From Acidimicrobiales bacterium (lineage in GTDB: Bacteria; Actinomycetota; Acidimicrobiia; Acidimicrobiales; RAAP-2), in assembly GCA_017883135.1 (NCBI GenBank), contig JADGOE010000005.1, positions 1 through 64,000 of the forward strand: 64,000 nucleotides of DNA. The letters run 5' to 3'. Both the position numbers and the translations under genes were made by a program. The notes beneath the pieces are model-generated. The model did not search any database and was not told the DNA's origin. It was given only the letters and a program-made list of their open reading frames with translations. Below, one piece after another: positions 1 to 64,000 of the stretch (the first letter of the stretch is position 1; each line of letters starts with the position of its first letter).

Positions 1-118
1 AGGGAAATGCGACTTTGAACATCGTCATTTTCCCAGCTGGGGAGGCTCTTTCCGCGGATGCGCGACTAACCAATCAAGTCATTGGTCGGTGCTTCCAGGT
101 TTAGGAGCGGATCCGAAC
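1..118. other. Non-coding edge region
   Basis: No convincing reading frame is visible here. An AGGAG motif at 103-107 serves as ribosome binding site for the gene starting at 119. Nothing else is recognised. Confidence 0.5.
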
Positions 119-517
119 ATGCTTGCCTACACCTATCCGATACTGGGCCTCTTCTGGACGATGCTGGAGTTCTTCGTCTTCGTTCTGTGGATCTGGCTTC
201 TCATCTTCATCTTCATGGACATCTTCCGGAGTCACGACATGGGTGGTCTCGCCAAGGCGGTGTGGGTGATCTTCGTCATCATCCTTCCGTTCCTCGGGGT
301 CCTGATCTACCTGATCGCCCGCGGCGGAAGCATGCACGAGCGCGCCGAGGCCCAGGCAGCCCAGCAGCAGAAGGCCTTCGACGCCTATGTGAAGCAGGCC
401 GCCGGCACGACCGGCGGGAGCAACGTCGACCAACTGGCCAAACTGGCAGACCTGAAGGCCAAGGGCGTCATCACCGATGCCGAATTCGAGGCTCAGAAAG
501 CCAAGCTGCTCAGCTGA
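119..517 (+). CDS. Small membrane protein, PLDc_N-like segment plus SHOCT tail
   Basis: A 132-residue protein. Two hydrophobic segments (about residues 8-34 and 45-68) are joined by a short charged loop with DIFRSHDMGG, the pattern of the PLDc_N phospholipase-D-nuclease N-terminal domain without any nuclease. After a Gln/Ala-rich linker the last 25 or so residues (LAKLADLKAKGVITDAEFEA) match a SHOCT motif, a short C-terminal oligomerisation module. ATG 119 is preferred over GTG 89 because AGGAG lies 11 nt upstream of it. This architecture is common in actinobacteria and its function is unknown; a membrane-associated regulatory or scaffold role is only a guess. Confidence 0.75.
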   Translation: MLAYTYPILGLFWTMLEFFVFVLWIWLLIFIFMDIFRSHDMGGLAKAVWVIFVIILPFLGVLIYLIARGGSMHERAEAQAAQQQKAFDAYVKQAAGTTGGSNVDQLAKLADLKAKGVITDAEFEAQKAKLLS

Positions 518-591
518 TCCCATCCGGGCGAACTCGAACTGGTCAGGGCAAAGTCCCGGCCGCTCCGAGTGGGCGACGGTAGTGTGGCCAT

Positions 592-1905
592 GTGGCGACG
601 GACGAACCGGACGGCGATGTCGAGGCACTGAAGCACAGCGTCGAGGAGCTCGAAAAGGAGAACGAGGCGCTCCGTCGGTCCGAGGGCGACCACGCGACCG
701 GCAAGGGCAAGGGCAAGCATCGGTGGAAGTCGATCTCGTCGTGGGTACTGGTGGTCGTGGCCTGCCTTCTGGCCGTGGTGTCGGTCTTCGTGGTCTTCGT
801 GCGCAACGAGCTGCTCAATACCGACACCTTCGTGAGCACGGTGACCCCACTGGCCAGCAACCCTGCCATCCAAGAAGCGGTCGCCAATCGGGTAAGCCAG
901 CGGCTCATCGCACAGACCGATGTGGAGCAGAAGGTGAAGAATGCGCTGCCCGATCGGGCAGGCTTCCTCGCCGTGCCCATCACCTCGGGGGTTCAGTCGG
1001 CCACCGACCAGATCACGCTGAAGCTTGTCGAGTCCTCGGCGTTCCAGAAGTTGTGGGCCGCAGCCATTCGTGACTCCCACAAGCAGTTGGCAGCGTTGCT
1101 GACCGGGTCGAACGAGGGTGCCTTGCAATCAAGCAACGGCGAGGTAACCGTCGACCTCACCCAGATCGAGGCCGCGGCGAAGAAGCAGCTCGACGCCAAG
1201 GGCCTGACTGTCTTCAACAAAGTGCCCACCTACCACGGCGCTGACCTGGTGCTGTTCCGGTCCACACAGTTGCTTCGCGTGCAGCGCTTGGTCAAGCTGC
1301 TCGAAAAGGTGGCGCTGGTGCTTCCGATCGTGGCACTGCTGTGCTTCGCCGGAAGCATCATCCTCACCGAGAACCGCCGCCGAGGGTTGGTGCGGGCGGC
1401 CGTGGGCCTTGCCCTGTCGATGGCGTTGGTCCTCGTGGTGGCGTCGGTGGGCCGGAACCAGTACCTCTCGTCGCTCCTTCCTTCGCAGCCGAAGGATGCG
1501 GCGACCGTGGTGATCGACACGGTGAGCGCCGTGCTACTCGACACCATCCGCACCGTCATGATCGTGGCGGCACTCGTCGCCGTCGGCGCACTGATCGCCG
1601 GCAATGCCCACCTCAGATCGTGGCTCGGCAACAGAGGGGCGCCTTCGTGGATGACCGAGGGCCCGGTGCACGGGTTCGCCGCCGCCCACCGCAAGGGTCT
1701 GCAGTGGGGTGTGCTCGGGCTCGGTCTGCTGCTGCTGGTGGCGTGGAGCAACCCGACGCCGTTGGTGGCTGTGGTGGTCGTCCTTGTCGCGCTGGGATTG
1801 GTGGGATTGGTGGGCCTGTTCGCGCGCCGGAGGCCGGTTCCTGTGGCGACCGGCCACCAAGCAGGTGATGTCCCCGGCGCGGGCGTCGGCTCTCCCAAGG
1901 AGTGA
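592..1905 (+). CDS. Actinobacterial integral membrane protein of unknown function
   Basis: A 437-residue protein starting at GTG 592. The first 45 residues are a charged, probably coiled-coil cytoplasmic segment (repeated Glu/Lys, then GKGKGKH). One membrane helix (about 50-70) follows, then an extracytoplasmic domain of about 145 residues. A cluster of hydrophobic helices follows (about 235-255, 265-285, 320-345, 370-395). The C-terminal tail is Pro/Gly rich. The layout matches generic 'integral membrane protein' families of actinobacteria. No catalytic motif is visible and no function is assigned. Confidence 0.7.
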   Translation: MATDEPDGDVEALKHSVEELEKENEALRRSEGDHATGKGKGKHRWKSISSWVLVVVACLLAVVSVFVVFVRNELLNTDTFVSTVTPLASNPAIQEAVANRVSQRLIAQTDVEQKVKNALPDRAGFLAVPITSGVQSATDQITLKLVESSAFQKLWAAAIRDSHKQLAALLTGSNEGALQSSNGEVTVDLTQIEAAAKKQLDAKGLTVFNKVPTYHGADLVLFRSTQLLRVQRLVKLLEKVALVLPIVALLCFAGSIILTENRRRGLVRAAVGLALSMALVLVVASVGRNQYLSSLLPSQPKDAATVVIDTVSAVLLDTIRTVMIVAALVAVGALIAGNAHLRSWLGNRGAPSWMTEGPVHGFAAAHRKGLQWGVLGLGLLLLVAWSNPTPLVAVVVVLVALGLVGLVGLFARRRPVPVATGHQAGDVPGAGVGSPKE

Positions 1906-1933
1906 AGCAGCAGCCCGGCGAGGACGACCGCGG

Positions 1934-4900
1934 TCAGGGGGTCGTCGCGGTCGTTCCCCCGCTCGAAGCGGCGTCGCCTTCGGGCAACCCGGTCGACTCA
2001 CCGTTCTCGTCCCACTGCCCGATCGAGGCGAGGAACTGGTCGGTCTCCCGCTGAGCGGCGACCATCCGCTTCTCCGCGCCGGTGGCCAGCAGCCTGCCCA
2101 GCACCGGGATCTCCCAGAGTGATTCGGCTCGCAGGATGGCCATCACCACCGGCACCAGGTGCTCGGCGGTGTCGAAGACCACATAGCGGGGCAGCCACTC
2201 GGGCTCGTACTTGGCATTGAACCGCCAGAGCGACTCGATCTGGGCGAAGTTCGACAACCGCTTCAAGAACCAGCGTTCGGCCCGCTGCACTGTGCCGTCG
2301 CCCCTGTCGCCCGACAAGGTCGAGCGCAGGGCCGCGAAGTTGAGGCTGAGGCCCTCGTAGCCACCGGACCGGAGGTGTTCGATGGTCGAGCACAGGGCGA
2401 AGTCCAACAGCCCGTTGGGGTGGTCGCCCGGGTCCCGCCGCATCAGGTCGAGGGAGAACCCATTGATGCCGGGGGCCGGTACGAACTGGCACATGGCCAC
2501 CGCCGCACCGTCGGGCGCGCGGACCACCGCCATGAGTAGCCCGGTGTCCCTCGGATCGAACACCCGACCGAGCATCATCGAGAATCCTCGTTCGTACTCG
2601 CCCTGCCGACTGAGGCGCATCAGCGCGGTGAGCTCATTGGAGAGGGAGGGGTCGATGTTGGCCGGATCGTGGAAGGTGGCGGTGTACCCGTACTTCTTGA
2701 TCCTGTTGTGGGCCTGGCGCAGCCCCTTCATCTCGCCACCGGCCAGGGTGAAGGACTGGACCTTCACCACCGCCTCGTCCCCGAGGTAGATGTTGTGCAT
2801 TCCCGAGTCGCGGTAGATGGGCAGCCACTCCTCGCCGGAGCCCATCACCGCGGTGATCCAGCCGTGGCTGTCGGCAAACTGGCGGAAGGCCCCCCAGACC
2901 TGGCGGCGTTCGTTGCGGGGACCGATCGGGTCAGGGGAGATCAGGCAGATCCCTCCGTAGACGGCGTAGGCGACCAGGCTGTCGCGATGGAAGAACCACC
3001 TCTTGTCCGACCGGAGGGCGAAGTAGTCGAGGGTCGAGGAGCCGTGGCGCCGCACGATGTCACGGGCCCTGAATTCCGCGGCCCGGCCCGAGCTCAACCT
3101 TCGGTCGACCACCGGCCGGGTGAGCAGGAAGAGCGTCACGGCCACCAGCGACAGTCCGATGGTCAAGAGGGCCGGCGAAAGGAAGCGGTCGGCCCGGTGG
3201 GGGAGCGGCACCGTCCGGATGCCGACGAATCGTTCGGAAACGGCCCACAGCGCGGTCCACCACGGGATGTTGGTGTGATGTAGGCGGCCGATGTGGGTGA
3301 ACAGTTCGATGGAGGCGGCCGCGACGACGGTGATGCCGGCCACTCCGATCCCCAGCGCCAGCAGGGCCGACCGGAGCGACGACCAGTCCGATGCGGATTG
3401 GAACTCTTTCCGATTGGTGACCAGCAGCACCAGGACGGCGGCCGCGACCAGTGACTCCTCGATGTCGGCCCCGGCGACCATGTGCAGGAAGATGGTGCCC
3501 GCCAACAGGACTACGGCCACCCGCCAGGCCCGCCGCTGGCCGCGCAGGATGCCGCGACCCAGGGCGATCAGTGCCAGTCCGGCCACGGCGATGAGTGCCC
3601 CGGCCGCCACACTGGCACGCAGCGGCAGGTACTGGGCTACCACATGCAGCCGCCCGCGCAGTGGTGGGGTGATGGCATCGAGCAGGTCGATGATGCCGGC
3701 CAGCAGGATCGCTGCCGCCGCCAGGCGACGCACCCGTCTGGTCCGGCGATGGGCCTGGCGCAGGTCGGTTGCCGGGGGCCACGAGTCGCCCATCGGGTAC
3801 GAGGCGACGAGCGTCGGATGCAGGGTCCCGGCGCTGCGCCCCCTGGTGACCACCCGTTCGAGGTAGCTCGGGGAGGGCAGGTCGGTGTGGGCCAACAGCA
3901 TCCGGACGTGCAGTTCGGCACCCGTCTCGAGCTCGACCCAGCTCACTCGCTGGCTGTGCAGGAAGACCGGCGGGAGCCCCAACCTGCCGCGGTGCTCCTC
4001 CACCACCTCTGCAGTGGCACCCACGTTGGCGTAGAAGCCCACACCCAGGTTGGTCAGCTCCGACTGGAAGGTCGCCGCGGTGATCAGGCCCGCGTAGCCG
4101 TGGGCAACCACCCGCCGGGCGTCACCCCGGGCGGTGTCGTTGGCCCCCGCCTCGGACTGCACCGTCTCCAAGGCGCCGCCGCCGAGGATGGACCACATGC
4201 GGCGGCTGAGCAGGCCGAGCACCAGCGCCATGACCACCAGCACCACCAGGGCCACCAGCGAGGCGACCACGAGCTGGTCGTTGAGGTCGGCCTGGTGGGC
4301 GTGGCGAATCGCCCGGCCCGGCAGTCCGGACCCGACGTGCCCGAGCACCCACGGGGTCGCGGCCACCCGCAGCAACATGGCGACCACGAACGGCACCAGG
4401 AGCCACCAGGCATAGCGACCGAAGCGGCGGTACAGCGTTCGAGAGACCACGAATCGTGACAGGGCCGACGGGTCGCTCAGGCGGTTGAGGCCGGCCAACC
4501 AGGGGGCATCCTCGGTGGACTGTGCAGCCAGGATCCGCCACCCCTTGCCGGCCGATGACTGGCCGATGATGCCCGGTTTGGCGTCGGCTGCAGGGTTGAA
4601 CTCCGTCTCGGGCCCGCTGCAGCCAGCTGCATAGGCGTGCTCGCCCGGCTCCACCCGCACCACCCGCTCGCCGGTGAGGGTGTGGAGGTGGAGGTCCACC
4701 GGCCCGTGTTGTTCCACTCCCATCGCAGCGACGGCGGCGATGTTGTCGGGGTCGGTGTCGTACCCCGGCTCGTGGGTCCCGGTCTGGCGGATGACCCGAC
4801 GCTCGTCGACGAGGAGGAAGCGGGCCAGCGCCTGTGCGAGTGCCGGGTGGGCCTCGATCGAACGGCGCGCCTCGGCCGCGGGCGTCTCCGTCCCGGTGAG

Positions 4901-5155
4901 GTCGAACAGGTTGCCGGCGATGATCAGGATGCCCGGACCGTCCCAGGTGTCGAGGGCCCGGGCGAGTTCGGCGGTGACCGCGGATGTCGACGGCGTGGCA
5001 CGGGGTGTGAGCAGCAGGTCACTGACCACCATCACCCGCCGTCCCAGCGGCACTTCGACCGGGGTGCCACCGGGCTCCGGCGTCAGCGAGGCGGCGGCGT
5101 TCGGCATCAGCCCGTCGGTCCCCACCCCTCCCAGCGAATGTGTGGTCGTGGTCAC
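1934..5155 (-). CDS. MprF/LysX-type aminoacyl-phosphatidylglycerol synthase fused to a degenerate metallophosphoesterase domain
   Basis: A 1,073-residue membrane protein. Residues about 40-215 look like a calcineurin-type phosphoesterase fold (VMVVSDLL, IIAGNLFDL, TGTHE), but the usual DxH, GDxxD and GNHD motifs read DLL, GNxxD and GTHE. Two helices follow (about 245-320), then a soluble loop. A multi-helix block covers about 475-690. The C-terminal 350 residues match the LPG-synthase/DUF2156 GNAT-like domain (LDYFALRSDKRWFF, YGGICLISPDPIGP), which in MprF and LysX transfers an amino acid from aminoacyl-tRNA to phosphatidylglycerol. GTG 5155 is chosen; ATG 5107 is the alternative. The frame runs open upstream to 6451 but there it overlaps acsA, so that part is rejected. 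The substrate amino acid cannot be told. Confidence 0.8.
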   Translation of the reverse strand: MTTTTHSLGGVGTDGLMPNAAASLTPEPGGTPVEVPLGRRVMVVSDLLLTPRATPSTSAVTAELARALDTWDGPGILIIAGNLFDLTGTETPAAEARRSIEAHPALAQALARFLLVDERRVIRQTGTHEPGYDTDPDNIAAVAAMGVEQHGPVDLHLHTLTGERVVRVEPGEHAYAAGCSGPETEFNPAADAKPGIIGQSSAGKGWRILAAQSTEDAPWLAGLNRLSDPSALSRFVVSRTLYRRFGRYAWWLLVPFVVAMLLRVAATPWVLGHVGSGLPGRAIRHAHQADLNDQLVVASLVALVVLVVMALVLGLLSRRMWSILGGGALETVQSEAGANDTARGDARRVVAHGYAGLITAATFQSELTNLGVGFYANVGATAEVVEEHRGRLGLPPVFLHSQRVSWVELETGAELHVRMLLAHTDLPSPSYLERVVTRGRSAGTLHPTLVASYPMGDSWPPATDLRQAHRRTRRVRRLAAAAILLAGIIDLLDAITPPLRGRLHVVAQYLPLRASVAAGALIAVAGLALIALGRGILRGQRRAWRVAVVLLAGTIFLHMVAGADIEESLVAAAVLVLLVTNRKEFQSASDWSSLRSALLALGIGVAGITVVAAASIELFTHIGRLHHTNIPWWTALWAVSERFVGIRTVPLPHRADRFLSPALLTIGLSLVAVTLFLLTRPVVDRRLSSGRAAEFRARDIVRRHGSSTLDYFALRSDKRWFFHRDSLVAYAVYGGICLISPDPIGPRNERRQVWGAFRQFADSHGWITAVMGSGEEWLPIYRDSGMHNIYLGDEAVVKVQSFTLAGGEMKGLRQAHNRIKKYGYTATFHDPANIDPSLSNELTALMRLSRQGEYERGFSMMLGRVFDPRDTGLLMAVVRAPDGAAVAMCQFVPAPGINGFSLDLMRRDPGDHPNGLLDFALCSTIEHLRSGGYEGLSLNFAALRSTLSGDRGDGTVQRAERWFLKRLSNFAQIESLWRFNAKYEPEWLPRYVVFDTAEHLVPVVMAILRAESLWEIPVLGRLLATGAEKRMVAAQRETDQFLASIGQWDENGESTGLPEGDAASSGGTTATTP

Positions 5156-5185
5156 GTCCCCCTCATCGTAGAGCCCCCCCGGCGT

Positions 5186-5191
5186 TAGGCT
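5186..5191 (+). promoter_or_regulatory. Putative -10 box of acsA
   Basis: TAGGCT fits the TAnnnT actinobacterial -10 pattern and lies in the 93-bp gap between the divergent synthase gene and acsA. It would give a leader of about 50 nt. No clear -35 is visible. Confidence 0.4.
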
Positions 5192-5248
5192 GAGGCGCGT
5201 CGTGGCGGAGCGGTCTCTGCCACAAGCAGAAAAATGGACAGGGGAGCG

Positions 5249-7279
5249 ATGCCTGACGACGCAGCACACCAACCCGACGGTGGGGCCCCGACCTCGTCCG
5301 AACCCACCATCGAGGACTACTTGTCCGAGGACCGGGTGTTCCCCCCCTCCGCGGAGTTCCGGAGGCAGGCGGTGGTCTCGGACCCGGCCGTCTACCAGCA
5401 GGCAGCTGACGAGTGGCCCGACTTCTGGGCGCAGCAGGCCGGCGCCCTCGACTGGTTCCGCACCTGGGACACCGTGCTCGAGTGGGACCTGCCGTTCGCC
5501 CGGTGGTTCGACGGTGGCACGCTCAACGTCTCCTACAACTGCCTCGACCGCCATGTGGCCGCCGGACGGGGCGACAAGGTAGCGTTCCACTGGGAGGGTG
5601 AGCCGGGCGACACCCGGACCATCACCTACGGCCAGCTGTTGACCGACGTGTCGAGGTTCGCCAACGTGCTGCGCGGCCTGGGTGTCGGTCGTGGCGACCG
5701 GGTGGCGATCTACATGCCGATGATCCCGGAGCTGACCGTGGCCATGTTGGCCTGCACCCGCATCGGAGCGGTCCACTCCGTGGTGTTCGGCGGGTTCTCG
5801 TCCGAGGCACTGCGCGACAGGATCCTCGATGCCGAGGCGCGGGTGGTGCTCACCGCAGACGGAGGGTGGCGACGAGGCGCCCTGGTCGGGTTGAAGGCCA
5901 GCGTGGATGTGGCGGTATCGGAGTCGCCGTGTGTGGACCATGTGGTGGTGGTCCGTCGGGTCGGTGACATCGCCGGGCTCACCATGACCGAGGGACGCGA
6001 CCACTGGTGGCACGAGTTGCTGAGCGGCGACGACAGTGCCGCAGGCGGTGCGCCGTCCGACCAGTGCGAGCCGGAGCACATGGCGGCCGAGGACCTGCTG
6101 TTCATCCTCTACACCTCGGGCACCACCGCAGCGCCCAAGGGCATCATGCACACCACCGGCGGTTACCTGACCCAGGTGGCCTACACCCACCGGGTGGTCT
6201 TCGACCTCCATCCCGAACGCGACGTCTACTGGTGTGCAGCCGACATCGGGTGGGTCACCGGCCACAGCTACATCGTCTACGGGCCCTTGGCGAACGGTGC
6301 CACCTCGGTCATGTACGAGGGGACGCCCGACTTCCCCGATCGTGACCGCTGGTGGTCGATCATCGAGCGCTACGGGGTGACCATCCTCTACACCGCGCCG
6401 ACCGCCATCCGGACGTTCATGAAGTGGGGGACCACCTACCCGGAACGCCACGACCTGACCTCACTGCGGGTCCTCGGCTCGGTCGGTGAGCCGATCAACC
6501 CCGAGGCCTGGATGTGGTACTCCACCCATATCGGTGGCGGGAGCTGCCCGGTGGTGGACACCTGGTGGCAGACGGAGACCGGCGCCATCATGATCGCCCC
6601 ACTGCCCGGGATCACTGCGACCAAGCCGGGGTCGGCCACGTTCCCCGTGCCGGGTATCGGCGTGGAACTGGTGGACGAGGAGGGCATCCGGGTTGAGCGG
6701 GGTGGGGGCTACCTCACCCTGACCACGCCGTGGCCCGCGATGCTCCGGGGCATCTACGGCGACCCCGAGCGCTACATGGAGACCTACTGGACCCGGTTCG
6801 CCGGCCGGTACTTCGCCGGTGACGGGGCCAAGCTCGACGACGACGGGTACCTGTGGCTGCTCGGCCGGGTCGATGACGTGATGAACGTGTCGGGCCACCG
6901 GATCTCCACCACCGAAGTGGAGTCGGCCCTCGTGGACCACTACCTGGTCGCCGAGTCCGCGGTGGTCGGGGCCGTCGACGCCACCACCGGGCAGGCCATC
7001 GTGGCGTTCGTCACCCTGGTGGCCGACGCCGGGGCACCGAGCGACGACCGGGGCCAAGAGCTCAGGGCCCACGTGGCCGCAAAGATCGGCCCCATCGCCC
7101 GGCCGAGGACGGTGGTGTTCACCGACGAGCTCCCGAAGACCCGTAGTGGGAAGATCATGCGCAGGCTCTTGCGCGACGTGGCCGAGGGCCGGATGCTCGG
7201 GGACACCACCACGCTCGCCGATCCGGCGGTGGTCGAGGAGATCCGGCGGCTTGCGGCGAGCTCGCCGACCGAAGAGTGA
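5249..7279 (+). CDS. acsA: Acetyl-CoA synthetase (AMP-forming)
   Basis: A 676-residue ANL-family ligase converting acetate, ATP and CoA to acetyl-CoA via acetyl-AMP in the cytosol. Visible are the P-loop-like [11 protein letters not shown], the [11 protein letters not shown] adenylate signature, the tryptophan-rich [16 protein letters not shown] characteristic of acetate-specific enzymes, and near the C-terminus [12 protein letters not shown] with the Lys normally controlled by reversible acetylation. Length fits Acs (about 650). ATG 5249 follows an AGGGG motif. ATG 5234, 15 nt upstream and in frame, lacks one and is the alternative. The next gene overlaps its stop codon by 4 nt. Confidence 0.92.
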
Positions 7280-7773
7280 GCCGGGTGACCGAACCGGCCA
7301 ACTGGGCATGGAACGGACCTGCCGTGGAGACGCCGGGCGAGGCAGTGGTGTTCGACGTGGACGGGGTGCTCTCGGACGCAGTCGGCCGTCAGCACTTCCT
7401 CGAGAGCGGGCGCCGCGACTGGGACCGGTTCTTCGACGCCTGCGGTGACGACCCGGTCATCGAGGAGCTGGCCAGGGTCCTCGAGCTCCTCGACTCGCGC
7501 CTACAGGTGATCCTGCTGACCGGCCGGCCGATGCGGGTCCAGCCGCAGACCTTGGCCTGGCTCCAACGGTACGGCCTGCGGTGGGACCTGTTGGTCATGC
7601 GGTCGCGGGGGGACTATGCCCAGGTGACCCGGTTCAAGCGGGACACCGTCGAGGATCTGCGGTCGCACGGGTTCGACCTGCGGCTGGCCTTCGAGGACGA
7701 CCCCGACAACTTCGCGATGTTCCACTCCGAGGGCATCCCCTGCGTGTACATCCATTCGGGGTACTACGAGTAG
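7276..7773 (+). CDS. HAD-superfamily phosphatase, PNK3P-like
   Basis: A 165-residue cytosolic HAD hydrolase. Motif I is FDVDGVLSD (nucleophile and acid-base Asp), motif II is VILLTGRP (Thr), and motif IV is AFEDDPDN. A small cap region with [13 protein letters not shown] lies between motifs I and II. The size and TGRP motif resemble polynucleotide 3'-phosphatase-like and related small phosphatases, but the substrate is unknown. Translation starts at a GTG overlapping the acsA stop (GTGA), so it is probably coupled to acsA. Its 3' end overlaps the 3' end of lnt on the other strand by 10 nt. Confidence 0.75.
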
Positions 7774-9578
7774 TCGTTCGCCGCGGGGAGGCCGGAAGCA
7801 CCGCGCCGCCGAGCCGCTGCCTTTGCCGCCCTTGCCCCTCGTGACGGGGTTGCGGCCAAGCGGTCCCGCCGGGCGGCCAGCAGCCAGGCGGCTACCAGAG
7901 CGAGGGCGGCGGCAGCGAGCATGGGCGGGTCGCCGTAGCGGACGTAGAGGGTCCACCCGACCCTGCGGGACATGGTGGAAAAGACGATCTGCTGGTTGCC
8001 GAGCCCCGAGCGCACCACCAGCGCGCCGCGATCGGTGATTGCCGCGCTGTACCCGGTGGGGGCTGCCTGCAGGAGGTCGCGGCCCTGCTCGACGGCTTGC
8101 ACGCGGGCACTGGCGAGCTCCTGGGTCGGCACCTGAGCGGTGGCATAGGAAGCGGTGTTGGTGGGGACGATCAGCAGCTGCGCGCCGGCCCGCACCGACG
8201 AACGGCCCCGGTCGCCGTAGAGGACCTCGAAGGAGACCATGGCCCCGAGCGGGGCAGCAGGTGTGGGTAACAGCCCGGTCGCCGTCCCCGGAAGCGCGTC
8301 CAGCGGCACTGCCGAAAGGTTGCCCAGGTGTTGGAAGAACCCCCGGCAGGGGACGTACTCGCCGAACGGGACCCGATGGACCTTCTCGTAGCGCGAGACA
8401 AGTGTCCCGTCCGGTCCCCATGCCACCACCTCGTTGCGGAACGCGGTCGCCGAGACCGTTTCGGTCACTCCCACCACCAGGGTGGCATTCAGGCTCTGCG
8501 CCAGGTTGGAGAGCACCGACTGCTCGGAGGACTGGGAAAGCGGGCCGTCGATGGCGACGACGTCTTCGGGCCAGACCACCAACCGGGGCGCACGGCCGCT
8601 GTCCAGCCGTTGCATGCGCTGGGTGGCCGCCAGCTGGGCGGCCAGCACCACCGCGGGGTGGATCTGGGACTTGCGGAAGCCGCGGGCCCCACCACCTTGG
8701 ACGGCGGCGGCCGACACCGTGCCCACGGAGCGACCGCCGTCGGGCGCGTGATCGGCAACGACCGAGATGCCCGCCACGGCCGAGAGGGCGATCACTCCGA
8801 CCAACGTCATCGGTCCCAGACCGGCGACCGCACCGTGCACGGTGCGGTGCCGGACTCCGGTCGCGGAAGCGCTCGCGGTCGACGGCCCAGGGCCGTCCGT
8901 TTCGGCCCGGGCGAACGCGCGAGCCCGTGCCCCGTCGCGGAGGGCGAGGGCAGCGGCCTCCGCCAAGGCCGCCAACCCCACGCCCCCGGCATAGACGGCA
9001 GCGATGAGGGCCAGCGGTCCGCCTATGCGGGACACGCCGAGGACCGGTCCACCGGCTTGACCGAGGAACACGCTTCCGAGGGGCAGGCCCCCGAACGGCC
9101 AGGTCATCCGCGCGGCCTCGGCCAGTGTCATCGCGGCCGGAAAGGCCAGGGCCCGGGCCGCAACCGGTCCTGTCGGAACGGCCAGGCAGGCCACTGCGAA
9201 GAAGCCCGCCTCGATGGCGATCAGTGCCAACGCCCCCAGCAGGGTGAAGGAGCGGACGAACATCAGGCCCGGCAGGAAGCAGCCGAGGCCGGCCAGCCAA
9301 CCCGCCCACAGCCTGGTGCGGGGGCGCAGGCCTCCCAGCCGCCACCAGAGCAGCCCGGCTGCGGGAAAGGCCAGGATCCACCATCCCCACGGAGGGAGGG
9401 AGAGGGCCAGGCCAACCCCGGATGCGAGGGCGGGCAGGGCGACCATGCCCCGCCGCGGAACGACCGCGTCGCTCCGGCGATGGGTCAGGCGCACCGTCGA
9501 AGGCCGCCAGGGGGGATCGGCCGGCCCACGGTCGAGGGGTGGTGCAGTCGTCGTCGTGGTTTCCGGCTCGGGACTCAT
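7764..9578 (-). CDS. lnt: Apolipoprotein N-acyltransferase-like protein, Ser at the usual catalytic Cys position
   Basis: A 604-residue membrane enzyme expected to N-acylate diacylglyceryl lipoproteins. The N-terminal half holds about eight hydrophobic segments (residues about 45-290), followed by a periplasmic-side nitrilase domain. Expected triad positions are Glu in VVWPED and Lys in YEKVHRVPFGEYVP. The nucleophile position, Cys in the usual CFE/CYE motif, reads VSFEV with Ser449 (codon 8232-8234). Downstream GAQLLIVPTNTASY and LQAAPTGYSA are conserved nitrilase features. ATG overlaps the hemY stop (ATGA), so it is the last gene of the heme operon. Whether Ser supports catalysis is unclear; actinobacterial Lnt paralogues vary here. 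Confidence 0.82.
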   Translation of the reverse strand: MSPEPETTTTTAPPLDRGPADPPWRPSTVRLTHRRSDAVVPRRGMVALPALASGVGLALSLPPWGWWILAFPAAGLLWWRLGGLRPRTRLWAGWLAGLGCFLPGLMFVRSFTLLGALALIAIEAGFFAVACLAVPTGPVAARALAFPAAMTLAEAARMTWPFGGLPLGSVFLGQAGGPVLGVSRIGGPLALIAAVYAGGVGLAALAEAAALALRDGARARAFARAETDGPGPSTASASATGVRHRTVHGAVAGLGPMTLVGVIALSAVAGISVVADHAPDGGRSVGTVSAAAVQGGGARGFRKSQIHPAVVLAAQLAATQRMQRLDSGRAPRLVVWPEDVVAIDGPLSQSSEQSVLSNLAQSLNATLVVGVTETVSATAFRNEVVAWGPDGTLVSRYEKVHRVPFGEYVPCRGFFQHLGNLSAVPLDALPGTATGLLPTPAAPLGAMVSFEVLYGDRGRSSVRAGAQLLIVPTNTASYATAQVPTQELASARVQAVEQGRDLLQAAPTGYSAAITDRGALVVRSGLGNQQIVFSTMSRRVGWTLYVRYGDPPMLAAAALALVAAWLLAARRDRLAATPSRGARAAKAAARRRGASGLPAANDYS

Positions 9579-11146
9579 CGGGTGGGGTCGACGCGCCCGG
9601 GTGACCTGCCGGCGGGGTCGGCGCCGGCGGACAACGACTCGAGTACGAGCCGGGCGGCGGTCTGCCCACTTCCGATGCAGGCGGGGATGCCCACGCCCCG
9701 GTAGGTGGCACCGGCCACGGCCACACCGCCGAGCTCGGCCACCGACTGCTCGATCCTTGCCACCCTGTCCAGATGGCCGACCCGATACTGGGGAAACGCC
9801 CCGTTCCACCGGGTGACCATCGTCTCCACCGGGGTGCCGACGATGTCGAGGAGCCGGGTCAGCTCCGCGAACACGGCTGCGGTCAGCTCGTCGTCGTCGA
9901 GCCCCGCGGGTCGACTGTCGCCGAACCTGCCGACCGACACCCGGAGCAGTTCGTCCCCCGGGCGGGCCAGGTGCGGCCACTTCCTCCCCAGGTAGGTGCA
10001 GCCGGTGATGAGGGCCGGGCGCCCGTCGAAGGTGGAGATCCGGGGGACCAGGAACCCGGTGCCGTGCAGCGGGGACCGTATCGCCCCGGGGTCGAACGCC
10101 AGGGTGACCAGCGCCACCGAGGCGTACTCCACGGCGCTCAGCAGGCCGGCTGCCACCGGGGCGAGGGGGCCGAGGAGCACCGCAGCCTCGCGAGCTGGTG
10201 CGGCCAGCACCACGCCGTCGACCCGCAGGCTCGACGTGCCGTCCGCCATGACGACGGCCCCGGTGGGTGGAGGGCCCGAACCGCCGAGGGCGATGGTCCA
10301 CGACGGGTGCGTCGCTCCGTTCGCTCCGGCCGGCCCTGCCCGCTCGACGGCGTCGACCGAGACCCCGGTGTGGACGGCCACCCCGCGCCGGGCCAGCGCG
10401 CCGGCGAGCGCCACGGCGAGGCTGGCAGTGGTCCCGCGCAGGGACCAGAAGAGAGGCGGCGGGGCCGCCGATCGCGGTGCGGGGACCCGTGCCCGACCGA
10501 GTTGACGAAGGAGGCTGCCCGATTGGCGGGAGGCAGCGATCAGCTGGGGGAAGGTGGCCGCGGCGCTGAGGTCGTCCACTCCACCGGCGTGGATCCCACC
10601 GATCAGCGGGTCCACCAGGCGTTCAACGATTGGTCGCCCCAGGCGTTCGCCGACGATGTCCCCGACCGACCGGTCCCCGGTCACCCCGACGGTTCCCCGA
10701 TGGGGCACGACCAGGTCCGTGGCCACCCGGAGCGACTCGCCGGTGCTGAGAATCCCCGATCGGTAGAAGGGCCACCAGCTGCGGGTGGGCACGCCGAGGC
10801 TCAACCCCTCCGGCATCGGCCGGAGCCGGCCCCTGGCCCAGATCGACGCACCCGAGGCGCCGACCGGTACCAGCTCTCCGGTGAGGTCGAGCTCATCGCA
10901 CAGTCCGGTGGCCTCCGGCCGCTGGGCCAGAAACGCGTCCGCTGCCAGGTCGACGTTCCTTCCGGCGAACTCGGTGGAGCGAAGCTTGCCGCCGATCCGA
11001 TCGCTCGATTCGAGGACGACCACCTCGGGACCGTCCCCGCCTTGCGAGTCCGGGCCGGCCACCAGCTCCCAGGCGGCGGCCAGCCCCGCGATCCCTGCTC
11101 CGACGATGGCGATGGTCGGTCGTTGCCGTTGCGGCGAAGTGGTCAC
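9575..11146 (-). CDS. hemY: Coproporphyrinogen III / protoporphyrinogen oxidase (HemY/CgoX)
   Basis: A 523-residue FAD flavoprotein. The N-terminal Rossmann motif IAIVGAGIAGLAAAWEL is followed by the Glu of VVLESSDRIGGKL. The C-terminal FAD-binding part is VAVAGATYRGVGIPACIGSGQTAA. Length is normal for HemY (about 470-520). In actinobacteria this enzyme usually oxidises coproporphyrinogen III (CgoX) in the coproporphyrin-dependent heme route, which is the expected role here. GTG 11146 overlaps the hemH stop (GTGA) and its own stop overlaps the lnt start (ATGA), so translation is probably coupled along the operon. Confidence 0.9.
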   Translation of the reverse strand: MTTSPQRQRPTIAIVGAGIAGLAAAWELVAGPDSQGGDGPEVVVLESSDRIGGKLRSTEFAGRNVDLAADAFLAQRPEATGLCDELDLTGELVPVGASGASIWARGRLRPMPEGLSLGVPTRSWWPFYRSGILSTGESLRVATDLVVPHRGTVGVTGDRSVGDIVGERLGRPIVERLVDPLIGGIHAGGVDDLSAAATFPQLIAASRQSGSLLRQLGRARVPAPRSAAPPPLFWSLRGTTASLAVALAGALARRGVAVHTGVSVDAVERAGPAGANGATHPSWTIALGGSGPPPTGAVVMADGTSSLRVDGVVLAAPAREAAVLLGPLAPVAAGLLSAVEYASVALVTLAFDPGAIRSPLHGTGFLVPRISTFDGRPALITGCTYLGRKWPHLARPGDELLRVSVGRFGDSRPAGLDDDELTAAVFAELTRLLDIVGTPVETMVTRWNGAFPQYRVGHLDRVARIEQSVAELGGVAVAGATYRGVGIPACIGSGQTAARLVLESLSAGADPAGRSPGRVDPTR

Positions 11147-12129
11147 GGCGTTGTCGGCAGACCGGCCGACGGGCACGACGGGCACGACGCAGAGCGGACC
11201 ACGTCGGCCAAGAGGTCGAGGAACACGGGGTCGTCGTTGAGCGACGGCGTCCTGACGAAGGCGACGCCCACCGATCGGGCCGTCGCCTGCGCTTCGATGT
11301 CGAGGTCGTAGAGGACCTCCAGATGGTCGGAGACGAACCCGACCGGGCAGACCACGACCGAGGTGGCACCCTCCTTGGCAACCCGTTGGATCTCGAGCAG
11401 CAGGTCGGGGCCGATCCACGGGTCGGCCGTGCGTCCCGCACTCTGCCACGCCACCCCCCAGGTCAGACCGCGAACCCCGTCGAGCTCGAGCAGGGCGGCG
11501 ATGTCCGAGGCCGACTCGCGAACCTGGTCCGGATAGGGGTCCCCTGCCGCGACCACCCGCTGGGGAAGGCTGTGAGCGGTGAAGAAGATTGCGGTCCGCA
11601 GCCGCTCCTCCCGTGCGAGCGACGCGAGGGTGGCCTCGGTCCGATCGGCGAGGATGCGGGCCATCCCGCCGGCTCGGTGCCATGACGGGATGGCGGTGAA
11701 CCCGAGTGCGGGCGATACGGATGCCGCGGCCTCCCGTGCCCGCTCCAAGTACTCCCCCGATCCCATCGAGGACTGATGGGGGGTGAGCACGAGGCCGATC
11801 ACCCGGGCCACGCCGGCCGCGGCCAGGTCGGCCATCGCGTCCTCGATGGTGGGGGTGACGTGCTTGGCGCCGAAGCGCACCACGTAGCGGCCCGGTGCTG
11901 CCGCCTCCAGGGCCGATGCCAGCCCGATCACCTGGGAGCGGGTCCGTTCGGCCAGCGGTGAGGTCCCCCCGATCGCCTCGTAACGGCCCACCAGCTGGTC
12001 GAGGAGCTCGGGCGAGGGTGGGCGTCCGCGTCGGATGGCCGTGTAGAACGGCTCGATCCCCGCCGGTGTCGAAGGTGTCCCGTGGGCCATGACCAGCACG
12101 CCGATGGGTGGGACGTCTTGCGCCGTCAC
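11143..12129 (-). CDS. hemH: Ferrochelatase (coproporphyrin type)
   Basis: A 328-residue enzyme inserting Fe2+ into the porphyrin, probably coproporphyrin III (CpfC) as in other actinobacteria. Visible are the N-terminal VLVMAHGTPS, GGTSPLAERTR, the substrate loop LTPHQSSMGSGEYL, the active-site His in FFTAHSLPQRV, and the Glu in FVSDHLEVLYDLD. The C-terminus carries SCPSC, resembling the cysteine pair that ligates a [2Fe-2S] cluster in actinobacterial ferrochelatases, but only three Cys exist in the whole protein. Start GTG 12129 overlaps the hemE stop (GTGA). Confidence 0.9.
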   Translation of the reverse strand: MTAQDVPPIGVLVMAHGTPSTPAGIEPFYTAIRRGRPPSPELLDQLVGRYEAIGGTSPLAERTRSQVIGLASALEAAAPGRYVVRFGAKHVTPTIEDAMADLAAAGVARVIGLVLTPHQSSMGSGEYLERAREAAASVSPALGFTAIPSWHRAGGMARILADRTEATLASLAREERLRTAIFFTAHSLPQRVVAAGDPYPDQVRESASDIAALLELDGVRGLTWGVAWQSAGRTADPWIGPDLLLEIQRVAKEGATSVVVCPVGFVSDHLEVLYDLDIEAQATARSVGVAFVRTPSLNDDPVFLDLLADVVRSASCPSCPSAGLPTTP

Positions 12130-13217
12130 GATGATGCTCTCACGCCGGCCCGGGCCTCGGCATGGACCAACTCGACTACCTGCCCCAAGATGCCCGGGTC
12201 CGTCTCGGGCAGCACGCCGTGGCCCAGGTTGAACACGTGTCCGGGTGCGGTGCCGGCCCGCAGGAGGACGTCCCGGGTCTCTTCCGCCACGACCTCCCAA
12301 CTCGACAGGCACAGGGCCGGGTCGAGGTTGCCCTGTACCGCGACGTCGGGTCCCACCCGGCGGCGGGCCTCGTCGAGCGGCACCCGCCAGTCGACCCCGA
12401 TCACGGTGCTCCCTGCGGTGGCCATCAACGCCAGGAGCTCGCCGGTACCCACCCCGAAGAGGATGGTGGGGACGCCGGGGTGTGTGCGTGACAGCTCCGC
12501 GAAGATCCGGCGGGTGGCCGGAAGCACCAGCTCCGCGTAGTCGCGCGGGGAGAGGATGCCGGCCCAGCTGTCGAAGACCTGCACCGCCGAGGCGCCGGCA
12601 TCCAACTGGGAGCGGAGGGAGGCGAGGGCCATGTCGGTCAACCGCTCGATCAGCTCGTGCCAGATCGCCGGCTCCCCGTGCATGAGGGCCTTCACCTTGG
12701 TGAAGTTCTTGGAGGGGCCACCCTCCACCAGGTAGCTGGCCACGGTGAACGGACCGCCGGCGAATCCGATCAGCGGAACCCCGAGAACGCCCACCAGGAT
12801 GTCGACCGCCTCGATGACGTAGGGCGTGTCGACCTCGGGCTCGAGCGGGCGCAGTCGCTGGAGGTCCTCCTTGGCTCGGAAGGGCCGGGCGACGACCGGG
12901 CCGGTTCCCGGGGCGACATCCACACCGAATCCCACCGCAGCCACGGGGACCACGATGTCGGAGAAGAAGATCGCCGCGTCGGTCCCGTAGCGATCCACCG
13001 GCTGGCGGGTGAGCTCGGCCACCAGTTCGGGCCGGGCGATGGCGTCGAGGATGCTGCCCGGTCCGCGGGCGGCGCGGTACTCGGGCAGCGACCTCCCGGC
13101 CTGGCGCATGAACCACACCGGCACGTGATCGACGCTCTGCCGGCGGCAGGCGCGGATGAACGGGGCGTCGTCGAAACGACCGATCGGTGCCTGGGCCACT
13201 GCCCGATGCTCGGCCAC
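12126..13217 (-). CDS. hemE: Uroporphyrinogen decarboxylase
   Basis: A 363-residue cytosolic TIM-barrel enzyme turning uroporphyrinogen III into coproporphyrinogen III. Diagnostic motifs are PVWFMRQAGRSLPEYR near residue 32, AAIFFSDIVVPV, GFAGGPFTVASYLVEG, VFDSWAG, and the C-terminal FNLGHGVLPETDP. Length is typical. It starts at GTG 13217, three nt after the stop of the HhH gene, and ends in a 4-nt overlap with hemH. It is the first heme gene of a five-gene operon. Confidence 0.93.
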   Translation of the reverse strand: MAEHRAVAQAPIGRFDDAPFIRACRRQSVDHVPVWFMRQAGRSLPEYRAARGPGSILDAIARPELVAELTRQPVDRYGTDAAIFFSDIVVPVAAVGFGVDVAPGTGPVVARPFRAKEDLQRLRPLEPEVDTPYVIEAVDILVGVLGVPLIGFAGGPFTVASYLVEGGPSKNFTKVKALMHGEPAIWHELIERLTDMALASLRSQLDAGASAVQVFDSWAGILSPRDYAELVLPATRRIFAELSRTHPGVPTILFGVGTGELLALMATAGSTVIGVDWRVPLDEARRRVGPDVAVQGNLDPALCLSSWEVVAEETRDVLLRAGTAPGHVFNLGHGVLPETDPGILGQVVELVHAEARAGVRASS

Positions 13218-13220
13218 GGC

Positions 13221-13580
13221 CTAGCGTGCTGCCGTATCCGCGGTCGCCGTGTCCGCGGCCGTCGACCCCGGGCCGGCCGACGCCGCGTCACGGGCCTTGC
13301 GGGCGGCGGTGAAGTCCCACCACGGTCGGGGAGGCCCGCCCTCGGCGAAGGCGACGACGGCGGCGAACACATCTCGGACACAGGGGTCGAGGCGCCTCCC
13401 GTCGAGACGGCACAAGCGGTCGTAGAGGTCGTCACCGTCCAGTCCGATCAGGTCGCCCGGCGATCGGATGCCCAATCTGATCAGAAAGCCGGCGGTGGCC
13501 GGGCCTACGTTGGGCATGACCCGAAGAGCGGCGCCGGCCACCCGCTCGCTCGCCTGCGCGGGGACAGCGGACGCGGACAT
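13221..13580 (-). CDS. Helix-hairpin-helix protein of the Cdd1/pathogenicity-locus family
   Basis: A 119-residue protein. Residues about 18-60 form a helix-hairpin-helix element (LRVMPNVGPATAGFLIRLGI, then SPGDLIGLDGDDLYDRLC). The DPCVRDVF and AVVAFAEGG stretches and the Trp-rich end of the conserved domain match the small Cdd1-type family. The last 25 residues are a low-complexity Ala/Thr tail. The family is thought to bind DNA or nucleotides, but its role is not established. It is the promoter-proximal gene of the heme operon, and its ATG sits 6 nt after a -10 box, consistent with a leaderless mRNA. Confidence 0.75.
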   Translation of the reverse strand: MSASAVPAQASERVAGAALRVMPNVGPATAGFLIRLGIRSPGDLIGLDGDDLYDRLCRLDGRRLDPCVRDVFAAVVAFAEGGPPRPWWDFTAARKARDAASAGPGSTAADTATADTAAR

Positions 13581-13592
13581 GGCCAGAGTCTA
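13581..13592 (-). promoter_or_regulatory. Leaderless promoter of the hhh-hemE-hemH-hemY-lnt operon
   Basis: Reading on the minus strand, TAGACT (13592-13587) is followed by CTGGCC and the ATG at 13580. No Shine-Dalgarno sequence is present. The spacing places the start of transcription at the start codon. Confidence 0.5.
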
Positions 13593-13652
13593 GAAGAGCG
13601 TGATCGGGCGCCGGCCACGCTGATCCCGGGCGCAACCGGCCGACCTGGGGCA

Positions 13653-13658
13653 TACAAT
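13653..13658 (+). promoter_or_regulatory. -10 box of helD
   Basis: TACAAT matches the consensus -10 well and would start transcription near 13665, giving a leader of about 60 nt that contains the GGAGG ribosome binding site at 13715-13719. Confidence 0.45.
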
Positions 13659-13724
13659 CGAGGGTTCCCCCGAGCCGTACCGGTGCGCAGTACGGGGTAG
13701 CCAGGGCAAAGATCGGAGGTGGGG

Positions 13725-16049
13725 GTGGATTCGGAGCTGCAGGCCGAGCAGGAGTTCGTGGACATGGCCTACGCGCGCCTCGACGCCATGCGCCTCGACG
13801 CCAACACCATGCTCGAGGGGGTCCTCGACCTGGGCAGGGGCGGGACGTTCCAGTCCCGGACCGAGCGGGACGTGATCGTGCGCACCAGCCTGGCCCGCCT
13901 CGAGCAGCTGGACATCGGGGACCAGGCCCTGACCTTCGGCCGGATCGATCGGGTGGAGGAGGACACCGGTGCCGGTGCCGGTGCCACTCCGGCCCACGCC
14001 TCCAATGGCAACGGCGGCGCGCCCCCGCAGACCGAGACCTTCCACATCGGGCGACTGGCCATCCACAGTGCCGACCACGATCCCCTCGTGGTCGACTGGC
14101 GGGCGCCGATCGCGGAGCCGTTCTACCGAGCCACCGGCCGGGATCCCCAGGGCCTGGTGCTGCGTCGCCATCTGGCGTTGCAGGGGCGCCGGGTGGTCGG
14201 GGTCGAGGACGAGCGCTTCAGCCCACCGGGACTCGGACCCGCTCCCGACGACGAGGCCATCCGCCACGAGGGGGGTGAGGGCGGCACCGGCGAGCTGATC
14301 GTGGGCGACCTGCCCATCGGCGGACCTGCCGCGCTGTTGGCGGCGCTCGGGCGCGCCCGGTCCGGCCGGATGACCGACATCGTCTCCACCATCCAGCGCG
14401 AGCAGGATGAGATCATCCGCGCCCCACTGAGCGGCGTGCTCGTCGTCCAAGGTGGCCCGGGCACCGGCAAGACGGCGGTGGCGCTCCACCGGGCGGCCTA
14501 CCTGCTGTATACCCACCGGTTCCCACTCGAGCGTCAGGGAGTGTTGGTGGTGGGGCCCAACCCCCTCTTCCTGCGCTACATCGAACAGGTCCTACCCTCG
14601 CTGGGGGAGACCGGGGTGACGCTATCGACCGTCGCCGGGCTGGTACCCGAGATACGCGTCAAAGAGAAGGGCCCGGCAGAGGTGGCCAGGCTGAAGGGCG
14701 ACGCCCGGATGGCGAAGGTGATTGCCCGTGCGGTGCGGACCCGTCAGCGGCCGCTCACCGAAGAGGTGGTGATCCCCTACGGAGCGCTGCTCCTCCGACT
14801 GTCCCCGGGGGACACCCGCCAGATCATCGACGTGGCCCGCCGCCGCCCCGGCACCCACAACGCCCGGCGCCGTTTGGTAGAGCAGTCGGTCGCCCAGCTG
14901 CTGGCCGATCGCGCCCGGCAGACCCAGCAGCGGCTGAGCGCCGGCTCCCCGTCATCGCTCAGTGCCTTCCCTGGATACGAGGACCCTGGCGAGCTGTCCG
15001 ACGACGAGTTCGACTTCGCGGACTTCTTCCGCAAGGTCCGCCGGGTGCCCGAGCTGGCCGAGGCGTTCGACCGGATGTGGCCCCGCCTGTCCGCCCACGA
15101 GCTGCTCCACGACCTCCTCGGTGCCCCGCCGTTGATCGCCGCCGCGTCCAAGGGCGTCCTCACGCCCGAGGAACAGGTGCTCCTCCGCCGTCCCCGATCG
15201 GCCTCGTTCGACGATGTGGCTTGGACCCCTGTTGACGCGGCCCTGGTCGACGAGGCCCGCAACCTGCTCGGCCCGCGCAATGGCGGCGCCGACGACGGCC
15301 TGCGCAAATACGGGCACATCGTGGTCGACGAGGTCCAGGACCTCTCGCCCATGCAGCTGCGGATGCTCACCCGCCGCTCGCTCTCCGGGTCGATGACCGT
15401 GGTCGGCGACATCGCCCAGGCCACGGCACCGTGGGCCCCCTCTTCGTGGTCGGACATCACCGAGCACCTGCCCAGGCGCCGGCCGGTCCGGTCGGTGGAG
15501 CTGACGGTGAGCTACCGAACTCCCGCCGAGGTGTTGGCAGTGGCCACCCGGGTGCTGGCGGTGGCTGCACCGGAGCTGACTCCACCGAAGCCGGTCCGGC
15601 GCACGGGGGAGGAACCGCGCCTGATCGCCGTCCGAGCTGCGGACGGGGCGGACGGGGCAGACGGCGAACCGACGGTGACCGACCTGGCCCGGGTGGTGGC
15701 CGAGGTGGCCGGCGGGGAAGTGGCTGCGGTGAAAGCGGGCCGGGTGGCCATCCTCGCCCCCGAGGCCCTGCTGCATGCGCTGTCCGACGCTTTGGCTGCC
15801 GTCGGCCTCCCGGTGGTGGATGCTCGGGACATGCGCAAGGGGGGCCTGGCGGAACCGCTGGTCCTGTTGGCTGCGGATGCGGCCAACGGGCTCGAGTTCG
15901 ACTCGGTGGTGGTGGTCGAGCCGGGCGTCATCGCCGGCGAGACGGCCCGCGGCCTGCGCACGCTGTATGTGGCGCTGACCCGGCCCACCCAGCGCCTGAG
16001 CGTGGTGTCGGCGACCCCGCCACCGGCCGCCCTGGCCGCCACCGACTGA
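13725..16049 (+). CDS. helD: HelD-type RNA polymerase recycling helicase
   Basis: A 774-residue superfamily-1 ATPase. A short N-terminal helical segment (ELQAEQEFVDMAYARLDAMR) is followed by a domain ending in VVDWRAPIAEPFYRA, typical of HelD. Walker A is GGPGTGKTA, preceded by IVSTIQREQDEIIRA. Walker B is HIVVDEVQDLSPMQLRML, and later helicase motifs are VVGDIAQATA, LTVSYRTPAEV and LYVALTRPTQRL. Length agrees with actinobacterial (class II) HelD, which removes stalled RNA polymerase from DNA. GTG 13725 is chosen because GGAGG lies 5 nt upstream; GTG 13719 overlaps that site. Confidence 0.85.
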   Translation: MDSELQAEQEFVDMAYARLDAMRLDANTMLEGVLDLGRGGTFQSRTERDVIVRTSLARLEQLDIGDQALTFGRIDRVEEDTGAGAGATPAHASNGNGGAPPQTETFHIGRLAIHSADHDPLVVDWRAPIAEPFYRATGRDPQGLVLRRHLALQGRRVVGVEDERFSPPGLGPAPDDEAIRHEGGEGGTGELIVGDLPIGGPAALLAALGRARSGRMTDIVSTIQREQDEIIRAPLSGVLVVQGGPGTGKTAVALHRAAYLLYTHRFPLERQGVLVVGPNPLFLRYIEQVLPSLGETGVTLSTVAGLVPEIRVKEKGPAEVARLKGDARMAKVIARAVRTRQRPLTEEVVIPYGALLLRLSPGDTRQIIDVARRRPGTHNARRRLVEQSVAQLLADRARQTQQRLSAGSPSSLSAFPGYEDPGELSDDEFDFADFFRKVRRVPELAEAFDRMWPRLSAHELLHDLLGAPPLIAAASKGVLTPEEQVLLRRPRSASFDDVAWTPVDAALVDEARNLLGPRNGGADDGLRKYGHIVVDEVQDLSPMQLRMLTRRSLSGSMTVVGDIAQATAPWAPSSWSDITEHLPRRRPVRSVELTVSYRTPAEVLAVATRVLAVAAPELTPPKPVRRTGEEPRLIAVRAADGADGADGEPTVTDLARVVAEVAGGEVAAVKAGRVAILAPEALLHALSDALAAVGLPVVDARDMRKGGLAEPLVLLAADAANGLEFDSVVVVEPGVIAGETARGLRTLYVALTRPTQRLSVVSATPPPAALAATD

Positions 16050-16177
16050 TCACCGCTGGGGAACGGCCGGGTCCGGTCGAGATCGGGACCGGGCAGCCGC
16101 CCGGCGCCAATTCGGTGCTCCGACGGGGCTCATCGGGCGCTCCCGACCCGAGTTGGCCCTCCGAGCGTCCGATCGAC

Positions 16178-16190
16178 TAAAAATACCGGC
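16178..16190 (+). promoter_or_regulatory. Putative leaderless promoter of ctaE-qcrCAB
   Basis: An AT-rich TAAAAAT stretch (from 16178) stands out in GC-rich DNA. It is followed by about 7 nt and the GTG start of ctaE, with no ribosome binding site. TTGGCC at 16153-16158 is a possible -35, but the spacing (19) is long. Confidence 0.4.
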
Positions 16191-16802
16191 GTGACTCAGG
16201 CCCTCGCCGCCGATCCGGCGATCACCTCCCGTCAGCGCCACCGCCCCGACAAGCCGTCGATGTTGGCAGTTGGCGTCATCATCTGGCTTGGCTCCGAGGT
16301 GATGTTCTTCAGCTCCCTGTTCGCCGCCTTCTTCACCATCCGGGCCCACGCGTCCGTCTGGCCGCCGGTCGGCACCCATCTGGACACGGTCCGGGCGGGC
16401 CTCTTCACCGTCGTCCTGGTGGCGTCCAGCTTCACCATGCAGAAGGGGGTCTGGGACCAGGAGCGCGGGGACCGGCGCAGCGCAAAGCTATGGGTGTGGA
16501 TCACACTGGTGCTGGGTACCCTGTTCGTGGCCAACCAGTTCACCGAGTGGATCAGCCTGTCCCACGACCCGGCCACCAACCCGACCCACACCGCGTTCGG
16601 ATCGCTCTTCTACATCATGTCCGGGCTGCACGGCCTCCACGTCCTCCTCGGCCTGGTGGCCATGATCCTGCTCCTGGGACGGTTGAAGGGCCCGAAGGGC
16701 GACCCGGGGGAGACGCCGGTCTTCCAGGGCGTGAGCTACTACTGGCACTTCGTGGACGTGGTCTGGGTCGGTCTCTATAGCTGCCTCTTCCTTCTCAAGT
16801 AG
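16191..16802 (+). CDS. ctaE: Cytochrome c oxidase subunit III
   Basis: A 203-residue membrane protein with five hydrophobic segments. The family signatures IIWLGSEVMFFSSLFAAFF (with the conserved Glu), the middle helix around TLFVANQFTEW, MSGLHGLHVLLGL and SYYWHFVDVVWVGLY are all present. It is a subunit of the aa3 oxidase. In actinobacteria ctaE is characteristically linked to qcrCAB rather than to ctaC/D, as here. GTG 16191 lacks a Shine-Dalgarno, consistent with leaderless translation. Confidence 0.93.
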   Translation: MTQALAADPAITSRQRHRPDKPSMLAVGVIIWLGSEVMFFSSLFAAFFTIRAHASVWPPVGTHLDTVRAGLFTVVLVASSFTMQKGVWDQERGDRRSAKLWVWITLVLGTLFVANQFTEWISLSHDPATNPTHTAFGSLFYIMSGLHGLHVLLGLVAMILLLGRLKGPKGDPGETPVFQGVSYYWHFVDVVWVGLYSCLFLLK

Positions 16803-16814
16803 GTGAGACACGGG

Positions 16815-17723
16815 ATGCGCAGACTGCTCCAGGCTCGGTACGTCGTACCCGCGGTGTTGGCCGGGTGCGTCGGGATGGTCGGCCTGCTCGGCTTCTCGCC
16901 CGGTGCGGCCCAGGCGGTCGACGGTCCGTCGACCACCACCCCGGTGCCACAGCTCACGTCGCCCCCCCTCCCCACTCCGATCGGCCAGCCGACCGCACCG
17001 AGCGCGTCGAGCGTCCTCACCTACCGATCGCCGTCCAACCAGACCGGCATCTTCTACACCGACCTTCCAGCGGCGTTCATCGCGCCGGGCCAGGCGCTCT
17101 TCGCCTCCAACTGCTCGAGCTGTCACGGGCAGGACGCCAACGGCGCCACCGGTGTGGCCCCAAACCTCCAGCGCCTGGGGGCCGGGACGGTCGATTTCTG
17201 GGTGTCCACCGGGCGGATGCCCCTCGCCAATGCCGGTGTGCAGGCCATCCGCAAACCACCCCGGTTCAATCGACTCCAGACGTTGGAGATCGCGGCCTGG
17301 GTGCAGTCGCTGACCCCCGGAGTCGGCACCAAGGTTCCCCTGGTCGGCACCGGTTCGGCCGACCTCGAGGCGGGGAACACCCTCTTCACCTTGAACTGTG
17401 CCGCCTGCCACACGATCACCGGTTCCGGTGACGCCTTGATGGGCGGCGCCTACGCTCCGGGACTCCACCTGGCCACCACCACCCAGATCGTCGAGGCCAT
17501 CCGCTCGGGGCCGGGCAACATGCCCCGGTTCGGGCCCGGCAACATCACCAACACCCAGGCACGGGACATCGCCGCCTACGTCCAGGGCGTCATCCAGCAT
17601 CCTTCCAACCCGGGTGGCTTTGCCCTCGGAGGGATCGGCCCGGTGGGCGAGGGCTTCGTGGGGCTGCTCCTCGGCGTGGGTATCTTGATGTTGGTCTGTT
17701 TCTGGATCGGGGAGCGTACGTGA
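16815..17723 (+). CDS. qcrC: Diheme cytochrome c subunit of the bc1 complex
   Basis: A 302-residue protein. A signal/anchor helix (about residues 8-35) is followed by a Thr/Pro-rich linker, then two c-type heme domains with CSSCH and CAACH, each followed by a Met-containing ligand segment. A C-terminal membrane helix (about 278-298) anchors it. This is the actinobacterial fused diheme c1/c subunit that carries electrons directly to the aa3 oxidase without soluble cytochrome c. ATG 16815 is preferred over GTG 16803 because AGGTGAG lies 7 nt upstream. The stop overlaps the qcrA start (GTGA). Confidence 0.93.
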   Translation: MRRLLQARYVVPAVLAGCVGMVGLLGFSPGAAQAVDGPSTTTPVPQLTSPPLPTPIGQPTAPSASSVLTYRSPSNQTGIFYTDLPAAFIAPGQALFASNCSSCHGQDANGATGVAPNLQRLGAGTVDFWVSTGRMPLANAGVQAIRKPPRFNRLQTLEIAAWVQSLTPGVGTKVPLVGTGSADLEAGNTLFTLNCAACHTITGSGDALMGGAYAPGLHLATTTQIVEAIRSGPGNMPRFGPGNITNTQARDIAAYVQGVIQHPSNPGGFALGGIGPVGEGFVGLLLGVGILMLVCFWIGERT

Positions 17724-18646
17724 GCGACGAGTCACCACGGGTGGAGGAGCCACTCGCTCCCATAGCCCTCGACGATCCGCACCTGCAGCCGTTCGCGAAG
17801 CACCCCGAAGGGGCGCAGGCGGTCGCGGCCATCGCCATGGTCGTCGGGTTCGTCGGGTTCATCGGGTTCGGCGTCGCCTACTGGATCGGCAACGACAGCC
17901 AGTGGCAGGCGCTGACGCTGGGCGTCGGCCTGCTCGCCCTCGGGTTCGGCGTGACCGCCTGGGGGAAGTACCTGATGCCCCAGGGGCCGTTCGTCGAGGA
18001 GCGCCACGACTTCCACTCCACCGAGGCGGAGCGCGACGCCATGACGGCGGCCGTGGTCGAACGCGGCGGCATGGTGGTCAAGCGGCGCAAGCTGCTGGGC
18101 GGGCTCCTCGCCCTCGGGTCGGCCACCATGGGCGTGGTCCTCTTGTTCCCGCTGGTGCGGTCGCTCGGCCCGAAGCCCGGCAACACGCTGTTCGAGACCA
18201 ATTGGAAGACGGGCTCGAGGCTGGTGACGGTGGACGGCCGCGAGGTGCGCGCCGACGACCTCGAGGTCGACGGCGTGCTCACCGTGTTCCCGAAGGGATT
18301 CCAGGGCTCCTCGCCCGACCAGGTGATCCTGATCCGCCTGGCCAAGACGCTGCAGCCGCTGCAGCCACCCGGACGCACCGAGTGGGGCGTGCTCGGCTAT
18401 GTGGCCTACTCGAAGATGTGCACCCACCTGGGCTGCCCGGTCGGCCTCTACCAGCGTCAGACCCAGCAGTTGGTCTGCCCCTGCCACCAGTCGATCTTCG
18501 ATGTGCGTGCCGGAGCGATTCCCCAGTTCGGGCCGGCACCCCGCCCCCTGCCACAGCTTCCGATCACCGTGGACTCGGCCGGCCTGCTCCGGGCCAGCGG
18601 TGGATTCGACCAGGCCGTCGGCCCCGGGTTCTGGGAGCGCCCATGA
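17720..18646 (+). CDS. qcrA: Rieske iron-sulfur subunit of the bc1 complex
   Basis: A 308-residue protein. Three hydrophobic segments (about 35-57, 68-86, 128-150) are followed by the Rieske domain. Cluster ligands are in CTHLGC and CPCHQS, with the usual loop and a GPAPRPLPQLP segment after it. The extra N-terminal membrane helices are the actinobacterial form; mitochondrial Rieske has one. It sits between qcrC and qcrB with 4-nt overlaps on both sides. Confidence 0.94.
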   Translation: MSDESPRVEEPLAPIALDDPHLQPFAKHPEGAQAVAAIAMVVGFVGFIGFGVAYWIGNDSQWQALTLGVGLLALGFGVTAWGKYLMPQGPFVEERHDFHSTEAERDAMTAAVVERGGMVVKRRKLLGGLLALGSATMGVVLLFPLVRSLGPKPGNTLFETNWKTGSRLVTVDGREVRADDLEVDGVLTVFPKGFQGSSPDQVILIRLAKTLQPLQPPGRTEWGVLGYVAYSKMCTHLGCPVGLYQRQTQQLVCPCHQSIFDVRAGAIPQFGPAPRPLPQLPITVDSAGLLRASGGFDQAVGPGFWERP

Positions 18647-20127
18647 TCGACAAGTCCCTCCGCTGGATCGACGACCGGCTCGGCATCGCCAAGGGCGGGC
18701 GCACCTTCCTCGACAAGATCTTCCCCGACCACTGGTCGTTCATGCTGGGCGAGATCGCCCTCTACTCCTTCGTCGTGCTGCTGGCCACCGGGGTGTTCCT
18801 CTCCCTGTACTACATCCCGTCCGCAAATGAGATCGTCTACCACGGCTCCTACCTCCCCCTCCACGGCCAGAGGGTGTCCGAGGCGTACGCATCGTCGGTG
18901 TCGCTCTCCTTCGACGTGAAGTCGGGCCTGTTGATGCGCCAGGCCCACCACTGGGCCGCCGACATCTTCCTCGGGTCGATCGCGGTGCACATGGCCCGGG
19001 TGTTCTTCACCGGCGCCTTCCGCAAGCCCCGTGAGTTCAACTGGATCGTCGGCGTGAGCATGCTCATCTTGGGCATCGTCAACGGGTTCCTCGGCTACTC
19101 GCTCCCAGACGACCTGGTGTCGGGCACGGGCATCCGCATCGCCTTCTCCATCGTCGAGTCGATCCCCCTTGTTGGCAGCTACCTCGCCTTCTTCCTCTTC
19201 GGGGGCAACTACCCGGGCAACGGGGTCATCATCCCCAGGTTCTACATCCTGCACATCCTGATCGTGCCGCTGCTCATCATGGTGCTGCTCGGCGCCCACC
19301 TGGGCCTGCTGGTCAAGCAGAAGCACACCCAGTTCAAGGGGAAGGGGAAGACCGAGCACAACGTGGTCGGCTCACCGATGTTCCCGACCTTCATGGCGAA
19401 GACCACCGGCTTCCTGTTCATGAGCACCGCGGCGATCTTCCTGCTGGGCGGCTTCGCCCAGATCAACCCGATCTGGCAGTTCGGCCAGTACGAGCCCTTC
19501 CAGATCTCCTATGCCGTGCAGCCGGACTGGTACATGGGCTGGCTCGACGGCGCGGCGCGCATCATGCCGAGTTGGGAGTGGGTCGGGTGGGGCCACACCA
19601 TCCCGCTCGAGGTGTTCCTGCCGGCGGTGATCTTCCCCGGCATCATCTTCAACATCTTGATCCTCTGGCCGTTCATCGAGTCGAGGCACACCAAGGACTT
19701 GGCGTACCACAACCTTCTCGACCGACCACGTGACCGTCCCAAGCGGACCGCGGCCGGGGCGGCGATGCTGATGCTGCTGGGCATGACCTTCTTCGCATCG
19801 TCCACCGACGTGATGGCCAACTTCCTCGAGCTGCCGCTCAAGAGCGTGCTGTGGTTCTTCCGGTTCGCGGTGATCATCGCCCCGATCATCGCTTACTTCA
19901 TCACCTACAAGATCTGCAACGAGATGCGCGCCGCCGAGGGCATCGGCAAGCGCAAGCGGGCCCAGGTGGTGCTCCGTTCCTCCACCGGCGAGTACACCAC
20001 CGTGGACTCCGAGCCACGACCCGGTGACGGTTACGAGGAGCTCGAGGCGATCCCCGTTCCGACCTACATCGACCTGGTGCCGCCGGAACTGGTCACCGGT
20101 GCCGGTGTGCGCCGGGTGATGCGCTGA
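18643..20127 (+). CDS. qcrB: Cytochrome b subunit of the bc1 complex
   Basis: A 494-residue membrane protein. It has heme-binding histidine pairs in the second and fourth helices (MRQAHHWAADIFLGSIAVH and ILHILIVPLLIMVLLGAH), the Q-cycle region GYSLPDDLVSGTGI, and PDWYMGWLDGA equivalent to the PEWYF/PPD quinol-site loop. Length and the soluble tail of about 75 residues match actinobacterial QcrB, the target of Q203-type inhibitors in mycobacteria (family knowledge). The ATG overlaps the qcrA stop (ATGA). Confidence 0.94.
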   Translation: MIDKSLRWIDDRLGIAKGGRTFLDKIFPDHWSFMLGEIALYSFVVLLATGVFLSLYYIPSANEIVYHGSYLPLHGQRVSEAYASSVSLSFDVKSGLLMRQAHHWAADIFLGSIAVHMARVFFTGAFRKPREFNWIVGVSMLILGIVNGFLGYSLPDDLVSGTGIRIAFSIVESIPLVGSYLAFFLFGGNYPGNGVIIPRFYILHILIVPLLIMVLLGAHLGLLVKQKHTQFKGKGKTEHNVVGSPMFPTFMAKTTGFLFMSTAAIFLLGGFAQINPIWQFGQYEPFQISYAVQPDWYMGWLDGAARIMPSWEWVGWGHTIPLEVFLPAVIFPGIIFNILILWPFIESRHTKDLAYHNLLDRPRDRPKRTAAGAAMLMLLGMTFFASSTDVMANFLELPLKSVLWFFRFAVIIAPIIAYFITYKICNEMRAAEGIGKRKRAQVVLRSSTGEYTTVDSEPRPGDGYEELEAIPVPTYIDLVPPELVTGAGVRRVMR

Positions 20128-20418
20128 CCTCTGCGAGGCAGCGTCACCGGGCGTGGCGACCGACTTCAAGTTCGCCTTTCCGGTCACGTGTGAGTACCGC
20201 GGCGGACACGAAGCGCTCGGCAGGCACGTAAGGCACCTCCGGATCGCGGGGCGCAGTGGGTGCGGGCACGGCTCGCGCCGGCGCTGCGCGGGGCTGGTGT
20301 CCCGTGTTACGACGACGTTCCTCCGAGCGATCGGACGGTGCAGCCGATCAGCGTTGCCCGTCGCCGGATCCGGTTGACCGGCGGTGCCGATCGCTGTGGT
20401 CGGGGATAGGGTTCGGGC
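20128..20418. other. Intergenic gap downstream of qcrB
   Basis: No credible gene or strong terminator hairpin is visible. A 74-codon plus-strand frame at 20153 has unnatural composition and was rejected. The end of the gap carries the -10 box of the next small gene. Confidence 0.5.
20407..20412 (+). promoter_or_regulatory. -10 box of a leaderless small gene
   Basis: TAGGGT is followed by 6 nt and the ATG at 20419, the same spacing seen at several other genes of this window. Confidence 0.45.
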
Positions 20419-20625
20419 ATGGACTACCACGCCGGGGCGTTCACCACCGCTCCGGGCCACTGCTACCGGACGCTATCCATCGATGGTGCGGGTCGACCGC
20501 GGCTCTGCCCGGATCCGGTCGAGTTCAAGGGGCAGGTCGAGGACGAACATGGTGCATGGCACAAGGTCGAGGCGTGCGTCGAGCATGCCGCCGACCTGGC
20601 TGGCTGGCGACGGGTGGGCGACTGA
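20419..20625 (+). CDS. Hypothetical small protein, 68 residues
   Basis: A soluble, balanced-composition protein beginning MDYHAGAFTTAPGHCYRTL. It has two Cys and several His, with a DEHGAWHKVEAC segment. No family is recognised. Support comes from natural amino-acid composition and the well-placed -10 box giving a leaderless start. It lies alone between the bc1 operon and a toxin-antitoxin remnant, so it may belong to an accessory patch. Confidence 0.55.
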   Translation: MDYHAGAFTTAPGHCYRTLSIDGAGRPRLCPDPVEFKGQVEDEHGAWHKVEACVEHAADLAGWRRVGD

Positions 20626-20742
20626 CGCTCGGATCGGCCGAGGCGGTCCGGACTGCTCATGGGCCGGACCGGGACCTGCCGCCGGCAGTGAGGGCCGGTT
20701 CGGGAGGCCAATCGGCTGGGGCCGCTTGGTGCGATTAGTGGT

Positions 20743-20973
20743 ATGACGACCACCAAGGTAGCCGTGAGCCTTCCTGCAGGGCCCGTCGAGCAGGCGCGGC
20801 GTGCTGTGGCCGAGGGACGCGCCTCCAGCGTCAGCGCCTATGTGGCTCGGGCGTTGGAGGAACAGGCGAAACTCGACGACCTTGCGTCGTTGCTCGATGA
20901 AATGCTGGCAGAAACGGGTGGTCCGCTCACACTCCCTGAACGGAAGGCTGCGGATCGGGCGCTGGGCCGATGA
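20743..20973 (+). CDS. VapB-like antitoxin
   Basis: A 76-residue protein. The N-terminal half (TTTKVAVSLPAGPVEQARRAV, then SSVSAYVARALEEQ) has the strand-helix-helix spacing of ribbon-helix-helix repressors. The C-terminal half is acidic and helical (LDDLASLLDEMLAETGG), the toxin-binding part in this family. It would normally repress its own operon and neutralise a PIN-domain toxin. The toxin frame starts in a 4-nt overlap with its stop (ATGA), but that toxin is internally deleted, so the antitoxin is orphaned. Confidence 0.75.
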   Translation: MTTTKVAVSLPAGPVEQARRAVAEGRASSVSAYVARALEEQAKLDDLASLLDEMLAETGGPLTLPERKAADRALGR

Positions 20974-21113
20974 GTACGGCAATCCTCGACACCGGGGCGC
21001 TCATCGGATTCGAGCAGAATGATCGACGAGTCGTTGCGATTGTCGGAGTGCTCACCTCGGATCCTGACGATCTCCGACGCCTCGACAGTCACCTCGATGT
21101 CGTCGCCATCTGA
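20970..21113 (+). pseudogene. VapC-type PIN toxin with internal in-frame deletion
   Basis: A 47-residue frame. The first 24 or so residues (MSTAILDTGALIGFEQNDRR and VVAIV) are the normal start of a PIN-domain VapC, including the first catalytic Asp in LDTGAL. The last 20 residues (LTSDPDDLRRLDSHLDVVAI) are the normal end of the same family. A complete VapC is about 125-135 residues, so roughly 80-90 residues of the core, including the other acidic catalytic residues, are missing while the frame is kept. It cannot be a working ribonuclease. The ATGA overlap with the antitoxin is preserved. Confidence 0.72.
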
Positions 21114-21159
21114 TCATCACGAGCAATCGTGTCCTCTCGACGACCTCAAGTCCTGCCAC

Positions 21160-21405
21160 CTATCGCTGCCGGGTGGGCGTCATACTCCGCTGACGGCTCT
21201 CGAGGCGCAGACCAGTGATCCGCTCGCACTCATTACGGGCTTCCTCGTCGACTGTCACGGGACCCCTGCCAGCCCGATTCCGATCTTCGCCGTTCTTCTT
21301 CACTCCGGAGATCCGGTACTCCTCGCCAGGCTCCACGTCTCGATGGTTGGACCAATTGCGGCCCTGGATGACGCGTTGTGCCACCCAACCGTTCCTCTTC
21401 TCCAT
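21160..21405 (-). CDS. Hypothetical small protein, possibly decaying
   Basis: An 81-residue frame beginning MEKRNGWVAQRVIQGRNWSN and containing RISGVKKNGEDRNRAGRGP. The composition is natural and visibly lower in GC than the surroundings, unlike the shadow frames on the opposite strand. No family is confidently recognised. There is no Shine-Dalgarno; ATG 21465 in the same frame is an alternative start. It may be a remnant carried with the neighbouring toxin-antitoxin debris. Confidence 0.4.
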   Translation of the reverse strand: MEKRNGWVAQRVIQGRNWSNHRDVEPGEEYRISGVKKNGEDRNRAGRGPVTVDEEARNECERITGLRLESRQRSMTPTRQR

Positions 21406-21507
21406 CGCCAAGCAGTAGACGAGCGCACCGGCGGTCGGACCGGGTCGTTGCGTTGTCGGCCTCATGGCCGTCGATTCACCCCTGGGCTGCGCTACTGGTT
21501 AGCCACC

Positions 21508-21536
21508 CAGGCCACCGCTCATTCGGCGGTGGCCTG
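21508..21536. terminator. Hairpin downstream of ctaF
   Basis: An 11-bp perfect stem (CAGGCCACCGC / GCGGTGGCCTG) with a 7-nt loop lies about 80 nt past the ctaF stop. There is no T-tract on either strand, which is common for actinobacterial terminators. It could end the ctaCDF transcript. Confidence 0.45.
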
Positions 21537-21617
21537 TTCGAGGTGGTGAAGGAGGATCCTGACGACGCCGGTACCACGCTGGTCGATGTCGACCGCCAGA
21601 CCGCGAAGCCGCAGCGA

Positions 21618-22010
21618 TCAGACCGCTCCGCCCCGCCGGCTCTCGACGGTCACGCCGATGGCAGCGGAGACGATCAGTGCGGCGGCGATCGGGGCCAGCC
21701 AGAGGCCGAACACGAAGGTGAGCACGGCGAACATGGCACCCATGCCCAAGATGAACGGCCAGATGCTCGAACCGGGGAACGCGTCGACGGTCCCTGCCCC
21801 CTCGGCGATGGAGGCATCCGGATCGTCATCGACCTGTGGCTTCATGTTGTGCGCCCACCACAGGTAGTAGGAGCCGGGGAGCAGTCCGAGCAGCGCCGAG
21901 CCGATCAGCATGAGGAAGCCGGCGTCCTCGTAACTGAAGAACCAGTACACCACCGCGATGATGCCGAAGAAGACCCCGATGAAGATGAGGAACAGTCCGT
22001 CGACCCTCAT
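21618..22010 (-). CDS. ctaF: Cytochrome c oxidase subunit IV (actinobacterial CtaF)
   Basis: A 130-residue protein with four hydrophobic segments (about 5-22, 33-52, 82-100, 104-122). The [29 protein letters not shown] and [12 protein letters not shown] segments match the small actinobacterial aa3 subunit CtaF. Its ATG overlaps the ctaD stop (ATGA), so the ctaC-ctaD-ctaF transcript ends here. It forms the oxidase with ctaE from the plus-strand cluster. Confidence 0.88.
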
Positions 22011-23764
22011 GAGCTGGCCCCCACCTTCTCCGTGTCGGGCTGTGGCGGCGCCCCTTGCCTGTGCTCCTTGTGGTGCTCGGGGTGGTTGTAGTCCCAGGTC
22101 GGCCGTTCCGATCGGATCGGAGGCAGGTGGGTGAAGTTGTGGTGGGGCGGTGGCGACGAGGTGAACCACTCCAGCGCACCGCCGTCCCAGGGGTTGTCAC
22201 CGGCGGCCACCGGTGAGCGCCACGATACCCAGAGGTTGACGAAGAAGAACAGGAACGAGGCGCCGATGATGAACGCCCCCACCGTGGAGACCACGTTCAT
22301 GGTGGTCCATCCGTTGGTCGGCAGGTAGTCGGCCACCCGGCGGGGCATGCCGGCGAGGCCGAGCTGGTACTGGGGGATGAAGGTGACCCAAAAGCCGATG
22401 AACAACGACCAGAAGTGGAGCTTGCCCAGACGCTCGTTCATCATCCGTCCGAACATCTTCGGGTACCAGAAGTAGAAGCCGGCAAATCCTGCGAAGACGG
22501 TGGTGCCGATCAGCACCTGGTGGAAGTGCGCGACTACGAAGTAGGTGTCGTGGGTCATGAAGTCCACCGGCGGTGAGGCCAGCAGCACGCCGGTCACCCC
22601 ACCCATCAAGAAGGCGAACAGGAACCCCATGGAGAACAGCATGGGTGTCTGGAAGCTCAGCTGGCCGCCCCACATGGTGCCGATCCAGTTGAAGAACTTG
22701 ATCCCGGTTGGCACCGCGATCAGGTACGACAGCAGCGAGAAGAACGGGAGCAGGACCACCCCGGTGGTGAACATGTGGTGGGCCCACACGCCGGTCGAAA
22801 GGGCGGCGATGGACATGGTGGCGAAGACCATGCCCTTGTACCCGAAGAGGGGCTTGCGCGAGAAGACCGGCAGGATGTCGGTGACCATCCCGAAGTAGGG
22901 CAAGGCCAGGATGTACACCTCCGGGTGGCCGAAGAACCAGAACAGGTGCTGCCACAGCACGGGCACGCCGCCCCCCTGCACGGAGTAGATGTGGGTCCCG
23001 AAGTGGCGGTCGCAGAAGAGCAGCACCACCGCGCCGAACAGGACGGGGAAGGCGATGAGGATGAGGATGCCGGTCACCAGCATGTTCCACGAGAAGATCG
23101 GCACGCGGAACATGGTCATGCCCGGCGCCCGCAGATAGAAGATGGTGGCGACCAGGTTGACCGCGGTGAAGATGGCGGAGAAGCCGGTCAGCCCCAGCGA
23201 CATCAACCACAGGTCCGCCCCTGCCCCGGGGGAGTTGATGGCATTCGACAGGGGCGCGTAGGCCACCCAGCCGTAGCTGGCCGCCCCTCCTGCCACGAAG
23301 AAGCTCGACAGCATGGTGACCGATCCCCCGAGGTACAGCCAGTAGGACAGGGCGTTCAACCGGGGGAAGGCCATGTCGGGTGCTCCGACCTGCAGGGGCA
23401 CGATGTAGTTGGCCAGGCCACCGAAGGCGAAGGGTCCGGCGAACAGGTACAGCATGAGGCTGCCGTGCATGGTGAAGAGCACGTTGTAGTTCTGAAACGA
23501 GACGATCGAGGCGGTCGGGCTGGTCAGTTGGGCCCGGATCACCAGGGCCATGACGCCGGCGATGAAGAAGATCACCAGCGACGTGATCATGTAGCTCTTG
23601 CCGATCATCTTGTGGTCGGTGGAGGTCAGCCAGTTGAGCAGGCCGCTCGGCCCCTCGTGGTGGCCGTGGTCGCCGTCCCCGTGCTGAGCTGCGGGTCCGT
23701 GCAGGTCGGGCCCGCCCGGATCCTCGGGCTCGATCAGTTCGGGACGTTCGATGGTCGTCGTCAT
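22007..23764 (-). CDS. ctaD: Cytochrome c oxidase subunit I
   Basis: A 585-residue, twelve-helix catalytic subunit of aa3 oxidase. Heme a/a3 and CuB ligand regions are visible: [27 protein letters not shown] with the Tyr of the His-Tyr cross-link, AHHMFTTG, and [11 protein letters not shown]. The [10 protein letters not shown] segment carries proton-pathway residues. Both termini are unusually His-rich (about residues 24-36 and 552-573). The ATG overlaps the ctaC stop and its own stop overlaps ctaF, so the three subunits are probably translated together. Confidence 0.95.
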
Positions 23765-24738
23765 GGGGAACCCTTCGTGGTGGAGGGCGGCGGACTCGGG
23801 ATTGACGGGGTGAGGTGGGTGTCGACCGGCGGGATGTTGGTGGAAGGGTTACCCGAGCGTTCCAGCGTGTGGCCCGCCCGCACCTCACCGCTGGCCCAGG
23901 CGGCGAACGCCGACGGGCTGACCGCTCGCACGCTGAACAGCATCTCGGTGTGGTACAGGCCGCAGATCTGAGTGCACTGGCCGTTGTAGGTGCCGGTGTG
24001 GAGCACGTTCAGATCGAAGAAGTTGGTCACCCCGGGGAGCGCATAACGGCTGAAGTTGAAGTCACGCACGTAGAACCCGTGGATCACGTCATCGGACATC
24101 AGGGTGACCTGCACCGTCTCACCCGCGGGCAGCACCATCTGGGGACCGTGGTCGTTGGGGCCGTTGGTGGTCTCACCGGCGATGCCGACATTGAGCCCGG
24201 GGTAGTCGAACCGCCATCCCCACTGGAAGGCGGTCACCCTGATGTCGACCACCGGCGTGCCCGTCGAGGTGACCGTGGCGTTGATCGGCACGGTCGCGTC
24301 CACATTGTTCTCGGTGAGCACGGTGAACAGAAACAGGACCGCCACGATGACGATCGGCACTGCGGTGTAGAGGATCTCGATCGGGATGTTCTCGTGGAAC
24401 TGGCGGGGCATGTCGTCGGACCGCCGCCGGTACCGGAGGACCGTCCAGATGATCAGCAGCGCGACCAGGCTGCCGATGATGATGCCGGTGGTCATCATGC
24501 CGGAGAAGAGCTTGAAGGTGTCGTGGCCCTGCTTGGTCGCCCCACTGCTGGCTCCGTAGCCCGGGTAGGCGTTGCACCCGGCCAGTGCCAGGGGCGCGGC
24601 GACGGCCAGCCCGGCGGCCCAGCGCGTCCACTTCCTGCCAGGGGACCGAGGAGCTGCCGCGGCGGCTTCGGAGGCGCCGGAGGCCGCCCGGGCGCCGCTT
24701 GGCAGAGGGGTTGGAGAACCGTTTGTGAAGGCGTTCAC
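23761..24738 (-). CDS. ctaC: Cytochrome c oxidase subunit II
   Basis: A 325-residue protein. A Lys/Arg-containing signal peptide ends in the lipobox ALAGC, so it is probably a lipoprotein. Two membrane helices follow ([16 protein letters not shown] and [14 protein letters not shown]), then a cupredoxin domain. The CuA site is complete: [10 protein letters not shown], then [12 protein letters not shown] with two Cys, His and Met ligands. It accepts electrons from QcrC. GTG 24738 is chosen because a TAGTGT box lies 7 nt upstream (leaderless); GTG 24747 is in frame but lies inside that box. Confidence 0.93.
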
Positions 24739-24751
24739 GGCGGTCACACTA
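24739..24751 (-). promoter_or_regulatory. Leaderless promoter of ctaCDF
   Basis: On the minus strand TAGTGT (24751-24746) is followed by GACCGCC and GTG 24738, with no ribosome binding site. It lies in the 139-bp gap after the upstream hydrolase gene. Confidence 0.45.
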
Positions 24752-24877
24752 GTGGGGACGGGGCCACAATTAGAAGTTGAGATCGGTGCCGGGCCCCAAG
24801 GGGCAAATTCCCAGTTCAGCGCAGTGGAGATCGGGGTGCTCGACGCTGCCCGGTGCTTCGGGCCCGACGGCGCGTTC

Positions 24878-26191
24878 TCAGCTCTCGCGCGCCGCCCACG
24901 AGAACACCCCGCGGGCCATGGTGGACGATGCGGCCTCTGCCCTGGCGGTGAAGACGGCCCCGCGGACCTCGCGGACCCCGGGGTCATCCGGTGCGGCCAG
25001 CCAGGCCAGCTCGGCCAGGTGGGCGGCAAGGCGCATCGGACCGTCGTCGGTCACGGGTGCAGCCCGGTGGGATCCTGTGGTCGAAGATGCCTCGACGAGA
25101 GCCAGTGCCCGATCGGCCAAGGCACCGGCACCCCCGGCCAGGTCGGCCAGTTCCAGGGCCAGCGCCCGTTCCGACGCGGGCTTGAGTGTGGCCGGGTTGC
25201 CGTCCCACCACCCTCCGTAGAGGCGCCAGACCGCCCGCACGATGAACTCGGGCTCGTCGTAGACGGGCTGGAGGTAGGGCCGTTCCATCAACCGGGCCGG
25301 CGGGGACACGGTGTGGATCGCTTCGTCGAGGCGGGCACCGCGGTTCATCAGATCGAGGGTCTGGTCCACCAAGGACTCGAGCAGCTCGGCCGTGTCCCCG
25401 AGGGCCTGGCGGACCCGGTCCTCGCCGATCACCGGGTAGCCGTGCCCGGGGAGCAGCACCTCGGGACCGCCCTCCGGCAGCTCGTAGAGGGCGAGCATCC
25501 GGCGGAGCGCGTCCGCCCACTCGAGCGGGTAGCGCTGCACCTTCTGCGGGTTGCCGGCATTGGGCGAGGCCCAGATGAACAGGTCGCCACAGCACAGCAC
25601 TCGCTGGTCGGGCAGCCAGGTCCACGTGTGGTCGTCGGTCTCGCCGCGTGCGTGATGGAGCAGGGCAGGCCGTCCACCGATGTCGAGGTCGAGGCGGTCA
25701 CTGTAGGTGCGGTCGGGGTAGCGGTACTCGGTGGGCCATTCCAGCGAGTCGATGTTGAACTGGCGCCGGTTGATGATGCCGTTGTAGCCGGCGGTCCGGA
25801 TGTACCGGTCGAAGCGGGCGGGCAGTGCTTCGTGGGCCACCACTTGGGGTGGGAGCCATCCGTGCTCGGCGGATTCGGCTTCCCAAACCGGCACCCCGAA
25901 GACGTGGTCGATGTGCCCATGGGAGTAGATCGCGGTGTGGAGGCGGCGTGGTGACCAGGTGCGCAGGGTGGCGTGGATCTGTTGGGCCGCCAAGGCGCTG
26001 CCGGTGTCGACGAGCAGCAGGCCGTCGTCGGTGTCGACGGCCGACACGTTGCCGGAGGAGGGGACGAATGCGATCCCGTCGGCCACCTCGGCCATTCCGG
26101 TGGCCGGCCGAAGCGGGTGGACCCGGGAGGTCGAGGTCTCGCCCCTCCAGAGGCGGTCCGCAACGGCCAGTGCGTCCTCGTGTTCGGGCAC
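24878..26191 (-). CDS. Metallo-beta-lactamase-fold hydrolase, alkylsulfatase-like
   Basis: A 437-residue protein. The zinc-binding motif SHGHIDHVFG (HxHxDH) is near residue 92. Further ligands are in HHARGETDDHTW, CCGDLFIW and LLPGHGYPV. The C-terminal half (from about residue 280) resembles the dimerisation region of SdsA/BDS1-type alkyl sulfatases (IVRAVWRLYGGWWDGNP). That family cleaves sulfate esters or related substrates, but the substrate here cannot be assigned. It starts at a GTG with GGGGGAGG upstream. It is monocistronic or upstream of ctaC, from which it is separated by a promoter-bearing gap. Confidence 0.8.
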   Translation of the reverse strand: MPEHEDALAVADRLWRGETSTSRVHPLRPATGMAEVADGIAFVPSSGNVSAVDTDDGLLLVDTGSALAAQQIHATLRTWSPRRLHTAIYSHGHIDHVFGVPVWEAESAEHGWLPPQVVAHEALPARFDRYIRTAGYNGIINRRQFNIDSLEWPTEYRYPDRTYSDRLDLDIGGRPALLHHARGETDDHTWTWLPDQRVLCCGDLFIWASPNAGNPQKVQRYPLEWADALRRMLALYELPEGGPEVLLPGHGYPVIGEDRVRQALGDTAELLESLVDQTLDLMNRGARLDEAIHTVSPPARLMERPYLQPVYDEPEFIVRAVWRLYGGWWDGNPATLKPASERALALELADLAGGAGALADRALALVEASSTTGSHRAAPVTDDGPMRLAAHLAELAWLAAPDDPGVREVRGAVFTARAEAASSTMARGVFSWAARES

Positions 26192-26220
26192 CGGGTCCTC
26201 CCCCTGATCGGCCTGGGCGA

Positions 26221-26226
26221 ACTGTA
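26221..26226 (-). promoter_or_regulatory. -10 box of the metallo-beta-lactamase gene
   Basis: TACAGT on the minus strand lies about 30 nt before the GTG at 26191, leaving a short leader that includes the GGGGGAGG ribosome binding site. Confidence 0.4.
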
Positions 26227-26269
26227 ACCGGCAGCTCGGGCCGTCCTCTCGCCCGGTCGGCCTGCCCGG

Positions 26270-27010
26270 TCAGTGGATCGGGTCCTCCGGCTCCGGCGAG
26301 GAGGCGATCCGCCCGGCGACCCGCCCTGCGCCGCGGATCGTGCGCCTGACCTTCACCTCGACCTCGGGGCGGTGCCGGGCCGCCGTCCGCTTCCCTGCGG
26401 CCGCGGCTGCCCCGGTAGTGCGGCCGATCCACCGTGCCGCCGCGCCCGACGACGTCGGGCCTCGGGTCGGATCCGGATCCGGATCCGCGGCAGGGGCACC
26501 CGGTTCCTCTGCCGAGCGGTCAGCGGCAACGTGCGTCCCCTGAGCGTGCGGCCGATCCACCGTGGCGGTGGCGTCGATCACCGTCCCGGCCCCCGGCATC
26601 CCGCCGGCTACCCGCGGACCGGAGGGGTCGCTGCGGGTGAGGGTGGCCAGGCGGATCAGCCCGACAGCGCCGAACTCGACGACGATGATCCCTTGGATGT
26701 CGGGACGGAGGGCGGGGACGATCGGGGCCAGCGCGACGGCTATGGCCACAGCTGTCATCACCAGCAGGTGGAGACGTCGCCCGCAGATCCGGAAGATGCC
26801 GAGCGGCCCGCGTGCGGTGATCGCCAGCCCGGCCAGCACGAACGCGGCGATGATCAGCAGCCTGCCCTTGACCACATGCACGGAGATCTCCGCGAAGACG
26901 ACCGCAACCGCCACCTCGGAGGCCTGCAGGATCCAGAACGGGAGCCAGCGGCGAGTGGCGGCGGCACTGGGCTCGGTTGGCTGAGGGGCCCGCCCGGGTC
27001 CCCCCCTCAT
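26270..27010 (-). CDS. Hypothetical membrane protein with long cytoplasmic tail
   Basis: A 246-residue protein. Four hydrophobic segments lie in the first 130 residues (about 22-45, 50-68, 80-102, 106-125). The tail of about 115 residues is low-complexity: first acidic with Asp-Pro repeats, then basic with Arg/Lys. No family is recognised. It begins 19 nt after tatA, so the two are probably cotranscribed, but nothing shows a role in protein export. Confidence 0.6.
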   Translation of the reverse strand: MRGGPGRAPQPTEPSAAATRRWLPFWILQASEVAVAVVFAEISVHVVKGRLLIIAAFVLAGLAITARGPLGIFRICGRRLHLLVMTAVAIAVALAPIVPALRPDIQGIIVVEFGAVGLIRLATLTRSDPSGPRVAGGMPGAGTVIDATATVDRPHAQGTHVAADRSAEEPGAPAADPDPDPTRGPTSSGAAARWIGRTTGAAAAAGKRTAARHRPEVEVKVRRTIRGAGRVAGRIASSPEPEDPIH

Positions 27011-27029
27011 CGCTTTGGCGGCCGGCCGG

Positions 27030-27308
27030 TCAGGACGGAGTGTCCGTGGTCCCGTCCGCGTCCGACTGGACGGGCGCCTGGGCCGGTGGGCTCACCGCGG
27101 CAGGGGGCGTGGCCTCCGCCAGGGTCTTGGTGCCCTTGCCGTCGTCGGAGGCACCCTCGTCGAGGCCCTTCTTGAACTCCTTCTGGGCCGAACCCAGGGA
27201 GCGGGCCAGCTTGGGGATCTGGGTGGATCCGAACAGAACGAGCACCACGACGACGAGGATGATGATGCCGTCTACTCCGAATATCTCTGCTGGCGGACTG
27301 AAGTGCAC
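27030..27308 (-). CDS. tatA: Sec-independent translocase component TatA
   Basis: A 92-residue protein. A single membrane helix (GVDGIIILVVVVLVLFGS) is followed by the TatA hinge (QIPKLARSLG) and amphipathic helix (SAQKEFKKGLDE). A Ser/Thr/Ala-rich tail follows. It forms the pore-like component for twin-arginine export. GTG 27308 is preceded by GGGAG at 8 nt. No tatB or tatC lies nearby. A TAACCT box at 27340-27345 provides a promoter. Confidence 0.88.
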   Translation of the reverse strand: MHFSPPAEIFGVDGIIILVVVVLVLFGSTQIPKLARSLGSAQKEFKKGLDEGASDDGKGTKTLAEATPPAAVSPPAQAPVQSDADGTTDTPS

Positions 27309-27339
27309 GGTCGTATCTCCCTTGTCGACTGCACGGACA

Positions 27340-27345
27340 AGGTTA
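27340..27345 (-). promoter_or_regulatory. -10 box of tatA
   Basis: TAACCT on the minus strand fits TAnnnT and lies about 30 nt upstream of the GTG of tatA, leaving a leader that carries GGGAG. Confidence 0.4.
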
Positions 27346-27407
27346 GACCCGTGGACCCCAGGGCGCTGCGCAGCCCGGGGTCCAGGCGGTGGATGCGCCA
27401 ACCCTCC

Positions 27408-27432
27408 GGCCGGCTGGACGGTTCAGCCGGCC
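27408..27432. terminator. Hairpin overlapping the stop of the CopD-like gene
   Basis: A 9-bp perfect stem (GGCCGGCTG / CAGCCGGCC) with a 7-nt loop. It includes the stop codon of the gene at 27423-27863 and lies upstream of the tatA promoter. There is no T-tract; it may still limit read-through. Confidence 0.35.
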
Positions 27433-27863
27433 AGAAACACGCCGAGGCAGAGGGCTGCCACCGAGGCCACCGCCCCGATCGTCCCCCAGATGGCCAGTCC
27501 CCGCTTGGACGTGGACCGTTGGTGGAGGAACACCGCCACCCCGGTGATGACCACCACGGTGATCTTGATCATCAGGACGGTCTTCCACGCCGACGAGGCG
27601 TCCTTGACCGTCAACGCAGCGATGTTCCAGAACCCGGTGACCACCAGCAGGGCGTAGGCGGGCCACAGCAGTCGGCCGAAGGCCCGGGCCACCTTCTTCG
27701 GGGCGTCCACCCCGAAGGTGCGGACGGTCGGGAGGAGCCCCAACACCGTGAACTGCCCACCCACCCAGATGGTGGCGGCCAGCACGTGGAGGATCAGCCG
27801 GAAGCCACCGAGCCCGGCGGCCAACGACGGCGCGTCGCTACCCGTGAGCGTGAGTACGTGCAT
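27423..27863 (-). CDS. CopD-like four-helix membrane protein
   Basis: A 146-residue protein with four membrane helices. FRLILHVLAATIWVGGQFTV, containing a His and the IWVG motif, resembles the first helix of CopD/DUF2269-type proteins. Later segments are PAYALLVVTGFWN, MIKITVVVITGVAVFLHQ and IWGTIGAVASVAALCLGVFL. Members are linked to copper handling or are of unknown function; the assignment is by pattern only. It lies 12 nt downstream of the crotonase gene, so it may be the last gene of that transcript. Confidence 0.6.
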   Translation of the reverse strand: MHVLTLTGSDAPSLAAGLGGFRLILHVLAATIWVGGQFTVLGLLPTVRTFGVDAPKKVARAFGRLLWPAYALLVVTGFWNIAALTVKDASSAWKTVLMIKITVVVITGVAVFLHQRSTSKRGLAIWGTIGAVASVAALCLGVFLAG

Positions 27864-27875
27864 GCCGTCCGACGC

Positions 27876-28646
27876 CTATTTGCCGGACCAGTTGGGCTTG
27901 CGCTTCTCCGCGAACGCAATCGGACCCTCCATGGCGTCGGCCGAACCGAACACCTCGGGCATCGCCGCGTTGTTGATCGCCCATCCCTCGGCGTCGGGGA
28001 GCTCGCCGGCCAGCTTCATCACCCGCTTGGAGGCGCGGACGGCCAATGGGGCGTTCTCCGCGATGGTGCCGGCCAGAGCCAGCGCTTCGTCCATCAGCTT
28101 GTCCGCCGGAACCACCCGGTTGATCAACCCGAGGGCGAGGGCCCGCTGGGCGTCGATCGGTTCACCGGTCAGGGCCAATTCGAGGGCGATTGCCGGGGGG
28201 ATGCGCTTGGGGAGCCGGATCAGCCCGCCGGCACCGGCCATGAGCCCCCGTTTGACCTCGGGGATCCCGAACTTGGCGCCTTCGACGGCGACCACCAGGT
28301 CGCACGAGAGCATGATCTCGCACCCACCGGCCAGGGCGGAGCCGTTGACCGCGGCGATCAACGGCTTGGAGAAGTCGCGCTGGGCGATGCCGCCGAAGCC
28401 GCCGCTGGCCCCCATGATGTCGCCCGCCTCGCCGGCGGCGAACGCCTTGAGGTCCATGCCGGCGCTGAACGCCTTGTCGCCGGCGCCGGTGACGATCACC
28501 ACCCAGCAGTCGTCGTCGCCCTCGAGGTCGTCGAAGGCCGCGGAGAACCCGCGTGAGACGGCACCGTTGACGGCGTTGCGGGCCTCGGGTCGATTGATGG
28601 TGAGGATCTCGATGTGACCCCGGCGTTCACGAAGCAGTTCGGACAT
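27876..28646 (-). CDS. Enoyl-CoA hydratase/isomerase family protein (crotonase)
   Basis: A 256-residue crotonase. It has INRPEARNAVNG near the start, the oxyanion-hole segments GDKAFSAGMDLKAF and AAVNGSALAGGCEIMLSCD, the position of the first catalytic Glu in FGIPEVKRGL, and the C-terminal FAEKRKPNWSG that is nearly invariant in this family. It acts on acyl-CoA intermediates of fatty-acid or sterol side-chain degradation; the exact substrate is open. GGGAG precedes the ATG. The upstream thiolase-like gene ends 20 nt away, giving a two- or three-gene operon. Confidence 0.85.
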   Translation of the reverse strand: MSELLRERRGHIEILTINRPEARNAVNGAVSRGFSAAFDDLEGDDDCWVVIVTGAGDKAFSAGMDLKAFAAGEAGDIMGASGGFGGIAQRDFSKPLIAAVNGSALAGGCEIMLSCDLVVAVEGAKFGIPEVKRGLMAGAGGLIRLPKRIPPAIALELALTGEPIDAQRALALGLINRVVPADKLMDEALALAGTIAENAPLAVRASKRVMKLAGELPDAEGWAINNAAMPEVFGSADAMEGPIAFAEKRKPNWSGK

Positions 28647-28666
28647 GACGTTCTCCCAGTGCGCTG

Positions 28667-30220
28667 TCAGCTGTTGGCCAGACGGTAGCGCGGCTGGCCG
28701 GCCTGAACGACCACCGGCCCGCCGATCAGGCTCGGCGAGTCGAGCAGGCCCATGGAGGCGGTGACCTCTCCGTCGGCCGGGGCCACGGCCATGTGGTGCC
28801 CGTCGGGGAGGCGGGCGATCAACGGTGCATCGGTCGGCGAGCCGTCAGCATCGCGGATCACGGTGGCGGCCACCACGGTGGCATCCGTGCGTTCGTCGAC
28901 GCCGAGGGCAACCTCCACCGCCGAGGCGTCGATCTGCGACTGGGCCGTTGTGGTGTCGCCGCGGTGGAACCCGCCTGGTGGCGGGGTGGACCCGTAGATG
29001 CCGAGGGCGTGCTTGGTGACGAACCACCCGAGCCCGGTGGTCATGGCCAATCGGGGTCGTGACCCGGACGCGGACGGCGGCTGCCCCGTGGATTCGCGGA
29101 GCAAGTCGGTCGCCGTGGCGATGGCGTGGGTGGTGTAGTTGTTGCCCGGTCCCCCGAAGTAGGGGAGCCCGCCGGTGACGGTCAGGCCACGGGAGTCGTC
29201 GTCGGCGATGCCCAGCGCGTCGAGGGCCAGCTCGACGGCCGCGGGGAAGCACGAGTAGAGGTCGAGGATCTCGATGTCGTCGATGCCGAAGGCCGCCCCG
29301 CCACCGGCAGCCGATGCGGAGTCGAAGAGGGCCCGCCCCGCGGCGGCGATGGCCGGCGAGCGGCCGGGGTCGGGCCGCGCCGCGGGGAACCGCACGTCGA
29401 CCGCCTCGGCTCCGGACCAGATGAACACGGCGCGGTCGGCCACCCCGGCCCTCCGCGCCGCGGCGAGGGAGCACACCACCAGCGCGGCACCCTGGTCCGA
29501 CCCCAGGAAGGCGGTCATCAGCTTGGTGTACGGCTCGGCGACGATGCGGTTGGCGGGTGCCGGGGTGGCGATCGACTCGGCGCTGCGGGGCTCGGGGAAC
29601 CAGGCGAACGGGTGCCGGGAGGCCACCTCGGTGAACGGTGCGAGGAGCCGGCCCATCGCCAGGCGGTGCTCGGACGCGTGGTGGCCGGCTCGGGCGGCCA
29701 CCACGTTCTCGAACAGCGGATAGATGTGGACCGGAGCCATGAGGCCGATGGCCGATTCGCCCGGACCGATACCTGGCAGGCCGTCGCCCACGACGGGGTC
29801 GGGCGGCAGATCGGTGGCGCCGAGTTCGCGGGCCAGGCCGGCCGCACGGCGGTCGCGCGAGGAGCGGATGGCCTCGGCGCCGGCGATCACCGTGGTCGAC
29901 AGCGTGCCGGCGACGATGTCGGTGGCGGCACGGTTGACCAGCCACTGCGGTGTGTTCCCTCCGACGGTGCTGACCTCGCAGCGGGTCTCGATGCCGAGCC
30001 GCCGGGCCAGCTCGGTGGCCGGAGCCGGGCCGGTACGGCCCAGGACGTCGACGACCGACAGGCGATCGACCCGGTCACGGAGGAGGGGGGCGTGGGCGAG
30101 GGCCTCCTCACATGCCCGCTCCATCAGGTCCACCGGGTTCACCAGACGGGTGCGCTCGATGGCCTGGCCCGACGAGATGACCACGGGGGTGCGTTCGGGG
30201 TCGTTGGCGGTCGTGGTCAT
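28667..30220 (-). CDS. SCPx-like thiolase family protein (acetyl-CoA acetyltransferase)
   Basis: A 517-residue protein of the long thiolase-like family found with sterol and lipid degradation genes. The N-terminal part has STVGGNTPQWLVN in place of the classic Cys-containing segment, then the AGAEA stretch, ILDLYSCFPAAVELALDALG, and GGLPYFGGPGNNYTTHAIAT equivalent to the GHP-type segment. The C-terminal 100 residues form an OB-like extension. Some relatives act in side-chain cleavage, others have no proven thiolysis; the first nucleophile is not obvious here. ATG 30220 is chosen; it overlaps the stop of an 8-codon frame (30243-30217). Confidence 0.72.
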   Translation of the reverse strand: MTTTANDPERTPVVISSGQAIERTRLVNPVDLMERACEEALAHAPLLRDRVDRLSVVDVLGRTGPAPATELARRLGIETRCEVSTVGGNTPQWLVNRAATDIVAGTLSTTVIAGAEAIRSSRDRRAAGLARELGATDLPPDPVVGDGLPGIGPGESAIGLMAPVHIYPLFENVVAARAGHHASEHRLAMGRLLAPFTEVASRHPFAWFPEPRSAESIATPAPANRIVAEPYTKLMTAFLGSDQGAALVVCSLAAARRAGVADRAVFIWSGAEAVDVRFPAARPDPGRSPAIAAAGRALFDSASAAGGGAAFGIDDIEILDLYSCFPAAVELALDALGIADDDSRGLTVTGGLPYFGGPGNNYTTHAIATATDLLRESTGQPPSASGSRPRLAMTTGLGWFVTKHALGIYGSTPPPGGFHRGDTTTAQSQIDASAVEVALGVDERTDATVVAATVIRDADGSPTDAPLIARLPDGHHMAVAPADGEVTASMGLLDSPSLIGGPVVVQAGQPRYRLANS

Positions 30221-30401
30221 TGGGTGGAGGTGGACGGGGACATGCCCGGGGGCGCAAGCTACCATCGCCTCCCGGTGGGGCACGCTGCGGGGGACGAGCA
30301 CGCCCGCACGGAGCTGGACGGGTCCAGGCACGGAGCCGGACGGGCCAGGCAGGGAGCCGGACGGAAAGGTAGGGACGTTGTCCTCACAGGGAGAGTCGGA
30401 G

Positions 30402-31886
30402 ATGACCGGTCGGGACGATGGCCGTCGGCTGCCCGACGAGTTCCTCTTCGGGGTGGCCACCGCCGGCTTCCAGGTCGAGGGCGGCTACAACGGACCTGGG
30501 CAGCCGGCCAACAATTGGCTGGCCTGGGAACAGGCGGGGCGGGTGCAGCCGTCGGGCAACGCGGTGGGCTTCTGGGATCGGCCGGAGGAGGCGTTGGACC
30601 GGGCTGCCGCCCTCGGCTGCAACAGCTTCCGGTTGGGGGTCGAGTGGGCCCGGGTGTTCCCCGACGACCGGGGTGTCGACCGGGCTGCACTCGACAGGTA
30701 CGTCACCATCGTGGGCGAGTGCGCCGACCGGGGGCTCGATCCGCTGGTGACGCTGCACCACTTCACCAATCCGGCCTGGCTGGGGGAGGACTTCTGGCTC
30801 CGGCCCGATGCACCCGACCGCTATCGGGGGTGGGTGGAGATCGTCGTCGAGGCGTTGTCGTCCTCGGTGCGCAACTGGGTGACCGTCAACGAGATCAATG
30901 TGATGGCCATCGGGTCCTGGATGATGGGCATGTTCCCGCCGGGACGGTATCTCGCCTTCGACGACGCGGCCATCGCCCTCGACAATCTGCTCACCGCCCA
31001 TGTCCTCGGATATGAGGCCGTCCACCGGGTGCGCGCCGACGCGGTGGTCACCACCAACAACACCTGCCTCAGCGTCTACGGGTACGACCGGATGCTCACC
31101 GACCTCCTGCTGGCCCGCAGCGCGGGGGTCGAGCGGGGCGACGTGGACCACTGGATCCGCGAGCGCCGGGCGCAGCACGACTCCCTGCTCCCGCCGAACG
31201 GGGCGGGGGAGCGACTGGTCCGCGCCATCACCGCGGCGCGACCGCCGTACGGACCTTCCGCGGGTCGGCGGTCGGGTCGAGGCGGCCGGGGCCCCCCTCC
31301 CCTCCCCCGCAGGGCTCTGGACGCCGTCTATGACAGCCCGCACGAGCGCACGCTCGATGTGCTGGGCATCGATTACTACGACCCGATGGTCGCCCGCCAC
31401 TTCCGCCTGCCGGGCCACCGCACCGCCGGGGGCCGGAGCCCGATGCCTAGTCGTGAGCTGTGGGACGACCCACCGGACCCGGGCGGCCTGGCCCGATGGC
31501 TGGGTATGCAGCATGCGCTGGCCCCGGGCCTCCCGCTCTGGGTGGTCGAGAACGGACTGTGCAACCGGGTCCGCCGGGGACGCTCCTTTGCCCGCCTCGA
31601 CGGCTGGGACCGTCCCCGCTATTTGCGGGAGAACATCGCCGCGATGATGGAGGCGGTCGACGGCGGTGTTCCGGTGACCGGGTACTGGCACTGGTCGCTG
31701 GTCGACAACTACGAGTGGGGATCGTATGAGCCCCGCTTCGGTCTGTACGGCGTCGACCGCGATCGCGGAGCGCGCGGGATGCGGTGGCTCGAGACCGACT
31801 CGATGGGAGACGACGCCGCCGGGGCCTACCGGCGCATCATCGCCGGCCTGCGGGCCGGCGACAGGTCGGTGCTCGAGCCGGACTGA
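30402..31886 (+). CDS. Family 1 glycoside hydrolase
   Basis: A 494-residue TIM-barrel hydrolase. Start of the family pattern: FLFGVATAGFQVEGGY. The acid/base Glu is in WVTVNEINV (usually NEP) and the nucleophile Glu is in LWVVENGL. SLVDNYEWGSYEPRFGLYGVD near the end is typical of GH1. Unusual is an Arg/Gly/Pro-rich insert (about residues 284-304) before DAVYDSPHERTLDVLG. ATG 30402 follows AGGGAG. Substrate is unknown; related actinobacterial proteins are annotated as beta-glucosidases. It is a single gene reading against its neighbours. Confidence 0.85.
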   Translation: MTGRDDGRRLPDEFLFGVATAGFQVEGGYNGPGQPANNWLAWEQAGRVQPSGNAVGFWDRPEEALDRAAALGCNSFRLGVEWARVFPDDRGVDRAALDRYVTIVGECADRGLDPLVTLHHFTNPAWLGEDFWLRPDAPDRYRGWVEIVVEALSSSVRNWVTVNEINVMAIGSWMMGMFPPGRYLAFDDAAIALDNLLTAHVLGYEAVHRVRADAVVTTNNTCLSVYGYDRMLTDLLLARSAGVERGDVDHWIRERRAQHDSLLPPNGAGERLVRAITAARPPYGPSAGRRSGRGGRGPPPLPRRALDAVYDSPHERTLDVLGIDYYDPMVARHFRLPGHRTAGGRSPMPSRELWDDPPDPGGLARWLGMQHALAPGLPLWVVENGLCNRVRRGRSFARLDGWDRPRYLRENIAAMMEAVDGGVPVTGYWHWSLVDNYEWGSYEPRFGLYGVDRDRGARGMRWLETDSMGDDAAGAYRRIIAGLRAGDRSVLEPD

Positions 31887-31959
31887 TCGGCCTGGTCGCA
31901 CTTGGTCCGAGGACTCGCCGAACCGCCCCTTCGAGCTCCTCGCAGCGCTGCCTGCGCTC

Positions 31960-32931
31960 TCAGCCCCCGGCAGGACGGGCGAGGCCGGCGAGTACCTGCT
32001 CCGCCTGCTCCACGATCTGGGTGACCAGGCTGGAGGCCGGTATCAGGGTCTGGACGGCCCCCACCCCCTGGCCGGTGGGGTAGCACTCGCGCTCGGGGTC
32101 GATGTCGGGCGTGTCCTCGCCGCCCCCCAGGTGGAAGACGCCGTCCTCCATCGAGCGGGCGAGCTGGCCCGGAAACGGTCTCAGCTCCCCGGGGTGCTCG
32201 TCGAAGAACGTCGTGTACCGGTTGCGCAGGACCCGCATGGTCTTACCGGAGAAGGCGCGGCTGATGGTGGTCCCGTCCTCTCCGGCCCTGATCAGGGCGT
32301 CCTTGAAGCCGGCCACGCCTCGGGCTTCGGGCGTGGCGATGAACCGCGTCCCCATCCATACCCCGTCGGCTCCCAGGGCGAGGGCCGCGGCCAGGCCCCT
32401 GCCGTCGAAGATCCCCCCGGCGGCCACCACGGGGATCTGGCTGCCCACGGCGTCGACGATCTGGGGAACCAGGGGCATGGTGGCCACCATGCCGGTGTGC
32501 CCCCCGGCCTCGGTTCCCTGGGCAACCACCAGGTCGCATCCGGCATCGAGGGCCCGCCGGGCGTGGTCGACCTTGCCGCACATGTTGACGACCAGGACGT
32601 CGTGGCGGTGACAGAGGTCCACCACTTCGGCGGGCACCCCCAGCCCGGCCACGAAGACCGTGGCACCGCCCCGGATGATCTTCTCCACCTGGCCGACCAG
32701 GTCACCGGGCATGGCAGTGAGCAGGTCGACACCGAACGGTTTGTCGGTGGCCGCGCGCACCTCGGCGATCTCCTCCACCATGCGCTGGTCACCCATGGTG
32801 GACGCGCCCAGGCAGCCGAATCCCCCTGCCTTCGAGACGGCGGTGACCAACGGCGCGTAGGAGACGCCACCCATGCCGGCCAACATCACCGGATGCTCGA
32901 CGCCCAGGATTTCGGTGAGTCTGGTCTTCAC
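31960..32931 (-). CDS. Nitronate monooxygenase / 2-nitropropane dioxygenase family flavoprotein
   Basis: A 323-residue FMN-dependent TIM-barrel enzyme. LGVEHPVMLAGMGGVSYAPL at the start, VVAQGTEAGGHTG with the catalytic-region His, PVVAAGGIFDGRGLAAALALGADGVWMGTRFIAT for phosphate binding, and the C-terminal helix are all present. The enzyme oxidises nitronates; many actinobacterial homologues lie in lipid-catabolism clusters and their substrate is unknown. GTG 32931 follows AAGGAGAAGG. It is followed by an exporter gene after 87 nt. Confidence 0.87.
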   Translation of the reverse strand: MKTRLTEILGVEHPVMLAGMGGVSYAPLVTAVSKAGGFGCLGASTMGDQRMVEEIAEVRAATDKPFGVDLLTAMPGDLVGQVEKIIRGGATVFVAGLGVPAEVVDLCHRHDVLVVNMCGKVDHARRALDAGCDLVVAQGTEAGGHTGMVATMPLVPQIVDAVGSQIPVVAAGGIFDGRGLAAALALGADGVWMGTRFIATPEARGVAGFKDALIRAGEDGTTISRAFSGKTMRVLRNRYTTFFDEHPGELRPFPGQLARSMEDGVFHLGGGEDTPDIDPERECYPTGQGVGAVQTLIPASSLVTQIVEQAEQVLAGLARPAGG

Positions 32932-33018
32932 GGCCTTCTCCTTGGCTGGTCGACAGATCCGGTGGCACTACGATCCGGCGGCCTCACGGCGGGCCTGTTC
33001 ATCGCGGCAGCAGACCGG

Positions 33019-34641
33019 CTATCCCGCAGGGGCAGCCGCTGGGACCTCCGATGTCGGGGTGGCCCTCGGGCCCGACGCCTCCTCCACCGAGCGATCGTCG
33101 GTGGTCGGCTCAGAGGGTGTGATGCTCGGGACGAAGTCGCGTTGGCGGACCAAGGCGAGGCATCCGGCTGCTCCGATGGTGGCGATGACCGTGGCAATGG
33201 CCATGAGGTGATTGAAGCTGGTGGTGAAGCCCACCTGATAGGCGCCGACCAGCGCGTGGCGGGCGGCGGGCAACGGGATCGACGCGGCGGCCTGGCGCAC
33301 GCCGCCTCCCGAGATCGCCTCGTTCAGTCGGGACCCGCCGTGGGCCAGGATCTGGCGGCCCATAGGCGTCGCGGCAAGCGTGCTCAGCGTGGTGCTGCGG
33401 ATCTGGCTGAGGAAGACGACGCCCAGTCCGGCAATGCCGGTGGCGATCCCGACCTGACGAAAGGTGCTCGCCGAGCCCGAGGACATGCCACTCCGTTCGG
33501 GCGGGATCACCGACACGGTGACCGAGGCCAGCACCGGGTTGGTGATCCCGACCCCGATGCCGGCGATGATGAAACCCGGCAGCAGCACCGTCCACATGGA
33601 GTTCGCCTGGACGTGGGTCATCAGGCTGCAGCCGAAGGCCACCAGAAAGAGGCCCAAGCCCAGCAGGTAACGCGACTGGACGCGGACCGTCAGCTTTCCG
33701 GCGATCGGCGCTGCCACGAACGCCAGCATGGTCACGGGCAGGAATCGCAGACCGGCGGCAAAGGGGCTGTATCCGAGGACCTCTTGGAGATAGAGGGTCA
33801 GGTAGAGGAACATGGCGAAGATGGAAGCGGAGAGCGTGAAGGAACCGAGGGACACCCCGACCATGGCCGGTCGTTTGAACAGCGAGAGATCGAGCATCGG
33901 GTCTTCCTGACGCCATTCGGCGACCAGGAAGACAGCCATGGAGACGGCCGACCCCACCAGCATCCCCACGATGAAGTGGCTGCTCCAACCCTTGGCATTG
34001 CCCTGCACCAGGGCGAACACCAGCATGAACAGGGACGCAGAAAAGGAGACGAACCCGATCCAGTCGATCCGCCGGGTGCTCGGGTCCTTGGCGGCCTTCA
34101 CCTTGGCCATCGTGATCACGACGGCGACCACGCCGATCGGGAGATTGATGAAGAAGATCCACCGCCACCCGATGCCACTGGTGATGGCGCCACCGACCAG
34201 GGGACCCACGGCGACTGCGCCCCCGACCACGGCTCCGTAGACACCGATGGCCGTACCCCGCTCCCTGCCGGAGAACGCCTGGGCGATCAGGGCCAGCGAG
34301 GTGGCGAACATGATGGCCCCGCCCACGCCCTGGGCGCCCCGTGACAGGTTGAGCATCAGTGCCGAGGTGGACAGCCCACAGAGGAGGGACGAGGCCGTAA
34401 AGACGGTGAGGCCGATGGCGAACACCCCGCGCCGGCCGAACATGTCGCCGATCACTCCGGCAGTGAGGAGGAAGGCGGCCAGGGTGAGCGAGTAGGCATC
34501 CACCACCCACTGGAGATCGGCAAACGACGCGTGGAGCGATTGTTGGATATCGGGAAGAGCGACGTTGACCACCGTGATGTCCAACAGGAGCATGAAGGTC
34601 CCGGTGCACACTGCGATGAGCGTCCACCACTTGCGGTCCAT
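33019..34641 (-). CDS. DHA2-family MFS multidrug exporter
   Basis: A 540-residue transporter with 14 predicted membrane helices. Motif A-like loop GDMFGRRGVFAIG, motif D1 LDITVVNVALPDIQ, WVVDAYSLTLAAF, and the antiporter motif C region AVVGGAVAVGPLVGGAI are typical of EmrB/QacA. The cytoplasmic tail is Pro/Ser rich. It would export a hydrophobic compound by proton antiport. GGGGGTGA precedes the ATG. No dedicated regulator lies beside it; the nearest upstream gene is the PLP enzyme. Confidence 0.87.
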   Translation of the reverse strand: MDRKWWTLIAVCTGTFMLLLDITVVNVALPDIQQSLHASFADLQWVVDAYSLTLAAFLLTAGVIGDMFGRRGVFAIGLTVFTASSLLCGLSTSALMLNLSRGAQGVGGAIMFATSLALIAQAFSGRERGTAIGVYGAVVGGAVAVGPLVGGAITSGIGWRWIFFINLPIGVVAVVITMAKVKAAKDPSTRRIDWIGFVSFSASLFMLVFALVQGNAKGWSSHFIVGMLVGSAVSMAVFLVAEWRQEDPMLDLSLFKRPAMVGVSLGSFTLSASIFAMFLYLTLYLQEVLGYSPFAAGLRFLPVTMLAFVAAPIAGKLTVRVQSRYLLGLGLFLVAFGCSLMTHVQANSMWTVLLPGFIIAGIGVGITNPVLASVTVSVIPPERSGMSSGSASTFRQVGIATGIAGLGVVFLSQIRSTTLSTLAATPMGRQILAHGGSRLNEAISGGGVRQAAASIPLPAARHALVGAYQVGFTTSFNHLMAIATVIATIGAAGCLALVRQRDFVPSITPSEPTTDDRSVEEASGPRATPTSEVPAAAPAG

Positions 34642-34882
34642 CAGGTCACCCCCATCTTCAGCGGTCGTTGTCCTGCCGTGGTTTCTGACGGCGCCGTTGC
34701 CTCGATGGCGACGGTCCGTCCCTGGGGCGGGCGATGACGACAGACCCGATCGGGATCGGCCACGCCTGCCCGACTGTTGAGCCTGGACCCTCTCCCATCA
34801 ACCGGAACGATTCCGGAGAGGAGCCCGACATCGCATGTATAGACGATGGTGCCGCCTGTGGGCAATGGTCGGAACGGTGCAG

Positions 34883-36181
34883 TCAGATCGTGCCGTAGGT
34901 AGCGCGGCGGTCCTCGGCCTGCGCCCCCGAAACGAGTAGCTCGCCGGCCACTGCGGCCAGATCGGTGACCAGTTGCTCGGTGACGGCACCGTGCCCGGCA
35001 TGGACCGTGGCGTGCAGGCTGTCCGGTGGGGACTGGCGGTCGAAGAACCATCCTCCGCGTTCGGCGAGCGCATCGCCCAGGGCGAACGTGTCAGGACCAG
35101 TGGCGTCGAGTTCGCCTCCGAAGGCGAACACGGTGGCGTCCGGAGCACCTCGGAGGGCCAGTCCCGGGGCGCCCTCGATGGCCGACTTGATCGCGGTGGC
35201 GGCCTGGTGGGCATCCTCGGCGAGCGCGAGGTAGCCATCCTCACCCAGGTAGTGGAGCACGGCCCAACCCGCGGCGATCGGCCCGGCGGGTCGCGTCCCG
35301 GCCATCGAGGGCGAACCGTAGAGCCCGCCCAACCAGTTGGTGGTGATGAACGGCTGCAGGCCGGCCAAGGCCCGGTTCCTGTAGAGGATGACCGAGACTC
35401 CCTTGGAGGCATAGCCGTACTTGTGGAGGTCGGCGGATATCGAGGTGACCCCGGGTACGGCGAGGTCCCACGGCTTGGCCAGATGGCCCAGGCGACCGAG
35501 GAACGGCAGGATGAAGCCGCCCAGGCAGGCGTCGACGTGGCAGAGGATGCCACGGTCTGCGGCCAGCGCGGCCAGGTCGACGATGGGGTCGATGATCCCC
35601 TGGGGGTAGGACGGCGCCGACCCGACGACGAGCACCGTGTCGTCGTCCACCGCGTCGGCCATGGCATCGACGTCGGCGGAGAAGTCGGCTCGGACCGGAA
35701 TCCGGCGTGACTCGACGTCGAAGTAGTGGGACGCCTTCTCGAACGCGGCGTGGGCGCTGGTGGCCAGCACCATGTTGGGGCGCCCAGTGCCCCGTTCGGA
35801 CCGACCCCAGTCGCGGGCGGTCTTGGTCGCCTGCAACAGCGACTCGGTGCCGCCCGACGTGAGAAAGCCGCTGACCCCTCGCCGCTCGTCGCTCGGCATG
35901 CGGTCGGCCCCGAGCAGCCCGGCGGTGATGGTCACGATGTCGTGCTGCATCCAACCCAGGCTAGGGAAGACCATGGTGTTCAGTGCGTTTTCGGCCGGGT
36001 ACAGGTTGGCCGCTCGCTTGAGCAGATCGAGGACGTCATCCCCGGCGGTGTAGACGAGGCTGAAGACACGCCCGCCCCGCCAGTCGCGGTCCTCGACCCG
36101 TAGCTCGTGCATCCGGTCGAGGACCGCGTCCGCATCGAGACCGTGGGCCGGCAGCCTGTTGTCGGGGAACCCGTCGGCCAT
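34883..36181 (-). CDS. PLP-dependent lyase/decarboxylase, sphingosine-1-phosphate-lyase-like
   Basis: A 432-residue fold-type I PLP enzyme. SGGTESLLQATKTAR forms the cofactor phosphate cup, CHVDACLGGF contains the Asp that pairs with the pyridine nitrogen, and SADLHKYGYASKG contains the Schiff-base Lys. This pattern fits group II decarboxylases and S1P lyases. The natural substrate is unknown; eukaryote-like sphingolipid metabolism is not otherwise indicated in the window. ATG 36181 lies 6 nt after TAGGAT, consistent with leaderless expression. Confidence 0.8.
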   Translation of the reverse strand: MADGFPDNRLPAHGLDADAVLDRMHELRVEDRDWRGGRVFSLVYTAGDDVLDLLKRAANLYPAENALNTMVFPSLGWMQHDIVTITAGLLGADRMPSDERRGVSGFLTSGGTESLLQATKTARDWGRSERGTGRPNMVLATSAHAAFEKASHYFDVESRRIPVRADFSADVDAMADAVDDDTVLVVGSAPSYPQGIIDPIVDLAALAADRGILCHVDACLGGFILPFLGRLGHLAKPWDLAVPGVTSISADLHKYGYASKGVSVILYRNRALAGLQPFITTNWLGGLYGSPSMAGTRPAGPIAAGWAVLHYLGEDGYLALAEDAHQAATAIKSAIEGAPGLALRGAPDATVFAFGGELDATGPDTFALGDALAERGGWFFDRQSPPDSLHATVHAGHGAVTEQLVTDLAAVAGELLVSGAQAEDRRATYGTI

Positions 36182-36193
36182 GGGGGCATCCTA
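36182..36193 (-). promoter_or_regulatory. Leaderless promoter of the PLP enzyme
   Basis: Minus-strand TAGGAT (36193-36188), then GCCCCC, then ATG 36181; no Shine-Dalgarno is present. Confidence 0.45.
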
Positions 36194-36251
36194 GTGACCG
36201 GGGCTGCGGGCGGCGGGGGCTCGGGGGCTGCGGCCCTGCAGGCGTCCTGGC

Positions 36252-37046
36252 TCAGGTGATGTCGCGCCGGGTGAGGATGATCGAGCCGACGCCGGCGAAG
36301 AGCAGGCCGTAGGCCAGCATCAACAAGGTGCCCTGCCACCAGTTGAACAGGCCGAAGTCGACGGCCCGGCCCCGGGTCAGGTTCGAGGCGGCAGTGGCCG
36401 CGCCGGTCGGGACCCACTTCTCTGCGCTGTGGACCAGCTGCACCAGGATGCCCTCGAGGATGATGAACCACCCGAGGGTCACGATGATCGCCGCCACCTG
36501 GTTGGTCAGGAGCGAACCGATGCCCACTCCGAGGATGGCGAAGAGCGCGAAGACCAGGATCATTCCCGGAGCCACCGCCGGCAGCTGGTGGATCATGTCG
36601 GAGAACGACCCGCCCCGGGCAGAAAGGGTCAGCCCGCCACCGATGACGGTGGCCGCCAACATGATGACCGCGAGGCCGGCGCCGAGGAGGGCCGAGGTGA
36701 TCAGCTTGCCGGCCACGAACCTGGGCCGGTGCGGTGTCACGAGGAACGAGGTGGTGACCGTCTTGTGCCGGAACTCGGTGGTGATGCAGAGCACGCCGAG
36801 CAACAGGGCCAGGATGTAGCCCTGAAATCCCGATCCCACCAGGTTGCGGAGTTGCTGGGCGGTGTGGGGCACGGTGTAGCCCGGCGACACGAATGCACCG
36901 CCGCCGTTCGGCCCGTTCCGCCCGTCGTGGCTCAAGAAGATGACCAGGATCAGCAAGCCGTTGATGACCAAGGCGATGCCGGTCAGCACCCACGGGACCG
37001 CGGTGGTTCGCATCTTCAGCCACTCCGACCGGACGAGGGCGATCAC
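36252..37046 (-). CDS. ABC-2 type exporter permease
   Basis: A 264-residue membrane protein with six hydrophobic segments. LVRSEWLKMRTT at the start and the EFRHKTVTTSFLVTPHR loop are typical of the ABC2_membrane permeases that pair with a single ATPase. GTG 37046 overlaps the ATPase stop (GTGA). The substrate is not predictable; lantibiotic-type immunity or drug exporters have this form. Confidence 0.82.
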   Translation of the reverse strand: MIALVRSEWLKMRTTAVPWVLTGIALVINGLLILVIFLSHDGRNGPNGGGAFVSPGYTVPHTAQQLRNLVGSGFQGYILALLLGVLCITTEFRHKTVTTSFLVTPHRPRFVAGKLITSALLGAGLAVIMLAATVIGGGLTLSARGGSFSDMIHQLPAVAPGMILVFALFAILGVGIGSLLTNQVAAIIVTLGWFIILEGILVQLVHSAEKWVPTGAATAASNLTRGRAVDFGLFNWWQGTLLMLAYGLLFAGVGSIILTRRDIT

Positions 37047-38008
37047 GCCAGACCTCCGGACATCGGCGCAGGACCGGTATGCGTGCCGTACGCGAGGCCG
37101 GGGTTGGCGGCGTCGAACCCGTGGGTCAGGCTCAAGAAGACGTCTTCGAGGCTGCCCCGCTCGTGAACCAGCTCGTAGAGGATGATCCGGTGCTGGGCAG
37201 CGAAGGGGCCGAACCACTCGGGGGTGGCCCCGTCGATGACCAGGGTGTCGGCGGCGACCTGGCGGTAGGCCACCGGGATGGTGGCGAGCGCTGCGGTCAG
37301 CCGGGCCAGCTCGGGTGACCTGATGCGCATCCCGGTGCTCGTCCCGGCCCGCTGGGCCAGGTCGGCCAGGGTGGTCTGGAGCACCAACCGCCCGTGCGAG
37401 ACGATCACCACGTCGTCGACGGTTTCTTCCATCTCCGACAGCAGGTGGGACGAGACCAGCACCGCGTGCCCGAGGGACGCCTGGTGGCGGATGAAGGTGC
37501 GCAACCACTGGATCCCCTGCGGATCGAGCCCGTTGGAGGGCTCGTCGAAGATGAGGATCTCGGGATCTCCGAGCAGGGCAGTGGCCAGCTGGAGGCGTTG
37601 GCGCATCCCGAGTGAGAACTTGCCCACGCGCCGGCGGGCGACATCGGAGAGGCCGACCAGATCGAGTGTCTCGTCAACCCGCGACAGTGGGATCAGCGCG
37701 CCGATGGCCACTGACTTCAAGTGGTCCTCGGCCCGCCGCGACGGGTGGAAGCTGGTCGCCTCGAGGACTGCGCCCACACGGTGGACGGGATGGTCGAGGT
37801 TGGCGTAGCGGCGTCCGCCGAAGGTTGCCGTCCCACCGCTGGCCGACACCAGCCCGAGCAGAATGCGGAGCGTGGTCGTCTTGCCCGAGCCGTTGGGCCC
37901 GAGGAAGCCGGTCACCCGTCCCTCGGGTACCTCGAAGGTCAGGTCGTCCACGGCCCGCACGCTTCCGAACTGCTTGGACAGTCCGTGGACCTCGATCGCC
38001 GAAGGCAT
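37043..38008 (-). CDS. ABC exporter ATP-binding protein
   Basis: A 321-residue ATPase. Walker A GPNGSGKTT, signature FSLGMRQRLQLA, Walker B ILIFDEPSNGLDP and switch His in LVSSHLL are all intact. The C-terminal extension of about 90 residues is the DrrA/CcmA-type regulatory tail. ATG 38008 is chosen; GTG 38047 is in frame upstream. Together with the overlapping permease gene it forms a half-type exporter. Confidence 0.88.
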   Translation of the reverse strand: MPSAIEVHGLSKQFGSVRAVDDLTFEVPEGRVTGFLGPNGSGKTTTLRILLGLVSASGGTATFGGRRYANLDHPVHRVGAVLEATSFHPSRRAEDHLKSVAIGALIPLSRVDETLDLVGLSDVARRRVGKFSLGMRQRLQLATALLGDPEILIFDEPSNGLDPQGIQWLRTFIRHQASLGHAVLVSSHLLSEMEETVDDVVIVSHGRLVLQTTLADLAQRAGTSTGMRIRSPELARLTAALATIPVAYRQVAADTLVIDGATPEWFGPFAAQHRIILYELVHERGSLEDVFLSLTHGFDAANPGLAYGTHTGPAPMSGGLA

Positions 38009-38086
38009 GCCAGACGGTACCCCGACCGGCACCGACCCCCGTGTCACCCCGGTCGACGGTGGCCGATGGAGAGGATCCCTGGGTGG

Positions 38087-38689
38087 TCAGACCTCTGCGC
38101 CGATGTCGGTGGGCAGCAGGAAGTCGACGGCGACGACCAATTCGTCGTGGACCCGGTTCATGTTGCTCCACCCGTTGACCCACCCCACCAGTGCCGAATA
38201 CCAAACGTGGCCCAGTATGCGGGCCCGGTCGCTCAGATTGGGAGGGTGTGGTTCCCCGATGGCACGGGTGATGATGCCTTCCATCAGGACCGATACCTGC
38301 TGCTGGCACTTGATGGCCGCTGGGTCCGGTGACGCCAGCGCGGTGAAGACGGCTCCGACCAGCTGCGGTTGGCGGCCCATGGCCCGCAGGGCCCGGTCGA
38401 GGACGTCGATCACCCGCTCGGCGGCAGAGTCGCCCTGGGCGGGTAGCTGGGCCAACCGGCCGTCCAACTGCTCCACCCAGTGGACGAGTGCGGCGGCCAA
38501 CAGATGGTCCTTGCTGGTGAAGTAGCGGTAGACGGTGCCCATCGCGACGTCGGCGCGGGCTGCGACGTCGCGCATCTGCACGGCCTCGTAGCCACCATCC
38601 AGCCCGAGCGACATGGCGGCGTCGACCACACGCTGGCGACGGGCGTACTGGGCACGCGTCAGAGTGCGGGGCACCGGACCGTTGGCCAT
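38087..38689 (-). CDS. TetR-family regulator, KstR-like
   Basis: A 200-residue repressor. The N-terminal helix-turn-helix region (GGYEAVQMRDVAARADVAMG then TVYRYFTSKDHLLAAAL) is strikingly like KstR, the mycobacterial repressor of sterol and lipid catabolism. The C-terminal domain is the helical ligand-binding part, ending in WYSALVGWVNGWSN. It is divergent from a second TetR gene, and the shared gap contains the palindrome CTGAC-N5-GTCAC. Because the same palindrome occurs at four other lipid-gene promoters, either of the two TetR proteins is a candidate for binding it (inference). TAGGGT lies 8 nt before the ATG. Confidence 0.85.
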   Translation of the reverse strand: MANGPVPRTLTRAQYARRQRVVDAAMSLGLDGGYEAVQMRDVAARADVAMGTVYRYFTSKDHLLAAALVHWVEQLDGRLAQLPAQGDSAAERVIDVLDRALRAMGRQPQLVGAVFTALASPDPAAIKCQQQVSVLMEGIITRAIGEPHPPNLSDRARILGHVWYSALVGWVNGWSNMNRVHDELVVAVDFLLPTDIGAEV

Positions 38690-38697
38690 GGCCGTTC

Positions 38698-38703
38698 ACC
38701 CTA
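38698..38703 (-). promoter_or_regulatory. -10 box of the KstR-like gene
   Basis: Minus-strand TAGGGT lies 8 nt upstream of ATG 38689 with no ribosome binding site, suggesting a leaderless or near-leaderless mRNA. Confidence 0.4.
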
Positions 38704-38759
38704 CTCCCCAGGGGTTTCGCCCCCGGGATGCCGGAAGGCGGACCGCCGGGTACCAATTC

Positions 38760-38774
38760 CTGACGGTCCGTCAC
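38760..38774. promoter_or_regulatory. Palindromic operator between divergent TetR genes
   Basis: CTGACGGTCCGTCAC (arms TGAC / GTCA, 5-nt spacer). It overlaps the position expected for the -35 box of the plus-strand TetR gene and lies about 70 nt from the start of the minus-strand one. Four further copies occur in the window. Confidence 0.6.
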
Positions 38775-38791
38775 GTCCGGCCACCTCTCGG

Positions 38792-38797
38792 TACCAT
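38792..38797 (+). promoter_or_regulatory. -10 box of the plus-strand TetR gene
   Basis: TACCAT is followed by 8 nt and ATG 38806; no Shine-Dalgarno is visible. The operator lies 17 nt upstream of it. Confidence 0.4.
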
Positions 38798-38805
38798 GGG
38801 CGGCC

Positions 38806-39603
38806 ATGGCTCTCGCCGATGACCCGGAACCGATCGCGACTACGGACGGCCGTGTCCCCGGGCGGCGGGGGCGGGCGACCCGCCAGCGACTCCTCGAGTG
38901 CACCACTGAGCTGTTGGTGGCCACACCGTGGCGTTCCATCAAGGTGATCGACATCGCCCGCCAGGCCGGGACGTCACCGGCCACCTTCTACCAGTACTTC
39001 GAGAACGTGGAGGCCGCGATCACCGTGCTGGCCGAGGAGTTGGTCGAAGGGGCAGGCGTACTGGCCGGCCTGGTCGACGGCGACTGGTCGGAGGAGGCGA
39101 GCTGGACCACCGCAGTGGCCCTGGTCGAAGGGTTCATGGAGTATTGGGAGCGGAACCGGGCGGTGTTCCGGGTGGTCGAACTGACCACGGTCGAAGGAGA
39201 CCTGCGGTTCCAGGGCCTGCGGGTCCGGGCCCTCAATGCAGTCACGGTCACCCTGGCCCGGGTGATCGCCGCCGGGGGCGATGGCGCAGCATCGCCTGCC
39301 GGTTCCGACCCGATGGCCGCGGCCGGGACCCTGATCGCCATGCTGGCCCAGGTGGCGGGCCACCGCTATGGCTTCGAGTTCTGGGGTATCCGTACCGCCT
39401 CACTGGTCGACAGCCAGGCCCGCCTCCTCCACTGGGCGGTGACCGGCAGGGCCGCTCCCGAGGGAGCGCACGTCGCCGGCTCGGAAGCGCCGCCTCCGAG
39501 GACCGGCCCGGTGGTCGGGGGCGGGGCGGCGGCGGCCCGCACCGCAGAGGTGAAAGGGGCGGCACGAGCTGCAGCGAAAGCGGCGGCGAAGCCGAGGAAG
39601 TGA
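38806..39603 (+). CDS. TetR-family regulator with Ala/Lys-rich C-terminal tail
   Basis: A 265-residue repressor. The DNA-binding domain is RGRATRQRLLECTTELLV then SIKVIDIARQAGTSPATFYQYFENVEAAI. The central helical domain contains VFRVVELTTVEGDLRFQGLR and GHRYGFEFWG. The last 25 or so residues (VKGAARAAAKAAAKPRK) are a histone-H1-like basic tail unusual for TetR. It is divergent from the KstR-like regulator and probably autoregulated through the palindrome at 38760-38774. Confidence 0.83.
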   Translation: MALADDPEPIATTDGRVPGRRGRATRQRLLECTTELLVATPWRSIKVIDIARQAGTSPATFYQYFENVEAAITVLAEELVEGAGVLAGLVDGDWSEEASWTTAVALVEGFMEYWERNRAVFRVVELTTVEGDLRFQGLRVRALNAVTVTLARVIAAGGDGAASPAGSDPMAAAGTLIAMLAQVAGHRYGFEFWGIRTASLVDSQARLLHWAVTGRAAPEGAHVAGSEAPPPRTGPVVGGGAAAARTAEVKGAARAAAKAAAKPRK

Positions 39604-39631
39604 GGAAGGGGCGGGGGAGGGCGGCCGCCAC

Positions 39632-39847
39632 TCAGCTGCGCGCCAGGAGATCGGCAGCGGGGACCCCGAGGCGTTCGGCGAGCCGCTCGACCGTCCTGAG
39701 CGTCACATTCCGTTCGCCCCGCTCGAGGTCCCCGACGTAGGTGCGGTGCACCCCCAACAGGTCGGCGAACGACTCTTGACTGAGGTACCGAGACTTGCGC
39801 TGCTTCCGGAGATTGCTGCCGAAACGTCGCTGGAGGTCGCCTTCCAC
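39632..39847 (-). CDS. Small XRE-family HTH regulator
   Basis: A 71-residue protein that is essentially one Cro/C1-type domain: LRKQRKSRYLSQESFADLLG, HRTYVGDLERGERN, RTVERLAERLGVPAADL. Size and layout resemble C-proteins of restriction systems and other small standalone repressors, but no restriction-modification genes are nearby. GTG 39847 is preceded by AAGGAG at 5-6 nt, which decides the start against longer frames. Its target is unknown. Confidence 0.8.
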   Translation of the reverse strand: MEGDLQRRFGSNLRKQRKSRYLSQESFADLLGVHRTYVGDLERGERNVTLRTVERLAERLGVPAADLLARS

Positions 39848-39978
39848 GGGGACTCCTTCAGCAACCGCCGCCGGCCGGTTCCAAATACCGGGCGATCCCG
39901 TTGGTCGCCTCCGGATCGGAAGAGACCATCGATCGCCCTCGGGATCCGGACCCTCGCACAACTTTGACCACCCTCCGA

Positions 39979-40007
39979 ATTATCTACTCGGCCGGTGCCC
40001 GGTTTAA
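39979..40007 (-). promoter_or_regulatory. Sigma70-like promoter of the XRE gene
   Basis: On the minus strand TTAAAC (40007-40002) and GATAAT (39984-39979) are separated by exactly 17 nt in an AT-rich island. The leader to GTG 39847 is about 125 nt, long enough for autoregulation. Confidence 0.45.
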
Positions 40008-40019
40008 CCCCCGAGGCCT

Positions 40020-41072
40020 TCAGCGCAGTGCCACCGGGTTGACCGGTGATCCCAGGGCATTGGTGAAGGGCAGTGGCGTGGCATCGAGGAGGAAGTCGTA
40101 CCTGCCATCGACCGCGCAGGCATCGGCCAACTCGTCGAGGAACCAGTTCTGCCCCTGGGTCATCCCCATCTCGACCAGGTGCAGGAGGTGCACCGGTAGA
40201 TAGAGGTCCTTCGACTCGCACGGATAGACCTCGAGGACCATGGTGTCGGTCGCGACCGCCGCGACATCCCGGTCGTGGAACCACTCTGCTGTAGCCATGG
40301 TCAACCCGGGCGTCGGCCAGGTGTAGGCCACCAGATCTCGCGTCGGCTCTGCCCCCCCGAGGCCCGGCCTCCCGGGGAGGGCCAGGTGGGCGGCTTGGCC
40401 GGTCCGCACCAGGACCACGTCCCCCGGTTCGACGGTGAGGGCACCGAGGTCACAGGCCGCGTCCAGGTCCTCCGGGGTGATCGGGTATCCCGGATCGAGG
40501 ATCTCTTGGCCCTTGGTCCGCGGCACGTCGAGCAACAGCCCCCGGGACACCAGCGAGCTGATCAGGTGGATTCCCAACTTGGTGGTCCCGTCCTCGGTGA
40601 CCGACGAGGCCGGGTACCCGTTGTACAGCTTCCCCCCATCGGGTCCGGCCCCGTACGAGGCGTGGGCCAGGCCGTCCCAGTGGGTGGCGCACTGCATGGA
40701 GAACGTCACCACGTCCTCGGACGAGGCGATCCACTCGGGGTCCGGGCTGAGCGGGTTGTTGACACAGATCATGGTGCGGTTCGGATTGACCCTGCCGGGG
40801 ATGAACCCCATCTGGATGCCCTCTTCGGCCGACATGGGCAGGCCCAGGGCGAAGGCGGCCCCGTCGACCACAGCGGCGGTTCCCCTCAGACGGGCGGCCT
40901 CATCGATGAGATTGAGCGTGCCGATCTGGTCATCCGGCCCCCAGCGGCCCCAGTTGGAGACGCGGGCGGCCAGTTCGGCGAAGAACGACGGGATGGAGGT
41001 CGGCACGGGCACGGGCACCCACCTGTTGTAGTCGAAAGGGGCAACAGTTCTGTCGATTTCGGCCGATACCAC
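40020..41072 (-). CDS. Cyclase/kynurenine-formamidase-like family hydrolase
   Basis: A 350-residue protein of the putative cyclase family (PF04199). The metal-binding motif appears as QCATHWDGLAHASYG (HxDxxxH). WGRWGPDDQIGTLNLI near the N-terminus and GCxLDVPRTKG-type and VEPGDVVLVRTG segments are family features. Members hydrolyse amides or lactone-like bonds in various pathways; substrate unknown. No convincing Shine-Dalgarno is seen at GTG 41072. It reads divergently from the CAP-domain gene. Confidence 0.8.
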   Translation of the reverse strand: MVSAEIDRTVAPFDYNRWVPVPVPTSIPSFFAELAARVSNWGRWGPDDQIGTLNLIDEAARLRGTAAVVDGAAFALGLPMSAEEGIQMGFIPGRVNPNRTMICVNNPLSPDPEWIASSEDVVTFSMQCATHWDGLAHASYGAGPDGGKLYNGYPASSVTEDGTTKLGIHLISSLVSRGLLLDVPRTKGQEILDPGYPITPEDLDAACDLGALTVEPGDVVLVRTGQAAHLALPGRPGLGGAEPTRDLVAYTWPTPGLTMATAEWFHDRDVAAVATDTMVLEVYPCESKDLYLPVHLLHLVEMGMTQGQNWFLDELADACAVDGRYDFLLDATPLPFTNALGSPVNPVALR

Positions 41073-41162
41073 TCGTAGAGGAGTTCGTGAGAGGCATCCG
41101 GCGTGATTGAAGAGCAGCGCCTCGGATGCCAGACTGAGGACCGACTAGAGGGGCGCGGAACC

Positions 41163-42773
41163 GTGGACGACAATCGATTCGAAGCCCGCCCTCCCGGAGG
41201 TCGGTTGCGCAGCACCGTGACCCGGGCGTCTCGCGGGGTTGATCGTCGTGATGCCGACCGCCGCGCTCGGTCGGGTCACGCCGGCCTGGTTGCGGTGGTC
41301 GGGGTCGTGTTGGGAGTGGGGGGTCTCTTCTTCGGGCAGGGCGTGGTGGCTCCGGAGCCGGCTGGGGCGGTCGTCGCCGCCCACGACGTGGCCGGCGTGC
41401 AGGCGCTCTATGCCGAGGACTTGGTGGCCCGCATCAACGCCGAACGGGCGGCGCGGAGCACCTCGGCGATCCCGATACCCCAACTTCAGGTGAACCAGAG
41501 CCTTCAGGCCGACGCGCAGGCGTGGTCGGCACACTTGGCCGCCGTCGGAACGGTGTCCGACCCGAGCCTGCCCGCGTGCATCGGGCCGGGTGGAGCGCCT
41601 CCACCTGCCGGCCAACAGTGCGTGCTCGCCGCAAATTCCGCCAGCACCGGCTACGGCTTCTGGCCGGGTGACGGTTCCGATGGGATGAACGCCGACTACA
41701 TGAACTCATCCGGCCACCGGCAGAACATGTTGGCCTCTGCCTACTCCGATGTCGGCGTGGGAGTGACGTGCAGCGCCAACCAGGCGTGGACCGTCGAGCT
41801 GTTCGGTAGCGCCTACGCCAACATGGCGGCGGCCAATGCCCGCCAGGCGGTCCAGAACCTCTACGAAGGGAACCCGGTGGCGTCGAGCCCGATGGTGGCC
41901 GGAGTGCCGTCGGGCGATCCGGTGTACTGCCCGGGCCAGACAGACGGTCCGGCCGGGGCGGTGTCGGCCACAGGGGGCCAGCAGCCGTATCCGTACGCGG
42001 TGCCGGCGGTGCCCGGCGAGCCCATCACCAGCATGGCGGCGCCGGTGGTGGGAATGGCCGACACCTCGGACGGCGCGGGGTACTGGTTGGCCCGGGCCGA
42101 TGGATCGGTGTCCGCCCACGGCAACGCAGTCAACTACGGCTCGATGGCCGGGGCCCCGTTGGCCGCGCCCATCTCCCATGTGGTGGCCACAGCCGACGGC
42201 AACGGCTACTGGTTGGTGGCGAGTGACGGCGGCATCTTCTCCTTCGGCGACGCCAAGTTCTACGGCTCGATGGGCGGCCAACCGTTGAACGCACCGGTGG
42301 TGGGCATCGCTCCGACAGCGGACGGCAGGGGTTACTGGATGGTGGCCTCCGACGGCGGCATCTTCGCCTTCGGCGACGCGGTCTTCCACGGCTCGATGGG
42401 CGGTCACCCGTTGAACGCACCGGTGGTGGGGCTGGCGACCGATGCGCCCGGCAACGGCTACTGGCTGGTGGCCTCCGACGGCGGCGTGTTCTCCTTCGGT
42501 GCCCCGTTCCACGGGTCGACCGGCGGTATCCACCTCAACCTGCCGGTGAATGGCATCGCGGCGACGGCCGGCGGCGGCGGGTACTGGTTCGTGGCGTCCG
42601 ACGGCGGCATCTTCGCCTTCGGCGACGCCGGGTTCCACGGCAGTGCCGGAGGGTTGCCGCTCAACGCGGCGATCGCGGGGATGGCAGCCGACCGCGCAAC
42701 CGGGGGCTACTGGATGGTGGCCACCGACGGCGGCATCTTCTCGTACGGAGCGCCGTTCTTCGGCGCAGGGTGA
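41163..42773 (+). CDS. Exported CAP-domain protein with GYWLVASDGG repeats
   Basis: A 536-residue secreted or membrane-anchored protein. A basic N-terminus is followed by a hydrophobic signal/anchor (about residues 39-60). The CAP (SCP/PR1) domain spans about 75-245, with DLVARINAERAARS, WSAHLAA and the conserved SSGHRQNMLASAYSDVGVG. Residues about 305-535 are five and a half copies of a 42-residue repeat, GYWLVASDGGIFxFGDAxFHGSMGGxPLNAPVxG, predicted to form a beta-propeller-like surface. GTG 41163 is chosen; GTG 41103 is in frame upstream. The cell-surface role is inferred. Confidence 0.8.
   Translation: MDDNRFEARPPGGRLRSTVTRASRGVDRRDADRRARSGHAGLVAVVGVVLGVGGLFFGQGVVAPEPAGAVVAAHDVAGVQALYAEDLVARINAERAARSTSAIPIPQLQVNQSLQADAQAWSAHLAAVGTVSDPSLPACIGPGGAPPPAGQQCVLAANSASTGYGFWPGDGSDGMNADYMNSSGHRQNMLASAYSDVGVGVTCSANQAWTVELFGSAYANMAAANARQAVQNLYEGNPVASSPMVAGVPSGDPVYCPGQTDGPAGAVSATGGQQPYPYAVPAVPGEPITSMAAPVVGMADTSDGAGYWLARADGSVSAHGNAVNYGSMAGAPLAAPISHVVATADGNGYWLVASDGGIFSFGDAKFYGSMGGQPLNAPVVGIAPTADGRGYWMVASDGGIFAFGDAVFHGSMGGHPLNAPVVGLATDAPGNGYWLVASDGGVFSFGAPFHGSTGGIHLNLPVNGIAATAGGGGYWFVASDGGIFAFGDAGFHGSAGGLPLNAAIAGMAADRATGGYWMVATDGGIFSYGAPFFGAG
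42078..42770 (+). repeat. Tandem 126-bp coding repeats (42-residue GYW units)
   Basis: Five full units and a partial one, each starting with a Gly-Tyr-Trp codon triplet and carrying DGGIFxFGDA. They are degenerate at the DNA level but keep the 126-bp period, except the fourth unit which is 3 bp short. Confidence 0.8.
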
Positions 42774-42806
42774 GCACCGGCAGAGCCGGCGGAGCGGGCG
42801 CCCGGG

Positions 42807-44276
42807 TCAGCCGGCCCAGATGATCGACTGCATCTCCGAGTAGGCCTCGAGGCTGTAGTCGCCACCGTCCCGTCCGATGCCGCTCATCTTGAAGCCGCCG
42901 AAGGGCGCATCCATGTTGCGTTGGGCGGTGTTGATGCCGACGTGGCCGGCCCGGAGCAGTTTGGCCACTCGGAACGCCCGGGCGGTGTCCCCCGAGAAGA
43001 CGTAGTCGTAGAGGCCGAACTCGGAGTCGTTTGCGATGGCGATGCCCTCCTCCTCGTCGTCGAAGGGAATGGCCACCACTACCGGGCCGAAGATCTCTTC
43101 GCGGGCAGCGGTCATGTCGTTGGTGCCGGTGATGAGGGTGGGCTCCACGTAGAACCCGGTCGGCAGATGCGCGGGACGGTTGCCGCCGATCACCACCTCA
43201 CCCTGACTGCGCCCGGTGTCGATGTAGTCGAGCACCCGCTGCTGGTGGGCAGCGGAGATCAGTGGCCCGACCACGGTCTCCTGCTCGGTCGGGTCTCCCA
43301 CCTTGAGGAAGCCGGCGAATTTGGACAGTCCCTCCACCATCTGGTCGAAGATGCTCCGGTGCACCACGGCCCGGGTCGGTGCCGTGCAGATCTGACCGGA
43401 GTGGAAGGCCCAGGTGGAACCGATGGCGGCGATGGCGCCCTTGAGGTCGGCGTCGTCGAAGACCAGTGCCGCGCCCTTGCCACCCAGCTCCATCAGCAGC
43501 CGCTTCATGGTCGGAGCGCCGGCTGCAGCGATCCGTTGGCCGACAGCGGTGGACCCGGTGAACGACACCATGTCGACGTCGGGCGACGAGGTCAGGGCCG
43601 ACGCCGGTTCGGGGCCCTGTGCGCTGATCAGGTTGATCACACCGGGTGGGAACCCGACTTCGTCCAGCACCCGGGCCAGTTCCACCACGGCCAGCGGGTC
43701 CTGTGGGGCCGGCTTGATGATGACGGTGTTGCCCATGGCCAGTGCCGGGGCCACCTTGCCGGCCATGTTGGTGAGCGGGAAGTTGTAGCTGGCGATGGCC
43801 GCCACCACGCCCACCGGTTGCCGGTAGGCGAGGGCACTGATCAGCCCACCGGGGGCAAGCGGTGTGGCGGCGGTGGCGATGGGGGGAAGCATCGACTCTT
43901 GGACATGGCGGAGGTCGCGTGAGTAGCGCTCGAACCGGTCGGCACTGATCGGCACCTGCATGCGCGAACCCACCGAGGCGGTGGCTCCGGTTTCGGCGAT
44001 CACCAGGGGGACGAGCTCGTCGTTCTTCGCCCGGATGGCCGCAGCGGCGGCCTTCAGGAGGGCCAGGCGCTCATCGACAGGAGTGGCCGCCCACGCGGGG
44101 AAGGCCTCGCGGGCCGCGGCGGCGGCCGCCGCCGCGTCGTCGACCGAGGCGTCGGGCGCCCGGCCAACCACTTCTTCGGTGGCCGGGTTGATGACGTCGT
44201 AGGTGCCGTTGCCGGCGTCGACCCACTTGCCACCGATCAGCAGCTGGGTTTCATCCCTGGTGACCTGACTACCCAT
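42807..44276 (-). CDS. NAD(P)-dependent aldehyde dehydrogenase
   Basis: A 489-residue ALDH. NAD-binding IASYNFPLTNMAGKVAPALA and FTGSTAVGQRIA are present, with the general-base Glu in LLMELGGKGAALV and the nucleophile Cys in GQICTAPTR. GPVVVAIPFDDEEEGIAIAN near the end is typical. ATG 44276 follows AAGGGGGG; a GTG at 44426 adds 50 unnatural residues and was not chosen. A CTGAC-N5-GTCAG operator and TACACT box lie 145-165 nt upstream, linking it to the lipid regulon. Confidence 0.9.
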   Translation of the reverse strand: MGSQVTRDETQLLIGGKWVDAGNGTYDVINPATEEVVGRAPDASVDDAAAAAAAAREAFPAWAATPVDERLALLKAAAAAIRAKNDELVPLVIAETGATASVGSRMQVPISADRFERYSRDLRHVQESMLPPIATAATPLAPGGLISALAYRQPVGVVAAIASYNFPLTNMAGKVAPALAMGNTVIIKPAPQDPLAVVELARVLDEVGFPPGVINLISAQGPEPASALTSSPDVDMVSFTGSTAVGQRIAAAGAPTMKRLLMELGGKGAALVFDDADLKGAIAAIGSTWAFHSGQICTAPTRAVVHRSIFDQMVEGLSKFAGFLKVGDPTEQETVVGPLISAAHQQRVLDYIDTGRSQGEVVIGGNRPAHLPTGFYVEPTLITGTNDMTAAREEIFGPVVVAIPFDDEEEGIAIANDSEFGLYDYVFSGDTARAFRVAKLLRAGHVGINTAQRNMDAPFGGFKMSGIGRDGGDYSLEAYSEMQSIIWAG

Positions 44277-44419
44277 GGTGGGTCCCCCCTTGCGGTGATG
44301 GATGTGTACGGATGGAGCACCGATGGCTCCGTTGGCTGTGTGACTGGTGCGCATGGTGCATGGGGCAACCGGTGCGCGCTCGACCGACGACTGCGCGGAT
44401 CGTGGACGGTTGCCCTCAT

Positions 44420-44434
44420 CTGACACCGCGTCAG
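44420..44434. promoter_or_regulatory. Palindromic operator upstream of the aldehyde dehydrogenase
   Basis: CTGACACCGCGTCAG: perfect 5-bp arms with 5-nt spacer. It lies immediately downstream of a minus-strand TACACT -10 box (44441-44436), so a bound repressor would cover the transcription start. Confidence 0.55.
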
Positions 44435-44435
44435 C

Positions 44436-44441
44436 AGTGTA
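44436..44441 (-). promoter_or_regulatory. -10 box of the aldehyde dehydrogenase transcript
   Basis: Minus-strand TACACT, identical to the -10 box of the operator-controlled amidohydrolase at 52335. Confidence 0.4.
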
Positions 44442-44472
44442 GGCCGTGACCGCTACGCCGGCAGCTGGCCGG

Positions 44473-46206
44473 TCAGATGTCCGCCTGGGTGGGATCCACC
44501 GTCGCGGTGTCGCGCCCCGACCTGAGCAGTGTCCCGGGGAGGTTGCCGGTCGGCATGCCGCCGGCCACGGTCTCGACCCCGTTGACCAGCACGCGGACCA
44601 CGCCGATGGAATCGGCGATCAGCCGTGGGCTGCCCCCGGGGAGGTCATGGACCAAAGTGGCCGGCTCCGATCCGACCGTCTCCGGATCGAAGACGAACAG
44701 GTCGGCCGCCAGGCCCTCGGCCACGCGGCCGCGGTCGTGGAGGCCGAACAGCCGGGCGGGCGCCTCCGTCATCATCTGGATGGCGCGCTCCATCGGCACC
44801 AACTTCCGCTTGCGAAGGCAGTCTCCGAGGAACGAGGTGGGGTAGTTGGAGCCGCACATCCGATCGAGATGGGCGCCGGCGTCGGATCCGCCCACCATGG
44901 CCCCGGGGTTGTTCCAGACCTCGACTCGAGCCTGCCACGACGCGTCGTCGCCGTCGGAGGCTTTGGGCCACAGCACCGTGCGCAGGTCGTCGGCGATGAC
45001 CAGATCGAGCAGCGCGTCGAAGGGGGCCTTGCCCTGCTCTTTGGCGATTGATCCGACATCTCGCCAGCTCAAGCCCTCATTTTCGAGGGCGAAGGTGTCG
45101 CCGATGATGTAGTTCGCCCAGTGGGAGAGACGGCGGAACACCCCGGCATCCTCGGAGTGGGCGACGTCGTCGAGGTGGGCCCGGACCGCCGGGTCGCGAA
45201 GCTTCTCGATCCGCTCTCCGACCGGCAGCCCCATCACGTCGCCCCAGCCGGGGATGAGGAAGAGGGCGCAGAAGGTCCGGAAGCTCATGTTCATCGGCAC
45301 CAGCGTCGGCATGGTCAGCGCCACGATGCGTCCGCCGGCCGCGGCCGCCGCCGATGAGGCCTCGAGCTGGCGCGCCGTCTTGTTCGGGGTGCGCGAGTCG
45401 ACGGTCAGCACGTTCCAGTTGAGAGGTCGGCGCGCCGTGGTGGTCATGGCGACCATCAGGTCGATCTCCTCGTCGGAGAACGTGTCCAGACACCCGTCGG
45501 TGATGTACTCGAGTGTGGTGCCCGGGTGGTCGCGTACCACTTCGCAGAAGGCCAGCATCTCCCTGCGATCGGCGTTGCGGGAGGAGATCGGGTTGCCGTC
45601 CCCGTCCGAATGGGTGCGGGACTGCGAGGAGGAGAAACCGAGCCCTCCGGCCTCGATCGATTCGGCCAGCAGCTGGGTCATTGCCGCCAGCTCCTGATCG
45701 GAGGCGACCTCTGATGCCCGATCGGATCCCATGACCCACCGGCGAAGTGCGCAGTGGCCCACCAGAAACCCGGCGTTGACCCCGAGGTTGCCCTCGAGCC
45801 GATCGAGGTACTCGCCGAAACTGGTCCAGTCCCAGGCGATCCCGTTCTCGAGCGCGTCGAGGGGCATGCCCTCGACCTTTGCCATCATCCGGCGGATGTA
45901 GTCATGATCGGCCGCCTTGATCGGGGCCAGGGTGAATCCGCAGTTTCCGCCGATCACCGTCGTTACGCCGTGGAGGTTCGACGGAGAGGCGGTGGGGTCC
46001 CAGAAGAGCTGGGCGTCATAGTGGGTGTGGGGGTCGATGATGCCCGGGGCGACCACCATGCCCTCGGCGTCCAGCTCGGTTGCGCCGACGTCTCCCACCT
46101 CGCCCACGGCCACGATCATCCCGCTCCGGATGCCGACGTCGGCTCGACGTCCGGGAGCGCCGGTCCCGTCGACGACCAGGCCGTTGCGGATGACGTAATC
46201 GAGCAT
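44473..46206 (-). CDS. N-acyl-D-amino-acid deacylase-type amidohydrolase
   Basis: A 577-residue amidohydrolase-superfamily enzyme. APGIIDPHTHYDAQLFWDP carries the HxH metal pair, GVTTVIGGNCGFTLAP is a family hallmark, and GGSDAGAHLDRMC supplies the late Asp/His. The flanking beta-sandwich is formed by both termini (NGLVVDGTGAPG; RVLVNGVETV). Substrate is not certain; D-aminoacylase, or deacylases of lipid-like amides, are possible. AAGGGA precedes the ATG. A perfect palindromic operator lies about 75-95 nt upstream. Confidence 0.85.
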   Translation of the reverse strand: MLDYVIRNGLVVDGTGAPGRRADVGIRSGMIVAVGEVGDVGATELDAEGMVVAPGIIDPHTHYDAQLFWDPTASPSNLHGVTTVIGGNCGFTLAPIKAADHDYIRRMMAKVEGMPLDALENGIAWDWTSFGEYLDRLEGNLGVNAGFLVGHCALRRWVMGSDRASEVASDQELAAMTQLLAESIEAGGLGFSSSQSRTHSDGDGNPISSRNADRREMLAFCEVVRDHPGTTLEYITDGCLDTFSDEEIDLMVAMTTTARRPLNWNVLTVDSRTPNKTARQLEASSAAAAAGGRIVALTMPTLVPMNMSFRTFCALFLIPGWGDVMGLPVGERIEKLRDPAVRAHLDDVAHSEDAGVFRRLSHWANYIIGDTFALENEGLSWRDVGSIAKEQGKAPFDALLDLVIADDLRTVLWPKASDGDDASWQARVEVWNNPGAMVGGSDAGAHLDRMCGSNYPTSFLGDCLRKRKLVPMERAIQMMTEAPARLFGLHDRGRVAEGLAADLFVFDPETVGSEPATLVHDLPGGSPRLIADSIGVVRVLVNGVETVAGGMPTGNLPGTLLRSGRDTATVDPTQADI

Positions 46207-46280
46207 GGTGGTGTTCCCTTCATGTGGTGGGCGAGGCGTTCTTGCGAGCCCTGCGAGCCCTGCGCCGGGCTCGGGCTCAG

Positions 46281-46299
46281 AACTGACAGACCGTCAGTT
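46281..46299. promoter_or_regulatory. Palindromic operator upstream of the D-aminoacylase-type gene
   Basis: AACTGACAGACCGTCAGTT: perfect 7-bp arms around a 5-nt spacer, the best copy of the window. It overlaps a minus-strand TAAACT -10 box (46301-46296) and would also lie upstream of the plus-strand MscS gene. Confidence 0.65.
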
Positions 46300-46301
46300 T
46301 A
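46296..46301 (-). promoter_or_regulatory. -10 box of the D-aminoacylase-type gene
   Basis: Minus-strand TAAACT overlaps the operator, so repressor and RNA polymerase binding should be exclusive. Confidence 0.4.
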
Positions 46302-46412
46302 CGGCACTCCCACCGCGGACGCCGGACTGACGGCCCCGGCCGGCACGACGGACGATGGTAATTTCCGCACATCCACCACTCTTGGTTTCAGAACCACCTC
46401 CTGCCCGTCATC

Positions 46413-47231
46413 GTGCTGCTGCTGGGGGCCGGGCTCGCCGTCCGGTTCGCCCACTGGATGGGGGAGAGGCGCCGCCGTTGGATCGATGTCCAGATCCGCC
46501 GCCAGATCGAGTCGGGAGCGGTGGCTTCTGAGGGGCTCAAACGCTCGCGGGCCATCAGCGAGGCGATCGAGTGGGTGGCGGTGGCCTTGACCTACTTCAT
46601 CGCGTCCATCCTCGCGTTCGATCGGCTGGGGATCCCTCTCACCACTCTGGTGGCCCCGGCCACGGTGGTCGGCATCGGACTGGGCTTCGGGGCCCAGCAG
46701 ATGGTCGGTGACCTGCTGGCCGGGTTCTTCCTGTTCGCCGAGCGCCAGTTCGCCTTCGGTGACGTGATCCGGCTGTCGGTGCCCGGCCAGACGGCGGGGA
46801 TCACCGGCACGGTCGAAGAGCTGACCCTCCGGGTCACCAAGCTTCGTACGGCCCAGGGGGAGTTGGTCGTGGTCCCCAACAGCGCGCTGCGTCAGGTCAC
46901 CAATCTCTCGAAGGACTGGTCGCGAGCGGTCATCGACATCCCGGTGCAGGTGACCGAAGACCTCGGGCGGGTGACCGCCTTGTTGAGGGAGGTTGTCGGA
47001 GAGATGGCGACGGAGACCCGGTGGAGCGATCTGCTCCTCGGTGATCCGGTGGTGGCCGGAGTGGAGACCATCGACGTCGGGTACGTCCAGCTCCGACTCA
47101 TCGCCCGCACCTTGCCCGGACGCCAGTTCGAGGTGGCCCGGGAGATCCGTTACCGGGCGGCCACCGCACTGCGCTCGGCCGGCATCACCTCGCCGGCCGT
47201 GGGGGACAGCGGCGCCCGGACCGTGCCGTGA
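46413..47231 (+). CDS. MscS-family mechanosensitive ion channel
   Basis: A 272-residue channel protein. Two membrane segments precede the pore helix VVGIGLGFGAQQMVGDLLAGFFLFAERQF, followed by the beta-domain VIRLSVPGQTAGITGTVEELTLRVTKLR and VVVPNSALRQVTN, all typical of MscS. Start is uncertain: the frame is open from 46362 (encoding a plausible extra segment FQNHLLPVIV) but has no ATG, GTG or TTG before GTG 46413. It would relieve osmotic downshock. The stop overlaps the next gene (GTGA). Confidence 0.85.
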   Translation: MLLLGAGLAVRFAHWMGERRRRWIDVQIRRQIESGAVASEGLKRSRAISEAIEWVAVALTYFIASILAFDRLGIPLTTLVAPATVVGIGLGFGAQQMVGDLLAGFFLFAERQFAFGDVIRLSVPGQTAGITGTVEELTLRVTKLRTAQGELVVVPNSALRQVTNLSKDWSRAVIDIPVQVTEDLGRVTALLREVVGEMATETRWSDLLLGDPVVAGVETIDVGYVQLRLIARTLPGRQFEVAREIRYRAATALRSAGITSPAVGDSGARTVP

Positions 47232-47776
47232 GCGACCAGTCCGGGGACGGCGGCCAGGCCTCGCTCGACGACGAGGAGACGGTGCCGGGTGGCGATGGCC
47301 CGGCCCCTGCCGACGCGGGCTCCGACCCAGGTGCCACCCAGCACAGCGCCCTGGTCGGGTTCATGTCGGTGCCGGTCCATCGGCGGTTCCCGATCCGACG
47401 GTCGACCCTGGTGATGGCGCTGGCGTTCCTCGCCTTTGGGACCTGGTGCTACCTCTACCCGCCCGATGGACCGGCCGCCACGGGCACTTCCAACACCGTC
47501 CCGGCGATACCGGGCATCACATCGACGACCACGACCACGACCACGACCGCTCCGCCACCGTCGCCCACCACGACCCGGCCTCCGAGTGCTTCGAGCACCA
47601 CCTCGACCACGACAGGACCGCCCGCCGCGTCCACGACCACCCCCAACGGCGCGGCGTCATCGACGACCACGTCGGCGGGACGGTCGACCACGACGACCGT
47701 CAAGGGCACGGCGTCATCGACCACCACCACGGCCACGTCCACCTCGGGGACCGGCCAGACAACCTCGACCCCCTGA
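47228..47776 (+). CDS. Single-pass membrane protein with long Thr/Ser/Pro-rich tail
   Basis: A 182-residue protein. An acidic N-terminus is followed by one membrane helix (STLVMALAFLAFGTWCYLYP, about 58-77) and a tail of about 100 residues made almost only of Thr, Ser, Pro, Ala and Gly. Such tails are candidates for O-mannosylation or wall-spanning spacers. It overlaps the mscS stop by 4 nt, suggesting coupled expression with the channel. No function is known. Confidence 0.65.
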   Translation: MSDQSGDGGQASLDDEETVPGGDGPAPADAGSDPGATQHSALVGFMSVPVHRRFPIRRSTLVMALAFLAFGTWCYLYPPDGPAATGTSNTVPAIPGITSTTTTTTTTAPPPSPTTTRPPSASSTTSTTTGPPAASTTTPNGAASSTTTSAGRSTTTTVKGTASSTTTTATSTSGTGQTTSTP

Positions 47777-47803
47777 CCCGGCGGTGCCGGTCGTGACCCG
47801 CGC

Positions 47804-48784
47804 TCAGGAGCCGAGCAGTGGCGCCACGTCACCTCCGAAGGCGGCGATCTGGTCGCACAGCTCCCCGACGGTGCGGGACGGGAACCGCACCTGCACCTGT
47901 CCCACCCCGGCGTCGGCAAAGGTGCGCAGGTACTCGGCGACCACCTCGGGCGGCCCGGCCACGGTGCCCTTGGGTACGTCGAGGCCCGGTGGTGGCGAGC
48001 CCACGTAGAGGAACTCGGAGATTCCGCCGATGTCGAGCGGCGCCCCGTCCCGGTGCTCGTCGCGTAGGCGTCGCAGCTGGCCCAGGAGCTCCGCGTTGGG
48101 CCCGAGGGACTGGGGAAGCCAGCCGTCGGCGAAGCGGGCGGTCCGGCGGAGTGCGGCCGGTGACGAGCCGCCGGTCCAGATGGGTGGGCGCGGCGACTGG
48201 ACCGGCCTGGGGCGGAGGCCCAGGCCCAAGGCCTTCCACCGCGGGCCCTCCAGCGAGGGTAACTCTTCGGACAGGCCCTTGGCCAGGCCGGCGATGGCCT
48301 CGTCCGTGGCCGGTCCACGGTGATCGAAGTCGGGGCCCATCTGGTCGAACTCCTCGTTGACGTGCCCGGCACCGACTCCGCAGATCACCCGGCCAGCCGA
48401 CAGCACGTCGATGGTGGCGAACTCCTTGGCTGCACGCAGCGGATGCCGTAACGCCAGCACGTAGATGTGGGACAGGAGCCGGATGTCGGTGGTGACCCCG
48501 GCCAGCCAGCCGAGGGTGGCGATGGTGTCGTACCAGGTCGTGCTCATGGCACCGGCCAGGCGCTCGGGGATGAACGTGTGGTCGCAGACGCCGACATAGA
48601 AGAAGCCGGCAGCCTCGCAGGCCAGGGCGACCGCGGCAAGTTCGTCGGGGCCGGCCGTCGGCTCCCAGGGCTGGACGTAGATGGTGGACTGCGACTGGAC
48701 GGGCAGCTGCATGCCGAACACCGTCCGGCCTGTTGGCAGCACGGTGACGACGTCCGCGGGCGGGGTGACGGGGGAGTTGCTCAC
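47804..48784 (-). CDS. LLM-class (luciferase-like, probably F420-dependent) oxidoreductase
   Basis: A 326-residue TIM-barrel flavin/F420 enzyme. ALACEAAGFFYVGVCDHTFIP, IRLLSHIYVLALRHPLRAAKEFATIDVLSAGRVICGVGAGHVNEEF and PPIWTGGSSPAALRRTARFADGWLP are characteristic. Actinobacterial members usually use F420. The substrate is unknown. It lies 9 nt after the acyl-CoA dehydrogenase gene. It also has TAATGT 6 nt before its GTG and no ribosome binding site, so it may be expressed both from the operon and from its own leaderless promoter. Confidence 0.85.
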   Translation of the reverse strand: MSNSPVTPPADVVTVLPTGRTVFGMQLPVQSQSTIYVQPWEPTAGPDELAAVALACEAAGFFYVGVCDHTFIPERLAGAMSTTWYDTIATLGWLAGVTTDIRLLSHIYVLALRHPLRAAKEFATIDVLSAGRVICGVGAGHVNEEFDQMGPDFDHRGPATDEAIAGLAKGLSEELPSLEGPRWKALGLGLRPRPVQSPRPPIWTGGSSPAALRRTARFADGWLPQSLGPNAELLGQLRRLRDEHRDGAPLDIGGISEFLYVGSPPPGLDVPKGTVAGPPEVVAEYLRTFADAGVGQVQVRFPSRTVGELCDQIAAFGGDVAPLLGS

Positions 48785-48796
48785 CGGATCACATTA
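48785..48796 (-). promoter_or_regulatory. Leaderless promoter of the LLM oxidoreductase
   Basis: Minus-strand TAATGT (48796-48791), then GATCCG, then GTG 48784. It overlaps the stop codon of the upstream gene. Confidence 0.4.
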
Positions 48797-49792
48797 CGAC
48801 CCGGTCAGAGACTCGGCCAGGGACTCGGCAAGTTCGGTTTCGGTCCCGAACTGGGTGGCGAGTACCCGCGCCCGTTTGTAGGCCAGATGGGCGGGTACCT
48901 CCCAGGTGAACCCCATGCCGCCGTGGACCTGGATGCACGATCGTCCGTTGGTGACGGCGGCTTCGTCGGCCAGCAGCTTGGCCCCGGCTGCGGCCACCAG
49001 GGGGTCACCGACATCGGGCTGGTCGACGGTGACCGCTGCGGCGTGGACCGCGCATCGGGCGACCTCGGTGCGCACCGCCATGTCGGCACAGAGGTGCTTG
49101 ATGGCTTGGAAGCCCCCGATCGGCCGACCGAATTGCCGTCGCTGCTTGGCGTACCCGACCGCCAGTTCCGTGGTCCATGCCGCCGACCCGAGTTGGAGCG
49201 CGGCGGTGAGCACGGCACCGTCCCTCCGCCACCAGGCGGCGATCTCGGGCCCGGCCACCGGCGTGCCTTCCGGCAGCGCCGGCACCGTCCATACCGGGGT
49301 CAGCGGGTCCATCGGCCGGTTCAGCCGGGTGGCGCCCAGCAACTCGGGATCCACCGAGGAGATCCCGGTAGCCGACAGGACCAGCAGGACATCGAGATCG
49401 CCCAGGTGCTCGATGACCACCGGGTGCACGCCGCTCGCCGGGACGGCCGGGTCGGGGCGCTCGACGAGACCGACCACCACCGAACCGTCGTCGGCACCGT
49501 CGATCAAGCCGGCGGCCAGGTGGGAGGCCACCAGCGGACCCGGCACCAGGGCGCGACCCAACTCCTCGAAGACCAGGGCGGCGTCGGCCAGCCCCAGCCC
49601 GACCCCACCCGCCGCCTCGGCCAGGCACAGGTTGAAGACACCGGCCTCGCCGAGCTGTCGCCACCCCGCCCGGTCGACGACCCGGTCGGCCGATTCGACC
49701 AGGCGCACCTGCTCGAGCGGGAACCGGCCCTCGCACAGGCGCCGCACCCCCTGGGCCAGGTCGACCTGGAGCTCGGTCAGTTCGAAGTCCAT
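48794..49792 (-). CDS. Acyl-CoA dehydrogenase, short subunit of a heteromeric pair
   Basis: A 332-residue ACAD-fold protein. The conserved C-terminal parts are QRRQFGRPIGGFQAIKHLCADM, and HGGMGFTWEVPAHLAYKRARVL. The middle beta domain is reduced and the usual catalytic Glu region is not evident. Such short partners combine with a full-length chain to form alpha2beta2 dehydrogenases, as described for the FadE26/27 and FadE28/29 sterol enzymes. The full-length partner is immediately upstream. ATG 49792 is chosen over the longer frame, which is Arg/His-rich and unnatural. Confidence 0.82.
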   Translation of the reverse strand: MDFELTELQVDLAQGVRRLCEGRFPLEQVRLVESADRVVDRAGWRQLGEAGVFNLCLAEAAGGVGLGLADAALVFEELGRALVPGPLVASHLAAGLIDGADDGSVVVGLVERPDPAVPASGVHPVVIEHLGDLDVLLVLSATGISSVDPELLGATRLNRPMDPLTPVWTVPALPEGTPVAGPEIAAWWRRDGAVLTAALQLGSAAWTTELAVGYAKQRRQFGRPIGGFQAIKHLCADMAVRTEVARCAVHAAAVTVDQPDVGDPLVAAAGAKLLADEAAVTNGRSCIQVHGGMGFTWEVPAHLAYKRARVLATQFGTETELAESLAESLTGS

Positions 49793-49862
49793 GTTCCCGT
49801 CCCGCCCCTTCGCGCTCGGCCCGGTCGGGTGGTGCACGGCCGCAGCGGTGTCGACCGTGTGC

Positions 49863-51107
49863 TCATGACGGTGTGGCCGCCGGCGCGGCCGCACCGGCGG
49901 CCGCCGGTGCAGCGACTGCGGGCTCCTTGGGGAGACCCAGGATCCGCTCGCCGACGATGTTCCGTTGGATCTGCGAGGTCCCCGCGGCGATGGTCAAGGA
50001 GATGCCCCGCAGCCAGTCCTCGACCATGGTCTCGGCCGGCAACGGCCCGTTGCCGTCGAGGCCCTCGACGTCATCGGCCGCCAGACCGGCCCGGCCCAAC
50101 AATGCCAGCGAGAACTCGCCCAGCTTGTGGCGCGTTTCGGAGTAGGCGAGCTTGAAGAAGGTCCCACCCACCCCCGGCACCCCGGTGCGGGCGGCCTGGG
50201 ACACGTTGCGCTTAGTCAGTGCCCACAAGGCGTCGAGCTCGGCACGCAGATGGCCGGCCTGTCGTCGGACGCCGGGGTCTGACCATGCACCGGTCCGCTG
50301 TGCCAGGGCCACCGTGCTCACCAGCAGCTCGATGGCTTCGAGCAGATCGCCGACGAAGGCCGTGCCGCGTTCGAAGTTCAAGGTGACCATGGTCACCCTC
50401 CAACCGTCGTTCTCGTCGCCGACCCGGTTCGACACCGGCACCCGCACCTCGTCGAGGAACAGCTCCGCGAACTCGGTCGACCCGGCAATGGTGGTGAGCG
50501 GCCGGATCTCGACACCGGGGGTGTCCATGGGAAGGATCAGCCACGAGATCCCCCGGTGGCGGCTGTCGTCGCCACCGGTGCGGACCAAGAGCTCGCAGTA
50601 GTCGGCCACTTCGGCATGCGAGGTCCAGATCTTCGAGCCGGTCACCACGTAGTCGTCACCATCGCGGACGGCCCGGGTGCGCATCGACGCCAGGTCGCTG
50701 CCGGCGTCGGGTTCGGAGAACCCCTGGCACCACACCTCGTCGCCCCGGAGGATGGGGGGCAGGTAACGCCGGCGCTGCTCGGCGGTCCCCTCGGCGATGA
50801 CGGTGGGACCTGCGTGGAGCAGTCCAACGAAGTTGACCCCCACGTAGGGGGCGTGGGCCCGCTCGAGCTCCTTTTTGAAGACGAGCTCCTCGACGGGGGA
50901 CGACCCGCGGCCACCACCTTCGACCGGCCAGTCGACCCCGGCGTAGCCGGCATCGAAGAGCAGCCGTTGCCAGTAGGTGTCATAGGCGCGGCGCCCCGGC
51001 CAATCGTCGGGCGACGGCTTCGGTGGAAGGTTCGGGAGGGTGGCCTCGAGCCAGCTGCGAAGCTCGTGTCGAAACGCCTGTTCGGCGTCGGTGTACCGCA
51101 GGTCCAT
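49863..51107 (-). CDS. Acyl-CoA dehydrogenase, large subunit of a heteromeric pair
   Basis: A 414-residue ACAD. It starts MDLRYTDAEQAFRHELRSWL, has the FAD-binding WCQGFSEPDAGSDLASMRTRA and KIWTSHAEVADYC, and ends with ISLTIAAGTSQIQRNIVGERILGLPK. A low-complexity Ala/Pro tail follows. The next gene downstream is its short partner. It lies 28 nt downstream of the amidohydrolase gene. The order amidohydrolase - large - small suggests one catabolic transcript starting at 52335. Confidence 0.88.
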   Translation of the reverse strand: MDLRYTDAEQAFRHELRSWLEATLPNLPPKPSPDDWPGRRAYDTYWQRLLFDAGYAGVDWPVEGGGRGSSPVEELVFKKELERAHAPYVGVNFVGLLHAGPTVIAEGTAEQRRRYLPPILRGDEVWCQGFSEPDAGSDLASMRTRAVRDGDDYVVTGSKIWTSHAEVADYCELLVRTGGDDSRHRGISWLILPMDTPGVEIRPLTTIAGSTEFAELFLDEVRVPVSNRVGDENDGWRVTMVTLNFERGTAFVGDLLEAIELLVSTVALAQRTGAWSDPGVRRQAGHLRAELDALWALTKRNVSQAARTGVPGVGGTFFKLAYSETRHKLGEFSLALLGRAGLAADDVEGLDGNGPLPAETMVEDWLRGISLTIAAGTSQIQRNIVGERILGLPKEPAVAAPAAAGAAAPAATPS

Positions 51108-51135
51108 GGGGGAGTGGCGGCCTAGGCCCGCGAGA

Positions 51136-52335
51136 TCACTTGAAGTCGAGGTCGTAGAGCTTGATGGCGTTGCCCCGGAGGATCTTGTACTTCGCGTCGT
51201 CGCTGAGGTCCTTCATCTGCTTCTCCGCGATCTGGCGGGTGTGGGGCCACGTGGAGTCCGAGTGGGGATAGTCCGACTCGTAGGTGATGTTGTCCACGCC
51301 GATCTCGTCGACCGACCGGAGTCCGTGGGCGTCGTCGAAGAAGCACCCGTAGATCTGGCGGTGGAAGTAGGTGGACGGCGGCTCGGGAACGATGTCGGCC
51401 ACCCCGCCCCATCCCCGGTTCTCCTCCCAGACCTTGTCGGCCCGCTCGAGGATGTAGGGGATCCATCCGATCTGCCCCTCGGCATAGGCCAGCTTGAGGT
51501 CGGGGAAGCGGACCAGCACCCCCGAGAACATGAAGTCGACCATCGAGAAGGTGGCGTTGGTATGGGTCAGGGTGGACCCGACGGCCGGCGGCGCATCGGC
51601 CGAGGTGGACGGCATCTTCGACGACGAGCCGATGTGCATGTTGACCACGGTGCCGGTCTCCGCGCACGCACGGAAGAATGGGTCCCAGTAATGGTCGGGA
51701 TCGTGGACGGAGGGCAGCCCGAGGAACGGCGGGATCTCGCTGAAGCACACCGCGCGCACGCCTCGCGCTGCGTTGCGCCGGACCTCCTCGGCGGCCAGTT
51801 CGGCGTCCCACAGCGGAATGAGGGTCAGCGGGATGAGCCTGCCCTCGGCCTCGGGACCGCACCACTCCTCGACCATCCAGTCGTTGTAGGCCTTGACGCA
51901 CAGCAGGCCGAGCTCCTTGTCCTTTGCCTCGGTGAAGGTCTGACCGCAGAATCGCGGAAAGGTGGGGAAGCAGAGCGACGCCTCGAGATGGTTGATGTCC
52001 ATGTCCTCGAGACGAGGGGGGACCAGGTAGGAGCCCGGACGCATCTCCTCGTAGGTGATGCCCCGCATGGTGACCTCGTCGCGGGGCACGCCGACCGCGG
52101 AGTCGACCCTGAGCAGCGGGCGCTTGAGGTCCTCGTAGTACCACCAGTCGGTAGGAACGCCTTGCGAGCCCGGCGTGACCGTGAGCTTTCCTCCGATGAA
52201 GGTGACCTCACCCATCGGGCCCCGGACCACCCGGGGCCCGACCTCGTGGTACTTCTTCGGGAGGCGGTCCGTCCAGACGTTGGCGGGCTCGACGACGTGG
52301 TCGTCGACGGAGATGATCTTCGGGAGGTCGGCCAT
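51136..52335 (-). CDS. Amidohydrolase-2 family (TIM-barrel metal-dependent) hydrolase
   Basis: A 399-residue enzyme. IISVDDHVVEPANVW at the start (SxDxHxxE), VNMHIGSSSKM, LAYAEGQIGWIPYILERAD and ITYESDYPHSDSTWP are hallmarks of the amidohydrolase-2 / ACMSD-like group that is abundant beside acyl-CoA dehydrogenases in actinobacteria. Reaction unknown. The gene leads an operon with two dehydrogenase subunits and the LLM oxidoreductase. ATG 52335 lies 6 nt after TACACT (leaderless), and a palindromic operator covers the -35. Confidence 0.87.
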   Translation of the reverse strand: MADLPKIISVDDHVVEPANVWTDRLPKKYHEVGPRVVRGPMGEVTFIGGKLTVTPGSQGVPTDWWYYEDLKRPLLRVDSAVGVPRDEVTMRGITYEEMRPGSYLVPPRLEDMDINHLEASLCFPTFPRFCGQTFTEAKDKELGLLCVKAYNDWMVEEWCGPEAEGRLIPLTLIPLWDAELAAEEVRRNAARGVRAVCFSEIPPFLGLPSVHDPDHYWDPFFRACAETGTVVNMHIGSSSKMPSTSADAPPAVGSTLTHTNATFSMVDFMFSGVLVRFPDLKLAYAEGQIGWIPYILERADKVWEENRGWGGVADIVPEPPSTYFHRQIYGCFFDDAHGLRSVDEIGVDNITYESDYPHSDSTWPHTRQIAEKQMKDLSDDAKYKILRGNAIKLYDLDFK

Positions 52336-52370
52336 TGGGCGAGTGTATCCCCCGTTCTGACGGTGTGTCA
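52336..52370 (-). promoter_or_regulatory. Operator-controlled leaderless promoter of the amidohydrolase operon
   Basis: On the minus strand TGACAC (-35, 52370-52365), a 17-nt spacer, TACACT (-10, 52347-52342), CGCCCA, then ATG 52335. The -35 hexamer is part of the palindrome at 52357-52371, a textbook repression geometry. Confidence 0.6.
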
Positions 52371-52371
52371 G
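52357..52371. promoter_or_regulatory. Palindromic operator at the amidohydrolase promoter
   Basis: CTGACGGTGTGTCAG, with 5-bp perfect arms. Read on the minus strand it is CTGACACACCGTCAG, differing by one base from the core of the copy at 61159-61181. Confidence 0.65.
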
Positions 52372-52390
52372 GTGAGGCGGGCCCCGCTGA

Positions 52391-53200
52391 TCAAACCATG
52401 GCCACCCCACCGTTGGGCCGGATGACCTGGCCTGTCATGAAGCGGGCCGCATCCGATGCCAGGTAGAGGACCGCGGCGGCGATGTCCTCGGGCTCCCCGA
52501 TCTTCCGCAACGGCGTGAACTTCCGCATGGGACCGATGACCGCCTCTTGCATCTCCTCGTCCACCGTCCCATCGGGCCGGACGAAGTACCGCCCGGTCAT
52601 ACCGGTGAGCACGAACCCCGGAGCCACCGCGTTGACCCGCACGCCCTTCTTGCCGACCTCGATGGCCAACGACTTGGTCATCTGCACGACGCCGGCCTTG
52701 CAGATGGCGTAGCTCACGATGTTGGGGCTGGGCGCGTCGGCGGCGGCGGACGAGGCGTTGATGATGCTGCCGCCTTCGGCCTGGGTGACCATGACACGGC
52801 CTGCAGCCTGGCAGCCGAAGAACACCCCCTTGAGGTTCACCGACAGGATGCGGTCGAGGTCGTCCTCTCGGGCTTCGAGGAACGGACCCTCCACCATGAT
52901 GCCGGCGATGTTGCACCACACGTGGATGCCCCCTCGCTCGGCCAGCACCCGTTCGGCCAGGGCGTCGACGTCACCCCTGACGGAGACGTCCAGAGCGACC
53001 CCTTCGCCAGTACCCCCGGCGGCCACGATCTGCTCGGCAGTGGCGGCGGCGGTCTCCTCGTTGATGTCGGCGCAGACGACGGCGGCCCCGGCCCCGGCCA
53101 GTGCCAGAGCACTTGCCCTCCCGATGCCGCTGCCCGCCCCGGTGACCACGGCAACCTTGCCGTCGACGCGGAACGATTCGATGAGCGTGGTGGCTTCCAT
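52391..53200 (-). CDS. Short-chain dehydrogenase/reductase
   Basis: A 269-residue SDR. The cofactor motif is VVTGAGSGIGRASA, the acidic CADINEE suggests NAD preference, CNIAG replaces NNAG, and the catalytic SSAA...YAICK (Ser, Tyr, Lys) is intact. PEDIAAAVLYLASDAARFMTGQVIRPNGG closes the fold. Substrate unknown; context of acyl-CoA and amidohydrolase genes suggests a hydroxyacyl or steroid alcohol. The stop lies 55 nt before the amidohydrolase start, and a long inverted repeat lies upstream of it. Confidence 0.87.
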   Translation of the reverse strand: MEATTLIESFRVDGKVAVVTGAGSGIGRASALALAGAGAAVVCADINEETAAATAEQIVAAGGTGEGVALDVSVRGDVDALAERVLAERGGIHVWCNIAGIMVEGPFLEAREDDLDRILSVNLKGVFFGCQAAGRVMVTQAEGGSIINASSAAADAPSPNIVSYAICKAGVVQMTKSLAIEVGKKGVRVNAVAPGFVLTGMTGRYFVRPDGTVDEEMQEAVIGPMRKFTPLRKIGEPEDIAAAVLYLASDAARFMTGQVIRPNGGVAMV

Positions 53201-53235
53201 GGCGGTTTCCTACCTTCGGACGTCGGTCAGTGGTG

Positions 53236-53268
53236 CGACACCGTCGGGCGTGACGGACGACGGTGTCG
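53236..53268. repeat. Inverted repeat upstream of the SDR gene
   Basis: Perfect 11-bp arms CGACACCGTCG / CGACGGTGTCG around an 11-nt loop, 36 nt upstream of the SDR start. GTCAGTG occurs three times in the surrounding gap (near 53226, 53287 and 53320). It may be an operator or an mRNA leader hairpin. Confidence 0.45.
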
Positions 53269-53333
53269 GATGACCCGAAGAGTAGGTCAGTGCGCGATAG
53301 GTCGGCGCACTGGCGGGTCAGTGCACATGGCCC

Positions 53334-54512
53334 TCAGTGCAGTGACCCGGCTGCAGCCTTGTCTGCCCGGATGGCATGATCCCCCCGGCCGTCCTCGCCC
53401 CCTCCGTCGCCGTCGACCTCGTCCTCGCCGGTCGCCTGGCCGGTCGCCTGGCCGGTCGCCTGGCCGGCCGGGGTGGCCTCGTTGTCCACCACCGCGGGTG
53501 CCGAGGCTTCGTGGGCCGATCTGATCGCCGTGAGGAGGGCCTTTGCCACAGTGGCGGCGATCCGCTTGTGGCCCTCGTCGCCGGGGTGGATCCCGTCGGC
53601 CAGGTGCTCGTCACCGATGATCCCCTCGCCCGCCACCAGGTACAGCGTCGCGTCGCCGGAGACGATTCGATCCCGGGTCACCGACTCGATGGCGTGTCGG
53701 ATGTCGGCCAGCGAGGCCCCGAGCTTGTTGGGCACGTTCTCGGCGTCGGGGCGCCGGACCGGGCTGATGACAAGCACCGGCGCGGTCGGATGCCCCTGGC
53801 GGACCACGTCGAGGAAGCCTGCCAGTCCCTCGGCGATCATTCCGACGCTGTGCGGAGTGCGGGTCCAACAGCTTGTTCCGTAGGCGATGGTGATGACCTC
53901 GGCCGTGAGCGCTGCGATGTGCTCGGCCGAGACGATCTCACCGCGGCCGGCTCCGGCGTAGCCGAGGTTGATCAGGTCGAGGCTGGTCTTTCTGGCAGCG
54001 ATGGTCGCCCAAGCTTGGGAAGGTCCCGAGGCGATCCACCCTTGGGTGACGGAGTCGCCGTAGGCGATCCAGCGCGGCAGTGCCGGAGCCGGGGTGATCT
54101 CTCCCTTCACCGCGGTGAGGGACAGGATCAGCGGTCGCATGCCCTCGGGGAGGTAGATGACGGCCGGCTTGTCATGTGAGTCGGCGCCGAGTGACAGGCG
54201 GATGAGCCCGTCGCCGAGCACCGCTTCCTCCTCGCAGACCTTCCGACCGCCGCGCCACACGGAGAACACGATGCCCGCGCCGTCGCCGCGGTAGCCGAGG
54301 TTGCCCGTCGTGGTGCGGTAGGCGATGTCGATGGCCTGGGCGTCGCCCACCAGCTCGATCCGGACCCCGACCGGCACCGTGGCCGCCTGGCGTACATCGG
54401 ACGGGAGCCGGGCCGAGTCGGCGGGATCGGCGCGTGGGTAGTGAACGTCCCCCGCTGCCGGATAGGGGGCTCCCCGGATGAACGGTTCGGGCTGACTCGG
54501 CCGAGGAGTCAC
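53334..54512 (-). CDS. SGNH/GDSL-family hydrolase
   Basis: A 392-residue esterase-like protein without signal peptide. An N-terminal beta-rich domain (about residues 1-140) precedes the SGNH domain, with block I WIAYGDSVTQGW (nucleophile Ser), Gly in GYAGAGRGE, and block V DGIHPGDEGHKRI (Asp and His). The usual GxN block appears as YGTSCWT. The last 60 residues are low-complexity with three AGQATG-type repeats encoded by a 12-bp tandem repeat. GTG 54512 follows GGAAGGA; GTG 54536 is in frame upstream. Confidence 0.8.
   Translation of the reverse strand: MTPRPSQPEPFIRGAPYPAAGDVHYPRADPADSARLPSDVRQAATVPVGVRIELVGDAQAIDIAYRTTTGNLGYRGDGAGIVFSVWRGGRKVCEEEAVLGDGLIRLSLGADSHDKPAVIYLPEGMRPLILSLTAVKGEITPAPALPRWIAYGDSVTQGWIASGPSQAWATIAARKTSLDLINLGYAGAGRGEIVSAEHIAALTAEVITIAYGTSCWTRTPHSVGMIAEGLAGFLDVVRQGHPTAPVLVISPVRRPDAENVPNKLGASLADIRHAIESVTRDRIVSGDATLYLVAGEGIIGDEHLADGIHPGDEGHKRIAATVAKALLTAIRSAHEASAPAVVDNEATPAGQATGQATGQATGEDEVDGDGGGEDGRGDHAIRADKAAAGSLH
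53428..53463. repeat. 12-bp tandem repeat, three copies
   Basis: CCGGTCGCCTGG repeated three times without mismatch inside the 3' end of the SGNH hydrolase gene, coding for Gly-Gln-Ala-Thr units. Such repeats vary in copy number by slippage. Confidence 0.8.
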
Positions 54513-54849
54513 CGCTGATGTCCTTCCATCTAGCACTCCAGTCAGGGGTCAGATACCACTCTCAGTAGCGGTGCGACCACAATACCACCCAGCATGAGAT
54601 TTGGCACCTGGGGTTGCAGGTCACCGAACCGTCGGGTCGGGCCGTCTACTACTCGCCGGGCGATCAAAACCCGTCTGGTCCCGCGGATCGATCCCTGACA
54701 GAAGTGGCCTGTGAACAGCACCTACAGTGGTTGTAACAAGAACTTCTCGTGATAGCCCTCCACAACTGCGATCAGAGTGCCTAGCATGGACCAGCATGCC
54801 GGGCACCGAAGCGGTCGGGTTGACTCTGTGGCTACGGAGAGTGGTAATT
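54513..54849. other. Divergent intergenic region, relatively AT-rich
   Basis: No gene is visible. It holds a possible -10 box TAGCAT at 54782-54787, 8 nt before an in-frame ATG at 54796 (an alternative leaderless start of the CHAP protein), and GGAG at 54837-54840 serving ATG 54850. Confidence 0.45.
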
Positions 54850-56307
54850 ATGCCCAGGCCGGCCCGGAGGTCTTCGATCCTCCGACGCCCGGCGGCCCGA
54901 GCCCGCTTCCGGGCACCGGTGATGCTGGCTGTGGTGCTGGCGGCTGCGGTCGGGGTCCTGACGGTGCCGAGCGCCGCCCGAGCAGCGACGATCGGTCACA
55001 GCGCCGCACCCCGGGTGTACCAGGGCGGGGGCGTGATCGGATTCGGTGACGCCCTGGCGGTCAATGCAGCGCACGGAACCCCGCTCAGTTCGGTGATGGT
55101 GGCCATGTCGGTCAATCCGGCGTCGACCGTTGCGGACCAGGGCTACTGGTTGGCGGCAGCCGACGGCGGCGTCTATGCCGAGGGCAACGCAGCGTTCTAC
55201 GGATCGTTGGGGTCGCTGAGCCTGCAGGGGCCGGTCGTCGGGATGGGGGCAACTCCAGACGGCAAGGGCTACTGGATGGTCGCCATCGATGGTGGGGTCT
55301 TCGCCTTCGGGGACGCGTCGTTCTACGGATCGATGGGCGGGTCCCCCCTCAACCAGCCGATCGTGGGAATGGCCTCGACTCCCGACGGCAAGGGCTACTG
55401 GCTGGTTGCCGCCGATGGTGGCATCTTCGCCTTCGGGGACGCCGCGTTCCACGGATCGATGGGCGGGACCCCCCTCAATGCGCCGGTGACCGGGTTGGCG
55501 TCGACCGGTGACGGAAACGGGTACTGGCTCGTCGCGTCCGACGGAGGGATGTTCGCCTTCGGTGACGCACCGTTCCACGGATCGATGGGGGGACAGGCCC
55601 TCAACGACCCGGTGACGGGGATGGTGGCCACCCCCTCGGGCAGCGGCTACCTACTGGTGGCCACCGACGGAGGCATCTTCGGGTTCGGGGTCGCGCCGTA
55701 CTACGGCTCGCTGGGCGCCGGCTACGGGGGTGATCCGGCAAACGTGCCCCCGGTGACCGGCATCGCGCTGACCCCCGATGGCAAGGGGTACTGGCTGCTC
55801 GAGCCCGACGGATGGTCGTACTCGTTCTCCAACCCGCCCAACCCCTCGCCGTCGGGCACCGCCGCCGCCGTCGTGGCGATCGCCAACAGCCAGGTGAACA
55901 GCGACCCGGTCCGCGGAATGTTCTGCAATTCTTACGGGCCCTGCGAGCAGTGGTGCGCCCTGTTCGCCACCTGGGTGTGGGAACAGGCCGGTATCCCGAT
56001 CCCGCCGTACCCCTTCACCGGAAACATCTACGGGTGGGCCGCGGCCAACGGCGAGGTGCTGGGGCCCACGTCCACGCCGTTGCCGGGCGACGCCGTCCTC
56101 TACGGGACCGGGCCCTCCTCCACCTCGACCTCCGTCCACGTCGGCCTGGTCGTGCAGACCTGGCCGGACGGCGCCATCGTCACCATCGAAGGGGACGCCG
56201 GCCCGGCGCCCGTCGGCTCGCTGGCGGTCATCGTCAACGGGCCCTACCTGCCGTCACAATCGGCGGTCTACAACGGGATGTCGATCTACGCCTTCGCCCG
56301 GCCCTAG
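54850..56307 (+). CDS. Secreted CHAP-domain protein with GYWLVASDGG repeats
   Basis: A 485-residue exported protein. The Arg-rich signal peptide ends near PSAARA (residue 45). Residues about 98-335 contain five 42-residue GYW-DGG-FGDA-GSMGG repeats and a partial one, the same module as in the CAP protein at 41163. The C-terminal 150 residues form a CHAP-like amidase/peptidase domain: CEQWCALFATWVWEQAG with the catalytic Cys, VHVGLVV with the His, then VTIEGDAG. A peptidoglycan-cleaving role is inferred. The TAG stop comes from the end of an inserted TnpB element; the original stop was TGA directly after the same Pro codon. Confidence 0.85.
   Translation: MPRPARRSSILRRPAARARFRAPVMLAVVLAAAVGVLTVPSAARAATIGHSAAPRVYQGGGVIGFGDALAVNAAHGTPLSSVMVAMSVNPASTVADQGYWLAAADGGVYAEGNAAFYGSLGSLSLQGPVVGMGATPDGKGYWMVAIDGGVFAFGDASFYGSMGGSPLNQPIVGMASTPDGKGYWLVAADGGIFAFGDAAFHGSMGGTPLNAPVTGLASTGDGNGYWLVASDGGMFAFGDAPFHGSMGGQALNDPVTGMVATPSGSGYLLVATDGGIFGFGVAPYYGSLGAGYGGDPANVPPVTGIALTPDGKGYWLLEPDGWSYSFSNPPNPSPSGTAAAVVAIANSQVNSDPVRGMFCNSYGPCEQWCALFATWVWEQAGIPIPPYPFTGNIYGWAAANGEVLGPTSTPLPGDAVLYGTGPSSTSTSVHVGLVVQTWPDGAIVTIEGDAGPAPVGSLAVIVNGPYLPSQSAVYNGMSIYAFARP
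55141..55840 (+). repeat. Tandem 126-bp coding repeats (42-residue GYW units)
   Basis: Five units plus a partial sixth; units 2-4 are highly similar, and the fifth is lengthened by about five residues. The period and consensus are the same as at 42078-42770. Confidence 0.8.
56297..56304 (+). repeat. Left target-site duplication of the TnpB element
   Basis: CCCGGCCC directly abuts the left inverted repeat. The identical octamer abuts the right end at 58011-58018. Confidence 0.7.
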
Positions 56308-56341
56308 GTCCGGCAGCAAGGTGAGATGGATGTACCCAAAA
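56305..56341 (+). repeat. Left terminal inverted repeat of the TnpB element
   Basis: Begins TAGGTC, then CGGCAGCAAGGTGAGATGG, then ATGTACCCAAAA. It matches the complement of 57973-58010 with three mismatches and one 1-nt gap over about 38 positions. It is followed by an imperfect hairpin GGATGT...ACATCC (56328-56350). Confidence 0.8.
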
Positions 56342-56430
56342 AGGCACATCCGCACCTGACCTCTGAACCGGGCGCACCCGTCTCGCCTCAACAGCGAAAC
56401 GACTGCACCCCGTCCACGTCCTACACCGCG
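56305..56430 (-). ncRNA. Candidate omega-RNA (reRNA) at the tnpB 3' end
   Basis: TnpB proteins normally use an RNA transcribed from the 3' end of their own gene through the element end, with the guide taken from flanking DNA. Here the 116-nt stretch between the tnpB stop and the left end is the only place for such a scaffold, and it contains the hairpin of the inverted repeat. The guide would then begin at 56304 reading leftwards. Purely inferred by position. Confidence 0.3.
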
Positions 56431-57944
56431 ACAGTTACGCGGCTGCGTGGTTCTGCCCTGCGAGCGGCCAGTGCCGCAGTGCCCGTGAGCACCTCGGTCT
56501 TCTCTGTCCTCGGGTCAGCGTTTACCGTCTCCGGTCGTAGCCCGGCGACGTTCTGCGTTGGTACTGGAGGCTGGAGCGATTCCAGCTTGGCCTCGAGCAG
56601 TCGCCTGCCCTCGGCCTCGATGTTGATGGCTGCGTTGATGTCCCGGTCGAGGGTCATCCCACAGGTGCTGCACTCGAAGACCCGCACCGAGAGGTCCAGC
56701 TTGGCTCTCACTGCACCGCAGACAGAGCAGGTCTTCGAGGAGGGGTAGAACCGATCGACCACCACGAGGGTGGTCCCACGGTCGGACGTCTTGTAGGTGA
56801 GCTGACGGCGCAGTTCGGCCATCGGGGCATCGGCCAACGCCCGCCCCAGGTGGCGCTTCTTGGTAGCCATGCCAGCCACGTTGAGGTCCTCGACCGCCAC
56901 CACCTCGAACTGGTCAGCCAGGGCATTGGTAGTGGCATGGATGGCCAGCGCGCGTGTCTTGGTGATGGCACCGTGCAGCCGAGCACGCTGGCGCTTGACC
57001 TTGGCCCGGTTCTTCGAACCCGGTACGCAGCGCGCCAGCTTCCGGTCGAGCTTGGCCAGGCGCTTGCGCTGCTTCTCCAGCACCCAGGGGTTGGCGATGT
57101 GCCCGTGGGTGTCAGTGATCCCGGGGACCGGTCGGGACGTTGTGGCCAGATGGGTGATGCCGGCATCGATGCCGATGGTCGCCATCGGGCCCACTGCCCG
57201 GCGCTTGGTTGGCCGGATGACTGGGGCCACCAGGTATCGCACCAGGACCGAGGCCTGCCAGCGTCCTCCGGTGTAGGAGAGGGTGACCTTCTGGATGGAG
57301 GAGGCGCCGGCTGCGACCTTCCTGGCCAGACGGCGGGTGGACTCGGTGGTGTGGATCCAAGCCAGGTTGGCACGGCGCCGCTGCACCTCACGGTCGGGCG
57401 TGGTCTGGGGAAGCATCAGCCGGATGCGGTGGCCGTGGGGCGAGGTCCGTCCTTGGAGGACATCGGGATCCTCGAACCACGACTCCTGGTGGTTGATCTC
57501 GACGAAGGTGACCGATGGCTTGGACCGGTCACGGGACTTGAACCTTGGGAACCCGACCGGTCGGCCCTTGCGGGTGCCCTTCCGGGATGTGGCAAAGTTC
57601 TCGAGACCTGCCGCTGCCGCAGTCACCCCGGACCGGAAGGCGTGCATCGAGACCTCACGCCACCACGGAGCCACGTCATCCTTTGCGGCGTTCCACTCCT
57701 TGTTGAATGAGTAGGCCGACCAGGACTGCGACGGGGTGAGGTCGGCCTCGGGCGCACCAGACTCCCGTTGCTCGGTGCGCAGGGTGAGGTTGTCCTTCAC
57801 CAGCGCCAGCGCCCAGTTGTGGGTGAACCGAGCCGCCCCGCAGTAGGACCAGAGCAGGCGCTCCTGGGCCGGTGTGGGATCGAGGGGGAAGACGACCGCC
57901 CGGGTCAGATACTCCTCGGCGGTGTCCCCGGACATGGTGATCAC
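56421..57944 (-). CDS. tnpB: TnpB RNA-guided nuclease (IS200/IS605-type accessory protein)
   Basis: A 507-residue protein, at the long end for TnpB (about 370-500). The N-terminal helix-rich part has RAVVFPLDPTPAQERLLWSY and AARFTHNWALA. The RuvC nuclease is intact: Asp in TIGIDAGITHLAT, Glu in VVAVEDLNVAGM, zinc finger CSVC...CSTC, and the final Asp in LDRDINAAINIEAEG. Such proteins cut DNA guided by an omega-RNA next to a TAM. GTG 57944 is used; ATG 57935 is the alternative. A TAAAAT box lies inside the right inverted repeat (57977-57972). There is no adjacent tnpA. Confidence 0.9.
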   Translation of the reverse strand: MITMSGDTAEEYLTRAVVFPLDPTPAQERLLWSYCGAARFTHNWALALVKDNLTLRTEQRESGAPEADLTPSQSWSAYSFNKEWNAAKDDVAPWWREVSMHAFRSGVTAAAAGLENFATSRKGTRKGRPVGFPRFKSRDRSKPSVTFVEINHQESWFEDPDVLQGRTSPHGHRIRLMLPQTTPDREVQRRRANLAWIHTTESTRRLARKVAAGASSIQKVTLSYTGGRWQASVLVRYLVAPVIRPTKRRAVGPMATIGIDAGITHLATTSRPVPGITDTHGHIANPWVLEKQRKRLAKLDRKLARCVPGSKNRAKVKRQRARLHGAITKTRALAIHATTNALADQFEVVAVEDLNVAGMATKKRHLGRALADAPMAELRRQLTYKTSDRGTTLVVVDRFYPSSKTCSVCGAVRAKLDLSVRVFECSTCGMTLDRDINAAINIEAEGRRLLEAKLESLQPPVPTQNVAGLRPETVNADPRTEKTEVLTGTAALAARRAEPRSRVTVAV

Positions 57945-57972
57945 TGTCCGTCATGGGTGTATCAGTGCCCGA

Positions 57973-58010
57973 TTTTAGGTACATCCCATCTCACCTTGCT
58001 GCCGAACCCA
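57973..58010 (-). repeat. Right terminal inverted repeat of the TnpB element
   Basis: Read inward on the minus strand: TGGGTT, then CGGCAGCAAGGTGAGATGG, then GATGTACCTAAAA. It is the inverted counterpart of 56305-56341. Confidence 0.8.
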
Positions 58011-58018
58011 CCCGGCCC
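58011..58018 (+). repeat. Right target-site duplication of the TnpB element
   Basis: CCCGGCCC, followed by TGA, which is the ancestral stop codon of the CHAP-repeat gene. Confidence 0.7.
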
Positions 58019-58031
58019 TGAGCGCGGCGGG

Positions 58032-58037
58032 CATACT
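58032..58037 (+). promoter_or_regulatory. -10 box before the leader ORF of the PfpI gene
   Basis: CATACT, close to TATACT, lies 6 nt before a GTG at 58044. Confidence 0.45.
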
Positions 58038-58043
58038 GCACGG

Positions 58044-58103
58044 GTGAAGCAGCGGTCCGGATACGAGCACGCGGTCTCGATCCGGAACGCCCGGGGGGAG
58101 TAG
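58044..58103 (+). CDS. Possible 19-residue leaderless leader peptide
   Basis: GTG 58044 opens a 19-codon frame ending in TAG at 58101-58103, 6 nt before the ATG of the PfpI gene. The -10 box CATACT is 6 nt upstream, the spacing used by other leaderless genes here. The peptide is basic (KQRSGYEHAVSIRNARGE). It could couple translation to the PfpI gene, whose GGGGGGAG ribosome binding site lies inside the frame. Alternatively it is just 5' leader sequence. Confidence 0.35.
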   Translation: MKQRSGYEHAVSIRNARGE

Positions 58104-58109
58104 CCGGCC

Positions 58110-58853
58110 ATGCGAGTGCTGATGCCGTTGCCGGACCGTGATTTCGACACCACCGAGGTTGCCGTGCCGTGGCGACTGCTCACGGAGGCGGGCCATGCGG
58201 TCACGTTTGCCACCGAAGGCGGCGGACGGGCGCCGGCATGCGACCCACGCCTCCTGAGCGGAGTGATCTTCGGTCAACTCGGCGCCGAAGCGGAGCCGAT
58301 CGAGTTCTACCGTCAACTGGTGGCGTCACCGGAGCTCGCCGCACCGGTCAGCTGGCAGTCGCTCGACGTCACTTCCTTCGACGGCCTCTTGCTCCCCGGC
58401 GGGCACGCGCCCGGTATGCGCCAGTACCTCGGGTCACAGGAGCTGCAGCACCAGGTTGCCGCCTTCTGGTCTCTCGGCCGACCGGTCGGGGCGATCTGCC
58501 ACGGCGTGCTCGTCCTGGCCCGGAGCACGGACCCGGCGAACGGGCGCAGCGTGCTCGCCGACCGCCGGACCACCTGCCTCCCCAAGTACATGGAGCGCGG
58601 CGCCTATCTCGCAACTGCGTGGCGGCTCGGGCGGTACTACCGAACGTATCCGGCCTACGTCGAAGACGAGGTCTGCGCCGCACTCGACCGTCCGGCCCAG
58701 TTCGAGCGCGGGCCACGGACCCTCACCCGGGGCACCGGCGCCGATGACCGGCATGCCTTCGTCGTCGAGGACCGAAACTACGTCTCGGGCCGCTGGCCCG
58801 GTGACAGCTACCTGTTCGCTCGGAGGTTCCTGGCACTCCTCGACGGGTCGTAA
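58110..58853 (+). CDS. DJ-1/PfpI (ThiJ) family protein
   Basis: A 247-residue class I glutamine-amidotransferase-like protein. It starts RVLMPLPDRDFDTTEVAVPW, has the Glu-containing EAGHAVTFATEGG, DGLLLPGGHAPGMRQYL, and the nucleophile elbow VGAICHGVLVLAR with Cys, then a C-terminal GRWPGDSYLFARRF. The family includes chaperone-like glyoxalases, proteases and unknowns; the exact activity is open. GGGGGGAG precedes the ATG. It lies just beyond the TnpB insertion and stands alone. Confidence 0.82.
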   Translation: MRVLMPLPDRDFDTTEVAVPWRLLTEAGHAVTFATEGGGRAPACDPRLLSGVIFGQLGAEAEPIEFYRQLVASPELAAPVSWQSLDVTSFDGLLLPGGHAPGMRQYLGSQELQHQVAAFWSLGRPVGAICHGVLVLARSTDPANGRSVLADRRTTCLPKYMERGAYLATAWRLGRYYRTYPAYVEDEVCAALDRPAQFERGPRTLTRGTGADDRHAFVVEDRNYVSGRWPGDSYLFARRFLALLDGS

Positions 58854-58874
58854 CCTTCGTCGCGCCGGCCTCGC

Positions 58875-59930
58875 CTATGTCGGACCGACCAGCGAAGCCA
58901 GCACCAAGTGGCGATGGTCGCCAGCCGATCCCCAAGCTTCGGCAAGTGCCCACGCGCGCTTCATGAAGAGGTGCAGATCGCACTCCCAGGTGTAGCCGAT
59001 GGCCCCGTGGACCTGGAGCGCCACGCGGGCCGCCTCCACCGCCGCGTCCGAGGCGTAGGCCTTGGCCACCGACGCCGACCTCGACGAGTGCGGCGTCACA
59101 TAGTCGATGGACCAGGCTGCGCCGTAGACGACGGGACGCGCGAATTCGAGCTTGACCTGGGCTCCGGCCAGCAGGTGCTTGACCGCCTGAAACGCCCCGA
59201 TCGGCTTTCCGAACTGCTGGCGCTCCTTGGCATACCCGGCGGCCATGGCGATCATCGCCTCGGCCAGCCCGAGCAGTTCGGCCGCGGTGGCCACGGCGGC
59301 CCGGTTCGCGGTGGCCAGGATGGCCGACCCGGCCGTCGGCCCGGATGCCACCCGGGTGCCGACGGTGGGCTCCCAGGTGACCACACCCAGGCGCCGGGTG
59401 GGATCGAGGGAGGCGACCGCGGCGACGGCGACGGCGTCCCCCTTCACGACGTGGATCTCCGGGCGGCCATCCGGCCCCGGGGCGGTGAGCACCATCAGGT
59501 CGGCGCCGATGGCCCCGGTGGTAGGCGCCGAGGAGCCCGGAAGTGGACCCACCGCGGCACCGATCGCGCCGGTGGCGATCTGCTCCAGCCAGGATGCCAC
59601 CTGCCCGGCGCGCCCGGGGTCGGAGTCCTCGAGGCCGGCCAGCAGCGGTGCCGCCAGCGCGGTGGTCGCGGTCAGCGGCTCGGGGAGCGCCACCCGGCCG
59701 GCCTCTTCGAGGAGGAGCACCAGGTCGAGGAGGCCCAGCCCCAGCCCGCCGTGGGCTTCGGGTACCGACAGGCCGACCACGCCGAGCTCGGCCAACGTGG
59801 CCCAGCGGGCCGTGCGCACTGCTGGTGCGGCGAAGGCGGCGCGCAGATCGTCGGTGGTGCACTCCTTTGCCAGTACCTGCCGGACGGCGTCTCGGAACTC
59901 GATCTGCTGGTCGGTGAACGCGAAGTGCAT
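58875..59930 (-). CDS. Acyl-CoA dehydrogenase, short subunit of a second heteromeric pair
   Basis: A 351-residue ACAD-fold protein. It starts MHFAFTDQQIEFRDAVRQVL and contains KERQQFGKPIGAFQAVKHLLAGAQ and VHGAIGYTWECDLHLFMKRAW. As in the gene at 48794 the central domain is divergent, consistent with a non-catalytic or half-site partner. It follows the large subunit by 17 nt. The pair resembles FadE-type alpha2beta2 dehydrogenases for bulky side-chain CoA esters; the substrate is unknown. Confidence 0.83.
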   Translation of the reverse strand: MHFAFTDQQIEFRDAVRQVLAKECTTDDLRAAFAAPAVRTARWATLAELGVVGLSVPEAHGGLGLGLLDLVLLLEEAGRVALPEPLTATTALAAPLLAGLEDSDPGRAGQVASWLEQIATGAIGAAVGPLPGSSAPTTGAIGADLMVLTAPGPDGRPEIHVVKGDAVAVAAVASLDPTRRLGVVTWEPTVGTRVASGPTAGSAILATANRAAVATAAELLGLAEAMIAMAAGYAKERQQFGKPIGAFQAVKHLLAGAQVKLEFARPVVYGAAWSIDYVTPHSSRSASVAKAYASDAAVEAARVALQVHGAIGYTWECDLHLFMKRAWALAEAWGSAGDHRHLVLASLVGPT

Positions 59931-59947
59931 GGCAGTCCTGCCCCGTC

Positions 59948-61114
59948 TCAGCCGCGGGGCAGCCCGAGCATGCGCTCGGCCACCACGTTCCGTTGGATCT
60001 CGTTGGTGCCGGCGTAGATGGGGCCGGCCAGGGCGAACAGGTACCCATCGAGCCACGGCGCGTCCGCACCGCCGCCATGCAGCTCGGCTTCGGGGCCCAA
60101 CAGGGCGAGGGCCGCCCGGTGGATGGCGAGGTCGGTCTCCGACCAGTGGATCTTGTTGGCACTCGCCTCTGGTCCCACCGACCCTCCGTCCAGCACACGG
60201 GTGGCGGTCCACAGCGTGTTGAGCCGGTAGGCCTCGGCGTCCATCCACGCCTGGGCGACGGCATCGGCCGTGCGCAGTGCGCGCTCGGGGTCGCTGACCA
60301 TTCGTTCCGCGTAGAGCGCCACCAGCCGGCCTGCAGCCTCGCAGTAGCGTGCCGGGCTTCGCAGGCTGAGCCCTCGTTCGGAGCCGGCGGTGGCCATGGC
60401 CACGTTCCACCCTCGGTCGACTCCCCCGAGGACTTGCGAGTCGGGCACGAAGACCTCCTCGAAGAAGATCTCTGCGAACCCGGTCTCACCGTCGATCTGC
60501 GGGATGGGCCGCACGGTCACTCCCGGTGAGCCCATCTCGACGAGGAAGTAGGTGAGCCCCCGATGGCGCTCGGCCTCCGGGTCGGTCCGGAACAGCCCGA
60601 AGCACCATTCGGCGAACGCACCCCGGGAGGCCCAGGTCTTCTGCCCGGTCAGCACCCAGCCGTCGTCGTTATCTGCACGCCTGGCCCGGCTGCGGATGCC
60701 GGCCAGGTCGCTGCCGGCGTCGGGTTCGGACCAACCCTGGCACCAGATCTCCGCGCCAGAGGCCATCGGCGCAAGGAACCTGGCCTTCTGCCCGTCGGTG
60801 CCGAATTCGAACAAGGTGGGGGCCAGCAGGAAGACCCCGTTCTGGCTGACCCGCAGCGGAGCCTGGGCCCGCCAGTACTCCTCCTCGAAGATGAGCCACT
60901 CGAGGATTCCCACGCCACGCCCGCCGTACTCCTCGGGCCACGAGACCACCGACCACCGATCGTCGAACATGGTCCGCTCCCACGCCCGGTGGGCCTCGAA
61001 TCCCTCGGCCGTGTCGAGGGAGGGAAGGGAGCGTGGCGCCGGTGCCCGTGCAGACAGCCACGAGCGTGCCTCCTCCCGGAACGCCTCCTGGGCATCGGTG
61101 TATCGCAGGTCCAT
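59948..61114 (-). CDS. Acyl-CoA dehydrogenase, large subunit of a second heteromeric pair
   Basis: A 388-residue ACAD. MDLRYTDAQEAFREEARSWL closely parallels the start of the large chain at 51107. WCQGWSEPDAGSDLAGIRSRA, KTWASRGAFAEWC and AGPIYAGTNEIQRNVVAERMLGLP are the FAD-binding and C-terminal signatures. In-frame ATGs at 61126 and 61138 are alternative starts; 61114 is chosen by homology to the sister gene. It is divergent from a thiolase gene, with a shared palindromic operator in the gap. Confidence 0.87.
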   Translation of the reverse strand: MDLRYTDAQEAFREEARSWLSARAPAPRSLPSLDTAEGFEAHRAWERTMFDDRWSVVSWPEEYGGRGVGILEWLIFEEEYWRAQAPLRVSQNGVFLLAPTLFEFGTDGQKARFLAPMASGAEIWCQGWSEPDAGSDLAGIRSRARRADNDDGWVLTGQKTWASRGAFAEWCFGLFRTDPEAERHRGLTYFLVEMGSPGVTVRPIPQIDGETGFAEIFFEEVFVPDSQVLGGVDRGWNVAMATAGSERGLSLRSPARYCEAAGRLVALYAERMVSDPERALRTADAVAQAWMDAEAYRLNTLWTATRVLDGGSVGPEASANKIHWSETDLAIHRAALALLGPEAELHGGGADAPWLDGYLFALAGPIYAGTNEIQRNVVAERMLGLPRG

Positions 61115-61158
61115 CGGGGTATCCATTGTCAGGTCCATCGGCTCGCGGGTGTCCCGGG

Positions 61159-61181
61159 AAATCTGACACACCGCCAGATTT
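61159..61181. promoter_or_regulatory. Palindromic operator between acyl-CoA dehydrogenase and thiolase
   Basis: AAATCTGAC-N5-GCCAGATTT, 9-bp arms with one mismatched pair. It lies in the 101-bp divergent gap and is placed to control both directions. The core CTGACACACCGCCAG differs by one base from the copy at 52357-52371. Confidence 0.65.
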
Positions 61182-61215
61182 CCGGCAACCACGGCCCATC
61201 GGCCACAATGACGGG

Positions 61216-62421
61216 ATGCCAAACGCGGTGATCGTCGACGTGGTCCGTACCCCAGTGGGAAAGAAGAACGGCCGATTGTCGGGATGGCATGCCGTCGACC
61301 TGGCCGCCCAACCGCTCAGGGCACTGCTCGAGCGCAACGACCTCGACCCGGCGCTGGTGGAGGACGTGGTCTTCGGATGCACCATGACGGTGGGGGAGCA
61401 GGCCATGAACATCGGCCGCAACGCCGCCCTTGCCGCCGGCTTTCCGGACACCGTGCCCGGTACGACGGTGGACCGGCAGTGTGGCTCGGCCCAACAGGCG
61501 GTCCACTTCGCGGCGCAAGCAGTCATGTCGGGAGCGATGGACGTGGTCATAGGCGGTGGCGTCGAGGCGATGAGCCGGGTGCCCATCGGGTCCACCACGG
61601 AACACGGCCCCGGCGAGGCCTACGGGCCCACCGTGCACGGCCGGTTCGACTTCATCCATCAGGGACTGTGTGCCGAGGAGATCGCACGCCGCTGGGAGAT
61701 CGACCGCGAGCAGATGGATCGGTTCGCCCTCCGATCCCACGACCGCGCAGCACGAGCCATCGCCGAGGGCCGGTTCGACGACGAGATCGTTCCGCTGGCG
61801 ACCTGCCGCGCCCGCATCGAGGACAAGGTGGCGGTGGCCGGCAGTGACGACGGTGACCCCGCCGGCGAGGGACCGTTGACGTTCGACGAAGGGGTGAGGG
61901 CTGGTTCGAGCTACGAGAAGCTCGCGTCCCTGCCACCGTGCTTCGTCGAGGGCGGCCTGGTGACGGCGGCCACATCGTCCCAGATCTCCGACGGTGCAGG
62001 CGCGGTGCTGATCATGTCGGAAGAGCGAGCGGGACAGCTCGGGCTTCGGCCCCGGGCCCGGTTCCACACGTTCGCGGTGGCGGCCAACGACCCGGTGATC
62101 ATGCTGACCGCCCCGATCCCCGCCACCACCCTGGTGCTCGAGAAGTCGAAGCTGTCCCTCGACGACATCGAGGTGGTCGAGATCAATGAGGCGTTCGCCT
62201 CGGTGGTGCTGGCGTGGGAGAAGGAGCACCATCCCGACATGGACAGGGTCAACGTCAACGGTGGCGCCATCGCCATCGGGCATCCCACCGGCGGCGGGGG
62301 GGCACGGCTGCTGGCCACCCTGCTCAACGAGATGGAGAGGTCCGGGGCCCGCTACGGGCTCCAGACCATGTGCGAGGGCGGCGGTCAGGCCAACGCCACC
62401 ATCATCGAGCGGTTGGGGTAG
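61216..62421 (+). CDS. fadA: Acetyl-CoA C-acyltransferase (thiolase)
   Basis: A 401-residue thiolase. It starts MPNAVIVDVVRTPVGKKNG. The nucleophile Cys is in TTVDRQCGSAQQAV, the Asn and Glu in VEINEAFASVV, His in AIAIGHPTGGGGARL, and the second Cys in LQTMCEGGGQANATI; all key residues are present. It cleaves 3-ketoacyl-CoA in beta-oxidation or runs in reverse. ATG 61216 lies 6 nt after CACAAT with no ribosome binding site. It shares a divergent operator with the acyl-CoA dehydrogenase pair, giving a coherent degradation unit. Confidence 0.92.
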   Translation: MPNAVIVDVVRTPVGKKNGRLSGWHAVDLAAQPLRALLERNDLDPALVEDVVFGCTMTVGEQAMNIGRNAALAAGFPDTVPGTTVDRQCGSAQQAVHFAAQAVMSGAMDVVIGGGVEAMSRVPIGSTTEHGPGEAYGPTVHGRFDFIHQGLCAEEIARRWEIDREQMDRFALRSHDRAARAIAEGRFDDEIVPLATCRARIEDKVAVAGSDDGDPAGEGPLTFDEGVRAGSSYEKLASLPPCFVEGGLVTAATSSQISDGAGAVLIMSEERAGQLGLRPRARFHTFAVAANDPVIMLTAPIPATTLVLEKSKLSLDDIEVVEINEAFASVVLAWEKEHHPDMDRVNVNGGAIAIGHPTGGGGARLLATLLNEMERSGARYGLQTMCEGGGQANATIIERLG

Positions 62422-62448
62422 CCGCCGGTCGGTGGGCCGGGTCGCTCG

Positions 62449-64000
62449 CTACACGGGGTCGGACTGCGACGTCGACTCGACCTGCTTGTTGAAGTCGACG
62501 CTGTCCGCCCGGGTGGGGCGTGACATCAGGTACCCCTGGTAGAGGTCGCAACCCAGCTCGGCGATCCGCTGTAGCTGGATCGGCGTCTCCACGCCTTCGG
62601 CCAGGACGACCAGTCCGAGGGCCTTGCTGAGCTGCACGATGGCGGCGACGATCGCCTCGTCGGTCTCGAAGGCCCCCAGGCCGTCCACGAAGGACTTGTC
62701 GATCTTGAGGATCTTGACGGGCAACTGCTTGAGCCGGGCGAGGGACGACTCGCCGGTGCCGAAGTCGTCGATGGCCAGCCCGACGCCCATCTCGTGGATG
62801 CCGCCGAGCATCGCGATCGACGCCGATGTGTCGCTCATCAGCATGCTCTCGGTGACTTCCAACACCAGGGCCTCGGCCGGGAGCCCCGAGTCGGCCAGTG
62901 CCGAGGCGATGGTGTCCAGCAGTTCGATGTCGTTGAGCTGGTGGGCGGAGAGATTGACCGTGATGTAGGCGTTCTCCGCGCCCGGCAGCTCCCTGCGCCA
63001 CCTCGCCATGGTCTGGCAGGACTCGCGCAGCACCCAGCTCCCGAGCGAGAAGATGAGGTCGGTCTCCTCGGCGAAGGGGATGAACTCCATCGGGCCCAGC
63101 AGGCCGCGCGTGGGATGGTGCCAGCGGACCAGCGCCTCCATGGCCACAATGCGGTCGTCGCTGACCGACGCGATGGGCTGGTAGTGGACGGCCAGTTCGT
63201 CGTGATCGATCGAGTGACGCAGGTCGTCGTAGATCTCGAGTCGGGCCACCGACTTGGCCCGGAGCGACTCGTCGAACACCTCGACCCTCGAGCGTCCTTT
63301 GCTCTTCGCCTGAAACATGGCCACATCTGCCTGCTGGAGAATGTCCTGGGCCGTCTGTAGTCCTCGCATGACGAACGACACGCCCACGCTGCAAGTGACC
63401 ACGACGCTGCGTCCGGTCGAGAGCTGGACCGGTTCGGCCAGGAGCCTCGAATACTCGGTGGCCAGGCTGACGGCGACGTGGACATCGTGGACGTTGCGGC
63501 ACAGCACGACGAACTCGTCACCCGAGAATCGGCTGACTACGTCGCCACCCCGGACCGCTGACTTGAACCGTTGGGCCAGGGCCAGCAGGACCTCGTCACC
63601 ACTGGCGTGGCCGAACGAGTCGTTGACCAGCTTGAAGCGGTCGAGGTCGATGAACAGCACTGCCAGATTGGACTCGCGCTGCATCGAGATGAGCAGCTCT
63701 CGCTCGAGCTCGTCGTTGAACAGTGGGCGATTGCCCAGCCCGGTGAGGGAGTCGTGGTAGGCGAGCCAACTGAGTTGGGCCTCGGCCGCCTTGCGATCGG
63801 TGACGTCGGTGAACGAGCAGACCACCATGGGGGCATCGACTTGGCCGGCGCCGGACAAGAGCCGCGAACTGAGGGACAGCCATTGGCGGCGCCCGCTTCC
63901 GTCGGTCACCCCGATGACGACGTCGTCCTCCGACTCGTTGGTGGCCAAGGTCTTCTCGTGGGGGAACATGTCGGCGGACAGTGGATGACCGTCGCCGTTG
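62449..64000 (-). CDS. PAS-GGDEF-EAL cyclic-di-GMP protein, 5' end outside the window
   Basis: At least 517 residues; the frame is open to the right edge, so the N-terminus is missing. The visible part starts with the end of a PAS/PAC domain (SGRRQWLSLSSRLL, VVCSFTDVTDRKAAE). The diguanylate cyclase domain follows, with LAYHDSLTGLGNR and the active-site loop FSGDEF (SGDEF variant). Then the phosphodiesterase domain MEALVRW, VNLSAHQL, EVTESML, AIDDFGTGESSL, KIDKSFVDGL and AEGVET, all intact. Both synthesis and hydrolysis of c-di-GMP are possible. Nothing regulatory is visible. Confidence 0.9.
   Translation of the reverse strand, partial: NGDGHPLSADMFPHEKTLATNESEDDVVIGVTDGSGRRQWLSLSSRLLSGAGQVDAPMVVCSFTDVTDRKAAEAQLSWLAYHDSLTGLGNRPLFNDELERELLISMQRESNLAVLFIDLDRFKLVNDSFGHASGDEVLLALAQRFKSAVRGGDVVSRFSGDEFVVLCRNVHDVHVAVSLATEYSRLLAEPVQLSTGRSVVVTCSVGVSFVMRGLQTAQDILQQADVAMFQAKSKGRSRVEVFDESLRAKSVARLEIYDDLRHSIDHDELAVHYQPIASVSDDRIVAMEALVRWHHPTRGLLGPMEFIPFAEETDLIFSLGSWVLRESCQTMARWRRELPGAENAYITVNLSAHQLNDIELLDTIASALADSGLPAEALVLEVTESMLMSDTSASIAMLGGIHEMGVGLAIDDFGTGESSLARLKQLPVKILKIDKSFVDGLGAFETDEAIVAAIVQLSKALGLVVLAEGVETPIQLQRIAELGCDLYQGYLMSRPTRADSVDFNKQVESTSQSDPV

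Follow-up and report, generated by a model that had tools for sequence, protein, structure and literature searches.

We describe a gene of an uncultured actinobacterium that is predicted to encode an MprF/LysX-type aminoacyl-lipid synthase with a phosphoesterase (MPE) fold fused to its N-terminus; this fold is interrupted by a membrane hairpin, and replacements have occurred at six of its seven metal ligands. The gene was found in the window, by which we mean the whole 64,000-nucleotide stretch of Acidimicrobiales DNA that was analyzed. The fusion is common in its order and thus no oddity of a single genome, and relatives with an intact metal site occur both as fusions and as stand-alone genes. 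We give about even odds (roughly 0.5) to the reading that the pseudo-phosphoesterase has been retained as a membrane-anchored module that docks lipid for the synthase. Aminoacyl-lipid synthases control bacterial surface charge, and accessory parts such as a flippase or a lysyl-tRNA synthetase shape their abilities; the MPE fold would be another such part.

Architecture of the fusion protein

The reading frame has no internal stop over its full length (Table 1). It stays open upstream to 6451, a stretch that overlaps an acs-like gene on the plus strand, and alignments of relatives to the protein start at residues 1–35 in most relatives.

Table 1. Predicted features of the fusion gene, in window coordinates
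Feature	Position	Strand	Remarks
Fusion gene, pseudo-MPE and MprF/LysX-type synthase	1934–5155	minus	1073 aa; GTG start
MPE part 1	4628–5065	minus	residues 31–176; ligand positions 1–5
Membrane hairpin of two helices, interrupting the MPE fold	4187–4471	minus	residues 229–323
MPE part 2	3881–4138	minus	residues 340–425; ligand positions 6–7
Synthase membrane part	3122–3763	minus	residues 465–678; about six helices; aligns to MprF, weakly to PF16995
Tandem GNAT synthase domain (PF09924)	2111–3085	minus	residues 691–1015

The C-terminal half contains a strong match to PF09924 (LPG_synthase_C) at residues 700–993 (E 1.3e-68; 231.7 bits against a cut-off of 27.5), the only match to this family in the genome. 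Ahead of it, the LysX membrane part PF16995 matches weakly at 471–640, below its cut-off, and the LysX and MprF models of NCBIfam match 466–1044, also below their cut-offs; the match to the best NCBIfam model, NF002821 (LysX), stops at position 599 of 1102. In an AlphaFold2 model of the whole protein (pLDDT 81.3, pTM 0.78), residues 468–1015 align to MprF of R. etli (7f47) with a Z of 31.1 over 433 residues (rmsd 7.2), the alignment to MprF beginning at residue 467–474, and the model scores Z 30.6 against 4v36. The region 465–678 displays seven hydropathy peaks, two of them overlapping, and six long helices in the model. D903 and R906, which do not vary across 51 rows, correspond in the alignment to D765 and R768 in the P. 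aeruginosa enzyme (9goe chain sequence), two residues that probably matter for catalysis. By homology, the GNAT domain is predicted to take an amino acid from aminoacyl-tRNA and attach it to a membrane lipid at the cytosolic face, and the synthase is probably active.

When compared to known systems, MprF likewise combines a membrane part beside the synthase with a tandem GNAT synthase, the difference being its N-terminal flippase half, in place of which the fusion protein has the MPE fold and the hairpin. The flippase family PF03706 has no match in the fusion protein at E ≤ 1, and the genome holds three separate matches to it. The membrane part of MprF probably positions the synthase at the membrane and aids lipid access (PMC8131360). 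The actinobacterial lysyl- and alanyl-diacylglycerol synthases, LysX and AlaDAGS, likewise have six predicted membrane helices and a GNAT part (PMC10580965). LysX also has a lysyl-tRNA synthetase domain, whereas the fusion protein, which ends 80 residues past the PF09924 match, has no such domain at its C-terminus and instead carries the MPE fold at its N-terminus. Finally, LysX2 of M. tuberculosis is likewise an actinobacterial MprF-like protein of unusual make-up, but it has four membrane helices and places its synthase-like domain outside the cytoplasm (PMC8974105), whereas the synthase described here is presumably cytosolic: should the counts of two and six helices be right, it lies on the same side as the MPE fold, presumably in the cytosol, and the soluble parts of the protein would probably all face that compartment.

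Among the matches listed from the open-access PubMed Central literature, there is no recognisable description of a fusion of an MPE fold to an MprF/LysX synthase, and the available portions of papers on MprF-like and lipid enzymes mention fusions to aminoacyl-tRNA synthetases and none to phosphoesterases. As far as we have seen, the parts are of known kinds and their combination and decay series are undescribed, which agrees with an earlier note on this DNA, made from the sequence alone, that could not assign the combination to a named family.

The phosphoesterase fold and its metal site

The N-terminal half, in which the earlier note had proposed a domain search, is recognised by no library: neither Pfam nor NCBIfam has anything phosphoesterase-like in the first 470 residues, and PF00149 does not match. 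It was identified via relatives with intact motifs, from four of which (the fusion protein excluded) we built a profile that matches it with an E-value of 2.3e-62; against PDB sequences, this intact-MPE profile has no match. A comparison of two profiles, A1 and A2, was discounted as evidence because A1 includes the four A2 rows. Three related genomes (G024, and G001 and G004 of the same genus as ours) have a second fused gene with all MPE motifs present and an N-terminal half that is 31–32% identical. Its motifs read SDLHL, AGDGFE, GNHDG and VHGNQxDPYN, followed by two membrane helices and (G/C)HTHEPEL, and in G038 this intact unit occurs with no synthase following it. Within a 25-member N-terminal alignment, PF00149 is found in 4 members; L053, L054 and L056 score above its cut-off, and L055 falls just short of it. 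The N-terminal half is homologous by sequence to these PF00149-positive relatives.

Compared with the intact forms (in brackets), the motifs of the fusion protein are SDLLL (SDLHL), AGNLFD (AGDxFE) and TGTHEP (PGNHDG), together with two further altered motifs, VEPGEH (VHGNQ/EHGHQ) and AATF (GHTH), the last of which follows the hairpin. At the seven ligand positions, D46, L48, N82, T127, P170, A361 and F363 stand against D, H, D, N, H, H and H, respectively. In the first MPE part, L48, N82, T127 and P170 thus occupy the positions of H, D, N and H, while in the second, A361 and F363 occupy those of the GHTH histidine pair. The earlier note had listed three of these motifs, as DLL, GNxxD and GTHE, and had held every metal motif to be altered; all five motifs are indeed changed, but one of the seven ligands, the first Asp (D46), is kept. 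At E ≤ 1e-3, nothing in the genome matches PF00149, and so we see no active relative of that Pfam family as a possible stand-in.

An AlphaFold2 model of residues 22–470 (mean pLDDT 82.6, pTM 0.81) aligns first with LpxH (6ph9; Z 16.1, 195 residues, rmsd 3.7, model residues 17–402), followed by polymerase B-subunits, PolD DP1, YfcE and Vps29. In the whole-protein model, LpxH aligns with a Z of 16.4 over residues 40–425, so that the alignment runs across the hairpin. Foldseek against the PDB gives no match at E ≤ 1e-3, its top weak rows being MPE folds, and the LpxH assignment comes from a second structural aligner. The earlier note had proposed a phosphoesterase fold joined to an MprF-like synthase and had made the absence of this fold from structure predictions the test of that reading; the fold is present with a Z of ~16 to LpxH, next to the PF09924 match. 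What changes is its extent, which the note had put at residues 1–220. The motifs of the intact relatives and the ligand positions instead delimit the domain, still N-terminal, to residues ~31–176 plus ~340–425, with the last metal motif standing C-terminal of the hairpin, which thus splits the MPE fold. The hairpin itself consists of two long helices in the full-length model (residues 229–273 and 291–323), with hydropathy peaks at 252–270 and 295–313 and an SRxLYRR motif at its base (residues 238–244).

In LpxH, the catalytic domain comprises residues 1–118 plus 174–240, the seven ligands are Asp8, His10, Asp41, Asn79, His114, His195 and His197, and lipid X lies in a crevice between the catalytic domain and a helical insertion, located between His114 and His195, that holds the acyl chains (PMC5016852). 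The hairpin and this insertion lie between equivalent ligand positions, 5 and 6, and by analogy they may share a job. The similarity is one of fold only: the identity in structural alignments is 14–19%, and unlike LpxH, the fusion protein has a membrane hairpin at this place, has lost six of seven ligands and is joined to a synthase.

Distribution and loss of the metal site

In a survey of 396 genomes of the order (≥ 85% complete), 148 match PF09924 and 110 match the N-terminal alignment; 106 have both matches, 42 have the synthase match only, and 4 have the MPE match only, three of them weak. The presence of both on one gene was confirmed in the loci that were retrieved, which represent a subset of the 106 genomes, with 60 new regions taken from the 110 matching genomes, mostly the better matches. 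Fused genes also occur outside the order (G149, G234 and G095). Across the phylum, 59 of 396 genomes match the intact-MPE profile at E ≤ 1e-3, the weaker matches probably being general MPEs, and stand-alone MPE genes of ~450–500 residues are present in other families. As the majority of genomes whose match is a stand-alone-sized MPE frame (17/22) have no PF09924 match, the phosphoesterase as such has no fixed link to aminoacylation. A scan of 10 proteins in the neighbourhoods of five stand-alone loci gave no pointer to a substrate. Conversely, the MPE domain is absent or nearly absent in the synthase-keeping lineages L019, L059 and L063–L065, and this loss, together with the 42 of 148 PF09924 genomes without an MPE match, indicates that the domain is dispensable for such a synthase.

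The seven ligand positions were scored in 123 sequences, of which 122 are distinct (L125 is identical to L018 and was left out; other duplicate loci had been removed). All 15 stand-alone MPE genes keep seven of seven ligands, in a set found with a profile of intact members that a decayed stand-alone gene could escape. Of the 107 distinct fused sequences, 99 fall short of seven: seven ligands are present in 8, six in 1, five in 1, four in 2, three in 9, two in 22, one in 40 and none in 24, where gaps at ligand columns, seen in eight rows including L164, which is cut by a contig end, are scored as losses. The survivors among the 99 incomplete rows are the first Asp in 64, the sixth-position His in 34 and the last His in 1, and which ligands survive varies among lineages.

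In a tree of the synthase part, inferred by a quick method from 113 rows thinned to 92, intact copies appear at three separate places. With rows lacking the MPE domain scored as not intact, this topology requires 15 site losses without regain (13 if branches with support below 80 are collapsed, 4 if those below 95 are), whereas plain parsimony gives 3 changes, which would permit regain. In a tree of the MPE part (45 of 123 rows, motif columns removed), 10 of 11 stand-alone genes fall outside the fused rows, and the intact fused rows lie outside a 22-row group with three or fewer ligands (support 80). The fused rows do not form one clade in this tree because the remaining stand-alone gene, L056, sits among them; constraining them together is not rejected (p-AU 0.12). 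L056 is the G038 copy, from a genome without a PF09924 match, and probably reflects a later loss of the synthase. Three synthase-only copies (L063, L064 and L065) and the contig-edge fragment L020 are nested in the MPE-bearing tree and account for two changes, and thus the MPE domain seems to have been lost outright; in distant relatives, such as L049, L060, L171–L173 and L175, it is eroded. We infer that fusion came first and metal-site loss afterwards in many lineages. The N-terminal half would then descend from a metal-dependent phosphoesterase with an LpxH-like fold and a membrane anchor, which other actinobacteria still encode as a separate gene and which became fused to the synthase before its site decayed.

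Apparent retention of the altered domain

While the architecture, the fold, the loss of six ligands, the distribution and the selection described below are computed directly, a role in holding lipid, and the identity of that lipid, are inferred. Lacking six of its ligands, the MPE half would hardly be able to hydrolyze a substrate by the MPE mechanism; the hairpin and the well-conserved second MPE part may instead keep the lipid to be charged, either phosphatidylglycerol or diacylglycerol, or else the product, close to the GNAT active site. Lysyl- and alanyl-diacylglycerol are made by actinobacterial relatives, which use diacylglycerol as well as phosphatidylglycerol (PMC10580965).

An inactive MPE fold could also serve as a binding or regulatory scaffold. 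Vps29 and the B-subunits of DNA polymerases delta and epsilon are MPE folds of this kind, without an enzymatic role, and they are among the structural matches (Z ~13–15). The dead domain may, with less likelihood than lipid docking, bind protein or tRNA or regulate without any lipid contact, and its conserved second part could form a binding face. However, the structure matches a lipid enzyme best, the membrane hairpin takes the place of the lipid-holding insertion of LpxH, and no partner gene emerged, a neighbouring HAD gene having been examined. The eukaryotic scaffolds have no aminoacyl transferase, unlike the fusion protein, and we know of no membrane hairpin in them.

A tentative and rather doubtful extension concerns the intact fused forms (e.g., L053, L054, L130, L145 and L098), which might be two-step enzymes that dephosphorylate a lipid and then aminoacylate it on one polypeptide, the candidate first steps being phosphatidic acid to diacylglycerol or phosphatidylglycerol phosphate to phosphatidylglycerol. 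The fusion protein would then descend from such an enzyme, with its dead half as a lipid-delivery channel, and the family would illustrate how an enzyme domain has repeatedly been turned into a module that holds substrate.

Selection was examined in 20 rows of the genus and of genera close to it, using the 65 of 190 pairs with ≥ 85% GNAT identity. By a simple count method, with fairly high dS and non-independent pairs, the median dN and dS are 0.234 and 0.76 for the first MPE part, 0.474 and 0.97 for the fast-evolving loop 168–225, 0.156 and 0.76 for the hairpin, 0.105 and 0.81 for the second MPE part (residues 344–415), 0.194 and 0.79 for the synthase membrane part, and 0.081 and 0.70 for the GNAT domain. 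Among close relatives, purifying selection acts on the structured parts of this dead domain (dN/dS ~0.13–0.31), and the second MPE part, with the lowest dN before the GNAT domain, is about as constrained as that domain. Conservation was compared between 89 decayed rows (one duplicate included, 7 heavily eroded rows left out) and 10 intact or near-intact rows (including L056 and the six-ligand L124). Several positions close to the hairpin and in the second MPE part are better conserved in the decayed rows: W219 is conserved in 92% versus 40%, R234 in 92% versus at most 30%, and E387 in 91% versus 40%. H416 is present in 84% of decayed rows, the commonest residue among the ten being E (40%), and R239, Y242, E366 and E433 are conserved in both groups alike.

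These data bear on whether the domain is a slowly decaying remnant whose only present function is to leave the fold of the fusion unharmed, a reading in line with the graded ligand loss and with the erosion or absence of the domain in some relatives. We consider it unlikely, since all segments are under purifying selection in close relatives, the second MPE part more strongly by dN than the synthase membrane part, and since W219, R234 and E387 are better conserved where the site has decayed than where it is intact; a persisting or newly gained non-catalytic role fits better than plain decay. That the domain is still catalytic, through a rebuilt site or without metal, is very improbable: D46 and H128 remain, and the SDLLL, GNLFD, GTHEP pattern is conserved in the closest relatives, but six ligands are gone, both histidines of the last motif included, and the survivors vary by lineage in a way unlike a rebuilt site.

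The coexistence of stand-alone, fused-intact, fused-decayed and lost states in living groups provides a natural series for the transition from enzyme to pseudoenzyme and for what the synthase gains from it. It also leads us to expect aminoacylated lipids in a large actinobacterial group, mostly uncultured, from which, to our knowledge, none have been reported.

A HAD-type hydrolase encoded nearby (window 7276–7773) was considered as a replacement phosphatase acting in trans and was rejected, as inherited gene order explains the adjacency equally well. In counts that ignore relatedness, this gene, or acs preceding it, divergently adjoins 56 of 77 distinct decayed fused copies (three or fewer ligands, at least 700 bases upstream) versus 0 of 11 copies with at least four ligands (upstream stretches of ~0.9–5.3 kb). 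HAD homologues are found in 258 of the 396 genomes of the order, including at least nine without PF09924 (G041, G045, G047, G049, G050, G052, G053, G055 and G058), and lie on other contigs in three genomes with intact or near-intact fused copies (G450, G507 and G563).

Absence of PF00149 matches in the source genome, and an unfused relative

Across the whole source genome (98% complete), we observe no match to the Pfam metallophosphoesterase family PF00149 at E <= 1e-3, whereas such a match is present in all 14 control genomes. Among the relatives, locus L056 (genome G038) encodes an intact metallophosphoesterase unit that groups with the copies fused to a synthase, and the single-contig genome that carries it has no match to the synthase domain PF09924. 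L056 is possibly a fused gene that has lost its synthase half.

Genes near the synthase gene

Homologues of both proteins encoded at the start of the window are found near the synthase gene in about 10 of the compared relatives. The HAD-type hydrolase gene is immediately preceded by the acs-like gene, and its homologue is the divergent neighbour of many fused copies with decayed metal ligands, including at loci with no intervening acs-like gene. This homologue is widespread in the order, whether or not the synthase is present.

Neighbouring genes in the window
Feature	Position	Strand	Match
Small protein	89-517	+	PLDc_N and SHOCT domains
Membrane protein, 437 aa	592-1905	+	No Pfam match at E <= 1e-4
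Small HAD-type hydrolase	7276-7773	+	PNKP phosphatase-like, E 6e-11

A fused paralogue with an intact metallophosphoesterase

In L055, a fused paralogue with intact metal ligands from the fragmented, 69% complete assembly of G004, an in-frame TAG lies within the synthase domain.
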